Shown here: piece by piece, positions 1 through 64,000 of the stretch
Layout: each line of letters starts with the position of its first letter
Numbering within the stretch: the stretch's first letter is position 1
From: Treponema ruminis
Lineage (GTDB): Bacteria > Spirochaetota > Spirochaetia > Treponematales > Treponemataceae
Assembly: GCA_017161305.1 (NCBI GenBank)
Contig: CP031518.1
Span: 2,418,001-2,482,000 of the forward strand
Length of the DNA stretch: 64,000 bases
Direction of reading: 5' to 3'
Program-made: the position numbers and the translations under genes
The notes under the pieces: generated by a model
The model's database searches: none
What the model saw: only the letters and a program-made list of their open reading frames with translations
Told to the model about the DNA's origin: nothing

Positions 1-233
1 TTGACGGATGGAGCAAGGGAAAATGCGTCAAAACGCTTCATGAGAGTTTCGAAATATTCGTTTTGTGCCGCGGCAATCTCCTCGATTTTCTTTTGCTTGA
101 TTTCCTGTACTATCGGCTGATAAAAATTCACTTCGAGAATATCAAAAAGTCCCGAAAAAGCGACAACCGTAAATGCACAAAATGCAAGAACTGAAATAAG
201 AAGACTGAAAGCGACCTTCTGGCCGGAAGACAT
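1..233 (-). CDS. Membrane-anchored protein, N-terminal fragment (cut by window edge)
   Basis: The reading frame opens with ATG at 231-233 and runs off the left edge without a stop, giving 77 residues. It begins with a short polar stretch (MSSGQK), then one hydrophobic segment at about residues 7-28, then a charged, coiled-coil-like stretch rich in K, E, I and Q. This is the pattern of a single-pass membrane protein with the rest of the molecule outside the window. I cannot assign a family: spirochaete sensor proteins and SpoIIE-type phosphatases often begin this way, but nothing diagnostic is present. It diverges from hflX, with 120 bases between the two starts. Confidence 0.6.
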   Translation of the reverse strand, partial: MSSGQKVAFSLLISVLAFCAFTVVAFSGLFDILEVNFYQPIVQEIKQKKIEEIAAAQNEYFETLMKRFDAFSLAPSV

Positions 234-317
234 ACTTTTATATATTTTCGGCTAAATTCAATAGAAAATCAACATTAAAGAAAGGAAAACTGAAAGCTAG
301 ATTTTTTCGAGAATCTG

Positions 318-346
318 TGTACATGAGCCGTAATCTGTGATTAAAT
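318..346 (+). promoter_or_regulatory. Possible promoter of hflX, leaderless type
   Basis: A TGTACA-like -35 at 318-323 and a TTAAAT -10 at 341-346 preceded by TGA (extended -10) have a 17-base spacer. The ATG at 354 lies 7 bases after the -10, so transcription would begin at or next to the start codon. The hexamers are only 4/6 matches each, so this is weaker than the other leaderless promoters in the window. Confidence 0.35.
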
Positions 347-353
347 ATTGACC

Positions 354-1727
354 ATGGATTTGATAAATCTCGAAGAAGAAGAGAATAAAAAGATTCGCGC
401 CTTGCTCGTTGGTGCGCCGGACGCAGACATTTCCGAGCTTTGCGGCCTCGTAAAAACACTTGGCTATGAGATTGCGCGCTCGGTCATTTTAAACCGCATG
501 GAGCAGAACCCGGTCTATGGATTTGGCAAGGGTAAGGCCGAGGAAATTGCAGCCCTCTCAAAAGAACTTGAATGTGATTTAATAATTTTTGACTTTGAAA
601 TTTCTCCGCGAAAGCAGCGTAACTGGGAAAAACTGGCAAAGATTCCGGTAATTGACCGACAGGAAGTGATTTTGCGCATTTTTGCACAAAGGGCACAGAC
701 AAAGGAAGCCGTTCTTCAGGTTCAGCTTGCCCAGCTCGAATACGCCCGTCCCCGCCTTGCCCACTCTTACGGCGACATGGCCCGACAGAGGGGCGGAAAC
801 TTCGGTGCAAAGGGTTCAGGCGAAACTCAGCTGGAACTCGACATCCGAAAAATCCGCGAAAAAATCCAGCAGCTTAAAAGGGAACTTGAACAGGTCGTCC
901 GTGACCGAGAAACTCAGCGGAAACGCCGCGAGAAAATCCCCCTTCCCTGCTGCGCGCTTGCAGGCTACACGAACGCAGGAAAATCTTCGCTTTTGAACGC
1001 TCTTACAGGAGCAGACGTTTTTGTTGAGGACAAGCTATTTGCCACCCTGGACCCGACGACCCGCAAATTACAGCTCAAATCTTCCATTAAAACAAGCGAA
1101 GATGAAAAGGGCTTTGCGGCAAACATCCTTCTCACTGACACGGTAGGATTCATCTCAAACCTGCCCCACTCCCTGGTCAATGCCTTCAAATCAACTCTGG
1201 AAGAAGCTCAGAGGGCCAACCTCATTCTTCTGGTCCTTGATTCTAGTGACGAAAAGGCAGAATTCCAGTACAACACGGTCGTTAAAGTCCTTGAGGAAAT
1301 CGGAGCCGAGAACACTCCGCGAATCATCGTGCTGAACAAAATCGACAAGCTGGCTGACAATCCGACTCAACTTGCAAAAATGACAAGCCTCTTCCCGGAC
1401 GCAATAAAAATCAGCGCAAAAACTCACGAGGGCTTTGAGGAACTTTCGGCAAAAATCTGCGACGAGCTTTTGGGCGAGGAACTTTCTTACACAATTCCGA
1501 TGGACAGGCAGAGCCTTCTGAGTGAAGCGCGTAAGACCGGCATCATTCTTGAGGAAAACTGGCTCGACGACGGAATCCACATCAAAATCAAGGGAGGCGA
1601 GCTTAAAAAGAATCCCCGCCTTTCAAATCTTCTTGCTCCCCACGCGGAAAATCCGGAGCAGGTGGCAAAAGTTCAGCCTGAGCCAGAAAAATCCGGCTTC
1701 AAAAAGAAATTCGGTGCGGACTGGTAA
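354..1727 (+). CDS. hflX: GTPase HflX
   Basis: HflX is a ribosome-associated GTPase that splits stalled or hibernating ribosomes. Residues 1-190 form the HflX-specific N-terminal domain, including the GFGKGKAEEI motif and a long charged helix. The GTPase domain follows, with P-loop GYTNAGKSS near residue 205, DTVGF (G3), NKID (G4) and SAK (G5). After it comes a C-terminal region of about 90 residues ending in a Lys-rich tail. An upstream TTG at 348 is in frame, but ATG 354 is preferred because the protein then starts MDLINLEEEE. No Shine-Dalgarno sequence is visible; a -10-like hexamer ends 7 bases upstream. The family assignment is secure. Confidence 0.95.
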   Translation: MDLINLEEEENKKIRALLVGAPDADISELCGLVKTLGYEIARSVILNRMEQNPVYGFGKGKAEEIAALSKELECDLIIFDFEISPRKQRNWEKLAKIPVIDRQEVILRIFAQRAQTKEAVLQVQLAQLEYARPRLAHSYGDMARQRGGNFGAKGSGETQLELDIRKIREKIQQLKRELEQVVRDRETQRKRREKIPLPCCALAGYTNAGKSSLLNALTGADVFVEDKLFATLDPTTRKLQLKSSIKTSEDEKGFAANILLTDTVGFISNLPHSLVNAFKSTLEEAQRANLILLVLDSSDEKAEFQYNTVVKVLEEIGAENTPRIIVLNKIDKLADNPTQLAKMTSLFPDAIKISAKTHEGFEELSAKICDELLGEELSYTIPMDRQSLLSEARKTGIILEENWLDDGIHIKIKGGELKKNPRLSNLLAPHAENPEQVAKVQPEPEKSGFKKKFGADW

Positions 1728-1786
1728 GCCTAAAATCGAAAGCCGAGAACGGAAAACTGTAAAAATCAGGACTTTGGAGGAAAATC

Positions 1787-2254
1787 ATGCGTAATTTGAA
1801 TAAAATTCTTCTTTTACTGGCCAGCGTCATTCTTCTTTTCATTACGGCGGTTACGGCTATTGCCGTCTGCACAAAGAATGCCCATCCCGGAGTCGGCTTA
1901 AGAAAGGAAGATCCATCGCCAAAGTCTATTTCCGCTTCAAAAACGGCTTTCAACAACATCGGGCAAATCCGGGTATTCAGCAAAGAGGACGAAAATGCTG
2001 AAAAGAGCGTAATCGTCCTGATTCCATGGTTCGAGTTCGACGGCACAGACCAGGCCTTTTACGAAGAGCTTGACCGCAAGCATCAGAGCATAAAACTGAT
2101 GTTCGTAAATTTCTTCTCAAATCATACGAAGGCCGAACTTTTGAAACTGGGCGAGGACAGCATAAAAAATGAACTCAAGGCCCAGATAAACGAAAGTCTG
2201 GTTCTGGGTAAAATCAGCGGAATCTACTTCAACGACTATCTTTTTTTGGACTAG
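1787..2254 (+). CDS. FliL-like membrane-anchored protein
   Basis: The product has 155 residues with one N-terminal membrane segment (about residues 7-28). The rest resembles the extracytoplasmic domain of FliL, the flagellar stator-associated protein: a beta-strand segment (SVIVLIPWFEF), a long charged helical stretch, LLKLGEDSIKNELKAQINE, and a closing strand GKISGIYFNDYLF that matches the typical FliL ending. ATG is preceded by GGAGG at a good distance. It lies outside any flagellar operon, between hflX and a sigma-factor unit. The FliL relationship is inferred from sequence pattern only; it could be a distant paralogue with another partner. Confidence 0.6.
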   Translation: MRNLNKILLLLASVILLFITAVTAIAVCTKNAHPGVGLRKEDPSPKSISASKTAFNNIGQIRVFSKEDENAEKSVIVLIPWFEFDGTDQAFYEELDRKHQSIKLMFVNFFSNHTKAELLKLGEDSIKNELKAQINESLVLGKISGIYFNDYLFLD

Positions 2255-2304
2255 ATGCAACTTAACAAAAAAGTCAGTGTCTAATTCAGTAAGGAGTCAT
2301 AAAA

Positions 2305-2661
2305 ATGGAACACATCACATCGCCTGCAGCACAAGTAATAATCTCGCTTATTCCAATCGTGGGCATTTTCATCGGCGGCACGGTTATTTTCTTTGCGCTT
2401 TTGTGGATTCACCACGAGAACAAGCAGAAAATCCAGTCCGGCGAAAAGACACAGAGGAATTTCAATTATAAGGCAGCCACCCTCCTTTCCGGGCTCTTGC
2501 TCACTGGAATCGGTGCCATGCTTTCATTTTTCTTCACTGTTTTTACAGGTCTCTCTCCTTCAATTTTGGGCGGACTGATTCCACTCACTGTCGGAATCTG
2601 TCTTCTTTTGTTCTACAGGCTTTACGACTGGAAGAATGACTCTCGATCAGCTGATAATTAA
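2305..2661 (+). CDS. Small membrane protein (DUF6249-like)
   Basis: The product has 118 residues and three hydrophobic segments: about 10-34, 57-80 and 85-103. The first is followed by a basic cytoplasmic stretch (HHENKQKIQSGEKTQ). The size and the pattern of one helix, a basic loop and a helical pair resemble the DUF6249 family often found beside ECF sigma genes. The ATG has AAGGAG upstream. Its 3' end overlaps the next gene, an ECF sigma factor, by 26 bases, so the three genes from 2305 to 3605 form one operon. It may sense or relay an envelope signal; that is inference. Confidence 0.7.
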   Translation: MEHITSPAAQVIISLIPIVGIFIGGTVIFFALLWIHHENKQKIQSGEKTQRNFNYKAATLLSGLLLTGIGAMLSFFFTVFTGLSPSILGGLIPLTVGICLLLFYRLYDWKNDSRSADN

Positions 2662-3199
2662 AAAACGCGACAATGCGTTGATTAAAGCTACATTATCAGG
2701 TGACTCAAAGGCATTTTCAAAGCTGCTTTCATGCTATAAAAAGCGGGTTCGGGCTTTGGGAATGAGTTTCTTTAAGAACGAGGCGGACACAGAAGATTTT
2801 GAGCAGGAAGTTTTTCTAAAGGCATACACAAATCTTGCTTCCTTCAAAGGCGATTCTTCCTTTCCGACCTGGCTCACGGCGATTGCCTACAACACGGCGG
2901 TAAACGCAAAGAGCAGGAGAAAAGAATACCTTCCGATTTCAGACGAAGAAAACATCGAGGATGCAGGACTTACGCCCGAAAAGAACCAGATTCGGAAAAT
3001 CACCGTGCTGGCAGTTCGCGAGGCGGTCAAAGATTTGCCAGAAAAATTCAAAATCTGCGTGGAACTCTACTTTTTTTATGACAATTCCCATGCTGAAATC
3101 AGCAAAATCACCGGAGAAGGAATCAATACGATAAAGTCACACATTTTCCGTGCAAAAAAAATCCTGCGCGAAAAATTAAGGAGCTACTATGAAGAATGA
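2636..3199 (+). CDS. RNA polymerase sigma factor, ECF subfamily
   Basis: The 187-residue protein has the two ECF sigma domains. Region 2 is near residues 28-95, with the polymerase-binding and -10-recognition segment DTEDFEQEVFLKAYTNLASF and then FPTWLTAIAYNTAVN. Region 4 lies near 130-185, with a helix-turn-helix around HAEISKITGEGINTIKSHI. The start overlaps the preceding gene and has GGAAG upstream. It overlaps the anti-sigma gene that follows by 11 bases, which favours balanced synthesis of the pair. The signal and regulon cannot be read from the sequence. Confidence 0.92.
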   Translation: MTLDQLIIKKRDNALIKATLSGDSKAFSKLLSCYKKRVRALGMSFFKNEADTEDFEQEVFLKAYTNLASFKGDSSFPTWLTAIAYNTAVNAKSRRKEYLPISDEENIEDAGLTPEKNQIRKITVLAVREAVKDLPEKFKICVELYFFYDNSHAEISKITGEGINTIKSHIFRAKKILREKLRSYYEE

Positions 3200-3605
3200 A
3201 GCTTGTGAAAAAAACATGGACAAATTTCTCGCCCTCGACAAATACGAAAGAATTCCGCTCGGAGTGACTCTCCACTTCCTTGCCTGCAAAAAATGCCGCT
3301 CCCAGGCACGCTACCTCACTCTGGCAGAACGCTACGCAAGCGAGCCAATCCGCTCAAGGCCAATCAAGGATATGATTGAAAGCATCCCGATAAAGCCTGT
3401 CTCAATGGCAAAATGGATTATCTCCGGCATACTGATGATTTTGATGATTGTCTTTACCGGAATTTTCCTGAACAAAAGCGAAAGCTCAATTTTCGCAATA
3501 ATCATGAACATAAACTTTGGCCTGATAATCACAGCCTACTGCACAATCTTCGTCGCAACAAACATGGATTTCTTTATGAAGAAATCCTCAAAGTTCTGGA
3601 AGTAA
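3189..3605 (+). CDS. Putative anti-sigma factor with zinc-type HxxxCxxC motif
   Basis: This 138-residue protein follows the ECF sigma gene with an 11-base overlap. The segment LHFLACKKCRSQA near residue 29 matches the HxxxCxxC core of zinc-binding anti-sigma domains. Two hydrophobic segments (about 75-95 and 103-124) place the motif on the cytoplasmic side of a membrane hairpin. The natural reading is a membrane anti-sigma that holds the upstream sigma factor. The zinc site and position support this; overall similarity to named families is not obvious. Confidence 0.72.
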   Translation: MKNEACEKNMDKFLALDKYERIPLGVTLHFLACKKCRSQARYLTLAERYASEPIRSRPIKDMIESIPIKPVSMAKWIISGILMILMIVFTGIFLNKSESSIFAIIMNINFGLIITAYCTIFVATNMDFFMKKSSKFWK

Positions 3606-3625
3606 AACATATATCCGACAAATGC

Positions 3626-3721
3626 AAAAAGGCGTGCGGAATCGGGGTTCTGACACAATCCCGCCTGAGCTTCGCTCACTGCGAGGGTTGGGGCAGGTTC
3701 CCGATGGGAGCACGCCTTTTT
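3626..3721. repeat. Hairpin-rich element R1 closed by a bidirectional terminator stem
   Basis: The outer 12-base stem AAAAAGGCGTGC (3626-3637) pairs with GCACGCCTTTTT (3710-3721) and ends in a T-run, so it can terminate transcription from both sides. Inside, ATCGGG (3641-3646) pairs with CCCGAT (3700-3705), and GAGC/GCTC form a small hairpin at 3667-3677 that includes the TCGCTC motif seen in other elements of this window. It sits between two convergent genes. The terminator role is likely; membership of the repeat superfamily is tentative. Confidence 0.65.
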
Positions 3722-3739
3722 GTATAAGCCAATAAAGTT

Positions 3740-4750
3740 TTAGTTCCAGAGATTTTCTGGATTAACCTGTTTATTATTCTTGAATACCGTGAAATGCAGG
3801 TGAGGGCCTGTACTCATGCCCGTGCTTCCGACTCGGCCGATTCTTGTATCCTGAGTGACGTAATTTCCTTTGTGACAAAGAATTGCGCTCATGTGACCGT
3901 AAAGTGTCTTGTAGCCTGAGTGATGGGCGATGATAACGTAGTTTCCGTAAGTTGAGTTGTAGCCGGTTGCAGTAACCTTTCCAGGAAGGGCTGCGTAAAT
4001 ACTTGTGCCTGTAGGACAAGCCATGTCAACGCCTGAGTGATAAGAACGGGCACCAGTGAAAGGACTTGCACGCCAGCCGAAGCTTGAAGATTTGTACCAG
4101 CGGGCACGGATTGGCTTTCGGAAGAGGTCGCCGTTGATTTCCTGGCGTGTAACCCAGTCGAGCTCAGCATCAGGAACGAAAATAGTAGAGCCGGCAGAAA
4201 TTGCACTGTCGATTTCGATATGATTTACGGCTGAGCATTTTACCGCGTCAACCTTGTATTTCTGGGCGATAGAATCAATCGTCTCGCCGTCTTTTTTTAC
4301 ATTGTAAAGGATTCCCGGCATGGTCGGGATTTTGAGGTAATCGCCAATCTGCAAGAGCCTTGAATTCCGGATATTGTTTACTGAAATAATTGTATCAGAA
4401 GTGATGTCAAACTGTTCTGCAATGCGGCCGATCATGTCGCCTGAACGAACCCGATATGCAAAGTATGAAAGTTTATAAGTATCTTCAAAAGCAGCGTTAA
4501 TTGCGCCTGATTCACCGCCCTGGGCCTCAGCTTCGGCGATTCCGTCCAGGACTTCTTCCGTAACAGGGATAGTCGGGCTTTCAAAACCGCCCTGACCGTT
4601 ATTCTCAGATTTTGAAGTATGATTTGCAAAAACCATAGTTCCGGTCAAAACAAGGGTGCAGACACCAAAGGTGACAAAAAAACACTGGGCCGCGTTTCTG
4701 ACCGACATTTTTTTGATTGTATTCCTGACTCCCCAAAAAACTTTTTTCAT
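3740..4750 (-). CDS. LysM/M23 peptidase family cell-wall protein
   Basis: The 336-residue protein has an N-terminal membrane segment (about 20-43), two LysM-type peptidoglycan-binding modules (about 96-143, beginning YRVRSGD, and about 149-195, beginning YNVKKDGE) and a C-terminal M23 metallopeptidase domain. The M23 metal ligands are visible in YHSGVDMA and HLHF, with LYGHM between them. It probably cleaves or remodels peptidoglycan in the periplasm. Its ATG overlaps the stop of rlmE as ATGA, so the two genes are translationally coupled despite unrelated roles. Confidence 0.9.
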   Translation of the reverse strand: MKKVFWGVRNTIKKMSVRNAAQCFFVTFGVCTLVLTGTMVFANHTSKSENNGQGGFESPTIPVTEEVLDGIAEAEAQGGESGAINAAFEDTYKLSYFAYRVRSGDMIGRIAEQFDITSDTIISVNNIRNSRLLQIGDYLKIPTMPGILYNVKKDGETIDSIAQKYKVDAVKCSAVNHIEIDSAISAGSTIFVPDAELDWVTRQEINGDLFRKPIRARWYKSSSFGWRASPFTGARSYHSGVDMACPTGTSIYAALPGKVTATGYNSTYGNYVIIAHHSGYKTLYGHMSAILCHKGNYVTQDTRIGRVGSTGMSTGPHLHFTVFKNNKQVNPENLWN

Positions 4751-5340
4751 TTTTTACCCAACCCAATCAAGTATGTTTCAAAAGACTCTGAGCGACATGC
4801 CTGAGGCTTGAAGCCCTTTGCACTCGTGAAAACTTCACGCATTTTTTTAAGCAAAGCCTGCTGATCCCCATTCTGGAAAATCTTGACGGCAAAATTACCA
4901 CCAGTTTTGAGCATCGTCTCCGCATACCAGATTGCCATTTTTACAAGACCCTGGGAGCGGGCTGTATCAACGACACGGTTTCCTGTTGTGAGCGGGGCTG
5001 CGTCACAAACCACAAGGTCAAAAGGACCTTCCGCCTTGATCTGGTCAAAAATTTCTTTTTGCTGCAAGTCGCCCTGAATGAAGACAAGATTATCGCCCTT
5101 TACGCTCTTGGAAAGAGGATTCAAATCGCAAGAAACGACCTTACCACTGCCTTCCATTTCACGGAGCAAAAAAGTTGTCCAGCTTCCCGGAGCCGCACCC
5201 AAATCAAGAACCTTGTAATTTTTCTTAATCATGCCGAATTTCTGGTCAATTTCCTGCAGTTTATACACGGATCGGGCCGGATAGCCCTCCGAAAATGCCT
5301 TGCGAGACCAGAAATCAGGTTTTTCATAAGAATTTGCCAT
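4747..5340 (-). CDS. rlmE: 23S rRNA 2'-O-ribose U2552 methyltransferase RlmE
   Basis: RlmE (FtsJ/RrmJ) methylates U2552 in the A-loop of 23S rRNA, using S-adenosylmethionine, late in 50S assembly. The sequence shows SRKAFSEGYPARSVYKL with the catalytic Lys, the SAM site VLDLGAAPGSWT, and DLVVCDAAP with the catalytic Asp. The length of about 197 residues is normal. An ATG at 5361 is in frame, but 5340 (MANSYEKPD) is preferred because GGTGAG lies at a suitable distance and the longer form adds seven non-family residues. It is the first gene of a two-gene unit with the M23 peptidase. Confidence 0.93.
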   Translation of the reverse strand: MANSYEKPDFWSRKAFSEGYPARSVYKLQEIDQKFGMIKKNYKVLDLGAAPGSWTTFLLREMEGSGKVVSCDLNPLSKSVKGDNLVFIQGDLQQKEIFDQIKAEGPFDLVVCDAAPLTTGNRVVDTARSQGLVKMAIWYAETMLKTGGNFAVKIFQNGDQQALLKKMREVFTSAKGFKPQACRSESFETYLIGLGKK

Positions 5341-5437
5341 AATAAAACTCACCGGAACCACAGAGTGAATTCCGCATACTAGATTGTCGGTCTAAATTAA
5401 ATCAGATTTTAGGGAAAAAGTGAAGTATAAAATCAGT

Positions 5438-5516
5438 AGGGGGAAGTCTCCCCCTGGCTACAAACGCTCTGCGTTTTCCGCCACCCCCTCTACGGGGACA
5501 CCCCGTAACGCCCCCA
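5438..5516 (+). repeat. Hairpin repeat R2 (G/C-rich three-hairpin family)
   Basis: This copy has three hairpins in a row: GGGGGA with TCCCCC, AAACGC with GCGTTT, and TACGGGG with CCCCGTA around an ACA loop. The same order and linkers occur at 8017-8096 (reverse strand), 28157-28232 and 57456-57536. It lies in the 251-base divergent gap between rlmE and rny, upstream of the rny promoter. It is the only intergenic copy not in a gene-end junction. Confidence 0.85.
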
Positions 5517-5526
5517 AAAACTATAT

Positions 5527-5555
5527 TTGACAACTACGATTTGATGTAGTATTAT
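5527..5555 (+). promoter_or_regulatory. Sigma-70-type promoter of rny
   Basis: TTGACA at 5527-5532 and TATTAT at 5550-5555 have a 17-base spacer, close to consensus. The predicted start near 5562 gives a 30-base leader containing a GGGGAAG ribosome-binding site before the ATG at 5592. Confidence 0.75.
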
Positions 5556-5591
5556 AGAAGAACTGATTTCATAAACTAGGGGAAGTCTAAA

Positions 5592-7127
5592 ATGGACAAG
5601 AATTTGATTATGTTCATTGGTCTCCCGGTTGCAGGAATCGTTCTTGGATGGATTATTCGATGGTGTTATGCCAGATTTCAACTATCTGCGTCAGAACAAA
5701 AAGCTGAACGCTTAAGACAGGATGCAATAAAGGAAGCAGAAGCACAGAAAAAAGAAATTTTGCTTGAAGCAAAAGATCAAATCATTCGTGAACGAAAACA
5801 GCAGGAACGGGAAGATCGTGAACGACGCGCTGAGGTTCAGCGATACGAAGCGCGTGTAAGTAAAAAAGAAGAGCTGATTGACAAGCGTGCCGAAGAATTT
5901 GACAAAAAAGAGCTCGAATTCGCAGACCGTGCCAATGCTATGAAAAAACGTGAAGAGCAGCTTCGCACCCAGGAAGAGCAGTACCGCAAGGAATTAGAGC
6001 GGATTTCAGGTCTTTCTGCCCAGGAAGCCAAAGATTTAATAATCAAAAATCTAGAAAACGATGCTCGCCACGACGCACAGGCTCTCTTAAACAAAATTGA
6101 GCAGGATGCCCAGCTTTCAGCCGAAAAGAAAGCTCAGGAAATTCTTATTTCCACAATCCAGCGAATCGCAACAGAAACAACAGGAGATTTAACAGTCACC
6201 ACAGTTTCTTTACCGGGCGATGAAATGAAAGGCCGAATCATCGGTCGTGAGGGCCGCAACATCCGTGCCCTTGAAACACTTACTGGTGTCGACATCATTA
6301 TCGACGACACACCAGAGGCTGTTGTAATCAGCTGCTTTGACCCTGTTCGCAAGGAAATTGCCAAACAGTCACTTGAACGCCTTGTTACGGACGGTCGCAT
6401 CCATCCGGCCCGCATCGAGGAAATCGTTCAAAAGGTCACTCGTGAGATTCAGCAGAAGATTTACGAAGAGGGCGAAAAGGTTCTCTTCGACCTGGGAATC
6501 CACAACATGAGTCAGGACGGAGTCCGGGCTTTGGGAAGGCTCTACTTCCGCACAAGCTACGGTCAGAACGTACTCACTCACTCAAAGGAAGTTGCAGAAA
6601 TCGCTTCTTTGCTTGCAGCCGAAATCGGAGCAAACAAGGAGCTTGCTAAACGTGCTGCCCTTCTCCACGATATCGGTAAGGGAGCGGAAAACGATTCAGA
6701 CCAGAACCACGCAGAGGTTGGTGCTGAAATGGCCCGCAAAATGGGCGAAGACGCAAAAGTCATCAATGCGATTGCCGCACACCACAACGATGTTGAGGCA
6801 ACAACAATTGAGGCTGTCATCGTTCAGATTGCAGACGCAATTTCCGCAGCCCGACCGGGTGCACGCCGCGAGACTGTTGACAACTACGTCAAGCGTCTTG
6901 AGAACCTCGAGGAAACAGCCGAGAAGTTCAACGGTGTTGAAAAGGCCTATGCAATTCAGGCAGGCCGCGAGCTTCGAATCCTCGTTAACAACGAAAAGAT
7001 TCCGGACAACGAAGTCAAAGAGCTTGCACAAAAAATTGCAAAGCAGATCGAAACGGATATCCGCTATCCGGGCCGCATAAAGCTGACAATGATTCGCGAA
7101 ACACGAATTATAGAATACGCTCGCTAA
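5592..7127 (+). CDS. rny: Ribonuclease Y
   Basis: RNase Y is a membrane-anchored endoribonuclease that begins mRNA decay. The 511-residue protein has the expected order: an N-terminal membrane helix (about 5-24), a long Glu/Lys/Arg/Gln-rich coiled coil (about 30-150), a KH RNA-binding domain with GREGRNIRALE (about 210-220), and an HD domain with LTHSKEVA and LLHDIGKG (about 325-360). The C-terminal end PGRIKLTMIRETR is typical. It has its own promoter and is followed by a strong terminator, so it appears monocistronic. Confidence 0.97.
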   Translation: MDKNLIMFIGLPVAGIVLGWIIRWCYARFQLSASEQKAERLRQDAIKEAEAQKKEILLEAKDQIIRERKQQEREDRERRAEVQRYEARVSKKEELIDKRAEEFDKKELEFADRANAMKKREEQLRTQEEQYRKELERISGLSAQEAKDLIIKNLENDARHDAQALLNKIEQDAQLSAEKKAQEILISTIQRIATETTGDLTVTTVSLPGDEMKGRIIGREGRNIRALETLTGVDIIIDDTPEAVVISCFDPVRKEIAKQSLERLVTDGRIHPARIEEIVQKVTREIQQKIYEEGEKVLFDLGIHNMSQDGVRALGRLYFRTSYGQNVLTHSKEVAEIASLLAAEIGANKELAKRAALLHDIGKGAENDSDQNHAEVGAEMARKMGEDAKVINAIAAHHNDVEATTIEAVIVQIADAISAARPGARRETVDNYVKRLENLEETAEKFNGVEKAYAIQAGRELRILVNNEKIPDNEVKELAQKIAKQIETDIRYPGRIKLTMIRETRIIEYAR

Positions 7128-7132
7128 ATGAT

Positions 7133-7169
7133 AAAAAAATGCCCCGCATCCATGCGAGGCATTTTTTTT
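7133..7169 (+). terminator. Rho-independent terminator after rny
   Basis: The stem AAAAAATGCC-CCGCAT pairs with ATGCG-AGGCATTTTTT, leaving a small bulge, and ends in a run of eight T. It starts 6 bases after the rny stop. Confidence 0.85.
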
Positions 7170-7170
7170 G

Positions 7171-7273
7171 CGCACAGTAATCGCTCCTTTACGCGGAAAA
7201 ATCACAGATTTTTCCGAGACTCGCTCAAAACTCACCTTGTGAGTTTTGCCGGCTTTCAGCCGTCGCTCCCTAC
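7171..7273. repeat. Hairpin repeat R6: three TCGCTC linkers each next to a hairpin
   Basis: TCGCTC occurs at 7181, 7221 and 7263, spaced 40 and 42 bases. Between and beside the copies are perfect hairpins: 7194-7216 (CGGAAAAATC with GATTTTTCCG), 7226-7248 (CAAAACTCAC with GTGAGTTTTG) and 7250-7262 (CGGCT with AGCCG). On the reverse strand it aligns with 46253-46320: the linkers TAGGGARCGACGGC, GCCGGCAAAA and TTTTGAGYGAGTCTC are shared, while the stems differ. It fills the junction between the convergent genes rny and lptB, and its edge supplies the lptB stop codon TAG. Confidence 0.8.
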
Positions 7274-8145
7274 ATATGAAATGACTCTCCCAGGTAGATT
7301 TCGCGGGCTACAGGGCTGTCGATGATTTCCTGGCGGGTGCCTTGGATTAAGATCTGGCCGGTGCTTACTATGATTGCACGGTCGGTGATTTCAAGGGTGT
7401 CGCGGACGTTGTGGTCTGTGATTAAAACGCCGATTCCACGGTTTGCCAGAAGTTTTATCATGCCCTTGATGTCGGCTACGGCAATCGGGTCGATTCCGGC
7501 GAAGGGCTCGTCCAGCAAAAGGAATTTCGGCTCAATGGCAAGAGAGCGGGCAATTTCCGTTCTTCGGCGCTCGCCGCCTGAAAGGGTGTAAGCCAGCTGC
7601 TTTCGTATGCGGCCGATTGCGAATTCTTCTATTAATTCTTCAAGTTTTTGTTTTTTTTCGGCCCTGGTTAAGTCCGGACGGGTCTCCAGGATTGACCAGA
7701 TGTTTTCTTCGACAGTCAGTTTTTTGAAAACGCTCGGCTCCTGGGGAAGATAAGAAATTCCCAGCTGAGCCCGCTTGTACATTGGAAGCGGTGTGATTCG
7801 CTTGCTGTCCAAAAAGATTTCACCGGAAGTCGGCTTGTAAAAGCCGACAATCATATAGAAACTTGTCGTTTTTCCGGCTCCGTTTGGTCCAAGCAGGCCC
7901 AAAACCTCACCCGTGTGCATCTGAAAATCAACGCCCTGCACGACCTTTTTTTTGCCGAATGATTTATAAAGAGAACTGACCCGAAGCGTATGGAGCGAAG
8001 AAGAATCATCTGCTGATGGGGGTACGGGGGTGTCCCCTGTAGAGGGGGTAGCGGAAAACGCTTCAGCGTTTGGAGCGAGGGGGCGGCTGCCCCCTTCTGT
8101 ATTCTCACTTTCTAATTCGCCATTTTCAATTTCAATATCGCTCAT
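7270..8145 (-). CDS. lptB: LptB-like ABC transporter ATPase with a repeat-encoded N-terminal insert
   Basis: LptB is the cytoplasmic ATPase that powers lipopolysaccharide transport; in treponemes the cargo may be another lipid-linked molecule. Walker A GPNGAGKTT is near residue 87, followed by the Q-loop, signature LSGGERRR, Walker B FLLLDEP and switch His in ITDHNVRDTL. The domain starts only near residue 52. Residues 17-43 are encoded by repeat R3, so the protein carries a low-complexity leader (about 50 residues) that family members lack. No ATG, GTG or TTG start exists after the repeat. The ATG overlaps the upstream stop as ATGA. The ATPase itself looks intact. Confidence 0.93.
   Translation of the reverse strand: MSDIEIENGELESENTEGGSRPLAPNAEAFSATPSTGDTPVPPSADDSSSLHTLRVSSLYKSFGKKKVVQGVDFQMHTGEVLGLLGPNGAGKTTSFYMIVGFYKPTSGEIFLDSKRITPLPMYKRAQLGISYLPQEPSVFKKLTVEENIWSILETRPDLTRAEKKQKLEELIEEFAIGRIRKQLAYTLSGGERRRTEIARSLAIEPKFLLLDEPFAGIDPIAVADIKGMIKLLANRGIGVLITDHNVRDTLEITDRAIIVSTGQILIQGTRQEIIDSPVAREIYLGESFHM
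8017..8096 (-). repeat. Hairpin repeat R3 inside the lptB coding region
   Basis: Read on the lptB strand, this 80-base copy matches R2 (5438-5516) through all three hairpins, including the GGGGGC/GCCCCC stem, the AAACGCT/AGCGTTT stem and the CCCCCTCTAC linker. It is translated in frame as residues 17-43 of lptB. The last stem has one mismatch compared with the other copies, suggesting some decay. Confidence 0.88.
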
Positions 8146-8990
8146 GACTTTTCTCCATCAGACTTTTCAGTCTTTTCTGATTTTACAGGCTCTTCCTTCT
8201 TTTCGGCCTTTTCTTCGTCATCCTTCTGGCTTTCCTTTTCGGCGGCATCACTGTTGAGGATATCCGTAATTGCCGGAAGTTCAGGCTTTCCTTCAAGATC
8301 TGACTTTTCATCACCGCTTTCGTCAGGGTCTTTTTGACTTTCAGGCTTCTTTTCTTCTTTCTTTGAATCGGTTACGGTTCCGCTTACACGACCGGACAAG
8401 GTGATTTCCTGAGAATCAAGGTTAAGAATAATCTCCTGGGCACGGAAAGTATCCGCCCCCTGAACGATTTTTGGATTTCCGCTCATTTCAAGCATCTGGG
8501 CCGTCTTTCGGTAAATTGCAAAAGCCGCCGTACAGGTGTTGTCCTTCTGCTTGATGGTGACGCCAATCTGCATGGTTGCGAGCTCTTTATCCTGATTGTA
8601 CTCAATAATCTGGGCATCGATGCTGACTTCGTTTTCAATATCCAGCATGTGGACTGAATCCTCAAGGCGGGCAAGCTTGGTCTGGCGGTCATAGCGCAGG
8701 CGGCCGCAGGTAAAGTCCATTTTTGTTTCGGTATTTTTACCTTCGACGCTTCCTTCGGCGGTTATGTAGCGGAAATCCTCACCGTCAAGGGAGATTGAAT
8801 CAGCTTTTATTTCCATTACGGATGTTTTTACGAAGGCATGGCCGACAAGTTTCGTTTCATCAGTCTTGCTGCCGGAAACTCCGGTCATGGAATCAGCCTG
8901 AAATTTTATTTCCTCACTAAAGGCATGAGCGCCAAAAGAAAAAAGAAAGAGGCTTACAATGAATCTAAAAAAATTGGAATTACCCTTCAC
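8142..8990 (-). CDS. LptA/OstA-like periplasmic protein
   Basis: The 282-residue product has an N-terminal signal peptide (cleavage near AHAFSE, residue 26). It then has repeated OstA/LptA-type beta segments, visible as recurring patterns such as FQADSMTG, IKADSISLDG, MDFTCGRLRYD and FRAQEIILNLDS. This is the fold of the periplasmic bridge that carries lipid from LptC to the outer membrane. The last 80 residues are a Lys/Glu/Ser/Asp-rich tail, probably disordered. It sits between an LptC-like gene (11-base overlap) and lptB (ATGA overlap). What is transported in a treponeme cannot be told from sequence. Confidence 0.8.
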   Translation of the reverse strand: MKGNSNFFRFIVSLFLFSFGAHAFSEEIKFQADSMTGVSGSKTDETKLVGHAFVKTSVMEIKADSISLDGEDFRYITAEGSVEGKNTETKMDFTCGRLRYDRQTKLARLEDSVHMLDIENEVSIDAQIIEYNQDKELATMQIGVTIKQKDNTCTAAFAIYRKTAQMLEMSGNPKIVQGADTFRAQEIILNLDSQEITLSGRVSGTVTDSKKEEKKPESQKDPDESGDEKSDLEGKPELPAITDILNSDAAEKESQKDDEEKAEKKEEPVKSEKTEKSDGEKS

Positions 8991-9579
8991 TTTCAGCCTC
9001 GTTTTCTAAAGGAGTGTCTTCGGTTTTTGCGGCAGGCTCATCATCCCCGGTAATTATCGTGCCGGAAACGGTATCGACAAATGAAAAAGACTTGCTGACT
9101 CCGCTGGCGCTGAAACCATAGCCCTGCATTGTCATATCATTTTTTTTGAGGCGGACTTCACTGCTCTTGCCGCTGGTAATCTGCTCAGTTTTTTTGTTGA
9201 AATTGAGGGAATCGGCTTCAATCTCCATGTCCTGCTTGGGAAGACGGAGCTGAATGTCACCGTAGAGGGTGTAAATTTCCTTTTTGGTGTTGGCCGCAAT
9301 CAGCTGACAGGAACCGCCGGTATCTTCCTTTCCTTCCGAGTCATAAGTTTCGAAAACTGCATTTTTGGCAAAGACCGCATTGTCACTTTTGTACTGCTCC
9401 AGCTGCTCTGCCTTTAAGGAAACGTTTTTTTTGCTGGCCTCATATTTTGTATAACTTGCGTTCTTAAAGCAGAATTCCGGAATTGATGCTTCGGAATTTT
9501 CGCTGTTCAAGTAATTTAGTGAGCATGAAGCGGAGAAAAAAATTGCAGCTATTAATAGAAAGGAATAAGACTTTTTCAT
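8980..9579 (-). CDS. LptC-like lipoprotein
   Basis: The 199-residue protein starts MKKSYSFLLIAAIFFSASC, a lipoprotein signal with the acylated Cys at residue 19. The mature part has LptC-type strands (for example AVFAKNAVFETYDSEGK, MEIEADSLNFNKKTEQI and MTMQGYGFSAS). These describe a beta-jellyroll that takes lipid from the LptB-driven permease complex. It is the first gene of the lptC-lptA-lptB-like operon. Most LptC proteins are anchored by a membrane helix, so the lipid anchor here is a variation. Assignment rests on strand pattern and gene order. Confidence 0.75.
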   Translation of the reverse strand: MKKSYSFLLIAAIFFSASCSLNYLNSENSEASIPEFCFKNASYTKYEASKKNVSLKAEQLEQYKSDNAVFAKNAVFETYDSEGKEDTGGSCQLIAANTKKEIYTLYGDIQLRLPKQDMEIEADSLNFNKKTEQITSGKSSEVRLKKNDMTMQGYGFSASGVSKSFSFVDTVSGTIITGDDEPAAKTEDTPLENEAESEG

Positions 9580-9592
9580 TACCTGTAATAAG

Positions 9593-9622
9593 ATTCTACC
9601 ATATAATATTTGTTTGTTTCAA
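9593..9622 (-). promoter_or_regulatory. Promoter of the lptC-lptA-lptB operon
   Basis: On the reverse strand, TTGAAA (9617-9622) and TAGAAT (9593-9598) are separated by 18 bases. The predicted start lies close to the ATG at 9579, leaving a very short leader with only AGG upstream of the start codon. Confidence 0.6.
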
Positions 9623-9667
9623 CGGAAAGAATTTTACAAGTTCTTTTTCAATATAAATTTAATTTTA

Positions 9668-9696
9668 TTTACAATTCAAAAACAAGGGTGTATAAT
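9668..9696 (+). promoter_or_regulatory. Leaderless-type promoter of cheR
   Basis: TTTACA (9668-9673) and a perfect TATAAT (9691-9696) are 17 bases apart. The cheR ATG is at 9704, only 7 bases after the -10, with no room for a ribosome-binding site. Confidence 0.75.
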
Positions 9697-9703
9697 ATAG
9701 ATT

Positions 9704-10519
9704 ATGGCAGACTTATTAACAGATGCAGAATTTGATATGTTCCGAAAAGTCATTTATGACGAAAGCGGAATCACCTTCTCGGCTACGAACCGTTCAATCC
9801 TCGACAGCCGCTTGAAGGAAAAACTACGCGAAAAGCAGCTGGACTCTATCGAAGAATACTATCGACTCGTCATGTCTAACAAAGAAGAGATGAAAATCAT
9901 GCTCGACTCTGTTACGACCAACCTTACCCGATTCTTCCGTAACCAGCCACATTTCGATGCGCTTGTAAATTATGTAATTCCACATGTAATCGAGAATAAA
10001 AAGAAAACCGGCGATACTACAATCAAAATTTGGAGTGCTGGCTGTTCAACAGGTGAGGAACCCTACACAATCGCCATGATTCTTGCGGATGTTCTTCCTC
10101 CACCCTACAAATTCCAGATTACTGCTTCGGACATTTCACTCAAGTGTCTCATGACTGGTCAGGCAGGCTTCTATCCGGAAGCTCGAATCACTGGTATTCC
10201 GCAAAAATATCTGGACCGCTTCTTCATCAAGAATGACCGTGGTTATCAGGTAAAACCTGAGCTTATGCAGACTATCAAATTCGACTACCATAACCTGCGC
10301 AACGATTCAGGTGCAAGAAACCTTGATGTCGTTTTCTGCCGGAACGTTCTTATCTATTTTGACGAGCCGGCTCAAAAGAACGTAATAGACCGCTTCTGGA
10401 ATTCTATGGCTCCAAATTCATATTTGTTCATCGGACACTCGGAAAGTCTGTTCGGCATGGACACGAAATTTGAGTTCCTGAAAACTGATTGGGCTTGTTT
10501 GTATCAAAAACACTCATAA
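9704..10519 (+). CDS. cheR: Chemotaxis protein methyltransferase CheR
   Basis: CheR methylates glutamates of chemoreceptors using S-adenosylmethionine, setting adaptation together with CheB. The 271-residue protein has the helical N-terminal domain (about 1-75), the segment TTNLTRFFRNQPHF, and the SAM-binding domain with IWSAGCSTGEEPYTIAM (about 108-125) and DVVFCRNVLIYFD (about 208-220), then HSES near the end. Length and motifs are normal and there is no pentapeptide-binding extension. The start has a -10 hexamer 7 bases upstream and no Shine-Dalgarno sequence. Confidence 0.96.
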   Translation: MADLLTDAEFDMFRKVIYDESGITFSATNRSILDSRLKEKLREKQLDSIEEYYRLVMSNKEEMKIMLDSVTTNLTRFFRNQPHFDALVNYVIPHVIENKKKTGDTTIKIWSAGCSTGEEPYTIAMILADVLPPPYKFQITASDISLKCLMTGQAGFYPEARITGIPQKYLDRFFIKNDRGYQVKPELMQTIKFDYHNLRNDSGARNLDVVFCRNVLIYFDEPAQKNVIDRFWNSMAPNSYLFIGHSESLFGMDTKFEFLKTDWACLYQKHS

Positions 10520-10542
10520 CCAGCGGTCTATATCAATTTTCA

Positions 10543-10577
10543 GAGTCTGCATTGCTTTCTTTGCAGACTGTTTTTTT
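10543..10577 (+). terminator. Terminator between cheR and cheB
   Basis: AGTCTGC (10544-10550) pairs with GCAGACT (10563-10569), followed by seven T. It ends 17 bases before the cheB start, so cheB may depend on read-through or on a promoter I cannot identify. Confidence 0.75.
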
Positions 10578-10594
10578 ATTAGGGAGGATTTAAC

Positions 10595-11803
10595 ATGGAA
10601 GATATTTCTGTTGCAATTTGTGATGACTCAGCGCTCATGCGCAATCTTATTTCCAGAGTAATCGATGAAACGGAAGGTTTAACTGTAGCCGGCAAGGCAA
10701 TGAACGGCAAATTTCTCGTCGACAAGCTGGCCCTTTTCAAGCCGGATGTAATCGTCCTCGATATTGAAATGCCAGAAATGACCGGCGTAGAATTCTTGCG
10801 CTGGCGTAAACAGAATAAAGTCGATATCCCTGTCATCATCCTTTCCAGCATCGCTGAAAAGGGTGCCGCAGTTACTATCGAATGTCTCGAACTTGGAGCT
10901 GCGGACTTCATTACAAAGCCAAACGGCTCTATTTCTGCAGACATCAGCTCTGTTTCTGACAGGCTCATCGAGCTTATTTCTTCTTACGGTGGCTCTTATG
11001 CCCGCCGTCACGGCAAGCAGGTAAGGACAAGCGAATTCTTCTCAAACCTCGGCTCAGACCGTCTTGTAGAACGCAAGCTTGCTACTGCAATGGGCAAGGA
11101 AAAGGCTCAGGAATTCCTTTCAAGCAGCAAGGACAAGGCTTCCCAGAATGCAGCCTCTGCTTTTGCTTCTTCAACAACGCCAAAAGCTCCTGCCGTAATC
11201 GAAGCCCTGCGAAAGCCTGGCAAAATCGAAGTCATTGCAATCGGTATTTCTACCGGCGGACCTAACGCCCTCCGTGATGTATTCAAGATGATTGACCCTC
11301 ACTTAAAGCAGCCGGTTCTCGTCGTTCAGCACATGCCAGCGGGCTTCACAAAGGAATTTGCAAACTCGCTCAATAAAATCTGCGCCCTCAATGTAAAAGA
11401 GGCCGAAGACAACGAACCGATCGAAGGCGGTACAATTTACATCGCTCCGGGCAACTATCATATTTATGTCGAGCAGACAAATTTCGGCAAAAAAATGCTC
11501 CGACTTTCTCAGGAGCCTCAGAGAAACGGCCACAGACCTTCTGCCGACGTTCTCTTTGAGTCAGTCGCAAAAGTCTATCAGAACCACGCTCTCGGCGTAA
11601 TCATGACGGGCATGGGTAAAGACGGTGCTGTTGAGCTTGCAGAAATGCGCAAGCAGGGTGCTTGGACTCTCGGCCAGGACGAAGCTACAGCAATCGTTTA
11701 CGGCATGCCAAAAGTCGCATACGAGCTCGGCGGTGTTCAGAAGCAGGTTCCGCTTGATAAAATGGCAGACGAGATTTCAAAGTTAGCAAGAGAAAATGCA
11801 TAA
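10595..11803 (+). CDS. cheB: Chemotaxis response regulator and protein-glutamate methylesterase CheB
   Basis: CheB removes methyl groups from chemoreceptors when phosphorylated by CheA. The receiver domain (about 1-125) shows the acidic pair in AICDDS, the phospho-acceptor in VIVLDIEMP and the Lys in ITKPNG. A linker of about 80 residues leads to the esterase domain (about 210-400), with the catalytic Ser in GISTGGPNALRD, His in VQHMPAGF and Asp in GMGKDGA. GGGAGGATTTAAC gives a strong ribosome-binding site, in contrast to cheR. The two genes are separated by a terminator. Confidence 0.97.
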   Translation: MEDISVAICDDSALMRNLISRVIDETEGLTVAGKAMNGKFLVDKLALFKPDVIVLDIEMPEMTGVEFLRWRKQNKVDIPVIILSSIAEKGAAVTIECLELGAADFITKPNGSISADISSVSDRLIELISSYGGSYARRHGKQVRTSEFFSNLGSDRLVERKLATAMGKEKAQEFLSSSKDKASQNAASAFASSTTPKAPAVIEALRKPGKIEVIAIGISTGGPNALRDVFKMIDPHLKQPVLVVQHMPAGFTKEFANSLNKICALNVKEAEDNEPIEGGTIYIAPGNYHIYVEQTNFGKKMLRLSQEPQRNGHRPSADVLFESVAKVYQNHALGVIMTGMGKDGAVELAEMRKQGAWTLGQDEATAIVYGMPKVAYELGGVQKQVPLDKMADEISKLARENA

Positions 11804-11830
11804 TAGTAAAATCTATTAGCTTATACAAGA

Positions 11831-11857
11831 AAAATCCCCGCGGTTGCGGGGATTTTT
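11831..11857. terminator. Bidirectional terminator between cheB and the CobW-type gene
   Basis: AAAATCCCCGC (11831-11841) pairs with GCGGGGATTTT (11846-11856) around a GGTT loop, with A and T runs on the outsides. It serves both convergent genes. Confidence 0.9.
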
Positions 11858-13120
11858 TTATGCCAGGCAGGCATCAAGTTCTGCTGAAATTGCTTTTTTG
11901 TCAAGGTTCTGACCGATGATGCAGAGTTTTACCATGCGGTCGCCAACCTTTTCGTCCCATTCCTTTTTGATTTCAGGATTTGAGGCGAGAATTGCTTCCT
12001 GCTCTTTTTTAGGAGCACATGCAATCCACTGGCCTGAGTATCCGGCCTGAATCTGGCGGCCTGAAGTCTCAAAGACGTATGCCATTTCTTCCTCATCACT
12101 GAACCAGAGCAAGCCCTTGCAGCGGATGATGTTGCGTGGCCATTTGTTTGCATATTCATCGAGCTTCTGGCGGTCAAAAGGCTTTCGGCGGTAGTAGATG
12201 AATGTTCCGATTCCGTATTCATCCTCGCTCTCGCCCTCGTGACGGTGCTCGTGGTGATGGTGATGATGATGTTCGTGCTCATCATGATCGTCGTCATGGT
12301 CATGATGGTGTTCACAGTGCTCGTCACAAACATGACCTTCCTCACCGTGCTCTGGATGATCGTGATCATGGTGATGATGCTCGTGTTCATCTTCATCATC
12401 ATCGTCGTCGTCAATCTCGCCTTCTTCGAGTTGCTTACACCAGCCTGCGCTTGCGTAAACACCCTCAAAGTCAAAGCTGCCTGTAGCAAGGATGTCTGAA
12501 ACAGGAACATCGCCGTGGCTTGTCTCGATGATTTTAACGCCTGGGTGAAGGACTTCGATTACCTTTCGGACTTTCTTGAACTGGTCTTCTGTTACCAGGT
12601 CTTTTTTGTTGATTACGAGGGTTGAGCAGAACTCAATCTGCTGAACGAGAAGAGACTCAATGTCTTCCTCGCCGATTTTATCTTTTGCAAGAAGCTTGTC
12701 GCCGCCTGCAAATTCGTCAACAAGGCGGGCTGCGTCAACAACGCCTACAACATTGTCGAGCTTGCCGTTTTTAATCAGCTCAAGTTCCTGAGCGATTGGC
12801 ATTGGCTCACAAACGCCGGAAGCCTCAATCATGATGTAATCGTATTTGCCTGTCTTGATAAGGTTTTCGATATTCTGAGCAAGCTGGCTTTTGAGGGTAC
12901 AACAGATACAGCCGTTTGTAAGAGGAACGATGTCGCTTGTATCAGTGATTTTTGCTCCGTCAGCAATGAGTTTGGCATCAACATTGACCTCGCCGATGTC
13001 ATTTACGATGACGGCTACCTTGTAGCCTTCCTGATTGTTAAGAACTTTATTGAGCAATGTAGTTTTTCCCGCACCGAGATAACCACAAAGCAATGTCATT
13101 GGCGTAAGTTTTTTTGCCAT
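11858..13120 (-). CDS. CobW/COG0523-family GTPase with a His-rich metal-binding loop
   Basis: The family loads or handles metals, mostly zinc or cobalt, using GTP hydrolysis. The 420-residue protein has Walker A GYLGAGKTTLL near residue 13, the metal-binding CxCC motif in GCICCTL near residue 71, a Walker B/guanine region with NKKD near residue 172, and a C-terminal CobW domain ending near residue 420. Between the domains, residues about 240-298 are a run of His, Asp and Glu with two CxxxC-type cysteines (VCDEHCEH), a likely metal store or sensor. GGAG precedes the ATG. Zinc is the likeliest metal, but no Zur site or zinc transporter is nearby to confirm it. Confidence 0.92.
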   Translation of the reverse strand: MAKKLTPMTLLCGYLGAGKTTLLNKVLNNQEGYKVAVIVNDIGEVNVDAKLIADGAKITDTSDIVPLTNGCICCTLKSQLAQNIENLIKTGKYDYIMIEASGVCEPMPIAQELELIKNGKLDNVVGVVDAARLVDEFAGGDKLLAKDKIGEEDIESLLVQQIEFCSTLVINKKDLVTEDQFKKVRKVIEVLHPGVKIIETSHGDVPVSDILATGSFDFEGVYASAGWCKQLEEGEIDDDDDDEDEHEHHHHDHDHPEHGEEGHVCDEHCEHHHDHDDDHDEHEHHHHHHHEHRHEGESEDEYGIGTFIYYRRKPFDRQKLDEYANKWPRNIIRCKGLLWFSDEEEMAYVFETSGRQIQAGYSGQWIACAPKKEQEAILASNPEIKKEWDEKVGDRMVKLCIIGQNLDKKAISAELDACLA

Positions 13121-13140
13121 TTTACAACTCCTAAAAGATT

Positions 13141-13158
13141 ACCGGGCAAAAGCCCGGT
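13141..13158. other. Hairpin between the DUF4340 gene and the CobW-type gene
   Basis: ACCGGGC (13141-13147) pairs with GCCCGGT (13152-13158) around AAAA. On the reverse strand it lies after the end of the DUF4340 gene region is still to come, that is, in the 5' side of that gene's downstream partner: 21-38 bases upstream of the CobW-type ATG at 13120. There is no T-run, so it could be a leader structure of the CobW-type gene or a weak terminator of the ABC operon. Confidence 0.4.
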
Positions 13159-13221
13159 AAAGACATATTTACTAATAATATAATGAATTTTTTGTTAATC
13201 GGCTATAACAAATCAAATTTT

Positions 13222-13806
13222 TTATACGCTTGGTGCAACTTCCGGAGCGGCTGTTTCTGCAGGAGCTTCTTCAGGCTTTGGCTCTTCGACCGGCTTTTTA
13301 AGTTCTTCGGCCTTAACAGCACACTTCTGTCTCAAAGCACCGCTGGCAAGATAGATTTCGCTCTTACCGTTTACGCGGATGTAGTTCTGCTGACCGCCAG
13401 CCGCATCTTTTCCGATTTCAAGATTCAAATATTCCTTGCTGTTGTCGCTGACTTTTACAGTGATTTTCTGTGAGTCAGTGAATCCGTATCGCTCGATTGC
13501 GTCTTCACTTGCCGACTTTGAAATCACGCTCAAAGTTTTAATTGAAATAAGGGAGTCTGAAATTGACTTTGCCTTGGCAGAATCAGCTTCCTCGTCGTTT
13601 ACTTTCCAGAAATCGCCGTAACGCTTGAGGTTCACGCTGCCATTTTCAGAAGAAGAAATCTCAATCGTGTCGAAAGTCTTGTCAATCACGAAATCCTTTA
13701 CGCTTGAACGGCTTCCGGCAATCAACTGCAAAATGTAGATCAAAGCCAGCAAAACGACACCGCCAGCGAGTATTGCTTTTCTAAGCATCAGTTTATTCTT
13801 AATCAT
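13222..13806 (-). CDS. DUF4340-like membrane-anchored protein of a Gld-type ABC cluster
   Basis: The 194-residue product has an N-terminal membrane helix (about 12-28) and an outer domain with the DUF4340 pattern: KFDTIEISSSENG-like strands, FWKVNDEEADSAK, a helical stretch, and YGFTDSQKITVKVSD followed by LEIGKDAAGGQQNYIRVNG. The C-terminus is a Pro/Ala/Glu tail. It is the last gene of an operon with an ABC ATPase, a permease and a GldG-like protein; DUF4340 proteins are common partners of that set. GGAG precedes the ATG at 13806. Its biochemical role is unknown. Confidence 0.75.
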   Translation of the reverse strand: MIKNKLMLRKAILAGGVVLLALIYILQLIAGSRSSVKDFVIDKTFDTIEISSSENGSVNLKRYGDFWKVNDEEADSAKAKSISDSLISIKTLSVISKSASEDAIERYGFTDSQKITVKVSDNSKEYLNLEIGKDAAGGQQNYIRVNGKSEIYLASGALRQKCAVKAEELKKPVEEPKPEEAPAETAAPEVAPSV

Positions 13807-13808
13807 TT

Positions 13809-15908
13809 TTATTTCTCCACTCTCGAATCATTCGGATTGTATCGCTCACGGATTGCACGCTTCTTTGCCTTGATTTTAAGGAGCACTAAAAGACCTGCAA
13901 GGGCTACGATTACGACAAGACCGATTTCGTTGAAGTATTTTGCAAATGTTGAAGCAGCCGCGCTTTTTACAGTGAGGGTGTTCAAAGACAGACCCTTTGT
14001 GCGCATCGTACACAAGTCTTCCTCGCCGTTGAGGTAATCTACGGCATTGCGGACGAACATTGATACAGGCTGTTTTCCTTCCTCGTCTAGAAGCTGGGCG
14101 TTGCTGAACAAAGGAATGCGGGCGCCACCCAGGATTGAGCTTCCGATTACGATGATTTTTGAATTCTGAAGGGATTTTGCAACGTGCTCATTTGAAGAAA
14201 TTGAGTTGTCAGCTGAATCCGATTTTTTCTCATCATCCTTTTCGCTCTTTGGTTTGCCAGAGAATGCTGAAGAGAATTTTCCCTCAACCAAAACCGCAAG
14301 ATTTTCGCTTGCCATTGTTGACTTGTCGCTTGGAATGGAAATGAAGCGGGGGTCAGGGCTGATGTTTGAGTCAACAGTCCAAGATTCTTTTGAAGATTTA
14401 GCAAGAACCGTGACCTTGGCGTTTGAATTGTCCTTTGCGGCCGTGATGTCAATCGGTGCATTCTGGAAGAAAATGACATAGCCCAAATTCTTTGTAATCG
14501 GGCTCTTCTGGTCGAGAGTATTTTTCTGCATCATAGGAGCGATGTAGAACTGCATTTTACCATACTGGCGGTCTGACTGGCTGAAACAGTTCAAGTCATA
14601 GACGTATTTTTTGCCTACAGAAAGACCGTATTTTTCAAGATTTTTTTCGAGACCTGTGTTAATCGGTGTGTAAGTCGGCTGAGAATAAGGATTTGCCTGC
14701 TGTTCCTCAAACGGGTCAACGAAGACCAGAAGGTTTCCGCCCTTCAAAACATACTGGTCGATTTTGTAAAGCTCCTCGTCTGTGAAAGAACTCTTCGGAC
14801 CGTTGATGATTACGCTTGCATATTTCTGCGGAATATCTTCCTCTGAGAGTTTGATTTCCTTGAGAGTGTAGCGGTCTGAAACAAGTCTTGCGAAAACTGA
14901 CTGTGAAGGCTGACCGTACTGAGACTCTTCGTTCAGTTCAAGCTCACCGTGACCTGTGATGTAACCGATTTCCTGAGATTTTGAAACGATTGACTTGAGG
15001 CTTTCTTCGATCTGGACAGTCAAATCGTCAAGCCCCGTAATCATATTGCGGCCGAAGAAGTCGCGGGTCATTTTTACAGGGAAGAGACTTGATTTTTCGC
15101 CGTATTCAAGAACGAGACCGATGGCACCAGTTCCGCTTCCAAGATTCGGATCATTCCAGTTGAGGCTCTGGATTCCGTATTTTTCGACGAGCTCTGGAAT
15201 CTCAGCCGGGCTCGGGTCAATTGAAGCAAAAGAGATTCGGTTCTTGTTCTTTTTGTTGACTTCGTTGAAAGCTTTGCGGATTTCATCTTCCATCTGGTTG
15301 AATCCGACGATTTTGAAATCAGCGAGGCGTTTTGTCGCATAAAGAGTGAGCTTTACGTCACCGGCAAGGCCTGCGAGAGCACTTGTCGTTGAAACCATGT
15401 TTGAAATTGTTGTCGTGACGCGGTATTCAAGGCCGTCTGTTGAGGTGAGGGCATCAAGAATTTCAATTCGGTCGGCGTAAAGAAGGACGATTCCCATCCA
15501 TACGCGCTTCATTCCGACTTCGTTGTTTTTAAGTTCCTGAATCTGAATCTGGTTCAAGCCGTAAGTGCGGGCAAGCTTTTCATTTTCAGGCTTTTTCATG
15601 TCCACGAATTCGTAGCTGAAATTGTCGTTGGCAGATGACTTGTACTCAACGAGAATATCCTTAATGTACTGATAGACGCTTGAGTATGGTGCGTTGAGGT
15701 TGTCAGAGAAGAATACTTTGACTGAAAGAGGCTCTTCAAGAGTCTTTACGACCTGTGCGCTTCCCTTTGAAAGTGAATATGACTTTGGAGAAGTGAGGTC
15801 GATTCGGAAATATGCGAGTGAAACGACAAGGTTTGCAAGAATCAAAAGCAGAACGAAGAGAAAGATGTCGCTTTTCGGACTTATTAAGTAATTGATGAAT
15901 TTTTTCAT
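13809..15908 (-). CDS. GldG-like auxiliary protein of an ABC transporter
   Basis: The 699-residue protein has one N-terminal helix (about 15-36), a large extracytoplasmic region and a C-terminal helix (about 660-682) followed by a basic tail. This is the architecture of the GldG/ABC-auxiliary family. Family-like elements include the first domain LSVKVFFSDNLNAPYSSV and a second domain with YITGHGE and YDQYVLKGGNLLVFVDPF-type sequence. In Bacteroidota GldG works with GldA and GldF in gliding and secretion; here the cargo is unknown. It is packed between permease and DUF4340 genes with gaps of only 5 and 2 bases. Confidence 0.85.
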   Translation of the reverse strand: MKKFINYLISPKSDIFLFVLLLILANLVVSLAYFRIDLTSPKSYSLSKGSAQVVKTLEEPLSVKVFFSDNLNAPYSSVYQYIKDILVEYKSSANDNFSYEFVDMKKPENEKLARTYGLNQIQIQELKNNEVGMKRVWMGIVLLYADRIEILDALTSTDGLEYRVTTTISNMVSTTSALAGLAGDVKLTLYATKRLADFKIVGFNQMEDEIRKAFNEVNKKNKNRISFASIDPSPAEIPELVEKYGIQSLNWNDPNLGSGTGAIGLVLEYGEKSSLFPVKMTRDFFGRNMITGLDDLTVQIEESLKSIVSKSQEIGYITGHGELELNEESQYGQPSQSVFARLVSDRYTLKEIKLSEEDIPQKYASVIINGPKSSFTDEELYKIDQYVLKGGNLLVFVDPFEEQQANPYSQPTYTPINTGLEKNLEKYGLSVGKKYVYDLNCFSQSDRQYGKMQFYIAPMMQKNTLDQKSPITKNLGYVIFFQNAPIDITAAKDNSNAKVTVLAKSSKESWTVDSNISPDPRFISIPSDKSTMASENLAVLVEGKFSSAFSGKPKSEKDDEKKSDSADNSISSNEHVAKSLQNSKIIVIGSSILGGARIPLFSNAQLLDEEGKQPVSMFVRNAVDYLNGEEDLCTMRTKGLSLNTLTVKSAAASTFAKYFNEIGLVVIVALAGLLVLLKIKAKKRAIRERYNPNDSRVEK

Positions 15909-15913
15909 GATGA

Positions 15914-16639
15914 TTAACGGGCCTCCCCTGTTGACTTCAGTGACTCAACGGTCAGGACAAAGAAAAGTGCCGTGAGTGAAGCAAAATAAAGCAAATCACG
16001 CAAGTCGATGATTCCACGGGAAATTGACTCAAAGTGGCTTGATGCAGAGAAAAAATCAAAGAAAGCAACGACTGAAGCCGGCATGAAAATCAAGAAGGCA
16101 GAAATCAAAGTGAATACGATGCAGATTGCAAGAGCAATGAAAAAGGCGATAATCTGATTCTTTGTAAGGCTTGATGCAAAAAGACCGATTGCAGAGAAAG
16201 ATGCAATCAAAAAGAGGGCGCCGAGATATCCGCCAATCATCGGACCGCAATCAGGCTTACCGAAGACAAAGCAAGTAACTGCATAGAAAAGAGTCGGAAG
16301 GAGAAGGACTGCACCAGAGACAAAAGCCGCAAGGAATTTGCCTGTTACAATCTCAAGCTCGGTGACAGGAAGTGTAAGCAGAGTCTCATAGGAACCGCTT
16401 CGCTTTTCTTCGGCTAGCATACGCATTGTAAGGGCCGGAATGAAGAAAGAAAGCACAATCGGCAGAAGACCGAAGAACTGTCTGAGCTCGGCACGATTAT
16501 TCAGGAAGAATGTATTGAAAAACAAAAATCCCGAAGCCAAAAGGAAAAGCCCCGTAACAATGTAAGCAATAGGACTTGTAAAGTAAGCGCGGATTTCACG
16601 CTTGAATATGATAATGGAAGGATTCGATTTCTTATCCAT
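15914..16639 (-). CDS. ABC transporter permease, GldF/NosY-like
   Basis: The protein has about 241 residues from ATG 16639 (MDKKSNPS), which has TAGGAG upstream overlapping the stop of the ATPase gene; an upstream ATG at 16660 lacks such a site. Six hydrophobic segments are visible: about 25-46, 55-75, 97-125, 132-160, 165-190 and 215-235. The cytoplasmic loop MRMLAEEKRSGSYETLLTLPV matches the ABC-2 permease family. It works with the preceding ATPase and the GldG-like protein. Confidence 0.88.
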   Translation of the reverse strand: MDKKSNPSIIIFKREIRAYFTSPIAYIVTGLFLLASGFLFFNTFFLNNRAELRQFFGLLPIVLSFFIPALTMRMLAEEKRSGSYETLLTLPVTELEIVTGKFLAAFVSGAVLLLPTLFYAVTCFVFGKPDCGPMIGGYLGALFLIASFSAIGLFASSLTKNQIIAFFIALAICIVFTLISAFLIFMPASVVAFFDFFSASSHFESISRGIIDLRDLLYFASLTALFFVLTVESLKSTGEAR

Positions 16640-16649
16640 AATTAAACTC

Positions 16650-17591
16650 CTAATTTTCAATCGTTAAGCCGTGGAAGATGTCTTCGAGGCTGTTCTTGCG
16701 GACTGAAAGTTCGTAGATAGTCCAGTTTTTCTCTGCGCACAGGCGGAAAAGATCCGGTCTTATTTCGCCTCCGTCTTTTGCACTGACAAGGAATGAAAGG
16801 GCGTTTGGAGCCGACTCAATTCTGTCTCCCTGAGTGAGAGTGCAGGAATCTACCGTATTAATAGAAGAAATTGATTCTTTTGCTTCTTCCTCAGCCACGC
16901 CGTCAATCTGGATGAATACAGTTTCTGCGTGACCGTATCGCTCGCGGAGTTCGGCTGTAGGGCTGTCTGCTACGACCTTGCCCTTTGAAATGATGATTAC
17001 GCGGCCGCAGAGCATTTCAACTTCGCTCAAAATATGTGTCGAAATGATAACCGTGCGGGTTTTTCCGATTTCGCGGATTAAGTTTCGTACGTCTTCAATC
17101 TGGTTAGGGTCAAGACCTGAAGTTGGTTCGTCAAGAATAAGGATTTCCGGGTCATTCATGAGTGAGTGTGCAAGACCTACACGCTGCTTGTAACCGCGGG
17201 AAAGCTCGGAAATGTTTTTGTGCATGACTTCCTTGAGTCCGCATTCCTCACAGAGCTTTGGAATTTTTTCGTCCGGGTTCTGATTCTGCATGAGGGCGAC
17301 ATAGCGAAGGTATTCTTCGACAATCATATCGGCATAAAGCGGAGCCGATTCCGGCATGTAACCGATTTTCTGCTTTGCTTCGACAGGATTTTTTTCGATG
17401 TCGAGGCCGTCAATCAAAATCGTACCGGCACTTGGCTTAAAGAAGCCAGTAATCATACGCATGGTGGTGGACTTTCCCGCACCGTTAGGGCCCAAAAGAC
17501 CTACAATCTGACCGGTTGGAATAGAAAAGCTTACGTCATCGACAGCCTTGAATTCCCCGAATCGTTTAGAGACATGAGATACTTCAATCAT
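16650..17591 (-). CDS. ABC transporter ATPase, GldA-like
   Basis: The product has 313 residues from ATG 17591 (MIEVSHVSKRF), which has AGGAAA upstream; an in-frame start at 17621 lacks support. Walker A GPNGAGKSTT lies near residue 38, with signature LSRGYKQRVGLA, Walker B ILILDEPTSGLDP and the switch His in STHILSE. The extra C-terminal domain of about 90 residues is typical of the ATPases of ABC-2/Gld systems. It is the first gene of a four-gene operon. Confidence 0.92.
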   Translation of the reverse strand: MIEVSHVSKRFGEFKAVDDVSFSIPTGQIVGLLGPNGAGKSTTMRMITGFFKPSAGTILIDGLDIEKNPVEAKQKIGYMPESAPLYADMIVEEYLRYVALMQNQNPDEKIPKLCEECGLKEVMHKNISELSRGYKQRVGLAHSLMNDPEILILDEPTSGLDPNQIEDVRNLIREIGKTRTVIISTHILSEVEMLCGRVIIISKGKVVADSPTAELRERYGHAETVFIQIDGVAEEEAKESISSINTVDSCTLTQGDRIESAPNALSFLVSAKDGGEIRPDLFRLCAEKNWTIYELSVRKNSLEDIFHGLTIEN

Positions 17592-17705
17592 TTTTGTAAT
17601 TTTCCTATTTAAAAAACACAAATATTTTAAATAGGTTATAATATTTTTATGAAAAATTCAATTTTTATTAAAGTTAAAAGTCAAATCTATCCTCAACTCA
17701 AAATT

Positions 17706-17750
17706 TCATAGCTATTTCAACTTGACTTCATAGCTATCTCACCATATAAT
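17706..17750 (+). promoter_or_regulatory. Promoter of the toxin-antitoxin operon with a doubled palindromic operator
   Basis: TTGACT (17722-17727) and a perfect TATAAT (17745-17750) have a 17-base spacer. A 14-base direct repeat TCATAGCTATYTCA occurs at 17706-17719 and 17728-17741, one copy just upstream of the -35 and the other filling the spacer. Its core ATAGCTAT is palindromic, and the centres are 22 bases apart, two helical turns. This is a typical layout for autorepression by the antitoxin. Confidence 0.75.
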
Positions 17751-17782
17751 TTACCTAGAAAGCTTTAATCAAGGAGAATGCC

Positions 17783-18091
17783 ATGAATACAGTTCCAATT
17801 TATGAAGCAAAAAACAAACTTCCGCTTTTTATGCATCAGGCAGAAGAATCAGGTCCTGTTTTTATTTCCCGCAGGAATCAAACCGTTGGCGTTCTTCTTT
17901 CAATAAATGAATACAACAGACTTATCGCAGGCCGAAAAAAGGGCAACATTCTAGACCGTGCCGCAGAATTCCGCAGAAAAACCGCAGAGCTTTTAAGCGA
18001 TGATGACATCGACAGGATTTTTGATGTTCGCGACCATTCCACCAAAGGCACGAGCTGGGAAGATGATGTTTTCAAAGGAGTTTTTGACTGA
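17783..18091 (+). CDS. Antitoxin of the Phd/YefM type
   Basis: The 102-residue protein has the N-terminal DNA-binding Phd/YefM pattern: VPIYEAKNKLPLFMHQAEESG, then VFISRRNQTVGVLLSINEYNRL. A charged C-terminal part (about 55-102) probably wraps the toxin. AAGGAG precedes the ATG. The stop overlaps the toxin start as TGATG. It most likely represses its own promoter through the ATAGCTAT repeats upstream. Confidence 0.88.
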   Translation: MNTVPIYEAKNKLPLFMHQAEESGPVFISRRNQTVGVLLSINEYNRLIAGRKKGNILDRAAEFRRKTAELLSDDDIDRIFDVRDHSTKGTSWEDDVFKGVFD

Positions 18092-18540
18092 TGCAAGATT
18101 ATGATGAAGAAGAAGCTCATTACCTTCTGGATTCTAATATAGTTTCCGAAATAATAAAACGCAATCCAGATTTTAATGTAATAAAGAAAATTGCCGAACA
18201 TAACTCTGACTGTGCAATCTGCGCTCCTGCATTGCATGAACTGCTATATGGCTATCACAAAATGGCAGATGGCATCGAAAAAACTTATCTTGGCAAATAC
18301 ATAGAAGATGATGTATTGGAGAATTTCAAGGTAAAAACTTACTCAGAAAAAGCCTGCAGAATTCATGCCGAAATTCGTGCGAAGGCAGAAAAAATTGGAA
18401 AGCCTGCCCCATTCTCTGACAGCATGATAGCCGCAATCGCGCTCGCAAACCACATGGTGCTTGTTACACGGAACACAAGGCACTTTACCGCAATTCAGGA
18501 AGTAAGCGAGCTGCAGATTGAAAACTGGTTCGAGGATTAG
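18091..18540 (+). CDS. vapC: PIN-domain toxin, VapC-like
   Basis: PIN toxins are metal-dependent RNases that usually cut tRNA or rRNA. The 149-residue product shows the acidic residues expected: Asp in LLDSNIVSE near residue 14, a Glu in PALHELLYGY near 50, and Asp in FSDSMIAAIA near 110, followed by VTRNTRHF. It begins within the stop codon of the antitoxin gene. The first residues (MQDYDEEEA) are a short acidic extension before the PIN fold. All key residues are present, so the toxin is probably active. Confidence 0.9.
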   Translation: MQDYDEEEAHYLLDSNIVSEIIKRNPDFNVIKKIAEHNSDCAICAPALHELLYGYHKMADGIEKTYLGKYIEDDVLENFKVKTYSEKACRIHAEIRAKAEKIGKPAPFSDSMIAAIALANHMVLVTRNTRHFTAIQEVSELQIENWFED

Positions 18541-18610
18541 TGTTGCGGCAGGATTTTTACCAAAAAAATAACGGAATAGTGAAAGCCCTCGTGCCTTCGC
18601 AGGTGTTTTC

Positions 18611-18619
18611 TGCTATACT
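18611..18619 (+). promoter_or_regulatory. Extended -10 of the HAD gene, leaderless type
   Basis: TGCTATACT gives an extended -10 (TGN plus TATACT at 18614-18619). The ATG at 18627 is 7 bases further on. No -35 is convincing, which fits an extended -10 promoter. Confidence 0.55.
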
Positions 18620-18626
18620 CTGCATC

Positions 18627-19304
18627 ATGAAAAAATCAATTTTAGACGGAATCAAATGCGCCGTATTCGACATGGACGGAACAATTCTGGACTCAATGAC
18701 CATGTGGCACACAATTGCAGATAAATATCTTATGAGCATCGGAAAGACACCGAGGGAAGATCTTTGGGACAATGTAAAAAGGCTCAACATGGTTGAAACG
18801 GCGGAATATTTTATTTCAGATTATGGTGTTGAAAAGACTGTTGAAGAAATCGGAATCGAAGTAGAAAAGCTGATAATGAAATTCTACGCTGAAAGCCTGC
18901 AACTCAAAGAGGGAGCGGAAGATTTTCTTAGGGAACTGAATGAAAGGAAAATTCCATGCGTTCTTGCAACTGCCACCGAGCGATCCTGCGTCCTTGCCTG
19001 CATGAAAAGACTGGACTGCGAAAAATATTTCAGTCACATAATCACATGCTTGGATTTGAACACGTCAAAATCCCAGCCCCTGATTTTTGAGGAAAGTGCA
19101 AGGCGATGCGGTGCAAAGCCGGAAGAATCTCTGGTTTTCGAGGATGCCCTTCACGCAATCCGAACGGCAAAAAAGGCAGGATTCAAAGTCTGCGCGGTCT
19201 ATGATGCAAGTAATGAAGAACTGACAGAGCCGCCGCTTACGGACTGGGAAAGGATTCTTAAACTCTGTGACGTAAACTGCAAGAATTTGACGGAACTGCT
19301 GTAA
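18627..19304 (+). CDS. HAD-family phosphatase, beta-phosphoglucomutase-like
   Basis: The product has 225 residues from ATG 18627. The HAD motifs are present: I, FDMDGTILDS near residue 12; II, VLATATERS near 115; III with the Lys of the TSKSQPLIFEE region; IV, LVFEDALHAIRTAKKAG near 170. The helical cap inserted after motif I is that of the beta-phosphoglucomutase/phosphatase subfamily. Starting at GTG 18540 would add 29 residues not seen in the family, and an extended -10 lies just before ATG 18627. The substrate is not predictable. Confidence 0.9.
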   Translation: MKKSILDGIKCAVFDMDGTILDSMTMWHTIADKYLMSIGKTPREDLWDNVKRLNMVETAEYFISDYGVEKTVEEIGIEVEKLIMKFYAESLQLKEGAEDFLRELNERKIPCVLATATERSCVLACMKRLDCEKYFSHIITCLDLNTSKSQPLIFEESARRCGAKPEESLVFEDALHAIRTAKKAGFKVCAVYDASNEELTEPPLTDWERILKLCDVNCKNLTELL

Positions 19305-19307
19305 TTT

Positions 19308-19898
19308 CTAACTCAAAATCTCTGCCCAGGAACGGGAGTCGCGCTTTTTGGGGTCAACGCCCAAAGCGAGCAGGATTTTTTCGAGATTGGAGCGGACTTC
19401 GTCGGCAGGCAAGTCTTCTTTTGTGTATTCGATCTCTATATATAGAAGAGAATTTACTTTCTCAAGCTCCAGATGAGCCTCAAAACCGGAAGAATCCAGC
19501 GAACACAGTACGCCGACCGCATCCTTTTTCTTTTCGAACCACTTGATGAAGCCGCTTGCCTCAAAAAATGAGCGCAGGACATCCGCGTCTTCAATAAAAG
19601 TCTCCTTTTCGGAATTAAACTCAACGCCGTTTTCAATTGTTTTTTGCTTTATGCAGAAATATGATTTTTCCACGCCGCCGTCAGTTTTTTCGGTGCGGAT
19701 ACGGATTACGCGAAGTTCCTTGTTTTTAATCCGCTCTTCGTGGTTGTGATAGCGCGAAAAGTATTCGTCAGATTTGAGAATATGCTCAAAAGAATGAAAA
19801 TTGAATGCCGGAAGACCCTTTTTCCCGCTGAGGATTTCTTGGATTTTTTCAAACTGTTCCTGCGTGAGCGGAACTTTTAATTCAATTTCTCGTGACAT
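19308..19898 (-). CDS. CYTH-domain protein
   Basis: CYTH proteins bind organic polyphosphates; the family includes class IV adenylate cyclases and thiamine triphosphatases. The 196-residue protein begins with EIELKV, the ExExK signature, followed by charged strands RVIRIRTEK, YFCIKQKT and a later EAHLELEKV/LYIEIEYT. These supply the Arg, Lys and Glu residues of the tunnel. Which member of the family it is cannot be decided. A TATAAT lies 6 bases upstream of the ATG on the reverse strand. It converges on the HAD gene with a 3-base gap. Confidence 0.82.
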   Translation of the reverse strand: MSREIELKVPLTQEQFEKIQEILSGKKGLPAFNFHSFEHILKSDEYFSRYHNHEERIKNKELRVIRIRTEKTDGGVEKSYFCIKQKTIENGVEFNSEKETFIEDADVLRSFFEASGFIKWFEKKKDAVGVLCSLDSSGFEAHLELEKVNSLLYIEIEYTKEDLPADEVRSNLEKILLALGVDPKKRDSRSWAEILS

Positions 19899-19904
19899 AT
19901 CATA

Positions 19905-19910
19905 ATTATA
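19905..19910 (-). promoter_or_regulatory. -10 element of the CYTH gene, leaderless type
   Basis: A perfect TATAAT on the reverse strand ends 6 bases before the ATG at 19898. The -35 region is not recognisable. Confidence 0.5.
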
Positions 19911-19992
19911 TAATTTTTTGACACGCAGAATCTATAGCAAGAGGAACTTGTAAAATTATGTAGAAAATTATAAACACAATTGTATATTTTTA

Positions 19993-20021
19993 TTGACTTA
20001 TAAAACAAAGGTCCCTATAAT
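19993..20021 (+). promoter_or_regulatory. Leaderless-type promoter of the Bro-N/XRE pair
   Basis: TTGACT (19993-19998) and TATAAT (20016-20021) are separated by 17 bases. The ATG at 20029 follows the -10 by 7 bases. Confidence 0.75.
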
Positions 20022-20028
20022 ATCAAAT

Positions 20029-20424
20029 ATGGAAGGTCAGATTACAAAGGCGTTTGAAAGCACTTCAATTCGTACCGCGTGGAATGAAGAGGAAGAAGAA
20101 TGGTATTTCTCTGTTGTTGATGTTGTCGGTGTTCTTACGGAAAGTATTGACTATCAAACAGCCAGAAACTATTGGAAAGTCTTAAAAGCACGCTTAAAAT
20201 CCGAGGGGTTTGAACCGGTTACAAATTGTAACCAGTTGAAAATGAAATCTGCTGACGGCAAAATGCGTCTTACGGATGTAGCAAATACAGAACAGCTTTT
20301 ACGAATAATCCAATCAGTTCCCTCAAAAAAAGCAGAGCCTTTCAAAATGTGGCTTGCTCAGGTTGGTCGCGAACGGATAGAAAATATTGCCGGCAATCAG
20401 AAAGAAACTTCGGAGAAAAATTAA
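20029..20424 (+). CDS. Bro-N-type protein, short form
   Basis: The product has 131 residues from ATG 20029. The sequence has the BRO N-terminal pattern: TAWNEEEEEWYFSVVDVVGVL, then NYWKVLKARLKSEG, LTDVANTEQLLRIIQ and PSKKAEPFKMWLAQVGRERI. Bro-N domains occur in phage antirepressors and in chromosomal DinD-like proteins, normally with a C-terminal domain. Here the protein stops right after Bro-N, and its stop overlaps the start of an XRE gene (TAATG). A longer frame beginning at 19993 would start inside the -35 element and is not credible. Function is unknown; DNA binding is likely. Confidence 0.78.
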   Translation: MEGQITKAFESTSIRTAWNEEEEEWYFSVVDVVGVLTESIDYQTARNYWKVLKARLKSEGFEPVTNCNQLKMKSADGKMRLTDVANTEQLLRIIQSVPSKKAEPFKMWLAQVGRERIENIAGNQKETSEKN

Positions 20425-20738
20425 TGGAATCAGTTATCAAGAAACTTCGCGAGCAAAACAGATATACTCAGGTAAAACTTGCAGAAGAACTTGGAATATC
20501 AAGACAGGCACTCATAAAATATGAAAATATGGAGCAGGAACCTCCGCTTTCTGTAATTCGCGCAGTAGCAAAAATATTTTCCGTAAGCTATGAATGCCTT
20601 ATCGACAACGAACTGCCTGTGGAATCGACAAGCGAAGATGATACCATGATTGCAGAACTTGCAAAAAACTTTGTTAAGCTCAATGAGTCTGAAAAAAAGG
20701 CTGTCTTTGAAATGGCAAGAATTATGGCAAACTGCTAA
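20424..20738 (+). CDS. XRE-family transcriptional regulator
   Basis: The 104-residue protein starts at ATG 20424, overlapping the stop of the Bro-N gene. Residues 1-62 are a helix-turn-helix of the XRE/Cro type (KKLREQNRYTQVKLAEELG, then ISRQALIKYEN). The C-terminal 40 residues are helical (ELAKNFVKLNESEKKAVFEM), suitable for dimer formation. It probably regulates its own leaderless operon. No restriction, toxin or phage gene is adjacent. Confidence 0.85.
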   Translation: MESVIKKLREQNRYTQVKLAEELGISRQALIKYENMEQEPPLSVIRAVAKIFSVSYECLIDNELPVESTSEDDTMIAELAKNFVKLNESEKKAVFEMARIMANC

Positions 20739-20757
20739 AAAAAATGCCGTAATTACA

Positions 20758-21252
20758 TTAAACAGCTACCGTAGCAACTCCAAAGCTTAAGGTCATCATG
20801 ATAATTCCTGCAAGAAGAACTCCTGCGATAACTGCAATGCAGGTCTTTTTCCAGTTCATATCGAGAAGACTTGCCGCAAGAGTGCCTGTCCAAGCTCCAG
20901 TGCCTGGCAAAGGTATTCCTACGAACAAAAAGAGTGCGAAATACAAGCCCCGGCCCGCCTTTTCCTGCAATTTTGCTCCGCCGCGATGACCTTTTTCGAG
21001 GAAGAAACGGCAGATTCCGCCGATGAGTTTTTGATTCTGTCCCCATTCAAGGAATTTTCTGGCAAAAAGGAAAATGACCGGGACAGGGAGCATGTTTCCG
21101 ATCATGCAAGTTACAAAAAGAAGGACGAGCGAAAACGGAGTCATTTCGATATTCTGAGCGGCAAAAATCCCCACGCCCACGGGAATTGCGCCGCGAAGCT
21201 CAATCAAAGGAACCATCGAAACTAAAAAAGAAATCAAAAGTGCTTTAGACAT
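20758..21252 (-). CDS. Small membrane exporter family protein (COG2426-like)
   Basis: The product has 164 residues from ATG 21252 (MSKALLIS). Four or five hydrophobic segments and the family-like motifs MVPLIELRGAIPVG and GIPLPGTGAWTG match the small multidrug-export family (PF06695). That name comes from annotation tradition; transport has not been shown for most members. A start at 21282 is in frame, but the TATAAT at 21260-21265 lies inside that extension and ends 7 bases before ATG 21252, so the shorter form is favoured. Confidence 0.82.
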   Translation of the reverse strand: MSKALLISFLVSMVPLIELRGAIPVGVGIFAAQNIEMTPFSLVLLFVTCMIGNMLPVPVIFLFARKFLEWGQNQKLIGGICRFFLEKGHRGGAKLQEKAGRGLYFALFLFVGIPLPGTGAWTGTLAASLLDMNWKKTCIAVIAGVLLAGIIMMTLSFGVATVAV

Positions 21253-21259
21253 AAAAAAC

Positions 21260-21289
21260 ATTATAATAGAAAAGAATTGCACAAATCAA
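21260..21289 (-). promoter_or_regulatory. Leaderless-type promoter of the small exporter gene
   Basis: On the reverse strand TTGATT (21284-21289) and TATAAT (21260-21265) have an 18-base spacer, and ATG 21252 follows the -10 by 7 bases. It is back to back with the parE promoter. Confidence 0.65.
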
Positions 21290-21305
21290 GAAAGGTCTGA
21301 AAAAA

Positions 21306-21334
21306 TTGACTAGTTAAAAATTCTACTATATAAT
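21306..21334 (+). promoter_or_regulatory. Leaderless-type promoter of parE
   Basis: TTGACT (21306-21311) and TATAAT (21329-21334) have a 17-base spacer. The parE ATG at 21343 follows after 8 bases. Confidence 0.75.
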
Positions 21335-21342
21335 TATTCCTT

Positions 21343-23622
21343 ATGGGTGGAATTAAAAAAGAAGAGAAGGATACAACTGCAAAAAAGGCAGCTGTTAAAT
21401 CATCGTCTGAAAAAAAATCTACAGCAAAAACAACTGTAAAAGCAGCAGAACCAAAAAAAGCAGCCACAAAGACGGCAGCTACTAAAACTACTGCAAAGGC
21501 AACAGAAAAGAAAACGCCGGCAGCAGGCAAAAAAGTTGCGGCAAAAGAAGAATCAAAAAAAGAAGCGGCATCAAGCACAGCAAAGAAAACTGCCGCTAAA
21601 AAGCCTGTCGCAGGAATTGACGAAACCGGAACTTTCCGTGCATGGGACAACGCAAAGACTGTCGCAAAAACAAAAAAGGTGGCGGCTCCGTCAAATGCCG
21701 TAGAAGAGCGGGCAGCAGACAAAAAAGCGACTGCCGAGGCTGAGGCAAAACTCGCGGCTGCAAAAAAGGCTGACCCGAACGCCGGTATTGAAAAAAAGGA
21801 AGTAACTGCAGCTGACTATTCTGACGACAAAATCCGTCATCTCGACGCGCTTGAGCACATCCGCTTGAGGAGCGGAATGTACATCGGACGGCTCGGCGAC
21901 GGCTCAAACCAGAACGACGGCATCTACATTCTTCTCAAGGAAATAATCGACAACTCAATCGACGAATTCATCATGGGATTCGGAAGCAAAATCGACGTTG
22001 AAATCAAGGAAAACCGCGTAAAAGTCCGCGACTACGGACGAGGAATCCCGCTCGGAAAGGTAATCGACTGTGTTTCAGAGATCAACACGGGCGGTAAATA
22101 CAACGACGATGTATTCCAGTTCTCAGTCGGAATGAACGGTGTCGGTACAAAGGCTGTAAACGCCCTCTCTTCATATTTCCGCGTAATCTCCATCCGTGAC
22201 GGAAAATGCGTAGAGGCAATCTTCGCCGAAGGAAAGCTTCAGTCAAACAAATCGGGAGCCGTAAAGCCCGGCACAAAGAACGGCACATATTTTGAATTCG
22301 TTCCTGACGTAAAGATTTTCGGAAAATATTCCTTCAACATGGAATATGTCGAAAAGCGCATGTGGAACTATGCCTACCTCAATTCAGGCCTCACACTCCG
22401 CCTCAACGGCCAGGACTTTGCAAGCGAAAACGGACTTTTGGACCTTCTTACAAAGGAACTTGAATCCGAGACAATCTACCCGATCGGCTCTTACACAGGC
22501 GAGCACCTTCAGTTCGCCTTCACCCACACAAACGCATACGGCGAAAATTATTTTTCATTCGTAAACGGCCAGTACACATCTGACGGCGGAACGCACCTTG
22601 CGGCATTCAAGGAAGGCTTCATCAAGGGCGTAAACGACTTCTTCCAGTCATCATATAAATCAGAAGACATCCGCGAAGGAATCACGGCGGCTGTTCTCGT
22701 AAAGGTAAAGGATCCGGTTTTTGAAAGCCAGACAAAGAACAAGCTCGGAAACACTGACATCCGCGCATGGATTGTAGGCGAAGTTCAGTCAGGCCTGGAC
22801 AACTGGCTCCATAAGAACCCGAAGGCAGCGGAAAGGCTCAAGGCAAAAATCGAGGCAAACGAAAAACTCCGCACAGAGCTTTCGAGCGTCAAAAAGCAGG
22901 CGAAGGAAAACGCCAAGAAAGTCAGCATCCGCATTCCAAAGCTCAAGGACTGCCGCTACTTTGTCCAGGACGGCAAGAAAGGCGAGAATTCAATGATTTT
23001 CATTACCGAGGGTGATTCTGCTTCGGGCACGATGACGCACTCACGAAACGCCGACTATCAGGCAATCTTCTCCCTTCGCGGTAAGCCGGAAAACATGTAC
23101 GGCAAAAAGCAGAGCGACATCTACAAGAACGACGAGCTTTACCAGCTGATGATGGCTTTGGGAATCGAAAACAGCGTAGAAAACCTCAAATACTCAAAAA
23201 TCGTAATCGCAACCGATGCCGATAACGACGGCTTCCACATCAGGAACCTCGTACTCACATTCTTTCTCGGCTACTTTGAGGAACTGGTCACAAGCGGCAG
23301 GGTCTTCATCCTCGAAACCCCGCTTTTCCGCGTACGAAATAAAAAGGAAAACATCTACTGCTACAGTGAGGCAGAACGCGACGCCGCACAGAAAAAACTC
23401 GGCAAAGGCTGTGAAGTCAACCGATTCAAAGGTCTTGGTGAAATCAACCCGGAAGAATTCGAGCAGTTCATCGCCCCGGAAACAATGCACCTCACGCCGG
23501 TAGAAGTAAGCCAGCTCAAAATCATCCCGCAGCTCCTCTCCTTCTACATGGGCAAAAACACCCCGGAACGAAGGAAGTTCATCGAGGAACATTTGCTGAG
23601 TAATGCTGAGATTGATGTGTAA
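21343..23622 (+). CDS. parE: DNA topoisomerase IV subunit B with an H1-like N-terminal tail
   Basis: ParE is the ATPase subunit of topoisomerase IV, which unlinks replicated chromosomes. The 759-residue protein starts with about 160 residues dominated by Lys, Ala, Thr and Ser (many KKAA and TAKK steps) before the enzyme begins at HLDALEHIRLRSGMYIG. The GHKL ATPase follows with IIDNSIDEF, GRGIPLG and GVGTKAVNALS. The Toprim domain has ITEGDSASGTM and DADNDG. The final part is RRKFIEEHLL. The tail resembles histone H1 and probably binds DNA. The downstream neighbour is parC, 16 bases away. GyrB is the alternative name, but the parC partner and early stop favour ParE. Confidence 0.92.
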   Translation: MGGIKKEEKDTTAKKAAVKSSSEKKSTAKTTVKAAEPKKAATKTAATKTTAKATEKKTPAAGKKVAAKEESKKEAASSTAKKTAAKKPVAGIDETGTFRAWDNAKTVAKTKKVAAPSNAVEERAADKKATAEAEAKLAAAKKADPNAGIEKKEVTAADYSDDKIRHLDALEHIRLRSGMYIGRLGDGSNQNDGIYILLKEIIDNSIDEFIMGFGSKIDVEIKENRVKVRDYGRGIPLGKVIDCVSEINTGGKYNDDVFQFSVGMNGVGTKAVNALSSYFRVISIRDGKCVEAIFAEGKLQSNKSGAVKPGTKNGTYFEFVPDVKIFGKYSFNMEYVEKRMWNYAYLNSGLTLRLNGQDFASENGLLDLLTKELESETIYPIGSYTGEHLQFAFTHTNAYGENYFSFVNGQYTSDGGTHLAAFKEGFIKGVNDFFQSSYKSEDIREGITAAVLVKVKDPVFESQTKNKLGNTDIRAWIVGEVQSGLDNWLHKNPKAAERLKAKIEANEKLRTELSSVKKQAKENAKKVSIRIPKLKDCRYFVQDGKKGENSMIFITEGDSASGTMTHSRNADYQAIFSLRGKPENMYGKKQSDIYKNDELYQLMMALGIENSVENLKYSKIVIATDADNDGFHIRNLVLTFFLGYFEELVTSGRVFILETPLFRVRNKKENIYCYSEAERDAAQKKLGKGCEVNRFKGLGEINPEEFEQFIAPETMHLTPVEVSQLKIIPQLLSFYMGKNTPERRKFIEEHLLSNAEIDV

Positions 23623-23638
23623 TGTGTAAGGAAAGAAA

Positions 23639-25609
23639 ATGGCATTTGTAAAAAATTTATTCGACAAGAACTTTATTGAATACGCTTCGTATGTTATCCG
23701 CGACAGGGCTATTCCTGACCTTGAGGACGGACTTAAGCCTGTTCAGCGGCGAATCATTCACACGCTTTTTGAGATGGACGACGGACGCTTCCAGAAGGTT
23801 GCAAATGTCGTCGGTCAGACCATGCGCTATCATCCGCACGGTGATGCTTCAATTTACGGTGCTGTCGTCACGATGGCGAACAAGGGCCTTTTCGCGCAGA
23901 AAGAACCTAAATTCAAGTGGATAAGCATCTTCCTTGAAAAGCAGGGAAACTTCGGAAACCTGATTACTGGTGCTACGGCGGCTGCAGGGCGATACATTGA
24001 GTGTCGCATCAATCCGCTTGCAAAGGAATTTTTCGTCACAAATCCTGCAATCACTCACTATATTCCAAACTACGACGGCCGAAGCACAGAGCCGGAAGTT
24101 TACCGCACAAAGATTCCTGTAGCCCTCATCATGGGTGCAGAGGGAATTGCGGTCGGCATGAGCACTAAGATTCTTCCATATAATATCAAAGAAGTTCTGG
24201 ATGCTGAAATCAAGTGCCTCAAGGGCGAAAAGTTTCAGATTTATCCTGACGCACCAACCGGCGGCTTAATCGACGTTTCAAACTACAATGACGGAAACGG
24301 CAAAATCATTTCGCGCGCAAAGTTCGACACTTCCGACGAAAAGAGGATCATCATCACCGAACTTCCGCTTGATACTGACTCAAAATCGCTTCTGGAATCA
24401 ATCGACGCAGCCTACAAGGCGGGCAAAATCAAAATCAGTTCGGTCGAGGACTATTCTACCGACTACTGCGAAATCGAAATCAAGCTTCCGCGCGGAGTTT
24501 ATTCAAAAGACGTAATCGATTCCCTTTACGCCTACACTGACTGTGAAAAATCAATTTCCTGCCAGATGCTCGTAATCAAGGACAACATGCCTGTCGCAAT
24601 GACGGCAACCGAAATCATCAAGTATTACGCGGGAAAACTCACCGGAATCATAAAAGACGAGCTTGAATTTGAAAAAGGTCAGCTCACAGACAAGCTCCAC
24701 CTGCGCACCCTCGAGCGAATCTTCATCGAAGAGCGCATTTACAAGAAAATCGAGGAAATGAAGACTCAGGAAGCAGTTGTCAAGGCTGTTGTGGACGGCT
24801 TCGTTCCGTTCAAGGACGAGCTTATCCGTCCGATTACAAAAGAAGACGTTGACCACCTGCTCACGATTCCAATCCGAAGAATCTCACTTTACGACATCAA
24901 CAAAAACCGTGCCGAAGTAAAGGAAATCAACGCGAAGTTAAAGGAAATCGCAAAGAAACTCAAGAACCTTACCGGCTGCGCAATCGACTATCTTGAGGGA
25001 ATGATTGCAAAATTCCCGGCAAAGGAACTTGAGCGCCACACTCAAATCAAGAAATTCAACGCAACGGACGTTCGTGAAGTCGCAAAAGCCGACCAGAGCC
25101 TTCGCTACGACGAAAAGGGCTACCTCGGAATCAATGTCTCTGGCGGAACTGAAATCAAGAAAGTCTCTCCGTACGACCGAATCATCTGCGTGCGCAAAAA
25201 CGGAATGTACGCAATCACCGATGTCCCGGACAAACTCTTCATCGACAAGGGAATGTGGTTCTGCGACATTGCAGACAAGGAAAAACTCCCGAAAGTGCTT
25301 TTCACGGTCATTTTCCGCGACCCGGCCACAGGTTTTGCTTCAATCAAACGCTGCCGAATCCTGAGCTGGATTATGAACCGCGATTACTTCCTTGCCCCGG
25401 ACGGAATGGAAATTCTTCACATCGACACTCGCGAAAAGTTCACATTCACGCTGAACTATGTAAAAAAGCCGCGGGTCAAAATCACTGAGGAAAAATTCAA
25501 GGCTCAGGACTTTGAAGAAAAAGGCCTCAAGACCCTGGGTGTGCGTCTTTCGGCGCATGAGGTTGAAAGCATCAAAGTTGACGGAGTTCAGCTGGAACTA
25601 GGATTGTAA
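23639..25609 (+). CDS. parC: DNA topoisomerase IV subunit A
   Basis: ParC carries the DNA breakage-reunion activity. The 656-residue protein shows RAIPDLEDGLKPVQRRI near residue 21 and the catalytic Tyr in AAAGRYIECR near residue 119. The winged-helix and tower regions follow, then a long coiled coil (about 340-450, with KEINAKLKEIAKKLKNL). The C-terminal domain is much shorter than in gyrase A and lacks a GyrA box, which supports ParC over GyrA. It forms an operon with parE. Confidence 0.92.
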   Translation: MAFVKNLFDKNFIEYASYVIRDRAIPDLEDGLKPVQRRIIHTLFEMDDGRFQKVANVVGQTMRYHPHGDASIYGAVVTMANKGLFAQKEPKFKWISIFLEKQGNFGNLITGATAAAGRYIECRINPLAKEFFVTNPAITHYIPNYDGRSTEPEVYRTKIPVALIMGAEGIAVGMSTKILPYNIKEVLDAEIKCLKGEKFQIYPDAPTGGLIDVSNYNDGNGKIISRAKFDTSDEKRIIITELPLDTDSKSLLESIDAAYKAGKIKISSVEDYSTDYCEIEIKLPRGVYSKDVIDSLYAYTDCEKSISCQMLVIKDNMPVAMTATEIIKYYAGKLTGIIKDELEFEKGQLTDKLHLRTLERIFIEERIYKKIEEMKTQEAVVKAVVDGFVPFKDELIRPITKEDVDHLLTIPIRRISLYDINKNRAEVKEINAKLKEIAKKLKNLTGCAIDYLEGMIAKFPAKELERHTQIKKFNATDVREVAKADQSLRYDEKGYLGINVSGGTEIKKVSPYDRIICVRKNGMYAITDVPDKLFIDKGMWFCDIADKEKLPKVLFTVIFRDPATGFASIKRCRILSWIMNRDYFLAPDGMEILHIDTREKFTFTLNYVKKPRVKITEEKFKAQDFEEKGLKTLGVRLSAHEVESIKVDGVQLELGL

Positions 25610-25686
25610 AAAGCGCAAAAAAATACGTTCAGCCCTTCCTAATTCAGTTTTTGTAATTTATAATGGAGAAATAGGAGTGTGTCTTT

Positions 25687-27236
25687 ATGGTAAAGAGGAC
25701 TAAAAGCCTTATTTTTAAATTTGCTCTTATTTTTCTGCTTTTTATTATCGGAACGCTGGCACTTACGGGAGTTGCGACCTACAAAAATCAGATGAGTGTT
25801 TACCGTACTCAAAAACTTGAAAACCTTCAGCTTGTTGCTGAACACCTTGCTGATATTATGACGACGGGGAATATGGAGTTTTCTTTTCTTCAGGAATTCT
25901 ACATCAAAAACAAAGATAAATTTCTGGTTCCCTATCATTTTTCATCTCTGAAAGAAACACTGGACACCTACAACAGACTTTTTGCAGAAAAGTATCCTGG
26001 TAAGATTCTTGGAACGACAATAGATTTTTCAGAACTTGATGAAGATGTTCAGCTTGCCTATGCCCTCTACAACTACGAATTCTTTCTGCTTGCCTTTGAA
26101 AACACCTGCCACACTTTTAACCTTGCCTACACATATTACCTTATTCCAGATGAAGAACCGGAGCATATTTTCTATATGTTTGACGGAATCCGAAAAAAGG
26201 AAACAAAAAACGGAAGGGACTACATTCTTTTGGGACGGAAGGCCGAGGTAAAACGCAGCGAGCATCCTGTTCTCTGGAAAGCATGGGACACAGGCAAACG
26301 CCCCGATGATTTTGGAGTCTGGGATAATGATTACGGACATGACTATTCGTGCTATTATCCTTTTTCAGTGAACGGAAAGCAGCTTGGAATTATCGGAGCA
26401 GAGGTTGAAGTCGCCGATGCAAACAGGGAAATATTCAGAAATTCCCTCAGACAGATGGGAATCATGGCAATCATTCTGTTTCTGAGCATGATTCTTCTTC
26501 TTTTCTGCATAAATAAATTCTATATTTTGAGGATTTCGACGCTGCAGAATGGTGTCAAATCTTATGCTGAAAATAAAGACCCGGAAATAGCAGAAAACAT
26601 CAAGAAAGGTGTCTGGGGCGAAGATGAAATTGCCTCACTTGGAGAACAGGTTTCATCAATGATTCACGACCTTGACGTTTACATGCACAATCTCCTTAAA
26701 ACGACAAGGGAACTTTATGATGCGAAGAAAAATGCTGAGGCCATGAATATTCTAGCGAACAGGGATGCACTTACTGGAATCAGAAACAAAACGGCCTATG
26801 ATAATGAAGTAAAGCGACTGGAAAAAAACATTGCAAATGGCAACGCAAGATTCGGTATTTGCATGATAGACTTGAACTTTCTCAAGCATATCAACGATAC
26901 CTATGGGCACGAGCAGGGAAACACCGCTATAAAAAACTCTGCAGGATAGTCTGCCTGATTTTTGCCCACTCGCCGGTTTTCCGAATCGGCGGAGATGAAT
27001 TTGTCGTAATTCTGGAAAATTCTGATTTCGATAACGCTGATTCACTTTTAACCTCTTTCAAATCAGCACTTTATGAAAGCCAGAAGGCAGAAAATGAATG
27101 GGAAAGGGTTTCAGCAGCGGCAGGAATCGCAACTTACGACCCGGCAATTGATACAGGAGTTGAAAGTGTCTTCAAGCGAGCCGACATGACTATGTACGAA
27201 AATAAAAAACACATGAAAGCTGTTAGGACGGATTAA
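25687..27236 (+). pseudogene. Membrane GGDEF protein with a -1 frameshift (broken or recoded)
   Basis: Frame 1 (25687-26949) encodes a membrane helix (about 10-30), an extracytoplasmic sensor region of about 220 residues, a second helix (about 258-280), and a GGDEF domain that begins normally (NRDALTGIRNKTAYD, IDLNFLKHINDTYGHEQGN) and stops at TAG 26947. The -1 frame resumes the same domain at 26937 with LCRIVCLIF and carries the active-site motif RIGGDEFVVIL, ending at 27236. The join lies at AAAAAAC (26931-26937), read as A AAA AAC in frame 1. So one base is missing or ribosomes slip. If restored, it would make cyclic di-GMP. AGGAG precedes the ATG. Confidence 0.85.
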
Positions 27237-27239
27237 TAA

Positions 27240-28145
27240 ATGACAGACATAAAACATCTTATGCTCAAACTGAACCAGATTTCTTCCCAGTATTTGGGTA
27301 AAATCATGTATGCCCTTTTTCTAATATCAATTCTTGAAACGATTACCTCCTTTGCAATTCTGTCTCCGGTAATGCGTCTTGCGGCTAATGGAGCAAGTCC
27401 TGCCGTTGTAAAAATACAAACACTACTGTTCGCTTTTCTTGCAATCAGCGTCTGGCTCACTTTTCAGTTCGGTTTCGCCGTAATGCTTTTAAAAATGACC
27501 CGCCGTGAATACACAAACCTGGGCTTTATTTTTATCGGATTCCGCAGGCTCAATCCTGCGGGCAAAATTATCGGTGCTTTTGGTGGTTTAATTGCCATTC
27601 TTGCGCTGATTTCCAGATTCGCCACAAAATTTATTTTCCAAAAAATTAATCCGGATTTTGTCTTTTCGATGCCCGATATTTCTTCGCTTCAAGATGCAGG
27701 TCAAATTGCTGACCAGCCGGAAGTCATATCGACAATGGCAATAGACATGCTTCTTTTTGTCGCAATTTTCCTTGCCGTGCTTTTTATTCTTGGACTTTTC
27801 GTTCTGATTCGCTTTGTTTTCGTGTTCCAGCTTCATTTTGACAATCCGTCGATGAGTATTCCAAAACTTTTCAAAAAAAGCTGGCAAATGATGCACAAAA
27901 ATGTGTTCAAGCTTATTCTTTTTGCGCTCCGGGCAGGCGGAAAGCAGCTTTTCATCGCGATTTTTCTGGCAATTCTAGTTAATTTTATCCCGGAAAGCAA
28001 AAATTCCGGGCTTTCGATTCTCACTTTCATCATCGATATGATTTATTTCATCAATATGTACACCGCGATGATTCGGATTTACCTGACAGTTCCTGTGATG
28101 TACGAAGAAATCAGGAATGAGAAATTAGCAATTAGCAGTGAGTGA
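27240..28145 (+). CDS. Multi-pass membrane protein of unknown function
   Basis: The 301-residue product has about six hydrophobic segments: near 20-45, 62-85, 108-130, 165-195, 228-250 and 262-280. The segment FDNPSMSIPKLFKKSWQMMHKNVFKL is a cytoplasmic amphipathic stretch seen in several families of unknown membrane proteins with repeated halves. It begins 4 bases after the GGDEF gene and is probably co-transcribed with it. I do not recognise a specific function. Confidence 0.8.
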   Translation: MTDIKHLMLKLNQISSQYLGKIMYALFLISILETITSFAILSPVMRLAANGASPAVVKIQTLLFAFLAISVWLTFQFGFAVMLLKMTRREYTNLGFIFIGFRRLNPAGKIIGAFGGLIAILALISRFATKFIFQKINPDFVFSMPDISSLQDAGQIADQPEVISTMAIDMLLFVAIFLAVLFILGLFVLIRFVFVFQLHFDNPSMSIPKLFKKSWQMMHKNVFKLILFALRAGGKQLFIAIFLAILVNFIPESKNSGLSILTFIIDMIYFINMYTAMIRIYLTVPVMYEEIRNEKLAISSE

Positions 28146-28156
28146 TTAGCAATTAT

Positions 28157-28232
28157 AGGGGGAAAGCCTTCCCCTACGCGCCCACTTCGTTGGTCGCTAC
28201 CCCTTCTGCGGGGACACCCCGCAACGCCCCTT
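28157..28232 (+). repeat. Hairpin repeat R4 (G/C-rich three-hairpin family)
   Basis: The order of hairpins is that of R2: an A-GGGG stem with TCCCC, a middle hairpin CCACTTCGTTGG, linker TCGCTACCCC, and TGCGGGG with CCCCGCA around ACA. Compared with R2 the last stem changes A to G on one arm and T to C on the other. It fills the 85-base junction of two convergent genes, and its edge overlaps the stop codon of the gene on the right. Confidence 0.85.
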
Positions 28233-28596
28233 AAGAATCCTCGTCCTCTTCCTCTTCATCAGAATCGTACAATTCAAACATCATATCGCTGAGAAGGGAA
28301 TATTTTTCTTCATCCTCTTTTAGTTTTTGGGGATTAGTTCCGTCAATTATAAAATTGTCCTGATAGTTTTCGAGACATTCCATTATGAATGCAAATTCAT
28401 CTTCTTCGAGTTCCTGATAAAGCGATTCAATTCCCTTGATTTTGGGAACAAGATATCCCAAAAGTTCCAGCACATCCTCATATTCTTCACGAATTTCCTT
28501 GCTGATTTCATCATCGCCAGTTTCGGCTGACAATTCTTCTTTTACTTGTTTTTGGATTATCACCAAAGATTCTATTAAAAGCTCGTCTTTTGTCAT
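28231..28596 (-). CDS. Small acidic protein of unknown function
   Basis: The 121-residue protein is very acidic, with no signal or membrane segment. It is predicted to be mostly helical (for example YEDVLELLGYLVPKIKG and YQELEEDEFAFIMECLENY) and ends in a run of Glu and Asp. AAGG precedes the ATG. The stop codon TAA sits at the boundary of repeat R4. It is not a member of any family I recognise; a cytoplasmic adaptor or inhibitor is possible but unproven. Confidence 0.75.
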   Translation of the reverse strand: MTKDELLIESLVIIQKQVKEELSAETGDDEISKEIREEYEDVLELLGYLVPKIKGIESLYQELEEDEFAFIMECLENYQDNFIIDGTNPQKLKEDEEKYSLLSDMMFELYDSDEEEEDEDS

Positions 28597-28722
28597 ATTT
28601 TACCTTGTTCACTTCTATTTTACAGTTTACATTTTATAAAATCTATAGAGTTTTCAAATCTTGTAATTCTTCGCTTTTATTTTGCCCCATAATTTTGTAT
28701 AATTTTCCCGAAAAGCAAACTT

Positions 28723-29313
28723 ATGAAAATACCAAAAGACTATTTTTCCACAGAAGAAACAATTAAGGGCTCTCGTTTTCTTTCAGAACTTTTTCCAATT
28801 TCGTCTCAGGCTGAGGTACGCGAAAAGATTAAGGCTCAAAAACAGAAATATGCCGATGCCACGCATGTCTGCCACGCTTTTATCTGCGGAAAGAATGCTG
28901 AAATTATGGGAATGAGCGATGATGGGGAGCCGGGCGGAACAGCAGGCAGGCCAATGCTGGACGTGCTCAAGGGAAGCGGTGCCACAAACCTTCTGGTGAC
29001 GATTACACGCTGGTTTGGCGGAACCCTTTTGGGAACAGGCGGACTCGTACACGCTTACGGAGACGGAGTAAAAAACGTCCTTGCGACCGCAGAATTTGAG
29101 GAACTGATAGAAAAATCAACTTTTTCACTTTCCTGTGATTATCAGCAGTATCAGGTCGTAAAAAAGATTTTTGAAGGCTTTACCCTCTACAAGACTGCGG
29201 AAGATTTTGGAGAAGTCATATCGATTAAGGGCGAGATTGCCGCCACAGACTTTGAAGGATTTAAGCAGAGGATTTTTGACTCAAGTAACGGAAAGGTAAA
29301 TGTTACAGGCTAG
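28723..29313 (+). CDS. YigZ/IMPACT-family protein
   Basis: The 196-residue protein has the IMPACT N-terminal domain with KGSRFLSELFPI, HVCHAFICG, MSDDGEPGGTAGRPML and VTRWFGGTLLGTGGL, then a C-terminal DUF1949-type domain. Bacterial YigZ proteins may act on translation or proline peptides; the role is not settled. A TATAAT (28698-28703) lies 19 bases before the ATG, and no ribosome-binding site is evident in the short leader. Confidence 0.9.
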   Translation: MKIPKDYFSTEETIKGSRFLSELFPISSQAEVREKIKAQKQKYADATHVCHAFICGKNAEIMGMSDDGEPGGTAGRPMLDVLKGSGATNLLVTITRWFGGTLLGTGGLVHAYGDGVKNVLATAEFEELIEKSTFSLSCDYQQYQVVKKIFEGFTLYKTAEDFGEVISIKGEIAATDFEGFKQRIFDSSNGKVNVTG

Positions 29314-29370
29314 ATGGAAGATTCCATCCAATTCCTAAATCCAGACTGATTTTACGCCGATAATTAACTC

Positions 29371-29934
29371 ATGAAAAAATTTTTGATTTTGCCGCTGATT
29401 CTTGCATTTTTCACTCTCCCCACCTTTGCAAACCCTGGTTTTGAGTTTGGCATCGGCACAGGCTATGTTTTTTACGGAGACTCAAGCACAAAAGAAAGGA
29501 ACAGGATTCTTGGCGATACCAACCAGTCAATTCTCTGTCTGGACGCGGCTATTCTTTTTCCCATGAACGATTTTCTTATTTTCTCCCTCGGTAATGACGC
29601 GGTTTTTGACTTCAGATGGAAGGGCTCAAACCACATTTATCTGGCAGACTATTCTTTTCTCGCAGGATTCAGGGCATACCCAAATCTCGGAGGGCTGTTC
29701 TTTTCTATCGATTACGCTCTCGGACGCAGGACTGACTTTATCGAACTTGATGACTACGACGAAAAGCTCAGCACAAAATGGGGAAACGGCTTCAAATTTG
29801 TCTTCGGCTATGACTTTTCATACCACTTGAATTCTTACGGTCCCCTTCTTGCAGCCAGCCTCAAAAGCATGCCGAGGGGCGGTTCGCGTGACAACATCAT
29901 CTGCGTTTCACTTAAGTTGACACGCCACAAGTAA
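29371..29934 (+). CDS. Exported protein, probable outer-membrane beta-barrel
   Basis: The 187-residue product has a signal peptide with cleavage near FANPGFE (residue 21). The mature part alternates polar and aromatic residues in strands (FEFGIGTGYVFYGDS, FRAYPNLGGLFFSIDYALG, FKFVFGYDFSYHL) as in small porin-like barrels, and it ends in a strand (CVSLKLTRHK). A GATAAT ends 6 bases before the ATG. No family is recognised. Confidence 0.72.
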   Translation: MKKFLILPLILAFFTLPTFANPGFEFGIGTGYVFYGDSSTKERNRILGDTNQSILCLDAAILFPMNDFLIFSLGNDAVFDFRWKGSNHIYLADYSFLAGFRAYPNLGGLFFSIDYALGRRTDFIELDDYDEKLSTKWGNGFKFVFGYDFSYHLNSYGPLLAASLKSMPRGGSRDNIICVSLKLTRHK

Positions 29935-29960
29935 ATTTTTCCATTCAGTATAATTTTTTA

Positions 29961-29989
29961 TTGAATATTCATAAATTTAGGTGTATTCT
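29961..29989 (+). promoter_or_regulatory. Promoter of the ASKHA gene
   Basis: TTGAAT (29961-29966) and TATTCT (29984-29989) have a 17-base spacer. It lies in the 89-base gap before the gene at 30024, leaving a leader of about 30 bases with CCAGGATTG before the ATG. Confidence 0.5.
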
Positions 29990-30023
29990 AATATCAGGTA
30001 AAAATATTTTCCAGGATTGATAT

Positions 30024-31463
30024 ATGCAGATTGTTACAGAAGGTCGAATGCCAGAAATTCCAGAAGAACTTGAGCCAAAAACCTCACCAGCAGAAATTGG
30101 AATCGCAGTAGACATTGGAACTACAACCATTGCCGTCAGCGTCTGGTCTCTTTTACACCGCAAGCACCTCGTAACAGTTGCAGAAAAAAACAATCAGGTT
30201 CGCTACGGCTACGACATTATCCGCCGCATCGCATTTGCAATCCGTCCGCCACTGACAGGCTCTTCAGCTGTTGTCGAAAGCGGTCCTTCAGCCCTTCACT
30301 ATTGCATCATCAGCCAGCTCGAAAAAATGTTCACTCAGGCTGTAATGGAAGCGGCTGCAAAACTTCCGCGAGGTTTCCAGCCAAAAGTCACTTCAATCGT
30401 AATCACAGGAAACACGACCATGCTCTCCTTCCTGTGCAATACTTCTGTCAGCAATATGGCTGCAGCTCCTTTTACTCCTGCAAGCCTTTTTGACGTCAAC
30501 ACCACCTGGGAAAAGTTACGAAATGGCACAACCTATTCTCATTGCGTGAGCCTGGACAATCCCACACCGGAATTAATCAAAATATTTGAATCAAGCATAA
30601 TTCCTCCTCAGACAGAAGTTTATATTCCGCCTTGTATCGGAGCCTTTATCGGTGCCGACGCCGTATGTTCCATGATTGCAGCCGGCTTCCCGATTCCGGG
30701 CACCAAGAACGATCCTTCTACGCTGAGGCCCTGGGAATCAAAAGTCAAGGCGCCTCTCCTTCTGGCCGATATCGGAACAAACAGCGAGCTCTGCCTTTAC
30801 GTCCCTGATTCACCGGAAAAGGCCGGCAGAATTCTCTGTACATCCGCTGCCTCTGGTCCTGCCTTTGAGGGCGCAAACATCAGCTGCGGTATGCCATCAA
30901 TCGAAGGTGCAATCGACAAAATCATTTACATCCACGATCAGCTGGAATGTCACACAATCGGAGATAAAAATGCGCGCGGCTTGTGCGGCTCGGGTTTAAT
31001 CAGTGCGGCAGCCGTCATGCTCAAAAATAAATACATCGATAAAAACGGAATTATTCTTCGCGAAAAGTCAAAGCTGGGTGACGGAACTTACTGCATCGAG
31101 CTTACGCCAGCCGTCTATCTTTCCCAGCAGGACATCCGCAATCTGCAGCTGGCAAAATCTGCTGTCAAAACAGGCCTGGAATTTCTGCTTGAGCATACAA
31201 GCGAAACACCTGTATTCTGCATTGCGGGTGGATTTGGTTCAAAAATCAATCTTGATGAAGCAACTACAATCGGCCTTTTGCCGCCACAGCTTGAAAAACG
31301 CACGATTCATCTGGGGAACGCCGCCCTCTCAGGAGCAAGCGCCCTCCTCTTCTCAAACGTTCTGCGCGACAAGGCTCGTTCTCTTGCCAAAAAAGCAATC
31401 CAGATTAACCTGGCCGGAATCCCGGAATTCCAGGAACGCTTCTTAAAAGGAATAGACTTTTAA
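30024..31463 (+). CDS. ASKHA-domain protein related to corrinoid-protein reductive activators, without ferredoxin domain
   Basis: The 479-residue protein has an actin/hexokinase-type ATPase fold: GIAVDIGTTTIAVSV near residue 34, the mid-protein ADIGTNSELCLY near 254, and GGFGSKINLDEA near 400. The YGYDIIRRIAFA segment after the first motif and the overall order match the DUF4445/RACo family, which uses ATP to reduce corrinoid enzymes. Those proteins usually begin with a 2Fe-2S domain; here only about 30 residues precede the ATPase. No corrinoid enzyme is nearby. It converges on the acyl-CoA synthetase gene with a 4-base overlap. Confidence 0.8.
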   Translation: MQIVTEGRMPEIPEELEPKTSPAEIGIAVDIGTTTIAVSVWSLLHRKHLVTVAEKNNQVRYGYDIIRRIAFAIRPPLTGSSAVVESGPSALHYCIISQLEKMFTQAVMEAAAKLPRGFQPKVTSIVITGNTTMLSFLCNTSVSNMAAAPFTPASLFDVNTTWEKLRNGTTYSHCVSLDNPTPELIKIFESSIIPPQTEVYIPPCIGAFIGADAVCSMIAAGFPIPGTKNDPSTLRPWESKVKAPLLLADIGTNSELCLYVPDSPEKAGRILCTSAASGPAFEGANISCGMPSIEGAIDKIIYIHDQLECHTIGDKNARGLCGSGLISAAAVMLKNKYIDKNGIILREKSKLGDGTYCIELTPAVYLSQQDIRNLQLAKSAVKTGLEFLLEHTSETPVFCIAGGFGSKINLDEATTIGLLPPQLEKRTIHLGNAALSGASALLFSNVLRDKARSLAKKAIQINLAGIPEFQERFLKGIDF

Positions 31464-33127
31464 TCCTTTTTTTGGTCGTTTTCCCTGATTTCTACTCTTC
31501 GGATTTTGCCGGAGATTGTCTTCGGCAGGGCGCTTACGAACTCGATGATGCGAGGATGCTTGTAGCTTGCGGTTTTTTCCTTCATCCAGTCGAGGATTGA
31601 AATGCGGAGCTGCTCGCTTGCCTCGTAGAGTTTTGTGAGTACGATTGTGGCTTTGATTGCCTGGCCTCGTCTTGGGTCTGGAACGCCTGTTACGGCACAT
31701 TCAAGGACAGCCGGGTGCTGCTGCAAGATGCTTTCGATTTCAAATGGAGAAACACGGTAGCCTGAACTTTTGATTACGTCGTCGTTGCGGCCGATAAACC
31801 AGATATAGCCGTCTTCGTCGTAATATGCGGTGTCGCCTGTCAGGTATTTATTGTTCTCAAAGACTGACTTTGTTTTTTCTTCGTCGTGATAGTAGCCTGT
31901 GAAAAGACCAAAAGGACGGCCGTTTTCAAGATTTACGACGATTACGCCAGGTTCTTTTGGATCACATTTTGTTCCGTCAGGACGAACGATTGTAATGTCG
32001 TAGCCTGGAGCCGGTTTTCCCATTGAGCCCGGTTTTGGCTCCATGCCAGGGAAGTTGCCTGCCATAACGGTTGCCTCAGTCTGACCGTAAGCCTCGAACA
32101 TTTTAAGGCCTGTAGCGTCGTAGACTTTTTTGTAAACCTCAGGATTGAGGGCTTCACCTGCCGTAACAAGATATTTGAGTGATGAAAGATCGTATTTGTT
32201 GATGTCAGCGCGGACAAGATAATTGTAGACAGTTGGCGGCGCACAGAAAGTCGTGACCTTGTACTGCTCGATTTTTTTGAGCATGACGCCCGGCTTGAAT
32301 TGAATCATGTCGTAGGCAAAGACTGCCGAACCGCAAATCCACTGACCGTAAAGCTTGCCCCAGACTGATTTTGCCCAGCCTGTCTCAGCAACAGTAAGGT
32401 GGAGCCCGTCATCGATTACATTCTGCCAGTATTTTGCCGTAACGATGTGGCCAAGAGGATATGCAAAGTTGTGCTGAACCATCTTCGGATAGCCGGAAGT
32501 GCCCGAAGTAAAGTAAAGAAGCATTATGTCATCGTTGTGGGTGGCAAGTTCTCCCTGCGGGCGAGGAAAATCCGTGCCGAAAGAAGAAATTTCCTTTGAG
32601 TATGAAATCCAGCCTTCGCGGTCGCTCTGAACCGTTACCAGAGATTTTACGCTTGGAGAAGCCGGCATAGCCTTTTCGATTTCGTCCTGAATCGTGTCAT
32701 CGTAAGAGACAATCATTTTGATCTGGGCTGCATTTGTGCGGTACTCCAAATCTTTCTGCAAGAGCTGGTTTGTTGCAGGAACGGCAACAGCTCCGATTCG
32801 GTGCAGGGCCGTAATAAAGAACCAGAATTCGTAGCGGCGGCGCAAAATAAGAAGGACTGCATCGCCTTTTTTGATTCCCTTTGAAACAAGATAGTTTGCC
32901 GTTCTGCGTGATTCGCGGGCAATGTCAGCAAAAGTGAAAACCTTTTCAGCGCCAGTATCATCACACCATACCAGAGCACGCTTGTTTGGCTCCAGTTCCT
33001 CGTATCGGTCAATAATGTCATAAGAAAAATTGAAATTCTCAGGAACTTTGATTTTAAAATTCTTTTTTAAGTCCTCGTAATTTGTGTAAACTTTACCGCC
33101 TTCGACATAGTCTGCATAAAAATTCAT
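31460..33127 (-). CDS. AMP-forming acyl-CoA synthetase
   Basis: The 555-residue enzyme activates a carboxylic acid with ATP and joins it to coenzyme A. The AMP-binding motif YFTSGTSGYPKM is near residue 210, EAYGQTE near 346, and TGDTAYYDEDGYIWFIGRNDD near 427-447. The catalytic Lys is in the C-terminal KTISGKIRR. The size and the pattern resemble medium-chain acyl-CoA synthetases (ACSM/AMP-binding) more than acetyl-CoA synthetase, but the acid is not predictable. GAGG precedes the ATG. Confidence 0.9.
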   Translation of the reverse strand: MNFYADYVEGGKVYTNYEDLKKNFKIKVPENFNFSYDIIDRYEELEPNKRALVWCDDTGAEKVFTFADIARESRRTANYLVSKGIKKGDAVLLILRRRYEFWFFITALHRIGAVAVPATNQLLQKDLEYRTNAAQIKMIVSYDDTIQDEIEKAMPASPSVKSLVTVQSDREGWISYSKEISSFGTDFPRPQGELATHNDDIMLLYFTSGTSGYPKMVQHNFAYPLGHIVTAKYWQNVIDDGLHLTVAETGWAKSVWGKLYGQWICGSAVFAYDMIQFKPGVMLKKIEQYKVTTFCAPPTVYNYLVRADINKYDLSSLKYLVTAGEALNPEVYKKVYDATGLKMFEAYGQTEATVMAGNFPGMEPKPGSMGKPAPGYDITIVRPDGTKCDPKEPGVIVVNLENGRPFGLFTGYYHDEEKTKSVFENNKYLTGDTAYYDEDGYIWFIGRNDDVIKSSGYRVSPFEIESILQQHPAVLECAVTGVPDPRRGQAIKATIVLTKLYEASEQLRISILDWMKEKTASYKHPRIIEFVSALPKTISGKIRRVEIRENDQKKD

Positions 33128-33234
33128 TTTTCAAAAACCTCATAAATAGCCCTGGCTGGGCATTAGCTTCATTTAATTTGACACGTTTTATTGAAGAAAG
33201 TTGCATCAATTTTATCATAATAAGTCAAAATATG

Positions 33235-33262
33235 CAAAAAAAAAACGCCCGCACAAGCAGGC
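33235..33262 (-). terminator. Terminator of the ornithine-type decarboxylase gene
   Basis: On the reverse strand GCCTGC pairs with GCGGGC (33247-33262, loop TTGT, one G-T pair), followed by a run of about ten T. Confidence 0.75.
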
Positions 33263-33272
33263 AGTTTAGATT

Positions 33273-34442
33273 TTACATAAAGTAGGTTTTTATCGGTGGG
33301 AAGCCGTTGAACTCTACGCTGGCGTAGGTGCTGGTGTAGGCTCCGGTTGTGAGCCAGTAGAGCTTGTCGCCGGCTTTAAGCGAGAGAGGCAGCTTGTACT
33401 TGAAATCTTCGTACATGATGTCCGCACTGTCACAGGTCGGGCCTGCAAGAATTACCTCGCCTTTTTTAACTCCAGGACCGTCTTTTGATGAGATGACAGG
33501 ATATTTCATTGCTTCGTCGAGAGTTTCGATAAGGCCATTGAATTTTCCTGAGTCCTGATAGACCCAGCGCTGCAAGGCTGTATTGTTCTTGCGGCTTACG
33601 AGGATTACTTCGCTTGTGAGGATACCGCAGTCGCCTACGAGGGAACGGCCCGGCTCCAGGATAATCATCGGAATTTCATCGCCAAAGTCATCGTGGAGAT
33701 AGCGTGTGATTTCCGAAGCATAAGTTTCAAGTTCGTTTGTCGGCTGAATGTAGTGGGCTGGGAAACCGCCGCCCATGTTAATCATTGAAAGACGGATGCC
33801 CTCTTCTTCTTCGAGAGATGAGAACAAATAAGAAGCCTTTGCAATTGCGTCGTTCCAGGCACCAATATCGCGCTGCTGGCTGCCGACATGGAATGAAACA
33901 CCGTAAGGAGTGAGACCCAAATCGCGGGCCATAACCAGCAAATCGTAAGCCATGTCAGGATGACAGCCGAATTTGCGGCTCAAAGGCCAGTCAGCACTCT
34001 GAGTATTTTCCATTAACATGCGGACATAAATACGGCTTCCAGGAGCGTTCTCGGCGATTGCCTTGAGGTCGTCCTTTGAATCAGTGGCGAACATACGGAC
34101 ACCGTTGTCATAAAAATACTTAATGTCCCGTGCTTTTTTGATTGTGTTTCCGTAAGAAAGTCTGTCGCCCGTTACTCCAAGAGCAAGGATTTTGTCCAGC
34201 TCATATCGTGAAGCAATGTCGAAATTTGAACCAAGCTCTGCAAGCATTTTGAGCACTGGCTCCCCCGGATTCGACTTGACTGCATAATAGATGTGTGCAT
34301 AAGGGAAAGAATCGCGGAGTTTGATGAAATTGTATTTAATCTGTTTGAGATTAATTACAACATTGGGAGTCTCCAAATCTTTTGAAAACTCTAAGAACCG
34401 ATTCCATTCTGAATCAGAAATGTAGTCCTCACGATTGAACAT
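33273..34442 (-). CDS. Fold-type III PLP decarboxylase, ornithine decarboxylase-like
   Basis: The 389-residue enzyme probably decarboxylates ornithine (or lysine) to a polyamine precursor. The PLP Lys is in YYAVKSNPG near residue 54. The family also shows the SFHVGSQ loop near 200, MGGGFPAHY near 245, LEPGRSLVG near 287, and the active-site segment GPTCDSADIMYED near 340, typical of eukaryotic-type ODC and related bacterial enzymes. A diaminopimelate decarboxylase is less likely since the CDSAD motif fits ODC better. AGGTGG precedes the ATG. Confidence 0.87.
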   Translation of the reverse strand: MFNREDYISDSEWNRFLEFSKDLETPNVVINLKQIKYNFIKLRDSFPYAHIYYAVKSNPGEPVLKMLAELGSNFDIASRYELDKILALGVTGDRLSYGNTIKKARDIKYFYDNGVRMFATDSKDDLKAIAENAPGSRIYVRMLMENTQSADWPLSRKFGCHPDMAYDLLVMARDLGLTPYGVSFHVGSQQRDIGAWNDAIAKASYLFSSLEEEEGIRLSMINMGGGFPAHYIQPTNELETYASEITRYLHDDFGDEIPMIILEPGRSLVGDCGILTSEVILVSRKNNTALQRWVYQDSGKFNGLIETLDEAMKYPVISSKDGPGVKKGEVILAGPTCDSADIMYEDFKYKLPLSLKAGDKLYWLTTGAYTSTYASVEFNGFPPIKTYFM

Positions 34443-34601
34443 GAAATACCACCTAAATCAATGTTTCACCAAAAAATACTAATGATGTAAAAGTGAATAT
34501 AAAACAAATACGCAGTATGGTCTATATGTTTTTAAAAATTTTTTCAAAAAAATTAATCCGGATTATTTAATTTTATTCTGTTGCGCAATAAAAAAATGTG
34601 A

Positions 34602-34607
34602 TAGAAT
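34602..34607 (+). promoter_or_regulatory. -10 element of the gene at 34614, leaderless type
   Basis: TAGAAT ends 6 bases before the ATG at 34614. The matching -35 region is weak. The 171-base gap between the two divergent genes contains nothing else recognisable. Confidence 0.45.
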
Positions 34608-34613
34608 GTTTTC

Positions 34614-35642
34614 ATGCTTCTTCATTATGTAAAAATATTTTTCATTACTTTACTGACCTTTTTTCTCACTCTCTTTCCAATTTTTTCAGAAGAAGCAAAA
34701 GCCCCAGGCGAAGCACAATCCGAGCAAAAGAGCGAAGAAATCCTTGTCCCCAAAAATCCGACTTTTAATGCAATAACCTTCCTTAAAGACGTGCTTGACG
34801 ACAAATATCCCCTCAGAATCGATTTCGGCGCAGAGCCCCACAGGCACGGAAGTCTTGTCTTCGGTTCAGTATGGTACGACTGGAACTACATTCTTTCATC
34901 AAGCGTCCGGGGAGAATACGACCACTACATGACCTTCGTAAACAACGGCGAAACGGTCAGCACAAGCGAAGTCCGATCAGTGTCCTTTACCCCTTTTCCT
35001 GTCGTCCTCTTTTTCGGAAATCCTGACATAAGGGCAAAATCAGTCTTCACAGAAGTCGACATAGGCTTTTATCTTTCCCAGTCACATTCAAACACCAACG
35101 GCGGCTCATATCAGAACTATACCGAAAACGGCTTCCAGCTTTCAGAAAACAACACAAGATATTTTATGGTTGGTCCGGCCTTCAACATCGTCGTCAAAGT
35201 TCCAATCATCAAATACATAGACTCAATAACAGAATTCTTCTTCGTTCCGGCATATTTTCTTTCCTATAATTCAAATTCGCAGATTCATGACAGCCAGCAC
35301 ACTTCAAGTTCATCGGTCACGGGTTTCGACTTATCAAGTCCCTACCTTAAATACAGCCTTTGCCTGGACTTTTTCAGATACATACGCATAAAATCCCAGG
35401 TAACCTACCAGCACATCAACATGAGGCAGACAATTTACGGCGAAGACAACGACGTCCGCTACTCAAACCACAAGCTCATTGTCCGCTACGGTGGCGAACT
35501 TCTGACCCCTTCAAAGACACGCAAAAAATCCGCTCACCTGTGGGCCGGTTTATACTATGAAATGACCTGGGAAAAACTCTATCTTGGCACAAGTTCATCG
35601 AACGATTACACCGGAAAGTGGGTCCTTTGCTTCGGTACATAA
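34614..35642 (+). CDS. Exported protein, probable outer-membrane beta-barrel
   Basis: The 342-residue protein has a signal peptide (hydrophobic core about residues 5-23, then FPIFSEEAK). The mature part is rich in amphipathic strands with aromatic ends (for example LVFGSVWYDWNYILSS, FIYLSQ-type segments, SVFTEVDIGFYLSQ, YLKYSLCLDFFRYIRIKSQVTY) and ends GKWVLCFGT. This suggests a barrel of about 10-14 strands in the outer membrane. I do not recognise a family. Confidence 0.75.
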   Translation: MLLHYVKIFFITLLTFFLTLFPIFSEEAKAPGEAQSEQKSEEILVPKNPTFNAITFLKDVLDDKYPLRIDFGAEPHRHGSLVFGSVWYDWNYILSSSVRGEYDHYMTFVNNGETVSTSEVRSVSFTPFPVVLFFGNPDIRAKSVFTEVDIGFYLSQSHSNTNGGSYQNYTENGFQLSENNTRYFMVGPAFNIVVKVPIIKYIDSITEFFFVPAYFLSYNSNSQIHDSQHTSSSSVTGFDLSSPYLKYSLCLDFFRYIRIKSQVTYQHINMRQTIYGEDNDVRYSNHKLIVRYGGELLTPSKTRKKSAHLWAGLYYEMTWEKLYLGTSSSNDYTGKWVLCFGT

Positions 35643-35674
35643 AAATTCATCTTTCAACTTTCCCTTCATTTCGC

Positions 35675-35680
35675 TATAAT
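35675..35680 (+). promoter_or_regulatory. -10 element of purB, leaderless type
   Basis: A perfect TATAAT ends 7 bases before the purB ATG at 35688; a TTTCAA at 35652-35657 lies 17 bases upstream of it. Confidence 0.6.
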
Positions 35681-35687
35681 TCTATAC

Positions 35688-37109
35688 ATGGAAACACGTA
35701 ACATTTTTGAGAATCTCTCTTGTATCGACCACCGCTATTCCCTTTCTGAGAAAGCGGCTTTTGACGGACTTTCACAGTACATTTCTGAGCAGGCTTCAAT
35801 CCGCTCTTGTGCACGCTGTGAGGCGGCTCTTGTTAAGGCACATCTTAAGGTTCGCGGCAAATTGACTGACGAACTTGCAAAAACTTTGGACGATGTTGCA
35901 GCAAACATTGACCCGGAAGAAGTTTATGCCGAAGAAGAAAAGACAAAGCACAACATCCGCGCTCTCGTTAATGTCATGAAAACAAAAGTAAATGCCGAAA
36001 TCGGACCTCTCATTCACCTGGGAGCAACTTCGGTCGATATTTTGGACACAGCCTTGAGCTGCCGAATGAGAGATGTCACAAAAAATGTCGTTCTTCCAGA
36101 ACTCAAACAACTCGAAAAATATCTTTGTGAAATCGCAGAGCGTGAATGCGCAACTCCACAGGTTGGCCGAACACACGGTCAGCACGCAGTTCCAATCACT
36201 TTCGGCTGGAGCATCGCAGAATTCGTAGCCCGCCTGGGAAAATCAATCCTCCGCATCGAAGAACTTTCAAATGATCTGGTTGGAAAACTGGCCGGTCCTG
36301 TAGGTTCTTACAACGGTCCTTCAATGATTGTAAAGGATCCTGAGGAACTCGAGCGAATCTACACAGAATTCCTGGGTCTCAAGCCTTCTGAATATTCAAA
36401 CCAGCTCGTTGAGCCAGAGCACGTCCTCCGCCTCCTTTTGGAGATGAACGTCGCATTCGGAATCATCGCAAACCTCGCAGACGACCTCCGCAACTTGCAG
36501 AGAAGCGAAATCGGTGAGGTATTCGAATACTTCGCTTCAACACAGGTTGGTTCTTCAACAATGCCACAGAAGCGAAATCCATGGAACAGCGAGCACGTAA
36601 AATCTTTGTGGAAGGCAATGTGTCCTCGCGTAATCACTTTCTACATGGACCAGATTTCAGAGCACCAGCGAGACCTCACAAACTCAGCAAGCCAGCGCTT
36701 CATTTCTGACTATGTTTCAGGCTTTACAATGGCAGTTGCCCGCATGAACTCAGTCGTTAAGGGATTGCAGGCAGACAAGGAAGGAATGGCAAAGAACCTG
36801 CAGGGTGCAGGCGGAAAGGTCAAGGGCGGCGTTCTTGCAGAACCGGCATACATCTTGCTCGGCGAGGCTGGCGTAAACGACGGTCACGAAGTTATCCGCA
36901 AAATCACTCTTGAAGCCGAAAAAACAGGCAAGACATTCTTTGAAGTCCTCAAGACTCACGAAGAAGCATTTGCAAAAATCACAGCCCAGCTAGAAAAGCT
37001 CGGAATCGAAAATCCGGCAACATTCTTCGAAAATCCGGCAAACTACTGCGGTCTGGCAGCCGTTAAGTCAAAGAGACTTGCTCAGAAGTACGCAGAATTA
37101 ATGAAATAA
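35688..37109 (+). CDS. purB: Adenylosuccinate lyase
   Basis: PurB cleaves SAICAR and adenylosuccinate in purine synthesis, releasing fumarate. The 473-residue protein has HLGATSVDILDTA near residue 108, RTHGQHAVPITFG near 164 with the catalytic His, and the flexible signature loop SSTMPQKRNPWNSEHVKSL near 287 with the catalytic Ser. Length and motifs are normal for the long, tetrameric form. The start has a -10 hexamer 7 bases upstream and no ribosome-binding site. The next gene converges on it across a terminator. Confidence 0.96.
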   Translation: METRNIFENLSCIDHRYSLSEKAAFDGLSQYISEQASIRSCARCEAALVKAHLKVRGKLTDELAKTLDDVAANIDPEEVYAEEEKTKHNIRALVNVMKTKVNAEIGPLIHLGATSVDILDTALSCRMRDVTKNVVLPELKQLEKYLCEIAERECATPQVGRTHGQHAVPITFGWSIAEFVARLGKSILRIEELSNDLVGKLAGPVGSYNGPSMIVKDPEELERIYTEFLGLKPSEYSNQLVEPEHVLRLLLEMNVAFGIIANLADDLRNLQRSEIGEVFEYFASTQVGSSTMPQKRNPWNSEHVKSLWKAMCPRVITFYMDQISEHQRDLTNSASQRFISDYVSGFTMAVARMNSVVKGLQADKEGMAKNLQGAGGKVKGGVLAEPAYILLGEAGVNDGHEVIRKITLEAEKTGKTFFEVLKTHEEAFAKITAQLEKLGIENPATFFENPANYCGLAAVKSKRLAQKYAELMK

Positions 37110-37120
37110 AATAGCATGAA

Positions 37121-37150
37121 AAAGCCGCACGAAACCGTGCGGCTTTCTTT
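37121..37150. terminator. Bidirectional terminator between purB and the lipid kinase gene
   Basis: AAAGCCGCAC (37121-37130) pairs with GTGCGGCTTT (37137-37146), with A and T runs outside. The reverse gene ends inside its right arm at 37150. Confidence 0.9.
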
Positions 37151-38076
37151 TATATCAGCATAGTCAGTTTTTGTGGCAGGACTTCAAACTGAACCCTGTC
37201 CACGTTACCTACAAGTTCACCGTCCGTGTGAAGGATGCTTTTTGAATCCGATTCAAGAACCAGCTTTTTGCAGTTACGCAGGTAAAAGCCCTTTGACCGG
37301 CCGTGAAGCCCCATACACAAAAGGGGGAACAAGAGGAAGGTAAGGACTTTCGGAACGCCCGCAGCCATGCAGATTGAAAGCAGTCCGTCATCACCCTTGG
37401 CCTTGGGACACATTGGAACCCCGCCGCCCTCAGCCTTAAAATTCATTGCCGCCAGGAAAATCAGTTTGTTGAAAGAAAGGGGCTCATCGTCATCAAATTT
37501 GAGGGAGACTGAATAAGTCTTCATCGTAAAAAGAGTTTGCACCGTCAAAACCACATAGCCCAAAGCTCCGAGATGCATCCAGTTCAGAATCTTCTTGATT
37601 TTTGCCTGGTTGAGGCCTGTTCCAACGATTGCGTCCAGACCAAAGCCGGAACTGATGGCAAAAATTCTGGAATCGCCGGTCGAAAGAACTGAGCTTCGTC
37701 CCAAATCGATTTTTTTGTCAGCCTTTGATTTCAAAATAATGTCGAGGGCCTTTTTCTGATTGTGTCGGGGAATCTTTACGCCCCGGGCAAAGTCATTTCC
37801 AGAGCCGGTCGGAATCAGGCCCAGCTTTATCCGTGAAAAATCCGTGATGCCGTTCAAAACCTCGTTAATCGTTCCGTCACCGCCAACAACGACGATTTTA
37901 ATGTCATCTTCCGCAAGCGAGGAAACTTCTTTTGCAATCTGCATTGCGTGCCCCACCCTCTGGGGAACATGAACTTTGAATTCAACCTTTTTCTTTTTTA
38001 AAAGCTCGCGAATTTTATTCCATTTGAGAAAAGCCTTTCCGCTGCCACCGTGAATATTAACAATGAAGTGATACAT
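37150..38076 (-). CDS. Diacylglycerol kinase-family lipid kinase
   Basis: The 308-residue protein has the DagK catalytic domain with GGDGTINEVLNGI near residue 65, GLIPTGSGNDFARG near 88, and the later beta-sandwich LDLGRSS-like to DDGLLSICMAAG. It phosphorylates a diacylglycerol-like or sphingosine-like lipid; the exact lipid is unclear. A TAAAAT with an extended TGC ends 6 bases before the ATG on the reverse strand, so this too may be leaderless. Confidence 0.9.
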   Translation of the reverse strand: MYHFIVNIHGGSGKAFLKWNKIRELLKKKKVEFKVHVPQRVGHAMQIAKEVSSLAEDDIKIVVVGGDGTINEVLNGITDFSRIKLGLIPTGSGNDFARGVKIPRHNQKKALDIILKSKADKKIDLGRSSVLSTGDSRIFAISSGFGLDAIVGTGLNQAKIKKILNWMHLGALGYVVLTVQTLFTMKTYSVSLKFDDDEPLSFNKLIFLAAMNFKAEGGGVPMCPKAKGDDGLLSICMAAGVPKVLTFLLFPLLCMGLHGRSKGFYLRNCKKLVLESDSKSILHTDGELVGNVDRVQFEVLPQKLTMLI

Positions 38077-38179
38077 GCAATAATTTTAGCACATAAAAAG
38101 GGGCACGTCTCCTATTTTTTTTCTTCCAAATTCCAGCAATCTTCATTATATTTATATCATCACTTTTTCGGAGTTTAAT

Positions 38180-39094
38180 ATGAAAAAAATTGCAACCAAA
38201 TCAATCATTTCACTCATTGTGCTTGCAGTGATTGCTGCCGCAGCTTACGAATCAGTTTCTGTCGTCGCCCCAAATGAACGCGGCGTTCAGGTAATGCTTG
38301 GAGAAGTTACAGGCGATGTTTTGGAGCCGGGAATGCACTTTCATCCGCCATTTGTCAGCATCATCAAAAAATACTCAATCGTTCCAAAAGGAATGAACGT
38401 CACTTTCTCAGTCGGAAAGGACGGAGCCATCACAAAGGACATGCAGACAGTCGGCTCACAGGTCACTGTTTTCTACCGCTACGACGGAGCCAAAATCATG
38501 GACGCCGTCAAAAAATACAACGAGAATATCCTTGAAAACGCAATCACACGCAGCCTTGTTGCAAGCGTAAAGGAATCAGTCGGAAAATACTCAATCTACG
38601 AGCTGGTCGAAAATCAGGATAAAATCACTTCTGACGTAACATCAGCCCTCAATGCAAAACTTGCCGAATATCCAATCGAAGTCACCCAGCTCACAATTTC
38701 AAACTGGGACTGGAGCGACGACTTTGACAAGAACATCAAGGAAACAATGAACCGCACCCAGCAGGTCCGCCAGGCAGAGCAGGATTTAAAGCTGGCCGAG
38801 ACAAACGCCCAGAAGCAGGTTGCAGAAGCTGAGGCCCAGAAAAAGGCCGCCGAGCAGACTGCTGAAGGAGAGCTCATCAAGGCTCAGAAAGCAGCCGAGG
38901 CAAAACGCGTTGAAGCAGACGCCCTCGCCTACTACAACTCAAAGGTCGCACAGAACTATCAGGTTGAAATCAAGCTCAAGGAACTCGAAATCGAACTTGA
39001 AAAGGCAAAAAAATGGGACGGACGCCAGGTTCCGGAGTATGTTCCACTCACAGCAAGCGGCGCAATCGTAAATCTTCCAGAGGCTAAAAAATGA
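38180..39094 (+). CDS. SPFH/prohibitin-family membrane protein
   Basis: The 304-residue protein has an N-terminal membrane helix (about 8-26), an SPFH domain (about 30-200, beginning VAPNERGVQVMLGEV) and a long Ala/Glu/Lys/Gln coiled coil (about 195-275). These proteins form ring-like membrane scaffolds that recruit proteases or organise the membrane. GGAG precedes the ATG. The stop overlaps the thyX start as ATGA, so expression is coupled. Confidence 0.88.
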   Translation: MKKIATKSIISLIVLAVIAAAAYESVSVVAPNERGVQVMLGEVTGDVLEPGMHFHPPFVSIIKKYSIVPKGMNVTFSVGKDGAITKDMQTVGSQVTVFYRYDGAKIMDAVKKYNENILENAITRSLVASVKESVGKYSIYELVENQDKITSDVTSALNAKLAEYPIEVTQLTISNWDWSDDFDKNIKETMNRTQQVRQAEQDLKLAETNAQKQVAEAEAQKKAAEQTAEGELIKAQKAAEAKRVEADALAYYNSKVAQNYQVEIKLKELEIELEKAKKWDGRQVPEYVPLTASGAIVNLPEAKK

Positions 39095-39759
39095 TTCAGA
39101 TTTTCGACACTACTGACAAATATCCACTCCAGAAAATCGGCAAAATGGCAGGCGTATGCTGGAACAGCCCTATTGACGACGCAGAAAAGAACATCAAGCG
39201 GGCCAAAGACTGCATCACAAGCGGTCACGGCCGGGTTCTTGAATATGTTGACATCGAGCTCTGCATTGCAGGCTATTCTGCCCGCGCCATCCGCGAATAC
39301 TACACCCACATTGGCGGAGGCCCAACAAGACTGCAGGAAAGCACCCGCTATGTAAACTGCGAAAAATTCGACTACTATCTGCCGCCCACAGCCGCAAAGT
39401 CAGAGGAAGCAAAAAAGGCTTATGAAGACTGCATGGAAAACATCCGTAAAAGCTATGCCAAGCTCATGGAAGCCGGAGTTTCAAAAGAAGACGCCGCAAA
39501 CATCCTTCCCCTGGGCATGATGACAAAAATCGTAGACAAGCGCAATCTTCGCAACATGATTAACCTCATGAACCAGCGTCTTTGCACAAGGGCCTACGTT
39601 GAAATCCGTGCCCTGGCAAATGAAATCAAAAAAGAATTGAGCGAGTATTCTGAAGAATGGAAGTGGATTTGCGAGAATCTCTTCGTTCCGAAGTGCGATG
39701 TGACCGGCTTCTGCACCGAAGCTAAATGCTGCGGCCGAAAGCCCAAAAAAGAAGCATAA
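39091..39759 (+). CDS. thyX: Flavin-dependent thymidylate synthase
   Basis: ThyX makes dTMP from dUMP using methylenetetrahydrofolate and FAD. The 222-residue protein fits the ThyX fold: SGHGRVLEYVDIELCI, ARAIREYYTHIGGGPTRLQ and ESTRYVN, then LPLGMMTKIVDKRNLRNMINLMNQR with the C-terminal RxxxR-type nucleotide-binding residues. The usual signature RHR-x7-S is changed to THI-x9-S. A Cys-rich end (CDVTGFCTEAKCCG) is present. It overlaps the SPFH gene by 4 bases. The subfamily is atypical but the family call is good. Confidence 0.82.
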   Translation: MIQIFDTTDKYPLQKIGKMAGVCWNSPIDDAEKNIKRAKDCITSGHGRVLEYVDIELCIAGYSARAIREYYTHIGGGPTRLQESTRYVNCEKFDYYLPPTAAKSEEAKKAYEDCMENIRKSYAKLMEAGVSKEDAANILPLGMMTKIVDKRNLRNMINLMNQRLCTRAYVEIRALANEIKKELSEYSEEWKWICENLFVPKCDVTGFCTEAKCCGRKPKKEA

Positions 39760-39770
39760 AAATAAGCAAA

Positions 39771-39788
39771 ACTTCCTTTCCAGGAAGT
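39771..39788 (-). terminator. Terminator of the D,D-carboxypeptidase gene
   Basis: ACTTCCT pairs with AGGAAGT (39771-39788), followed on the reverse strand by TTTTGCTTATTTTT. It lies in the junction with thyX. Confidence 0.55.
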
Positions 39789-39813
39789 CTGCTTCCAGGC
39801 CTTTTAGCGGAAT

Positions 39814-40650
39814 CTAATCTATTTGCTTCCATGCCGCGACAAATTCCAGCATAAACTGCTGGACGTCGCTGAACCATTTTTTCTGGAAGCGGCAGGCTTC
39901 CTTTCCAATATAGCGGAAGTGCCAGCATTCCCACATGTAGCCGGTTACGTCCTCGTAATCGCGGGGGAAAGAAAGGCTCCAGCCGTAATCAGATGCATGG
40001 TTATAAACCCATTTCCCCATTTTTGTATCACCCCAGTCCTCGGTGATTGAACCGAAGTCAACGGCCGTTCCAAGCTGATGCTGGCTGGTACCAGGCCGGG
40101 CAGAATAACGCTCTGCTTCGGCAAGTCCGTCCTGCTTTACATAGCGGTTAAAAAGTCCTTCCTGATATTTATATGAGCGGTAAGTTGAAGAAACCATGAG
40201 CTTGATTCCGTCCCTCAAGGCAGCCCGCGAAAGTTCTTCAAGGGCAGCGTAGCTTTCCGGGCGGAGGGAGAGGTCGTTACGGCTGGCGTTCCAGAAATCA
40301 TTGTTTTTAACAGGCTTTAAATCACGCGGAACATAGTCAGAGCCGATATTGTGTTTTTTGTCGATAAGATAAAGCAAATCAAGGTCGTCATTTCTGTGAG
40401 CCGACTTTTCTTCTGCAAGAACCTTGTGCAAGTCAGCCAGAAATTCTTCCGGGTCGCCGTTTGGAATTGCAGTCTTGCAGCGCTCAGTCATTTTTGCAAA
40501 AACCCGGCGGAGCTTTTCAACTTCAGGATTTGCAGACTGGACTGTTTCGCCAGCTTTCTTTTGATTAGACGAAGTCTCAGCAAAGGCGACTTTTTCCTTG
40601 CAGGAAGAAAGGACAAAAAGACAAAAAAGAGCAAAAATAATTTTTTTCAT
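39814..40650 (-). CDS. D-alanyl-D-alanine carboxypeptidase, VanY/M15B type, lipoprotein
   Basis: The 278-residue protein starts with a lipoprotein signal (FVLSSCKEK, Cys at residue 17). The C-terminal M15B domain shows STYRSYKYQEGLFNRYV near residue 155, the zinc ligands in SQHQLGTAVDFGS near 192 and ECWHFRYIG near 254. It removes the terminal D-Ala from peptidoglycan side chains. It lies just after a STAS/phosphatase cluster but reads as its own unit with 7 bases between. Confidence 0.9.
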   Translation of the reverse strand: MKKIIFALFCLFVLSSCKEKVAFAETSSNQKKAGETVQSANPEVEKLRRVFAKMTERCKTAIPNGDPEEFLADLHKVLAEEKSAHRNDDLDLLYLIDKKHNIGSDYVPRDLKPVKNNDFWNASRNDLSLRPESYAALEELSRAALRDGIKLMVSSTYRSYKYQEGLFNRYVKQDGLAEAERYSARPGTSQHQLGTAVDFGSITEDWGDTKMGKWVYNHASDYGWSLSFPRDYEDVTGYMWECWHFRYIGKEACRFQKKWFSDVQQFMLEFVAAWKQID

Positions 40651-40657
40651 TTTAAGT

Positions 40658-40984
40658 TTACTGGACTTCCGTTACGGCGTGAATAATTGAGAAGACATCG
40701 TAAAATCCTGTTTCTTCGAGGGCTACACGAGCCGACGGAGAAGGATTCATCATATAGAATTTGTGGCCGTTGTCTTCACCGTCGTTAAAAGTTGCCATCA
40801 TGAGGCCGACACCAACGGAATCAATCGTCTCAACCCGCTCCAAATCAACTACGATGTTTGACTTTTTTATGGTTTCATCAAGTTTTTCAGCGAGCTCGGT
40901 GATTGTATATGTGTTCATTACGCCAGAAACTTCGTAAAGGATGTAGTTTGCACCCTCTTTTTCGGTAATTGAAAGCTGCTCCAT
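40658..40984 (-). CDS. STAS-domain anti-sigma factor antagonist
   Basis: The 108-residue protein is a single STAS domain: YILYEVSGVMNTYTITEL, then VVDLERVETIDSVGVGLMM with the phospho-acceptor Ser near residue 61, and PSARVALEETGFYDVF. Such proteins are switched by a kinase and by SpoIIE-type phosphatases. Two such phosphatases lie directly upstream in the same operon (gap of 12 bases), so they are its likely partners. The kinase and sigma factor are not in the window. Confidence 0.9.
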   Translation of the reverse strand: MEQLSITEKEGANYILYEVSGVMNTYTITELAEKLDETIKKSNIVVDLERVETIDSVGVGLMMATFNDGEDNGHKFYMMNPSPSARVALEETGFYDVFSIIHAVTEVQ

Positions 40985-40996
40985 TTAATTCTCCTT

Positions 40997-43156
40997 TTAC
41001 TGAATCTTTTTCAAGATGAAAACGCTTACATCGTCATCAAGCTCTTTTGACAGGAATTCAAGCAAAGTATTGTAAGAAGTAGAAATCATTGTTTGAGCTG
41101 CCAGGCCTGTATTTTCGATGATTGTTTTTTGCAGGCGGTCTTTTCCGAATGCCTCGCCACGAAGTGACTTTGAGTCAAGCAAACCGTCAGTACAAGCAAC
41201 AAGAATGTCACCAGGATTGAGCTTAACCTTTTTGACCTTTATATACGGAGAAATGTCCTTTACGAAGCCCAAAACGTGACCTTCACCCTGAATTTCCATG
41301 ACGTTGTTGTAAGCACGGTTATAGAGGAAGAAAGCCGGAACCGCACAGTTGATGTAATAGACCGTATCATCCTTGAAATCAATAAGGGCGAAGACACCCT
41401 CAAAGAAGGTTCCCCGGGGAAGATTGAAGCGGATGAAGTGATTGACCTTTTCAACCAGGAGCTTGAAGTCCTTTGTTTCCTGAAGGAAGGTTCGGATTAC
41501 AGACTTAACGATAACCATGCTCATTGAAGCCGCAATACCCTTGCCTGAAAGGTCGCCCATTACGAAAATGTGACGGTCTTCTGAAAGCTTGATAAGGTCG
41601 ATGAACTCACCACCGATGTTGTGGGCGTGAACCATCATTGTAGACGAGTCAAAGCGCTTGTTCTTGATTGGATCCATGTTGCCCTGAATAGATTCGATAA
41701 TCTGCTCAGACATTCGGATTTCTCGGTTGACGGTACCGACGATGGACTCGTTACCAATGTTCTTCATGTAGTAACCGAATACGAAGAAGTATGAGTAAAG
41801 CTTCTGGAAAACGGCATGGTCGTAGTTGTTGTAGACGTTTCCACCGGCCTTCTGACCAAGAATGATTACCGCAAGAATATGGCGGCCTTCGTTCAGGATG
41901 ATGAAAGCTTCTGACTCAGTCTCCTTGAAGAATTTCAGGATGTCTGCACGGACATCAGAATAGAAGAAACCGTTTTCAATTGAACTTTTGAAGATTACCC
42001 GCCTGTTCTGGTTGAGCAGAGAGTCGAACATCTTTCCTTTTGTGGAAATTGTGAGCCTCTTTTCGCCCTCAAGGTCATATACTGACTGAATTTCTTCGGA
42101 ACCGTTGTCAACGAGGATGCGCATGAAAGACATACCGATGTTCTTGGTAAAAATCTGCTGCATGTTGCGGACGATGTTTTCCGGGTCATCAGAGAAGTCG
42201 AAGTTTGAAAGGTCTTCCTCAAAGAGGGTCGCATACTGCATTGAACGGAAGCCCGACCGTCTGTTGAAGAATTTCATGAGCTGGTATGAAGCCGCAATAA
42301 GAGCAGTCATCAAGGCAAGGAGATAGAAATAGAACAAAACTCCGTGCGATGAAGTTCGTGACCAGAAGAAAGCAAATCCAATACCAGAAATTAAAGCCGG
42401 GAAAATATAGCACAAAAGAGCCTTTGCGCCAAAACCGACCATTGAAAGGAAGTCATAAAGGAAATCTACGAGGGTTGAGCGAACCAAAATCCACTGGGCA
42501 AGAACATAAGGAATGAGAATCAAGCCTGAGAACATTGGAACACGTTTTGTAGCCCTGTAAATCAAAGCTAACATTATCCATGCAGAAATCAGGGAAAGAG
42601 CATTCATAATTGACTTCTGATGATCGAGCCTGCCTTCGCGGTTCTCTGAGCGCAAAAGCAAAATGAGCATAGAGAAGAAAGGCATGACGAAAATGATTAT
42701 CGTACAATAGAAAGTAAACCAGTTATAAGGGAATAAGGCCGCAAGATTTCCTTTGAACAAAGAAACTGAATCGACACGGACACCGACGAAACTGGTAACA
42801 GTAACATTTGTAACATGGAAGAAGACTGCCCATGCACACCAGATGGCACCTGCAATCGAAAGAATCTGAGCGATGAACTTTTTTTCTGTTGTTGGATAGA
42901 AGATACAATATACAGAAAAATAGAGGGAATAAAGGCCTAAGAGGAACAAAGTCAATTCAGCGAAGAAGACTACAAGCCTGGCCGGAGCACCGTGGGCAGC
43001 GAAAATAGTGAGTCCCATGGCACCACAGGCAAGGGCGAGGAAGACGTTCAAGGAAATGACCGGGTTTTTACCTTCGTTTCCAGTTTTTGAATCAAGGAAG
43101 ACAGCAAGCCAAGTCATGAACATGGCAAGCGCAAAGTTAATCAACGCAAAAATCAT
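40997..43156 (-). CDS. SpoIIE-type PP2C phosphatase with multi-pass membrane sensor
   Basis: The 719-residue protein has 8-9 hydrophobic segments in residues 1-300, a GAF-like region (about 325-470, with FMRILVDNGSEEIQSVYDLEG and AFIILNEGRHILAVIILGQ) and a C-terminal SpoIIE/RsbU phosphatase domain (about 500-719). The metal-binding Asp residues are visible in FVMGDLSGKGIAASM and VACTDGLLDSKS. It probably dephosphorylates the STAS protein encoded downstream when its membrane part senses a signal. It follows a second phosphatase gene by 8 bases. Confidence 0.92.
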   Translation of the reverse strand: MIFALINFALAMFMTWLAVFLDSKTGNEGKNPVISLNVFLALACGAMGLTIFAAHGAPARLVVFFAELTLFLLGLYSLYFSVYCIFYPTTEKKFIAQILSIAGAIWCAWAVFFHVTNVTVTSFVGVRVDSVSLFKGNLAALFPYNWFTFYCTIIIFVMPFFSMLILLLRSENREGRLDHQKSIMNALSLISAWIMLALIYRATKRVPMFSGLILIPYVLAQWILVRSTLVDFLYDFLSMVGFGAKALLCYIFPALISGIGFAFFWSRTSSHGVLFYFYLLALMTALIAASYQLMKFFNRRSGFRSMQYATLFEEDLSNFDFSDDPENIVRNMQQIFTKNIGMSFMRILVDNGSEEIQSVYDLEGEKRLTISTKGKMFDSLLNQNRRVIFKSSIENGFFYSDVRADILKFFKETESEAFIILNEGRHILAVIILGQKAGGNVYNNYDHAVFQKLYSYFFVFGYYMKNIGNESIVGTVNREIRMSEQIIESIQGNMDPIKNKRFDSSTMMVHAHNIGGEFIDLIKLSEDRHIFVMGDLSGKGIAASMSMVIVKSVIRTFLQETKDFKLLVEKVNHFIRFNLPRGTFFEGVFALIDFKDDTVYYINCAVPAFFLYNRAYNNVMEIQGEGHVLGFVKDISPYIKVKKVKLNPGDILVACTDGLLDSKSLRGEAFGKDRLQKTIIENTGLAAQTMISTSYNTLLEFLSKELDDDVSVFILKKIQ

Positions 43157-43164
43157 AAAATCAC

Positions 43165-44577
43165 CTACCTCTGAACCTTTGCAACAAGCATCGTCAAGTC
43201 ATCATGAAGCCTTGTGTCGGCATTATAATCCAATACAAGATTTACGATGTCAGCTACAAATTCCTGCGGATCTTTTGATGCGCTGGCTTTGATTGTATTT
43301 GTAAAGAGCTCAGTATCACCAAGCTCGACTTTATCTTCGTTCATAACCTCAGAAACACCGTCCGAAGCCATCATGATAAGGTCACCAGAGAAGAGCCTCT
43401 GCTCGGAAACCTGAACATCGCCCGGCTCAATAGGAATGATTCCGACGACCGAACAGTTTGAAGAAAGAGACTTGATTCGGTAACCTTCAGGAGAACGGGT
43501 TACGATGATAGGGTCTGACATTGAAGCGTTTACATAAGTGATTTTCATCTTTTCAGTATCAACGATACCAATGAAAAGAACCGTGTACTTATCCTGAAGA
43601 TGCATGCCCTTGATAGCCGCATCGACAGAAATAATCATGCCGACCAAATCTTCTTTATTTTCTTTGATTTTTACGGTGTTCATTACCAAGCCCATGACCA
43701 GAGCCGCGGCAAGACCTTTACCGGAAACGTCACCGAGCATGAGCAGGGTTTTGTTTTCATCAATAGGAAGAACTGAATAATAGTCACCTGAAACGTTAAT
43801 CAATGGACGGAAATATGCGCCCAGCTTGAGGTTTTTGATTTCAGGCATTTTCTTTGGAAGGAAGGAAACCTGTGCATCAGCCAGCTGCTGCCATTCAGTC
43901 GTAAGCTCAGAAATTTCGGCAAGGCTGGAAATGATTCGGGAACGGTTTTGGAAGCGGACGAATTCCTCGTAGAGTTTTTCGTAAATCTCTGTATCAAAAA
44001 GATATGTGTATCGGTTGAAGATATAAAGATGCTCACCGTCACTTGCGAAGAAGAAGCCTCGGGCCTTTTTACGGCTTGTAACAAGACCAAGGTTTTCGCC
44101 GAGGAAGTTAATCGGGTCGTGCCAGGTTACGCTATAGTTCTGCTCAAGTTTTGTGAAGACGGCAGGATCATTTGTAATCTTATTGGGGCTATTATATAGA
44201 ATATAATTTGCATTTCGATCGATGTAGAGGACAGAACAGTCAGCCTCGATTTCGAGAATGTCAGCAACTGCAGCATAAAAATCTTCGAGAGAGTAGCAGA
44301 ATCGCAATCGTTCGATAAATTTTGTAAAATAAGCCGTTGCGCCTGTTTCCATGGAACGCCTTTCGATACGAATTCGAGCGTTCTCAAAGATCGTGATACT
44401 TGTAAAAAGCATGACAACAAAAAGAACAGCCGTAACAGCAATAGGGAATATGTTCGAATATGTTCGATAATCAGTCAACTTTGTTTGCGGCGCAAGATTA
44501 ACAGCCACGAAAAGGAATGATGCAACTGCAACAAGGTTTATGACAATCAGCGCGATACGCCTTTGAGTCTTATACAT
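43165..44577 (-). CDS. SpoIIE-type PP2C phosphatase with two membrane helices
   Basis: The 470-residue protein has two membrane helices (about 8-28 and 45-65), a middle sensor-like region with a possible GAF fold (about 85-220), and a SpoIIE phosphatase domain (about 245-470). The catalytic motifs are LMLGDVSGKGLAAAL and MMASDGVSEVMN. AGGGGG precedes the ATG. It is the first gene of the phosphatase-phosphatase-STAS operon. Confidence 0.92.
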   Translation of the reverse strand: MYKTQRRIALIVINLVAVASFLFVAVNLAPQTKLTDYRTYSNIFPIAVTAVLFVVMLFTSITIFENARIRIERRSMETGATAYFTKFIERLRFCYSLEDFYAAVADILEIEADCSVLYIDRNANYILYNSPNKITNDPAVFTKLEQNYSVTWHDPINFLGENLGLVTSRKKARGFFFASDGEHLYIFNRYTYLFDTEIYEKLYEEFVRFQNRSRIISSLAEISELTTEWQQLADAQVSFLPKKMPEIKNLKLGAYFRPLINVSGDYYSVLPIDENKTLLMLGDVSGKGLAAALVMGLVMNTVKIKENKEDLVGMIISVDAAIKGMHLQDKYTVLFIGIVDTEKMKITYVNASMSDPIIVTRSPEGYRIKSLSSNCSVVGIIPIEPGDVQVSEQRLFSGDLIMMASDGVSEVMNEDKVELGDTELFTNTIKASASKDPQEFVADIVNLVLDYNADTRLHDDLTMLVAKVQR

Positions 44578-44670
44578 AAAGCCCCCTGACTTTTAGAAAT
44601 TTATGACTTATCTCTTTTTTATCGGCAAAAAACTTAATAATAATTAGTAAGCACTCGCAGAGTTTTAGAA

Positions 44671-44697
44671 AAAGGCTGTCCAATCAAAAACAGCCTC
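44671..44697 (-). terminator. Terminator of the RRM-protein gene
   Basis: On the reverse strand AGGCTGT (44690-44696) pairs with ACAGCCT (44673-44679), followed by TTTTTC. The stem starts 6 bases after the stop of the gene. Confidence 0.8.
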
Positions 44698-44702
44698 ATC
44701 AA

Positions 44703-45104
44703 TTAATACTCTTCGGCAGTGCTCTTACGCTCGCTGCGGTCGCCACGGAAAGGCTTTCTTTCTCTTCCACCGCGTTCGCCAAAATCTCTTTTCTCTCCGA
44801 AATTACGTCTTGGGCGCTCTCCATCGTCCTTAAAGAATCTTTTTGCACCGCCATTTCTAGCAGGTTTTTCTACAGCCTCGCTAACACGGATTCTTCGTCC
44901 GTCAATATCTTTTCCGTTCATGCCGCCGATGGCACGCTCGCCCATTACATCTGAGCCCATTTCAACAAAGCCGAATCCCTTTGACTGTTCAGTGAATTTA
45001 TCCTTCATTACTTGAACTGAAACAACATCTCCGTAATTAGAAAATGACTCGCGGAGTTTATCCTCGGTTGTTGTGTAGCTAAGATTGCCTACGTAAAGTC
45101 TCAT
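44703..45104 (-). CDS. RRM RNA-binding protein with an Arg/Gly tail
   Basis: The 133-residue protein begins with an RRM domain (about 1-80). RNP2 is RLYVGNLSY near residue 2 and RNP1 is SKGFGFVEM near residue 40. The C-terminal 50 residues are rich in Arg, Gly, Glu and Asp (RPRRNFGEKRDFGERGGRERKPFRG). Bacterial RRM proteins of this form act as RNA chaperones, often in cold or stress. It has its own promoter and terminator, so it is monocistronic. Confidence 0.92.
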   Translation of the reverse strand: MRLYVGNLSYTTTEDKLRESFSNYGDVVSVQVMKDKFTEQSKGFGFVEMGSDVMGERAIGGMNGKDIDGRRIRVSEAVEKPARNGGAKRFFKDDGERPRRNFGEKRDFGERGGRERKPFRGDRSERKSTAEEY

Positions 45105-45133
45105 ATAGTCCTCAAAAAAAATAGAATGCGAAT

Positions 45134-45162
45134 ATTATAGCATATTGTAAAATAAAATACAA
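45134..45162 (-). promoter_or_regulatory. Promoter of the RRM-protein gene
   Basis: On the reverse strand TTGTAT (45157-45162) and TATAAT (45134-45139, with extended TGC) have a 17-base spacer. A leader of about 22 bases with GAGGA precedes the ATG. Confidence 0.65.
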
Positions 45163-45193
45163 AAAAAATGTGGAGGGCTTTCCGCGATTTTGA

Positions 45194-45199
45194 TATACT
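45194..45199 (+). promoter_or_regulatory. Extended -10 of hslO, leaderless type
   Basis: TGATATACT gives an extended -10 (TATACT at 45194-45199). The hslO ATG at 45207 follows after 7 bases. No -35 is recognisable. Confidence 0.5.
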
Positions 45200-45206
45200 G
45201 AATACT

Positions 45207-46181
45207 ATGATTAAGCAAGAAATTAAAGACAAGGACCTGCTCGAACATCTGGGCAGGATTCATAAAGATGAGATGACCATGTTCGTCATGGCAGACGGTC
45301 AGTTCCGCGGTGCATTTTTTAACGGAACAAGGCTCGTAAACCAGATGCGCGCCCAGCACAATCTGGGCATTCTTGAAACCATGATTTTAGGTCAGGCCAT
45401 GCTTTGTGCCGCCATGCTGATTCCAACAATGAAGGGCCGCGAACACCTCACTTTCCGCTACGATACTAACGGACCTGCGGCAGGCTTTTCAGTTGAAGCA
45501 GACTCAACAGGCTATGTACGCGGATTTTTGCTTCAGGACAGGATTCCAATCGAAAAGCCTCTGGAAAACTGGGATTTAGCTCCATTTTTGGGCGAAGGCA
45601 CCCTCACAGTTTCCCGAATCGGCGAAGGAATGAAGGCACCCCAGGTCGGCACGGTCGAAATCATGTACAAAAACATCGCAAAAGACCTTGCCTGGTACTT
45701 CCTTCAGAGCGAGCAGATTCACACCGCTTTCAACACAAGCATTCAGTTTGACAAGGAAGGACGCGTAATCGGAGCAGGCGGCATGTTCCTGCAGCATGTT
45801 CCGGAAGCCGGCGGCAAGAGCAAAATCAGTGCCCAGACAGAAAATTCCGGAGCCGAGGATAAAAAGACAGCCGAAGAAGACTTGATCCGCCGTGCAGAAA
45901 ATGCCTTCCGCGCAATGCCTTCTATCGGAAAATGGTTCAGTGACGGCGGCGACATGGAAGATGTAATTTACGGTCTTTTCCGCGAATTCAATCCGACAGC
46001 AGTCTTGAACCGCGACATAATTTTTGACTGTCCGTGCAGCACAGAAACTTTTGCAGAGCACATCAGGCACCTTCCAAAAGCAGAGCTCGAAGACATCATC
46101 GCGCATGATCCGGATCCGCTGGAAGTTGTCTGCCACTGCTGCGGAAGTCGGTATGAAATAAAAAAATCAATGCTGAAATAA
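45207..46181 (+). CDS. hslO: Redox-regulated chaperone Hsp33
   Basis: Hsp33 is a holdase switched on by oxidation of a zinc-bound cysteine centre. The 324-residue protein begins MIKQEIKDKD at ATG 45207; an in-frame start further up would extend over the -10 element. The N-terminal domain has PTMKGREHLTFRYDTNGPAAG. The C-terminal redox switch shows CPCS near residue 275 and CHCCG near 310, the two cysteine pairs expected. A Glu/Lys-rich insert near 210-230 is slightly longer than usual. Confidence 0.94.
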   Translation: MIKQEIKDKDLLEHLGRIHKDEMTMFVMADGQFRGAFFNGTRLVNQMRAQHNLGILETMILGQAMLCAAMLIPTMKGREHLTFRYDTNGPAAGFSVEADSTGYVRGFLLQDRIPIEKPLENWDLAPFLGEGTLTVSRIGEGMKAPQVGTVEIMYKNIAKDLAWYFLQSEQIHTAFNTSIQFDKEGRVIGAGGMFLQHVPEAGGKSKISAQTENSGAEDKKTAEEDLIRRAENAFRAMPSIGKWFSDGGDMEDVIYGLFREFNPTAVLNRDIIFDCPCSTETFAEHIRHLPKAELEDIIAHDPDPLEVVCHCCGSRYEIKKSMLK

Positions 46182-46208
46182 AGCGTTAAAAAAATCAACT
46201 GGATAAAC

Positions 46209-46445
46209 AAAAAAAACAGGCTCCCAGTCGTGATAACGGCTTATCGAAACCTAGGGAACGACGGCGTAGCCGGCAAAATGCTCCGATGGAGCATTTTGAG
46301 TGAGTCTCCGAACAGCTATGCTGTGAAGGCCTGCTAGCCTGCTACACGCGTTTTGTGCCCGTAACTATATAAGTTTGCCGCTCACGCGGCAGCACAAAAC
46401 GAGTGTTTTCGTAAGCCGTTTCACTTCTTAACGCCTGTTTTTTTT
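46209..46445. repeat. Large palindromic element R7 between convergent genes
   Basis: The ends AAAAAACAGGC (about 46211-46221) and GCCTGTTTTTT (46433-46443) pair and close like a bidirectional terminator. Next, GTGATAACGGCTTATCGAAAC (46230-46250) pairs almost fully with 46407-46426. Inside are hairpins at 46276-46297 (AAAATGCTCC with GGAGCATTTT), 46312-46324 (ACAGC with GCTGT), and 46349-46400 (CGTTTTGTGC with GCACAAAACG) with GCCGC/GCGGC inside. Linkers TAGGGAACGACGGC, GCCGGCAAAA and TTTTGAGTGAGTCTC match repeat R6. No protein is encoded in the 288-base gap. Confidence 0.8.
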
Positions 46446-46469
46446 GCATCTATCGTCTTTTTTAAGAAT

Positions 46470-47969
46470 TTATTTCACAAATTCCTTTTTCAAGAAATCG
46501 AGATCAAGTTCTGGATAAAGGACGAACTTGCTCAAGAGGGCCTGGACTCTTTTTGATGCGGCTTCTTTTACGGCCGGGTCAAGGTTGATTTTACCCTTTG
46601 CTGGCTTTCCTTCTTTTGTGAGGCCTGGTTTTGTGCCTTTGAGGACCTGGTCGATGATTGAGGCAACTTCCTTCATTTCATCCTCGCCCATACCCAGCGT
46701 TGTGAGGGCTGGAGTTCCAAGGCGAAGGCCAGATGTCCACCATGCGCCGTTTTTGTCGTATGGAAGGGCGTTTGCGTTTACTGTAACGCCGCACTCGAAC
46801 ATAGCTGCCTCAGCCTGCTTTCCAGTCAAGCCGTAAGAAGTAACGTCTGCGAGCATGAGGTGGTTGTCAGTGCCGTCGGTCTGCAAGCGAACGCCCAAAT
46901 CCTGCAAAGCTTTTGCCAAAGCCTGTGCATTTTTAACAACTTTTGCGGCATATTCCTGATAAGCAGGAGTGTTTGCTTCCTTAAATGCGATTGCCTTTGC
47001 AGCCATAACGTGTGGCAAAGGTCCGCCGAGAACCATCGGACAGCCCTTGTTAACGTAGTCAGCGAATTCTTTTTTGCAGAGAATCATAGCACCGCGTGGA
47101 CCACGCAAAGTTTTGTGGGTTGTAGTTGTAACGATATCTGCCCATTTTACTGGATCATAGTCACCAGTGAAGACTTTTCCGGCAACGAGACCTGCGAAGT
47201 GAGCCATGTCTACCATCAATACTGCTCCGCACTTGTCTGCGATTTCACGGAAGCGCTTGAAGTTGATTTTGCGTGGGTAAGCTGAGTAGCCTGTGAGCAA
47301 AATAAGAGGCTTAACTTCCATTGCCTGCTTTTCGATTGCATCGTAGTCCAAAAGACCTGTTTTTTCATCAACACCATAAGGATGGCTTTCGAACATGCGG
47401 GCAGAAACGTTCATTTTGTAACCGTGAGTGAGGTGACCGCCGCAAGAATAATCCAATCCCATCAATTTCTGATTTCCGAAGCGCTTGCGGAGTTCTGCGA
47501 ACTGTTCTGCAGTCAAGTCATTCAAAGATTTTACACCAAGTTCTTCGAGAGTAGGGGTCTCAACCTTTGCAGAAAGGATTGCCCAGTAAGCAACCAGGTT
47601 TGTGTCTGCACCAGAGTGTGGCTGAACATAAGCATAATCTGCCCCGAAAAGCTCTTCTGCCTCGCGGGCTGCTTCCATCTCAACAGCGTCAACGTTTACA
47701 CAACCGCCATAGTAGCGGTGCTCTGGATATCCCTCAGCGTATTTGTCAGTGAGCAAGTTGCCCATGGCAGACTGAACAGCGAGAGAACAGTAGTTCTCAG
47801 AAGCAATCAATTTGAGGTGGCTTCGCTGATTCTGGATCTCATTTACAACAGAAGCGGCAATCTTAGGATTAACCGAAGCAACCTGCTGCAAATTCGCAAC
47901 ATAAGCACACATTGCGGCGCTAGGCTTTCCACCGCAAGACGAAAGGTAATTTTCCAATGGTGTAGACAT
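46470..47969 (-). CDS. glyA: Serine hydroxymethyltransferase, long form
   Basis: GlyA interconverts serine and glycine with tetrahydrofolate. The product has 499 residues from ATG 47969 (MSTPLENYL), which has GGGAGA upstream; an in-frame ATG at 48017 lacks support. PLP Lys is in TTTTHKTLRGPRG near residue 291. Other family motifs are LIASENY near 60, YAEGYPEHRYYGG near 83 and VDMAHFAGL near 262. Compared with the usual 420-residue enzyme there is an insert near residues 140-180 (around KVETPTLEELG) and a longer C-terminal region, as in other spirochaete and chlamydial enzymes. Confidence 0.95.
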   Translation of the reverse strand: MSTPLENYLSSCGGKPSAAMCAYVANLQQVASVNPKIAASVVNEIQNQRSHLKLIASENYCSLAVQSAMGNLLTDKYAEGYPEHRYYGGCVNVDAVEMEAAREAEELFGADYAYVQPHSGADTNLVAYWAILSAKVETPTLEELGVKSLNDLTAEQFAELRKRFGNQKLMGLDYSCGGHLTHGYKMNVSARMFESHPYGVDEKTGLLDYDAIEKQAMEVKPLILLTGYSAYPRKINFKRFREIADKCGAVLMVDMAHFAGLVAGKVFTGDYDPVKWADIVTTTTHKTLRGPRGAMILCKKEFADYVNKGCPMVLGGPLPHVMAAKAIAFKEANTPAYQEYAAKVVKNAQALAKALQDLGVRLQTDGTDNHLMLADVTSYGLTGKQAEAAMFECGVTVNANALPYDKNGAWWTSGLRLGTPALTTLGMGEDEMKEVASIIDQVLKGTKPGLTKEGKPAKGKINLDPAVKEAASKRVQALLSKFVLYPELDLDFLKKEFVK

Positions 47970-48107
47970 AAAAAATCTCCCAAAAAAAGTGATAAGTGAG
48001 TTTATCAAAAAAAGCATATAAGTTCAACAATACTATTAATAGAAACATTTCGAAAGAAACCGCCCCTATCCACTTTCTAAAAGCATGTTTCCTTTTTTCA
48101 ATTGATT

Positions 48108-48116
48108 TGTTATATT
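48108..48116 (+). promoter_or_regulatory. Extended -10 of the TPR lipoprotein gene, leaderless type
   Basis: TGTTATATT gives an extended -10 (TATATT at 48111-48116). The ATG at 48123 follows after 6 bases. Confidence 0.45.
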
Positions 48117-48122
48117 AACGTT

Positions 48123-48518
48123 ATGAAAGTCACATCTATCAAAAAAATTTTTATTACGCTTGCCCTTGCGGCAGTATTTGCATCATGCGCATCAACGCCA
48201 AAAGAAATTCCTCAGGATTTAACAGCCCAGGAGCTGATTCAAAAAGGTCAGACAGAATTTGAAAACGGAAGATACAAGGCATCCCTTCGATATTATAATG
48301 CCGTCACAGAAAGATTTGCGGGCGAACCGGCAGTTTACGTCGAAGCCACATATGAAATCGGTCATCTTTTCATGAAGCAGAAAAAATACGATAAGGCCGA
48401 GGCTGTCTTCCAGGATTTAATCGACCTTTACGCCGCAGCCCAGCCGGGAACCCTTCCAGGCTCATACCGAAAGTTGTCTGAGCTCGAAATGGAAAAGATT
48501 CAGGCTAAAAAGCAGTAA
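48123..48518 (+). CDS. Small TPR lipoprotein
   Basis: The 131-residue product starts MKVTSIKK at 48123 (an upstream in-frame ATG at 48102 would include the -10 element). The signal ends in a lipobox AVFASCAST (Cys at about residue 22). Residues about 45-115 form two TPR-like repeats (ELIQKGQTEFENGRYKASLRY and YEIGHLFMKQKKYDKAEAVF). It resembles small BamD/YfgC-like TPR lipoproteins of spirochaetes and may take part in envelope assembly. The partner is unknown. Confidence 0.82.
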   Translation: MKVTSIKKIFITLALAAVFASCASTPKEIPQDLTAQELIQKGQTEFENGRYKASLRYYNAVTERFAGEPAVYVEATYEIGHLFMKQKKYDKAEAVFQDLIDLYAAAQPGTLPGSYRKLSELEMEKIQAKKQ

Positions 48519-48611
48519 GGGTTTTAGGGGCAGGAAGCGACCCGCTTGCGGCTCAAGCCCAGCTTTCGCCTTCGGCGACCGGCTCCCCAGGAAGGCTTTT
48601 TCCTCCCTGAA
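48519..48611. repeat. GC-rich hairpin cluster R8 between convergent genes (tentative)
   Basis: Short hairpins lie in a row: CCGC/GCGG near 48542-48551, TCGCC with GGCGA near 48566-48578, and an AGGAA/TTCCT stem near 48588-48603. It fills the 93-base junction of two convergent genes, as R1, R4, R6 and R7 do. I cannot align it convincingly with those, so it is listed separately and may be only a compound terminator. Confidence 0.4.
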
Positions 48612-49913
48612 TTATCGGCCACGGTCGCTCTTGTTGTCCGGCACGATTATCGCGTCAATCACAAGACCTTTCTGCTCGGCAAGGCGGGCGACCAAATCTT
48701 TAGAATACTTTCCGCTTCCCCTCGGACTTGGGTGAGGCTCAGCATCGCCAATCAGGATTATTTTCCGCTCGGCATCATTTCGCCACTTGTAATATTCAAT
48801 CGAAGCATAAAGAGCCTCGTAAACAGCCTCAGGAATGTCTCCGCCCTCAGTACCATGTATATAGAAGCCATTTAAATTCTTTTTGAAATTCTGGACATTT
48901 TCAGTGAATTCGAACTTTTTGACCGGCAGATCCATCCACTTGTAGGTGTCGCCGTAATCGCGGTAAAGCAAAAGCCCCAGCCTCAGGCTCTTAAATTCCT
49001 TCACTTTTTCAATCAGCTGGGGAACCCAGACTTTACGCAGTTTTTCAATGTCATCCTTCATGCTGCCCGTAGTATCAATCGCAAAAATGACATCAGCCTC
49101 ATCCTTGTTTTTGATTCTTTCGATGGCAGCCATAATATCGTCAGGAAGGGAGTCTGGTCCCTTTGAGTAAACCATTTCACCGCCGCCAAAAGCCGCAATA
49201 TTCTTAAAACTCTCGGCTGCGTCAGGATTGTAGTCATCGGTAAGGACGATAACTTCAGGTTCTTCCGGGATTGGCTCAGGTTCCGGCTCGGGTTCAACTT
49301 CCTTTACAGGCACTTCGTCAATTTCAGGCTCCGGCTCCGGCTCTTTTGGAGGTGGAAGAGGCTTTTCCTTTACGACAGCTTTTCCCAGATCAAACATAAA
49401 GGGGTTGTCAGCATAATCACCGGTATAGTCACCATATTTTTTTTCAAAAGAACGGATGTTGATGAAGGTTCCCCGGCCGATTTTCAAAAGACCGTTGCGG
49501 GTCCATGGATAACCATAGGCGATTTCTGAAGGAATGAAGATATGAAAGGCTTCTCCGAAAAGTGAATCAGGCTCAGGAGTTGAGTCCATGAGGGGATATT
49601 TTGCCCCTTCTGAATCAAGAACTTTGCCGTTAAGATAGCGTATTTCGTCACCATTTATGGAATTATACTCAAGGGCACGGTAAGCGTAGCTGTCCTGCTT
49701 TCCTTCCGGGTCTTTCGTAGTCTCAACAAGCATTACCGACTCAATGCGGCTTTTCTTCCTTATATAAAGGTGATATCCTTTTGCCGAGTCAAAATTGGCT
49801 CCATCATCATAGACAAGACGCAAATCTTCAGGATGAATGAGAATGTCTTCCGCCGCAAAAGTTATTTCAAGAGAAAAAATCATCAGAAAAAACAAAAGGA
49901 TACTTTTCTTCAT
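48612..49913 (-). CDS. Secreted protein with a von Willebrand A domain
   Basis: The 433-residue protein has a signal peptide (about 1-20, IFSLEITFAAED), an N-terminal domain of about 160 residues, a Pro/Glu repeat linker (about 185-230, PEPEPEPIPEEPE) and a C-terminal VWA domain. The MIDAS metal site is seen in FAIDTTGSMKDD near residue 281 and TEGGDIPEAV near 358. It probably binds a protein or matrix partner in the periplasm or at the cell surface. It ends soon after the last VWA strand at the edge of element R8. Confidence 0.85.
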   Translation of the reverse strand: MKKSILLFFLMIFSLEITFAAEDILIHPEDLRLVYDDGANFDSAKGYHLYIRKKSRIESVMLVETTKDPEGKQDSYAYRALEYNSINGDEIRYLNGKVLDSEGAKYPLMDSTPEPDSLFGEAFHIFIPSEIAYGYPWTRNGLLKIGRGTFINIRSFEKKYGDYTGDYADNPFMFDLGKAVVKEKPLPPPKEPEPEPEIDEVPVKEVEPEPEPEPIPEEPEVIVLTDDYNPDAAESFKNIAAFGGGEMVYSKGPDSLPDDIMAAIERIKNKDEADVIFAIDTTGSMKDDIEKLRKVWVPQLIEKVKEFKSLRLGLLLYRDYGDTYKWMDLPVKKFEFTENVQNFKKNLNGFYIHGTEGGDIPEAVYEALYASIEYYKWRNDAERKIILIGDAEPHPSPRGSGKYSKDLVARLAEQKGLVIDAIIVPDNKSDRGR

Positions 49914-50019
49914 ATTCTAACAATCGGCACGAAAGAATATTGAATTTAGATAAAAGTATGCTATAATAAAATGTCTGAATAATGCTAAGTTTTCAGATTT
50001 TGATTATTACGGTAAAATC

Positions 50020-51132
50020 ATGGACGAAATAAAGTTGGAATTCACTAACGTTGACATAAGCGAATTCTTCGATCAAAGCGAACAGCCTCAGGAAGAAATA
50101 GATACAGGAATCGTTGTATTCACAGAGCACCAGAGACAGCTGGTTCACACACTCCGCGACAAGCTCACGGGCGACAATGAAAATCAGCTTGCCCCTTTGA
50201 ACAAGCGAATCGACGACCTTAAAAAACTCGCAATTGCAATCGCAAACTTTCCTTCACTTTTGGAAAGGGCAGACCTTACAGGCGGCACACGCACGCCAAA
50301 TTCCCTGATAGACTCTCTTGTAAATTCAAATCGTGAGGGCGACACTACCCTTCAGCTTCCGTCAAAGGCTACTCTGGGCAAGGGCTTTCTTGTTGCAAAG
50401 CTGCACACATTTTCTTCCATTGAAAAGATTGCCCGCTCAGCAAACCTCGACCAGAAATTCATTCATCAGATTCACGACGAAACGATTTCCATGATGTTCC
50501 TCCTTCTTGCCGAAGATGTCTACCTTAACCTCATCCGCGACACAAGCCTCACCATGGAAACCCGCCGCCAGCTGGCCCTGGCCCTTCTCCTTCTTTGGGA
50601 ACACCGGGCAGACCAGAATATCTCAGACATTTCACCGGTCTTGCAGGCAGTCTGGCAGGCACGCACACGCTTGGCTCCGGCTTTCGGCACCATGATGGGT
50701 ACAAGCGAGCTCATTATGATTTCCTTCCAGCTTGACGAGCAGTGGTCTCAGTTCATCAAAACCAAACTGGGTGAGCAGGGCGTCAATCAGGCCATGGAAG
50801 AATTTCTTTTCGGCATTTCATACGAGCAGATTACCAAGCTCAAAAGCCTTCTTCGTGAACGTGGAATCGCCGCAATCGGTCGTGACGAAGTCTCTTCATT
50901 TCTGGGCACAGACGTCAAAACAGACGTAAGCGAGGACTACCGCGATTTCTTCCAGCAGTATTCCCTGCGCCGTGACAATGCCCGAGCCCGAAAGCGCCTC
51001 GATCTGCCGGGTCCTCACAAAACCCTCGAAGATTACTTCATCAGCTTTGTAATGGACATGAACCGCGAAAAACAGGAAAAAGACCTGCACAAGCACGAAA
51101 AAATTTCAGAATCGGCAGCAGCAAACGCTTGA
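50020..51132 (+). CDS. Conserved-looking cytoplasmic protein of unknown function
   Basis: The 370-residue protein has no signal or membrane segment. It is mainly helical, with a central part like LDQKFIHQIHDETISMMFLLLAEDVYLNLI and a long middle helix LALALLLLWEHRADQNISD. The final 40 residues are charged. The 5' leader contains a possible TATAAT near 49962. It precedes rpsU by 68 bases, but without a shared role that I can see. No family is recognised. Confidence 0.75.
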   Translation: MDEIKLEFTNVDISEFFDQSEQPQEEIDTGIVVFTEHQRQLVHTLRDKLTGDNENQLAPLNKRIDDLKKLAIAIANFPSLLERADLTGGTRTPNSLIDSLVNSNREGDTTLQLPSKATLGKGFLVAKLHTFSSIEKIARSANLDQKFIHQIHDETISMMFLLLAEDVYLNLIRDTSLTMETRRQLALALLLLWEHRADQNISDISPVLQAVWQARTRLAPAFGTMMGTSELIMISFQLDEQWSQFIKTKLGEQGVNQAMEEFLFGISYEQITKLKSLLRERGIAAIGRDEVSSFLGTDVKTDVSEDYRDFFQQYSLRRDNARARKRLDLPGPHKTLEDYFISFVMDMNREKQEKDLHKHEKISESAAANA

Positions 51133-51200
51133 TTTTTTTTGTATTTTTTGATAAATTTGCGGAACTTACGGATTCTTCCGGGGTCAGGAGGTGAACACAC

Positions 51201-51413
51201 ATGGCAACAATCTTGGTTGAAGATACAGAGAACCTTGAGAAAGCAATTAAACGCTTCAAGAGAATGGTTGAAAAAGAAGGTATCATCCGCGAGTACAAAA
51301 AGCGTGAGTACTACGAAAAACCATCTACAATCCTGAACCGCAAGAACAAGACTCTTCAGCGCAAAATGATGAAGAAGACTCGTAAATCACATGATTCACG
51401 TTCAGCTTACTAA
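51201..51413 (+). CDS. rpsU: 30S ribosomal protein bS21
   Basis: The 70-residue protein is a normal-length S21, with [20 protein letters not shown]-type N-terminus and the basic [17 protein letters not shown]-like C-terminus. GGAGG precedes the ATG. Its terminator lies inside the start of the next gene. S21 binds the 3' end of 16S rRNA and helps select mRNA start sites. Confidence 0.97.
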
Positions 51414-52347
51414 GTTCAGAAAACCTTCAGTCTTAACTGAGGGTTTTTTATTTTTTACAGCATTATTACTTTTCTCCTGCGCCACAAACCAAAATTTTCC
51501 CAAACAGGCGCAAAATCCCCAAAGCTATCAGGAAGCCGCCCCTGCACCAGAAAAAGAAAACCAGAGCGAATCCAGATTTAAATGGCAGCAGGTTCAGAAT
51601 GCTGACTGGGCCCAGTATTTTTTCTATGAAAACAAAGAAGTCCCCCTCCGCTACCACTGCCTGAAAATCAATCTGGAGGATGAAAATTTATCAATCCTCA
51701 CTTTTCCGGCTTCAAAAAATGACTTTACTCACAAAAAGGGCAAAAAAACAGACTTTTTCACAGGACTTACGGCCCAGGAATTTTCAGAAAAGACAAAATC
51801 AGTCATAGCCATAAACGCTTCTCCATATTCAGGAAAATTCAAAAACAGCAGGCTATCCCTTCTCTCTTCACCAAGGAAAATCGTCGGCATTCATATCGTA
51901 GACAAAGAAATCCTCTCGCCGCCGGTCAGGAAATACAGCGCAATCTGTTTCAAAAAAGCGGAAAAAGGCTTTACCGGAGAAATATTAAAAAAGCAGGAAT
52001 CCCAGAATTTTACCGACTACGACTTTGCTTTCGCGGGCTTTTTTACAATCCTCAAAGACTTTCAAAAAGAATCTTTCCCGGCCCAGAACTCCGACTCCCG
52101 CACGGCCCTGGGGCTTTCTCAGGACGGCAAGACACTCTATCTCCTTATAGTAGAAGGAGAAAAAAAGACTCAGAGTACAGGCCTTTCCTATCAGAAATGC
52201 GCCGACATAATGCTTGAACTCGGTGCCAGCGATGCAATTCAGCTTGACGGCGGCAATTCGACAAGCCTCTTCATAAACGGCCGGAACAGTCTGGCCTACA
52301 CAAGCAGGATTAAGAATGCGGTTTTCATCGGGTTCTCAAATAAATGA
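51391..52347 (+). CDS. Phosphodiester glycosidase-like lipoprotein (DUF2233/NAGPA type)
   Basis: The 318-residue product overlaps the end of rpsU by 23 bases. Its N-terminus (basic start, then [12 protein letters not shown]) is a lipoprotein signal with Cys near residue 29. The main domain (about 75-316) shows VIAINASPY and the hallmark [10 protein letters not shown] near 288, as in phosphodiester alpha-N-acetylglucosaminidases and exopolysaccharide-related DUF2233 proteins. It likely acts on a surface glycan. The rpsU terminator sits within its signal-peptide codons, so expression may rely on read-through. Confidence 0.82.
51420..51450 (+). terminator. Terminator of rpsU, inside the following gene
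   Basis: AAAACCTTCAG (51420-51430) pairs with CTGAGGGTTTT (51437-51447, one G-T pair), followed by more T. It is inside codons 10-20 of the lipoprotein gene. Confidence 0.8.
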
Positions 52348-52371
52348 TAAAAACGGCCTTAAATGATTTTA

Positions 52372-52400
52372 TTGACGATAACGGTTTTATAAGATATTAT
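52372..52400 (+). promoter_or_regulatory. Leaderless-type promoter of the PilZ gene
   Basis: TTGACG (52372-52377) and TATTAT (52395-52400) have a 17-base spacer. The ATG at 52408 follows after 7 bases. Confidence 0.7.
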
Positions 52401-52407
52401 TAAGGAT

Positions 52408-53520
52408 ATGGGAATTGCGACAAGCCAACAGCTTACAAAATATTACGATCAATACCGTGACACCGAAATCACATTTACAAAGGACATAATTCGTGCACTG
52501 GGCCTCGACCCACGCCAAGTCTATGTAAAGTGTAACGGCGGTCAGTGGCCTTGTATCATCAACTCTACTTCATTCCAGCACGCAAAAATTATTGTCGGCA
52601 CAAAAGGTGGCGCATTCCAGGCTCTCGCAGCAAAGAACAATCCTACGGCCAACCTCCGCTTTTGTTTTAACGAGCAGGAAGGCGATGGCATCATAACATT
52701 TCTAGTTTCTTCACGAGTTGCTGAAATCCGCCCTTACATGAATTCAAAAGATCTTGTAATTGTAACGCTTCAGTTTGCGGCACGTCCGCCAGATGATTTA
52801 ATCGAAATTTGCGGCCGTCTGCTTGAGGCAAATGCAAATGCAGTCCGCCGCCGCGAAGAGCGAATTCCAATCACTGAAGACAGCAAACGCAAGCTCAACC
52901 TTGCCAAAGAAGAATGTAACGTAATCGTTCAGAGCGTTCCCCGCCATTGTGTGGTCCGCGACATTTCCTTCTCAGGCGCAAGGGTCATTCTTATCGGCCT
53001 CTCACAGTATCTTGCAGGCAAGGAAGCAATCCTTCGCCTTGAATTCAACGAACCAAGTGAAATCATATCAATCCGCGGCACAATCGTTGCAGCAGATTTG
53101 ATCCAGGGCCGCAAGGACATTTGTATTGCCAGCCTCAAATTTGACGAAAGCTCGCTTCCACTGTCCTTCAAAATGCACCTCAACACATATTTAACGGCAG
53201 TCCGCAAAGTTCAGCTTTCAGCATCAGAGCAGATTGCCCAGCAAAAGGCGGCTCAGGAAGCCCAGTCGGCACAAGCAGTTCAGGCTCAGCCTGCTCCGTC
53301 TGCACAGAGCGTTGCAAGGGCAGCAGTTTCAGCTCTGGCCCAGCAGACAGGTCTTGTTCCGCCGGCACAGGCACAGGCTCAAAACGCAGCCCAGTCTGCT
53401 CCACAAGCGGCTCCTGCACAAGCTCAGCCAGCTGCCCCGGCCCAGCCTGCGGCAAGCAGTGAACAGGCAGCAAGTCCTGCTCCGGCAAGTGCAGAAGCAG
53501 CCGCCGCTCCACAGGCCTAA
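52408..53520 (+). CDS. PilZ-domain protein, probable cyclic di-GMP effector
   Basis: The 370-residue protein has an N-terminal domain (about 1-140) of the kind found in spirochaete PilZ proteins, then a PilZ domain (about 150-265). The cyclic di-GMP-binding residues are visible as RRREERIP near 150 and DISFSGARV near 190. The C-terminal 85 residues are almost all Ala, Gln and Pro (AQAQNAAQSAPQAAPAQAQ-like) and are probably disordered. It likely links cyclic di-GMP to motility. The only GGDEF gene in the window is frameshifted. Confidence 0.87.
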   Translation: MGIATSQQLTKYYDQYRDTEITFTKDIIRALGLDPRQVYVKCNGGQWPCIINSTSFQHAKIIVGTKGGAFQALAAKNNPTANLRFCFNEQEGDGIITFLVSSRVAEIRPYMNSKDLVIVTLQFAARPPDDLIEICGRLLEANANAVRRREERIPITEDSKRKLNLAKEECNVIVQSVPRHCVVRDISFSGARVILIGLSQYLAGKEAILRLEFNEPSEIISIRGTIVAADLIQGRKDICIASLKFDESSLPLSFKMHLNTYLTAVRKVQLSASEQIAQQKAAQEAQSAQAVQAQPAPSAQSVARAAVSALAQQTGLVPPAQAQAQNAAQSAPQAAPAQAQPAAPAQPAASSEQAASPAPASAEAAAAPQA

Positions 53521-53531
53521 CAGATCAACAA

Positions 53532-53577
53532 AAGCACTGATTAATCAATTTGAGCGTTAATCAGTGCTTAAGTTTTT
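53532..53577 (+). terminator. Terminator of the PilZ gene
   Basis: AAGCACTGATTAA (53532-53544) pairs perfectly with TTAATCAGTGCTT (53557-53569), followed by AAGTTTTTTT. Confidence 0.9.
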
Positions 53578-53640
53578 TTCAGACAAAATTTTACATATCC
53601 CGTTATAATTTTACACACAAGAAAATTTCCAGGAGTTTTT

Positions 53641-54786
53641 ATGAATCCAGTTTCTCCTTTAGACTCAGTTTACTTTATCGACATTCCAGAGGGCTTCACT
53701 CTTTCGGACAAGGCTTTCCACCTCGATACAACAATTCCTCTTCCTGTACAAAAAAAAGCAGAGGACGCCCCAGGCACTTTCAACATGAAGGAGCTTACCG
53801 AAGAACAGATTCTCGCAGGCCTTCTTTCAATCATGGCTTACGACCCAAAAAACGAGCACATTCTCTATTACCGCTCAATTTTGCAGCATGCCCGTCCAAA
53901 CCTCAAAAAAGAACTTGGCGAGGCGGCAATCCTCAAGGCTAAAAACGAGGATTACGAGCTTGCCGAAGAAATTTTTCGTGCCCTTCATGGCTTTGATCCT
54001 GAGGACATGACAATCATCCTCAACATGGCCCTCTTCTTTGACCAGCGGGCAGATTCTTACCGCCGCTCAGGCCTGCACGAAGACGCCGATGCCTACGACG
54101 AGGACGCTCTCAACTACTACCGAGAGGCACTTGAGGCAGAACCGGCTTTACCGGACGCTTTTTTCAACGCAGGATTCTACTACCTCAAAAAGCACAGCTA
54201 CAAAGAGGCAAAGGACGTTTTCGAAACTTACCTTGCCCTCACCTGTGACGTAAAGGACGAAGATTTGGGCGAAAACGGAATCTACAAAAAGAACCGTGCC
54301 CAGGAAATCCTGAACAACATCGCAAACCGCAACATGGACGACGACCACTTCAAGACAGCCTACGACCTTATCAACCGCGGCCAAGAAGAAAAGGGACTCG
54401 AAGAAATCCGCAAATTCATCGAAAAGAACCCCAACGTCTGGAACGCATGGTTCATGCTGGGCTGGGGATTACGAAAGCTTGCCCGCTACGATGAGGCAAA
54501 AATGGCTTTTGAAAAGGCTCTCACCCTCGAGGGCGGAGATACAAGCGACACATACAACGAACTTTCAATCTGTCTTCTCGAAAAAGGCGACCTCAAGGGA
54601 GCAAAAAGACTGCTCGAAAAGGCACTGGTCAAGGACAGCGAGAATACAAAAATCATTTCAAATCTGGGATATCTGGCCCTCAAGGAAGGAAATCCTGGCA
54701 TGGCAGCCGGCTACTTCCAGACAGTTTTGGAAATCGATCCTGACGACAAGCTCGCAGCAATGGAACTTGCAAAGCTGGATGTCTAA
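53641..54786 (+). CDS. TPR-repeat protein
   Basis: The 381-residue protein has no signal peptide. From residue about 95 onward it carries TPR repeats, seen as the AxxxF and A-x7-P patterns (NYYREALEAEPALPDAFFNAGFYY, AWFMLGWGLRKLARYDEAKMAFEKAL, SNLGYLALKEGNPGMAAGYFQTVLEIDP). The N-terminal 90 residues are not TPR. AGGAG precedes the ATG and TATAAT lies near 53604. It is a protein-protein scaffold of unknown partner. Confidence 0.88.
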   Translation: MNPVSPLDSVYFIDIPEGFTLSDKAFHLDTTIPLPVQKKAEDAPGTFNMKELTEEQILAGLLSIMAYDPKNEHILYYRSILQHARPNLKKELGEAAILKAKNEDYELAEEIFRALHGFDPEDMTIILNMALFFDQRADSYRRSGLHEDADAYDEDALNYYREALEAEPALPDAFFNAGFYYLKKHSYKEAKDVFETYLALTCDVKDEDLGENGIYKKNRAQEILNNIANRNMDDDHFKTAYDLINRGQEEKGLEEIRKFIEKNPNVWNAWFMLGWGLRKLARYDEAKMAFEKALTLEGGDTSDTYNELSICLLEKGDLKGAKRLLEKALVKDSENTKIISNLGYLALKEGNPGMAAGYFQTVLEIDPDDKLAAMELAKLDV

Positions 54787-54792
54787 TTTCTG

Positions 54793-55239
54793 CTAAAAAT
54801 CTAATTTCAGCTTATCGCCCGCCTTGATTCCCACTTTCTGGTACCAGCCCTGGGGAACTTCGAGGGCGTAAAGCACTTTTGTACTGCTGGTCACGTTTTC
54901 AAGGCTGTAGGGCGTCATGTCCAGAATATCACGAATGCGGCCGTTCTTATCAATGTAAGCAATTGAAAGTGGATGAGGCGTATTCTTCATCCAGAAATCA
55001 AGCACCTGCTCTTCCTCAAAAATAAAAAGCATTCCGGTTCCGTCCGGGATAGTCTGCCTGAACATAAAGCCGTTCTGCCTTTCCTTAAAAGTTGAGGCAA
55101 CTTCCGCCTTTACAAAGACTTCCTGGCCGTCAGATTTTGTTATGGTCAGTTTTTTAACAGGCAGATTTGACTTGGATGAACATGCAGAAGAAAATACAGC
55201 AAGGGCAAGTATTAAAAATAAAAGAAAAGATTTTTTCAT
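54793..55239 (-). CDS. DUF192-family lipoprotein
   Basis: The product has 148 residues from ATG 55239 (MKKSFLLF); the in-frame ATG at 55269 would put an extra stretch before the signal. The lipobox is VFSSACSS. The domain (about 35-147) shows the DUF192 motifs FKERQNGFMFRQTIPDGTGM and LDFWMKNTPHPLSIAYID. The family is widespread in cell envelopes and its biochemistry is unknown. It converges on the TPR gene with a 6-base gap. Confidence 0.88.
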   Translation of the reverse strand: MKKSFLLFLILALAVFSSACSSKSNLPVKKLTITKSDGQEVFVKAEVASTFKERQNGFMFRQTIPDGTGMLFIFEEEQVLDFWMKNTPHPLSIAYIDKNGRIRDILDMTPYSLENVTSSTKVLYALEVPQGWYQKVGIKAGDKLKLDF

Positions 55240-55272
55240 TTGAGACATTCCACTTTTAAAGATATTCAAGCC

Positions 55273-55800
55273 TTACAGGGAATCCAAAAAATCATCCCGG
55301 GCTTTTTCGGCGCTTGTTTTTTCGACGTTTGAAGACTCTTTTTTGCTGTCAAAGGCCTTTGCATCAGTGTATTTGAGAGTGAGGGGCTTTTCCAGCGACA
55401 AAATCACGTCACCGTCACGCCAGACAGATTTTTTTGGGGAAAGTTCGTCCGGCTTGCCGTATTTTTCGCAGAGCTTTGAAAAGACTGAATAATGGTCAAG
55501 CTTGCTTTTATCAAGATTGAGGGTGATTATATAAAGCTTGTCGTTGGCAAACTGAAACCAGCACCTGCCCAGAAAAGAAAATCCGTACTGGGAACCGTCA
55601 GTCTCAATCAAAAACTGGCCGTCCGAAGGTGAAAGGGAAACATCCCTGTCTCCGCGATAACCAAACTGATGATCATTTTTAAGGGCTTCCTTTAAAGAAT
55701 CAATGTCCATTCCCAGTTTTGCGGAAGAATATCCGTTTGGAAGAGAAAAAAGCGGAATGCAGAGAAAAACAAAAGCAAATAGCGCGAAAACCTTTTTCAT
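55273..55800 (-). CDS. Exported protein of unknown function
   Basis: The product has 175 residues from ATG 55800 (MKKVFALF), with AGGAAA upstream; the longer in-frame start at 55866 would overlap the upstream regulator and break the signal peptide. The signal peptide ends near IPLFSLPNG. The mature part is a small mixed fold with a repeated strand-turn pattern, for example FLIETDGSQYGFSFLGRCWFQF and KLYIITLNLDK. No family is recognised. Confidence 0.75.
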   Translation of the reverse strand: MKKVFALFAFVFLCIPLFSLPNGYSSAKLGMDIDSLKEALKNDHQFGYRGDRDVSLSPSDGQFLIETDGSQYGFSFLGRCWFQFANDKLYIITLNLDKSKLDHYSVFSKLCEKYGKPDELSPKKSVWRDGDVILSLEKPLTLKYTDAKAFDSKKESSNVEKTSAEKARDDFLDSL

Positions 55801-55807
55801 AGCTTTC

Positions 55808-57004
55808 CTATTGATTTTGACGCTGGAGCTGCTTGCGGTAGAATTCGGCCTGTTTGAGCAATTCAAGACAATCAGGAATCAAAATCTTACCTTTTTCGAT
55901 TCGGATAAGAGGAGAATTCATAAAGTTGTAAAGGCAGCGGGCCTGATCATTCTTTGAAAGGCCGCACATTGTCGCAATATCCTCGGCCGTGAAATTCGTC
56001 ATGAACTGAGAGCCCTTGCTTACATTGATACGCATTTTCTCAAGCTGAAGGGCGAGCATGTCCACCATTTGAGCGACCGGATTTGAACGGAGCAAGGTGT
56101 TTACAAGCTGCCTCTGCATAGACCAAAGGCGCTCTGAAAGTGTTGTAGTGAGGCGGTCAACCATCTGGGCCTGAGTAGTTACCATCTGATTGAAGTTCTG
56201 CATGTTGATTGACATGACTACGCTGTCTTCTGTGGCAATCGCATTTGCAGAACGCGGCTTGCGCTCCAGCAAAGCCATCTCACCGAACATATCGCCTGCC
56301 TTGAGCATGGCAAGAGTGATTTCCGTACCGTCAACGACTTTTGAGATTTTGATTGAACCAGACCTGATGATGAACATGTCCGGTCCGTTCTGAGCCTCTG
56401 AGAAAACCATGGAACCGCGCGGATACTTTCGGACCAAGTCCTGGCTGGGCTCGACATAAGGAGCATTTACGCGGGGCTTGAGGACAGCGATTCGTTTGAG
56501 GGCCTTTTTGGCATTTTCGCTGTTCTTTTCCATTTTGATGTACTGGTAGTAAGCGAAGAAAGCGATGTCAAACTGCTGCTGGGCATCAAAATAAGCACCG
56601 ACATTGTAAAGCTGCTCGTAATCATCACGCGAAGTTGAGCTTTGAGTCTGCTCCATGAGGGTTTCATTGACAACACGCATTCGGTTTGCAAAAGTACGGA
56701 TGATTTTCAACGCGACGGCAGTATTTTTTTCAATCAGTTCGATATATTGCTCACGCTGAACTGCGATACAAACGACATCAGAAATTGCATAACAGGTTTC
56801 AACCTGGGCTCGGCGGGACATACATGAAATGACACCGACAAAATCGCCAGGTCCGAGAACAACAGGCTGGCTGCCGGGCACTTCGTTCTGATGAGTAAGC
56901 TTTACATGACCACTCTGAATAATATAAAAACGGTCAGGATTTTCTTTTCCCTCGACCAGAACGTATGTATCTTTTTTAAAATTTACAAATGATAACTGAA
57001 GCAC
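55808..57004 (-). CDS. Regulator with two cyclic-nucleotide-binding domains and a Crp-like C-terminus
   Basis: The 398-residue protein starts at GTG 57004, which has GGAG upstream. Two cNMP-binding domains lie at about residues 1-115 and 185-300, each with the phosphate-loop pattern (PGDFVGVIS in the first; GDMFGEMALLERKPRSANA in the second, which keeps the Arg). A helical linker joins them. The C-terminal part (about 325-390, with FTAEDIATMCGLSKNDQARCLYNF) looks like a Crp-type winged helix. The second domain is the better candidate for nucleotide binding. Confidence 0.87.
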   Translation of the reverse strand: MLQLSFVNFKKDTYVLVEGKENPDRFYIIQSGHVKLTHQNEVPGSQPVVLGPGDFVGVISCMSRRAQVETCYAISDVVCIAVQREQYIELIEKNTAVALKIIRTFANRMRVVNETLMEQTQSSTSRDDYEQLYNVGAYFDAQQQFDIAFFAYYQYIKMEKNSENAKKALKRIAVLKPRVNAPYVEPSQDLVRKYPRGSMVFSEAQNGPDMFIIRSGSIKISKVVDGTEITLAMLKAGDMFGEMALLERKPRSANAIATEDSVVMSINMQNFNQMVTTQAQMVDRLTTTLSERLWSMQRQLVNTLLRSNPVAQMVDMLALQLEKMRINVSKGSQFMTNFTAEDIATMCGLSKNDQARCLYNFMNSPLIRIEKGKILIPDCLELLKQAEFYRKQLQRQNQ

Positions 57005-57100
57005 TTTTTTTCACTCCGCCTTCTCTTCATTATAATGCATAAACTGCAAATTGTCTCTATCTTTATATCGTCAAAAGTGAAATTATTCTTTTATAAAAAA

Positions 57101-58141
57101 TTAGGATTCTACAAATAAAATTTCATTTTCAAGCCGGATGCCTTTTTTTTCAAAGACGATTTTCTTGACCAGATCGGAAAGCTCCCTGATGTCGCTGGCA
57201 CTGGCCTTCTGCTCCGGATTGATGATGAAATTTCCATGCCAGGAAGCAATCTGGGCGCCCCCCACAGAAAAGCCCTTCAAGCCGCACTCGTCAATCACTT
57301 TTCCAGCGATAATTCCATTGGCCGCATCGTTTTTAAATGCAGAACCAGCACTTGGAGAGCGGAAATGGCCTTTTTCCTTGCGGTCGCTCATGCACTTTTC
57401 AGATTTCGAGGCGTCAAAGCCATTGGTGACAGTAAATTTTGCAGAAAGGATAATAAAGGGGGAAAGTCTCCCCCCTCGCTCACACTCCGTTGTTCGCTCC
57501 CCTCTCTGCGGGGAGTACCCCGCAACGCCCCCACCCGGCTGAAAGGGAGATCTTTTATAGCCCCAGTCAGAAGCTGCTTTTTCGTATATACGAATTTTCA
57601 TGTCGTTCAAATCAAGGTAATCCACCGAAATCAGATTGTCGCAGGCACTCAAACCAAAGCAGGTCGCATTCATAAAAAGCGCGCCGCCAACCGTGCCGGA
57701 AAGGCCTGTGAAGGATTCAAATCCGCCCAAATCATTTTTCTTACAGAAAGAAATCACGCTGCCCCATGAGGCACCCGAATCAAGCTCAATGATTTTAGAA
57801 TCATGAAGATTTTCTCCCCCGGTAACACCCTCAGGGCCCGCACTGACATCTGTGAGCGACTTTACTACATTCATCTTCCGGGTAGAAATCACGGCATCAA
57901 GGCCGTCATCGCTAATTATCACATTGGAACCGCCGCCGAGGACAAAAAACTTTATATCATTCTCAATAAAATAGCGCAGGGCAAAAATGAGGCTGTCTGA
58001 ATCAGCAGGCTCAAGAAAGATTTTAGCCGGTCCGCCGACATGCATAGTCGTATGTGAAGCAAGGCTTTCATTTATTTTTACAGCACCAGTAAAATTTCTG
58101 CTGTCATTGAAGAATTGTTCGATTTGTTCTATATTATTCAT
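57101..58141 (-). CDS. murB: UDP-N-acetylenolpyruvoylglucosamine reductase with a repeat-encoded insert
   Basis: MurB reduces UDP-GlcNAc-enolpyruvate to UDP-MurNAc in peptidoglycan synthesis, using FAD. The product has 346 residues from ATG 58141 (MNNIEQIEQ). FAD-binding motifs FFVLGGGSNVIISDDG near 65 and ESFTGLSGTVGGALFMNA near 142 are intact, as is the catalytic Ser in SAGSAFKN near 264. Residues about 201-228 are encoded by repeat R5 and fall between the conserved YKRSPFQ and IILSAKF segments, which in other MurB proteins are only a few residues apart. The frame is kept. It diverges from cysS. Confidence 0.93.
   Translation of the reverse strand: MNNIEQIEQFFNDSRNFTGAVKINESLASHTTMHVGGPAKIFLEPADSDSLIFALRYFIENDIKFFVLGGGSNVIISDDGLDAVISTRKMNVVKSLTDVSAGPEGVTGGENLHDSKIIELDSGASWGSVISFCKKNDLGGFESFTGLSGTVGGALFMNATCFGLSACDNLISVDYLDLNDMKIRIYEKAASDWGYKRSPFQPGGGVAGYSPQRGERTTECERGGRLSPFIILSAKFTVTNGFDASKSEKCMSDRKEKGHFRSPSAGSAFKNDAANGIIAGKVIDECGLKGFSVGGAQIASWHGNFIINPEQKASASDIRELSDLVKKIVFEKKGIRLENEILFVES
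57456..57536 (+). repeat. Hairpin repeat R5 inside the murB coding region
   Basis: This 81-base copy has GGGGGA with TCCCCC, two TCGCTC motifs (57476 and 57494) around a short middle hairpin, and TGCGGGG with CCCCGCA. It is the same family as R2, R3 and R4 in the + orientation. Because murB is on the reverse strand, the element is read in the opposite sense to that in lptB. It encodes about 27 codons without a stop. Confidence 0.88.
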
Positions 58142-58178
58142 TATATTTATTATAAAAGGAAACAGGATTTTTAGAAAT

Positions 58179-59735
58179 ATGTCTTTAAGATTATTCAATA
58201 CCATGGGACGCGCGATGCAGGAATTTGAGCCTATTCAGGCTGGTCATGTCGGTTTTTACGGCTGCGGTCCTACGGTTTACAATTATGCTCATATCGGTAA
58301 CCTCCGTGCCTATGTTTTTCTGGACATCCTCGATAAAACTCTCAAATATTTAGGCTACGACATCAAGCATGTAATGAACATCACTGATGTAGGCCACCTT
58401 ACCGGCGACGGCGATGACGGTGACGACAAAATGCTCAAAACTGCCGAAGAAAGACACCAGAGCGTTCTTGAGGTCGCAAAATTCTACACAGATGCCTTCA
58501 TGAAGGACATTGACGCCCTCAACATCCGCCACCCGGACGTAATCTGTAAGGCAACTGAGCACATCAACGAAATGATTGAGCTCATCAAAAAACTTGAGGC
58601 AAACGGCCACACTTACATGGCAGGCGGAAACCTCTACTACGACATCTCAACTTACCCTGATTACGGCAAGCTCGCCAACCTTGACCTGGAAAAACTCGTT
58701 GCAGGCAAAGGCAAGCGCAAGGAAGTCGTAATCGATGAAAACAAGCGCAATCCGGGCGACTTCGTCCTTTGGTTCACAAAATCTAAATTTGAAAATCAGG
58801 CCATGACCTGGGATTCGCCATGGGGACGCGGCTATCCTGGCTGGCACATCGAGTGCTCGGCAATGAGCATGAAATATCTCGGACAGCACATCGACATCCA
58901 CACTGGCGGAATCGACCACGTTCCTGTTCATCACACAAATGAAATCGCACAGAGCGAAGGAAGCTTTACAGAAGAAGAGCGCAAGGCTGGTCCGTGGGTC
59001 AAATATTGGCTCCACAACGAATTCTTGATTCTTGAGGGCGGAAAAATGTCCAAATCAAGCGGACACTTCATCACCTTGCAGACTGACCTGCCGGCAGAAA
59101 AAGGCTATTCCCTCACAAGCAAGGGCTATGCGCCCCTCGACTACCGCTTCTTCCTGCTTGGCGGCCACTATCGAAAACCGCTCGTATTCTCTATTGACGG
59201 AATGGAATCTGCAAAGAACGGCCGGGCAGCCCTGAATGAGCGGGTTGCAAAGCTCGTCAAAAAAGCTGAGGAAAGTGAAAACTTAAAACTGACGATTGAA
59301 AATTACCAGGAAGTCCTCAGCAAGACAGCCTCTTCAATGGAAGAAAGCGAAAATCTGAAAAGATTCAAGGAAGGCCTTGAAAACGACCTGGCCACTCCTG
59401 TCGCTCTTTCTGCCATGCAGAAGGCTTCAAACGGCAAAAACCAGAAGGCAAGCGAGGCTCTGGCAGACATCTTCACAATGGACAAGGTAATTTCGCTTTC
59501 AGTCATTGAAAACGCAATCAAACTTGCCCAGAAACAGGCCGAGGAAGCAAAGGCTGGCACTGATGACCACGCAGGAGATCCTGAAGCAGAGGAAATCACG
59601 GCACTGGTAGCAGAGCGAACAGCAGCCAAAAAGGCAAAGGACTTCGCAAAAGCCGACCAGATCCGAAATGACCTGGCTGCCCGTGGAATCACAATCATCG
59701 ACACTCCACAGGGCCCGACCTGGAAAAGAAACTAA
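58179..59735 (+). CDS. cysS: Cysteinyl-tRNA synthetase
   Basis: CysS charges tRNA-Cys. The product has 518 residues from ATG 58179 ([10 protein letters not shown]), with AAGGAAAC upstream; a longer frame from 57987 lies over murB and is not credible. The HIGH-like motif is in [12 protein letters not shown] near residue 31; the KMSKS motif is in [11 protein letters not shown] near 288. Zinc-binding residues are present in [10 protein letters not shown] and HIECSAMS. The C-terminal anticodon-binding region is present. It diverges from murB, leaving only 37 bases. Confidence 0.96.
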
Positions 59736-59787
59736 TTTTTTTGTAACTAATTTCAGACATCATTGTTAATAAGACGAGGAAGGGAAA

Positions 59788-60336
59788 ATGACGGATTTAC
59801 AGATTCATAAAACATATGCGGCTGACAATCCGTCTGACTTCAGGGCTATTTACAAGGAAACATTCCCCCTGCTATACAAGGTGGCGTGGCGAGTTGTAAA
59901 TGACGAAGAGGCTGCTGAAGACCTGGTTCACGACTCTTACATCAAGGCTAGCGAAAAGAAAATGGTCTTTCCAAGCCTTGACGATGCAAAATTCTGGCTT
60001 ATCCGCGTAGTCAAAAACGCAAGCCTCAATTATGCAAAGCGCAAGACCCGTGAGGCAAAGGCTTATCACAAAGTCCTCTACGAAAGCAAAAAGTCTTCCG
60101 AAAGCGCGGACACAAATCTGCTCAAGGAAGATGCAAAGCGAATCGCCCTCGAAGCCCTCAACAAACTCCCGAAAAGTTTGCGCGAAGTCCTGATTTTGCG
60201 CGAATACGGAGACCTCAACTACAAAGAAATCGGCAAGGTGCTGGGCATTACCGAAGGCAATGTCAAAATCCGCATGTTCCGTGCGCGAGAGCAGCTTGAA
60301 AAGATATTGGAGGCTGATGATGTCTACATCTCTTGA
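59788..60336 (+). CDS. RNA polymerase sigma factor, ECF subfamily
   Basis: The 182-residue protein has sigma region 2 near residues 22-90 (VVNDEEAAEDLVHDSYIKASE, then FWLIRVVKNASLNYAKRK) and region 4 near 125-180 (NKLPKSLREVLILREYGDLNYKEIG with GITEGNVKIRMFRAREQ). GGAAGGGAAA precedes the ATG. The gene overlaps the next one, a membrane anti-sigma candidate, by 17 bases. A GTAACT/GTTA pair upstream might be a self-recognised ECF promoter, but the match is weak. Confidence 0.92.
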   Translation: MTDLQIHKTYAADNPSDFRAIYKETFPLLYKVAWRVVNDEEAAEDLVHDSYIKASEKKMVFPSLDDAKFWLIRVVKNASLNYAKRKTREAKAYHKVLYESKKSSESADTNLLKEDAKRIALEALNKLPKSLREVLILREYGDLNYKEIGKVLGITEGNVKIRMFRAREQLEKILEADDVYIS

Positions 60337-61156
60337 AAAAGATTTACATTCCGTGTACATCGACGGCGAAATGCCAGAGAGTTTCATTTCTCAGTACGAA
60401 AGCATTGTTCAGGCAGATTCGGGCGAAAAATCCCGGCTTGAAAAAATGCAGAAAATACACTCGCTTTTGCAGGAAGATTCAAGCGAAAAGACAGTCTCAG
60501 ACCAGTTTATCGAAGAAAGTTTTGCCCGCCTGCAAACAAAAATGCGCTACGCAAAGAACGTTGAATTTGCAGAGCCGCCAAAATCCTTCGTATCTCCATT
60601 CATCAAATACGCATCTTCATTTGCGGCCGCGGCGGCTGTATTCGCAGTCGTCTTCATTCCGCTTCACTATAATTCGCTCAGCAAGGCCAAGGAAACGGCT
60701 GTTGCGGCGATTTCAATCATTAAAGGCAAGGACATTGAACCAATTGCCAAAAAAGATGTCGTAATCGACGGCAACATAAATAAAGAAGATTTGCCAAAAG
60801 TTCTGGCGGTCAAATCCGAAAGCAAAAAGCCTCGGGCTACAGAAAATCCGGCATCTTCAAAGGTGGCTTCCCAAGAGTCTTCTGCAATCGCAAAGGCAGA
60901 ATCTCCAGAAGCAGAAAGCACGGAAGCTTTACCGGTCGAGCAGAAGACAATCTATGCGACAAACCTTGCCTCAAACGGCAGCAATTCTTCAATCGGACAC
61001 CGTTTCCGCGAAAGGCTCACGGCAATAGCTCCTTTCGTTCCGGATTTTTCATCATCTTCCATCACGATTTCTGTTCCAAATTTTCAAGAAATCGGTAATA
61101 ATATGGAGATGATGGATCTTCCAAATGAGCAAGGAAACGAACAAGAACAAGAATAA
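60320..61156 (+). CDS. Putative membrane anti-sigma factor
   Basis: The product has 278 residues from ATG 60320, placed 6 bases after TTGGAGG; a second ATG at 60317 is adjacent. The N-terminal 95 residues are helical and begin LEKDLHSVYIDGEMPESF, the pattern of RseA-like anti-sigma domains. One membrane helix follows (about 96-118, SSFAAAAAVFAVVFIPL), then a Ser/Glu/Ala-rich outer region of about 160 residues. The gene overlaps the sigma gene by 17 bases and the next gene by 32, so all three form a unit. Confidence 0.78.
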   Translation: MSTSLEKDLHSVYIDGEMPESFISQYESIVQADSGEKSRLEKMQKIHSLLQEDSSEKTVSDQFIEESFARLQTKMRYAKNVEFAEPPKSFVSPFIKYASSFAAAAAVFAVVFIPLHYNSLSKAKETAVAAISIIKGKDIEPIAKKDVVIDGNINKEDLPKVLAVKSESKKPRATENPASSKVASQESSAIAKAESPEAESTEALPVEQKTIYATNLASNGSNSSIGHRFRERLTAIAPFVPDFSSSSITISVPNFQEIGNNMEMMDLPNEQGNEQEQE

Positions 61157-62885
61157 CATTAAAAATATTTTTTCACTTCTCTTCCGAAAGTACTCTTTTT
61201 TCAGGGTGCTTTCTTATCTTTTTGTCATTGTAGCCGTACTGTCTGCAATTTCAGTGGCAACCGTTAAATCAAAGAAAATACCGGTAATCGCGTCATTGAA
61301 TCCGGTCGTCGGTCAGGCCGGCGATACAATGGTAATCCGAGGGTCAAACTTCGGGGCAATCCGGGGCACAAACTATGTTGAAATCGGCGGAAACAGGGTC
61401 ACAGCCTCTGGCTATCTTACCTGGGCAGAAAATTTAATCAAGCTGACTATTCCGGGCAATGTTCAGGACGGTCTTGTAGTCGTCGTAACAAAGGCAGGCA
61501 AGTCAAAACCAGGATTTTTTGCAAATGAGGCAGAAATTCCTGTAGCCGTCCCCAAAAACATCAAAACCCTGCAGCCGGTCATCACGGAAGTCACTCCGCC
61601 GTCTGGAAGCTACGGCACCCTTCTTACAATCAGGGGCTCAGATTTCGGAACGGCCCGGGGTGAAAGCAAAGTCGTTTTTGCGGCAAATGCCGAAGAATCA
61701 TCTCTGGGAAGCGGTCAGGGCGAACTTGCGGCTGATTTTGATTTCAGCACAATCGCAGCCAGCGAATCTGATTACGACTACGAATATTGGAGCGACTCAG
61801 AAATCCGCGTAAGGATTCCGGACGGAGCGGCAACAGGCAGCCTTTATGTCCAGACGGAAAAGGGCAAGAGCAATCTGGTTCAGGAAGAAATCAAGCTTGC
61901 AGCAGGCGAAAAATCATATCTTTCGCGAAAGACTTACATTCTGCAGCTGAATTCCGACATTGACTCAATCGACACTAAAAACGGCACCAACATCACCCTA
62001 AGAATTCCGCGACCGGTCGCAAGCTCATGGCAGCCGATGGTAGAGCTCACGGAATGCCAGCCGGAGCCGGTTATTTCTGAATATAAAAACACGGTAATTC
62101 ATCAGATCTGGCTGAAAAAGGCCACTTCAAAAAGCGAGAAGATCCGCTTCAGCCATAATTTTGTCGTCTCAACTTATGCAATACAGACAAAAATCAATGA
62201 AAAGGCAGTCAAGCCTTATTCTCAAGAGGCAAAAGCCCGTATTTTGTTTAAGAACGCCGTAAATCCGGATTCCTTGATTCAGAGCGGCAAGGAAGAGATA
62301 AAAGCCCTTGCAAAAGAAATCATCACGGTCAACGGCAAGGTTGAAAAAAATCCCTACACAATGGCCAGACTTGTCTATGACTATATGATTCAAAACTATA
62401 AAGTCCGGGATGAACTGAGGAAAAGCGATGCCTCACCTTTGGATCTTTTGAAGTCAAAAAGCGGAGACGCCTACGATATGGCTATTTTCTATACCAGCCT
62501 TCTCCGCTCCCTTGAAATTCCAAGCCTGCCAATCGCTGGTATTCTTGTAGATTCAGAGATGAAAACCCGAGCCCACTGGTGGACTGAGTTTTACATCGAG
62601 GGCTTCGGCTGGCTTCCGGTGGACATTTCACTGGGAATGGGACTCCCCTACAAATCATTCAGGCCGGTTGAAAACGATGCAGAATTTTACTTCGGCAATC
62701 TGGACGGCCAGCATATCGCCTTCTCAAAAGGCTGGAAGGAAATCAAGCAGACAATTTCTCAAAACAGCAAGATTGTCTACCGTCCAAAAACATACGCATT
62801 ACAGTCAATCTGGGAAGAATCAAGCGAGGGTAACGTAAACTACAGTTCCCTCTGGAACGACCCGATTGTACTTGGTTTATATTAA
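61125..62885 (+). CDS. TIG/IPT-repeat protein with a transglutaminase-like domain
   Basis: The 586-residue protein has one N-terminal membrane helix (about 22-46). Two TIG/IPT immunoglobulin-like repeats follow (about 55-130, with NPVVGQAGDTMVIRGSNFG, and 145-260, with TPPSGSYGTLLTIRGSDFG), then a transglutaminase-like domain (about 385-540). Its Cys site is replaced by DAYDMAIFYTSLLRSL; the His and Asp strands are HWWTEFYIEGFGWLPVDIS. Because the catalytic Cys is not evident it may bind rather than cross-link. It is the third gene of the sigma/anti-sigma unit and is probably a target or sensor of it. Confidence 0.85.
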   Translation: MSKETNKNKNNIKNIFSLLFRKYSFFRVLSYLFVIVAVLSAISVATVKSKKIPVIASLNPVVGQAGDTMVIRGSNFGAIRGTNYVEIGGNRVTASGYLTWAENLIKLTIPGNVQDGLVVVVTKAGKSKPGFFANEAEIPVAVPKNIKTLQPVITEVTPPSGSYGTLLTIRGSDFGTARGESKVVFAANAEESSLGSGQGELAADFDFSTIAASESDYDYEYWSDSEIRVRIPDGAATGSLYVQTEKGKSNLVQEEIKLAAGEKSYLSRKTYILQLNSDIDSIDTKNGTNITLRIPRPVASSWQPMVELTECQPEPVISEYKNTVIHQIWLKKATSKSEKIRFSHNFVVSTYAIQTKINEKAVKPYSQEAKARILFKNAVNPDSLIQSGKEEIKALAKEIITVNGKVEKNPYTMARLVYDYMIQNYKVRDELRKSDASPLDLLKSKSGDAYDMAIFYTSLLRSLEIPSLPIAGILVDSEMKTRAHWWTEFYIEGFGWLPVDISLGMGLPYKSFRPVENDAEFYFGNLDGQHIAFSKGWKEIKQTISQNSKIVYRPKTYALQSIWEESSEGNVNYSSLWNDPIVLGLY

Positions 62886-62897
62886 TCAGGAGGTTTT

Positions 62898-63593
62898 ATG
62901 AACACAAAGGTTTTATCTGTTGGTGGCTCTATCGTAGCTCCAGAGTATCCTGACACGGAATTTGTCTCAAAATTTGTCGCAATGGTCAAAGACTTTTTGA
63001 GCAAGAATCCAGAAGACAGACTCATTCTGGTTGTTGGTGGCGGCGGCCCTGCACGCATTTATCAGAAGGCATTCCGGGAAGTTACCGGCACAGGCGAAAA
63101 TGCGGGAACAGACGCAGCAGACTGGATTGGAATTATGGCTACACGCTTGAACGCACAGTTCGTAAAGGCAAGTTTCGGCGATTTGTGTAAGGAAGCTGTC
63201 GTAACAGATCCGACAGTTGCAAAAGACTTCACAGGAAAGATTCTGCTTGCCGCAGGATGGAAGCCAGGCTTCTCTACAGATAACGATGCCGTTCTTCTGG
63301 CAGAAAAATTCAACGCAGACACAGTTGTAAACCTTTCAAACATCGAAAAAGTCTACACTGATGACCCTCGCAAAAATCCGGACGCAAAACCGCTCGACGA
63401 AATCAGCTGGGCAGATTTCCGCAAAATGGTTGGTGATGAATGGGTTCCAGGCAAAAACTGCCCATTCGACCCGATTGCAAGCAAAAAGGCTCAGGAAATG
63501 GGCTTGAAGGTTATCTGTGCAGGCGGAAAGAACATCGAAAATATCCGTGCAATTCTTGACAACAAGGAATATGTAGGCACAACAATCAAATAA
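62898..63593 (+). CDS. pyrH: Uridylate kinase, archaeal/spirochaete type
   Basis: PyrH phosphorylates UMP to UDP. The 231-residue protein has the amino-acid-kinase fold with KVLSVGGSIVAP near residue 4, LVVGGGGPARIYQ near 44, GWKPGFSTDNDAVLLAE near 117 and LSNIEKVYTDDPRKNP near 145. The pattern matches the shorter archaeal-type UMP kinase rather than the E. coli form. AGGAGG precedes the ATG, the strongest ribosome-binding site in the window. A terminator follows. Confidence 0.93.
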   Translation: MNTKVLSVGGSIVAPEYPDTEFVSKFVAMVKDFLSKNPEDRLILVVGGGGPARIYQKAFREVTGTGENAGTDAADWIGIMATRLNAQFVKASFGDLCKEAVVTDPTVAKDFTGKILLAAGWKPGFSTDNDAVLLAEKFNADTVVNLSNIEKVYTDDPRKNPDAKPLDEISWADFRKMVGDEWVPGKNCPFDPIASKKAQEMGLKVICAGGKNIENIRAILDNKEYVGTTIK

Positions 63594-63623
63594 GATGATT
63601 TTTTGATTAAGCTGATAAAGACG

Positions 63624-63653
63624 AAAGCCACACTTAACAAGTGTGGCTTTTTT
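63624..63653. terminator. Bidirectional terminator between pyrH and the lytic transglycosylase gene
   Basis: AAAGCCACACTT (63624-63635) pairs with AAGTGTGGCTTT (63639-63650), with a T-run on the right. The reverse gene ends at 63655. Confidence 0.9.
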
Positions 63654-63654
63654 A

Positions 63655-64000
63655 TTATTTTTTTGCCAGGGCTGTGTTGCCTGGAGTTGAATAGAAAGCG
63701 AGGACTTCTGTAGAGAATTTGCTCTCCAGATGAACCCGGTAATTTGAAATTTTAGCTACATAATTGAGCGTGTGCTGGGGAGTCTTGTTCTGCTTTACGC
63801 GGGAAGCTCCGGCATTGTACATGGCCAGTGCTGTAATTTCGTTACCGGCAATGTCCATGCAGTAACGTAAATGACTCATTCCATATTTTGCACTCACTTT
63901 CGGGTCAAAGAATTCTGACTCAGTGAGCTTTGGGAATGTGGCGCTGTTGAGCTGGAAAAGACCACGGTCAATTGTGCGGTTGGTGTTTGCATTTACAGCG
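63655..64000 (-). CDS. Lytic transglycosylase domain, C-terminal fragment (cut by window edge)
   Basis: The reverse-strand frame is open from the right edge to the stop at 63655 and gives 115 residues. It contains DRGLFQLNS and ALAMYNAGASRV, the second and third motifs of the SLT/lysozyme-like fold that cleaves peptidoglycan. The catalytic Glu lies upstream, outside the window. An internal ATG at 63897 is not the true start, because the motif DRGLFQLNS precedes it. Confidence 0.87.
   Translation of the reverse strand, partial: AVNANTNRTIDRGLFQLNSATFPKLTESEFFDPKVSAKYGMSHLRYCMDIAGNEITALAMYNAGASRVKQNKTPQHTLNYVAKISNYRVHLESKFSTEVLAFYSTPGNTALAKK

Follow-up and report, generated by a model that had tools for sequence, protein, structure and literature searches.

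The window analysed here is a 64,000-nt stretch of the Treponema ruminis genome (contig CP031518.1, positions 2,418,001 to 2,482,000 of the forward strand), in which murB, the gene for UDP-N-acetylmuramate dehydrogenase, carries in frame a short palindromic repeat (Table 1). According to the list of open reading frames, murB starts at the ATG at 58141 and its product has 346 aa; a second in-frame ATG lies at 58204. The product matched the MurB model TIGR00179 with 191.6 bits, above the cut-off of 144.5, and the model NF010480 with 214 bits, below the cut-off of 259. The insert is flanked by the peptide YKRSPFQ on one side and IILSAKF on the other. In the three alignments shown, in which a short-loop Treponema MurB was compared with MurBs of solved structure, the gap at the loop site was of at most one residue, and the loop probably lies at the surface of the enzyme.

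The covariance model R1 was built from 18 other copies of the repeat in the genome, with the murB copy excluded to avoid circularity. It found the murB copy at E = 3.7e-12 genome-wide, in agreement with the claim of an earlier note on this DNA that the MurB segment is a copy of a dispersed hairpin repeat. The note had assigned residues 201-228 to the repeat, close to the 202-229 now found for the insert and to the residues, about 204-228, that are encoded by the element DNA itself, and the further copies which it had placed at 5438, 8017 and 28157 were recovered at nearly the same positions. A weak R1 match in the reverse direction overlapped the insert (16.5 bits, E 0.17) and was taken as chance. 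The murB copy of T. ruminis has a non-standard pair in hairpin 1, and its fold on the coding strand was ordinary, no better than that of shuffled sequences (z -1.13).

Table 1. Genes, translated insert and element copies in the window, with the basis for each.
Feature	Positions	Strand	Basis
murB (UDP-N-acetylmuramate dehydrogenase) with in-frame repeat	57101..58141	-	ORF and family match
Translated insert, MurB residues 202-229, PGGGVAGYSPQRGERTTECERGGRLSPF	57455..57538	-	Loop comparison
Palindromic element in murB, 74 nt, antisense to murB	57458..57531	+	R1 match, 80.4 bits
Element copy upstream of a 511-aa ORF starting at 5592	5438..5514	+	R1, 86.9 bits
Element copy in predicted N-terminal extension of lptB, about residues 18-42	8019..8095	-	R1, 59.5 bits
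lptB, LPS export ABC transporter ATP-binding protein	7270..8145	-	TIGR04406, 360.5 bits (cut-off 240)
Element copy lacking an ORF that extends 45 codons to each side	28158..28230	+	R1, 88.1 bits

Like murB, lptB appears to hold an element copy in frame. From the predicted start codon of the gene, this second in-frame copy of the window would lie in an N-terminal extension, IENGELESENTEGGSRPLAPNAEAFSATPSTGDTPVPP, and the family match TIGR04406 spans residues 54-291, after the repeat-encoded stretch. Four bases at the lptB start are shared with the end of the gene upstream. Elsewhere in the window, a AATTAGCAATTAGCAGTGAG-type (AATTAGC-type) repeat at 28127-28156 directly adjoins the element copy at 28158.

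Architecture, copy number and spread of the element

The element is about 75 nt long, and in the R1 consensus two well-paired hairpins, AGGGGGAAG..CTCCCCCT and GCGGGG..CCCCGC, the latter followed by AACGCCCC, flank a variable middle segment which can itself fold as a third hairpin. Changes on both sides were found in 4 of the 14 pairs of the stems, and several 3' modules or subtypes occur among the copies. In 42 of 53 T. ruminis copies the middle segment has TACC (GGTA on the other strand) next to it, and the unit is a longer, multi-hairpin one compared with the GTAG REP. A simple core pattern of the element had 4 matches in the window vs 0.17 expected from shuffles. The genome-wide search that the earlier note had proposed, run on the 2.9 Mb of T. 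ruminis with 150 of 631 candidates scored, gave at least 59 R1 matches at E<=1, and a sister species (G051), again with 150 candidates scored, gave at least 71 at E<=0.01.

For closer inspection we took 54 of the 59 T. ruminis copies, leaving out the five weakest (E 0.016-0.64), and the best 30 of the 71 copies of G051. For 41 of the 54, an ORF extending 45 codons to each side was absent. The 5' flank of the element is A-rich, and inspection of the 54 flanks, made with no close empty site for comparison, brought out no apparent terminal inverted repeats or target-site duplications. A known RNA family was rejected, as a search of five loci with element copies against 4227 Rfam models gave no match up to E 1.

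The core pattern, with up to two mismatches allowed, was present in 142 of the 196 genomes of the genus, for which a reversed-pattern control gave mostly 0 and at most 5 matches per genome. In a sample of the phylum, divided by hand, it was present in 24 of 29 genomes of the genus and in 11 of 267 others, and Treponema is the genus in which the repeat is chiefly found. One genome of the same order and another family (G439) had seven core-pattern matches and none in the reversed control. The genomes used for comparison are drafts of mixed completeness.

The murB loop in related species

A MurB match was found in 191 of the 196 genus genomes, and the murB locus was read in 140 of these, with both anchor peptides readable in 139. 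As the earlier note had supposed, YKRSPFQ and IILSAKF are normally joined by few residues: a loop of 4 residues was the commonest, seen in 74 of the 124 species that have no clear or suspected element, a count in which the degenerate-looking copy of locus L045 was kept outside both groups. An R1 match lay inside the loop at 13 of the 139 loci and, cut by the contig end, at one further locus (L196), and all 14 copies are antisense to murB. The copy of L040, which belongs to the 13, is truncated and weak (29.6 bits), and that of L210 is interrupted by Ns; the last of these, like L045, was judged by eye. By their coordinates, seven other R1 matches at the loci read (L232, L234, L237, L245, L277, L278 and L296) fall outside the murB loop. 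T. berlinense, T. saccharophilum and T. zioleckii are among the named relatives that were compared, and of these three an R1 match in the murB locus was found in T. berlinense only; the murB element of T. berlinense ATCC BAA-909 is identical to the one in L035.

In a comparison that took in 53 T. ruminis copies, 29 copies of G051 and 13 murB copies, the elements of L023 (T. ruminis), L024, L025, L027, L032 and L033 were mutual nearest relatives, and all six share one reading frame with the peptide GVAG.SPQRGER.T.CERG..L.P. With L196, where the cut copy is of the same sequence type, the number of species comes to seven; the strain-specific insert for which the earlier note had proposed to look is thus rejected in favour of one orthologous insertion common to seven species. 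In seven further species the loop holds another subtype or a truncated copy, and each of the other subtypes (L026, L028, L034, L035, L037 and L235) found its best match among non-murB copies. In neighbouring species the element is absent or other short repeats occupy the loop (L029, L030), and we did not encounter orthologues without the repeat which carry the same loop encoded by unrelated DNA. On a MurB tree made without the loop columns, where L045 was scored as without element, at least 8 presence changes were counted over 44 rows, and the starred branches alone force 2.

Short repeats of the AACCACAGATTACACAGAT, TTGCTAACTGCTCATTGCTCATTGC and GGAAAGTTGAAAACGGAAAG type also seem to be translated in murB loops (L024, L025, L030, L033 and L235) and in carA loops (L391 and L402), and in several cases such repeats adjoin the palindromic element in the same loop. 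A second variable site with repeat-like peptides, for example LCPPKLCE, was seen near residue 113 of MurB (L024, L025, L026 and L040).

Other host proteins

The case of murB could be extended, as at least seven further T. ruminis proteins have the element in their coding sequence. For 13 of the 54 copies examined, an ORF extends at least 45 codons to each side, and nine of the 54 lie in frame inside eight family-supported proteins, namely those of murB, folE2, gltB (glutamate synthase), priA, carA, hsdS, a DUF763 gene and an ABC-F gene which is entered twice. Of these nine copies six are read in the forward and three in the reverse orientation. Of the remaining four of the 13, one precedes a CoaE domain, and the ORFs of the other three matched no family, the scan of one of these being limited to Pfam. 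In G051, ORFs of this kind hold 5 of the 30 best copies, and the hosts are MurB, the C-terminal part of ABC-F, DUF763, a pseudouridine synthase and a protein in which the copy falls between ABC and CobQ domains. Judged by the flanking peptides, the MurB, ABC-F and DUF763 copies of G051 are at the same loops as in T. ruminis. At the ABC-F C-terminal site the two genomes share an unusual 5' part of the element and differ in the 3' hairpin module. The two copies in the ABC-F ATPase of T. ruminis (L319/L323, G000:C1:87744-87820 and 88639-88729) are of opposite orientations, and a repeat-like stretch follows the first.

Four host genes, murB, priA, carA and DUF763, were compared across species, chosen since the T. 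ruminis genome has an insert there. R1 confirmed an element in the loop of priA at 6 of 25 readable loci, in the loop of carA in 7 of 19 genomes and in that of DUF763 in 5 of 22 genomes, the 22 including one more loop with Ns. Loops without element occur in relatives for all four genes, and the elements in the priA, carA and DUF763 loops of related species are of different subtypes. Orientation is uniform in priA (6/6 forward) and among the readable DUF763 copies (5/5 forward), and the inter-domain linker of carA holds reverse copies in L385-L388 and forward copies in L389 and L393. In one carA linker (L403, from G041) a forward and a reverse copy stand side by side in one translated linker, at 2094-2260. 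A broken carA was considered and rejected, as the stops in four matches (G051, G090, G114 and G086) precede the start codon and all four ORFs are uninterrupted.

Reading frame and codon use

All 31 of the N-free loops with an R1 match (murB 13, priA 6, carA 7, DUF763 5) have a length of 0 mod 3 and are stop-free; L210 and L431, which contain runs of N, and L196, which ends with its contig, were left out of this count. In 30 of the 31 loops, L418 being outside this test, 40 of the 60 alternative frames are closed. The frames of the element are themselves open in 199 of 324 cases vs a shuffle mean of 164, so that openness is weaker evidence than it appears, and the 31 loops are not independent because the species are related. 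Since all 31 loops are in frame and stop-free, translation of the insert is far more likely than its removal or bypass, and the insert is probably present in the stable MurB protein.

A 32-base pattern derived from murB and run over 27 genomes of the clade had 17 matches. The 6 matches with 0-1 mismatch are complete murB copies of the shared insertion and have GAG in frame, and all 11 matches with 2-3 mismatches have the form that would read an in-frame TAG. At residues unchanged among the six species with these complete copies, the same codon was used in 299 of 333 comparisons in the insert vs 2212 of 3646 in the flanks, and from the flank rates per residue 182 same-codon comparisons would be expected in the insert vs the 299 observed. 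Because the same-codon share is higher in the insert than in the flanks, the insert DNA has been kept more constant than the surrounding murB gene, and concerted evolution or a constraint on the hairpin may be responsible.

Origin and turnover of the copies

We regard it as highly probable that a gene-less element of about 75 nt has spread in gut Treponema, and that its in-frame copies in turns and linkers are tolerated, translated and turned over. A palindromic element with no gene of its own and with several subtypes would spread through the genomes, and copies landing in frame and free of stops in short turns or inter-domain linkers would be tolerated and thus survive, adding to the protein a translated spacer of about 25 residues. 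As regards murB, the seven species would have inherited a single ancestral insertion, with GAG at the place where related genomic copies would have an in-frame TAG, and loops would be refilled repeatedly, or their occupant overwritten by another subtype. We infer that the spacer is neutral and flexible and that the events took this order. As other subtypes are found in the murB, priA, carA and DUF763 loops, these are taken as permissive sites which have been refilled or in which the occupant has been replaced. Fresh insertion is favoured because carA has two orientations, and replacement is favoured because orientation is uniform in the other three genes and modules are swapped at shared sites.

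It is a serious possibility that each loop received one old insertion, which was then overwritten by genomic copies through gene conversion or template switching, and that fresh insertions had no part. The uniform orientation, kept despite the differences of subtype in murB (14/14), priA (6/6) and DUF763 (5/5), is explained by a single early insertion and subsequent replacement no less well than by repeated insertion, although a constraint on orientation may also give such uniformity. Overwriting would likewise agree with the ABC-F C-terminal site, where T. ruminis and G051 have a common 5' part and different 3' modules, and with the low synonymous change in the insert. It is harder to reconcile with the many sister species that have no element in these loops and with the carA linker, where both orientations occur at one site and a single insertion is saved only by a forward-plus-reverse dimer which was later resolved (compare G041).

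With regard to how the element moves, Y1/RAYT mobilisation was considered and rejected. No R1 match was found in the 11 kb around the two Y1 genes of T. ruminis, and across the genus sample no association was visible, with Y1_Tnp in 7 of the 19 genomes that have at least 12 core matches vs 54 of the 177 others (hand count).

The loops of MurB, PriA, CarA, DUF763 and ABC-F in gut Treponema can tentatively be viewed as cassette sites, at which palindromic elements and other short repeats would be inserted, stacked up, exchanged and lost again without a break in the frame, with hairpin DNA that stays near-constant at synonymous sites. We would not yet lean towards this proposal, and if it is true, bacteria would have in such cassette sites a standing means of rewriting the loops of their enzymes.

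A use for the hairpin or the peptide, be it tuning of translation by an mRNA structure, a functional loop or the like, seems unlikely to us. Synonymous sites in the insert are more conserved than those of the host gene, and the murB insertion persists in seven species, as would be expected of such a use, yet sister species do without the insert or carry another repeat, and the T. ruminis murB copy combines a non-standard pair in hairpin 1 with coding-strand folding that is in no way special. Very improbable, and set aside on the evidence of frame and stops, is the removal of the segment from the mRNA by splicing, or its skipping by the ribosome through bypassing, so that the protein would be made without it. 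GC-rich hairpins with low synonymous change could resemble a signal for bypassing or splicing, but such processes would tolerate frameshifts and stops, while all 31 loops, in four genes and of many subtypes, are clean and the codon that related copies would turn into TAG is GAG in the murB lineage. That the murB segment is an assembly artefact, part of a broken gene or an ordinary hypervariable loop with a chance resemblance to the repeat is hardly credible, for although loop length in MurB varies in other species too, the E of 3.7e-12 came from a model without the murB copy, seven genomes carry the same insertion, and the MurB matches are full-length with open frames.

Relation to known repeats

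In Rickettsia, short palindromic repeats (RPE) were described from intergenic DNA and also, in frame, from within genes for conserved proteins (Ogata et al. 2000, in PMC2229807). As given in the same source, RPEs are 105-146 bp long with terminal inverted repeats, and an RPE-bearing guanylate kinase was reported to be active with a changed affinity for its substrate. The earlier note had offered the RPE as precedent, and this reading is sustained, as the segment matched a genome-wide repeat, most MurBs have a short turn at the site and the frame is kept. Like the RPE, the Treponema element is found between genes as well as in frame within conserved proteins; unlike the RPE, which has one long inverted repeat, it is about 75 nt long with internal tandem hairpins, and its host is gut Treponema instead of Rickettsia, the two being set apart by description and not by sequence. 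The Treponema element behaves like the RPE but is a separate family by host, length and architecture as described. It is a dispersed palindromic repeat which occurs also outside genes, and its in-frame copies lie in conserved proteins and, for the four genes compared, are missing from homologues in relatives, as is characteristic of protein-coding palindromic repeats.

Intragenic GTAG and CGTC REPs are a further parallel. These palindromes were found inside ORFs of several species, with some genes hit twice, and different REPs were noted at about the same recB site in two Xanthomonas species (PMC3733652, section 15). The REPs treated there are 20-40 bp long with a terminal tag, and those of the GTAG type often lie near RAYT genes (PMC3733652). 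The Treponema element resembles them in forming palindromes within ORFs, in hitting a gene twice and in placing different repeats at a common site, and differs in its longer unit and in that no RAYT link was found. Short palindromes in Spirochaetes are not new, because CGTC repeats are listed from this phylum (PMC3733652); the word Treponema is absent from the main text of that article. The Wolbachia palindromic elements (Ogata et al. 2005) are, by the title of the report, protein-coding palindromic repeats, of another host and with sequences not compared here. RU-1, RU-2 and RU-3 are described as small mobile sequences of enterobacteria which carry ORFs and are also intragenic (Delihas 2007, PMC2759123). 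They are like the Treponema element in being small, intragenic and ORF-carrying, and differ in host and in their units of 127, 168 and 103 bp (PMC2759123). No report of protein-embedded palindromic repeats in Treponema was found in the open-licence literature, which is weak evidence of absence.

Protein-embedded repeats are best known from Rickettsia, and the gut spirochaetes add a rich second case, with about 60-70 copies in each of the two genomes counted, loops that are reused, both orientations and several subtypes. With such richness, the ways in which mobile DNA becomes protein sequence can be tested by comparison, and T. berlinense, a cultured and named host, makes the case testable by proteomics.
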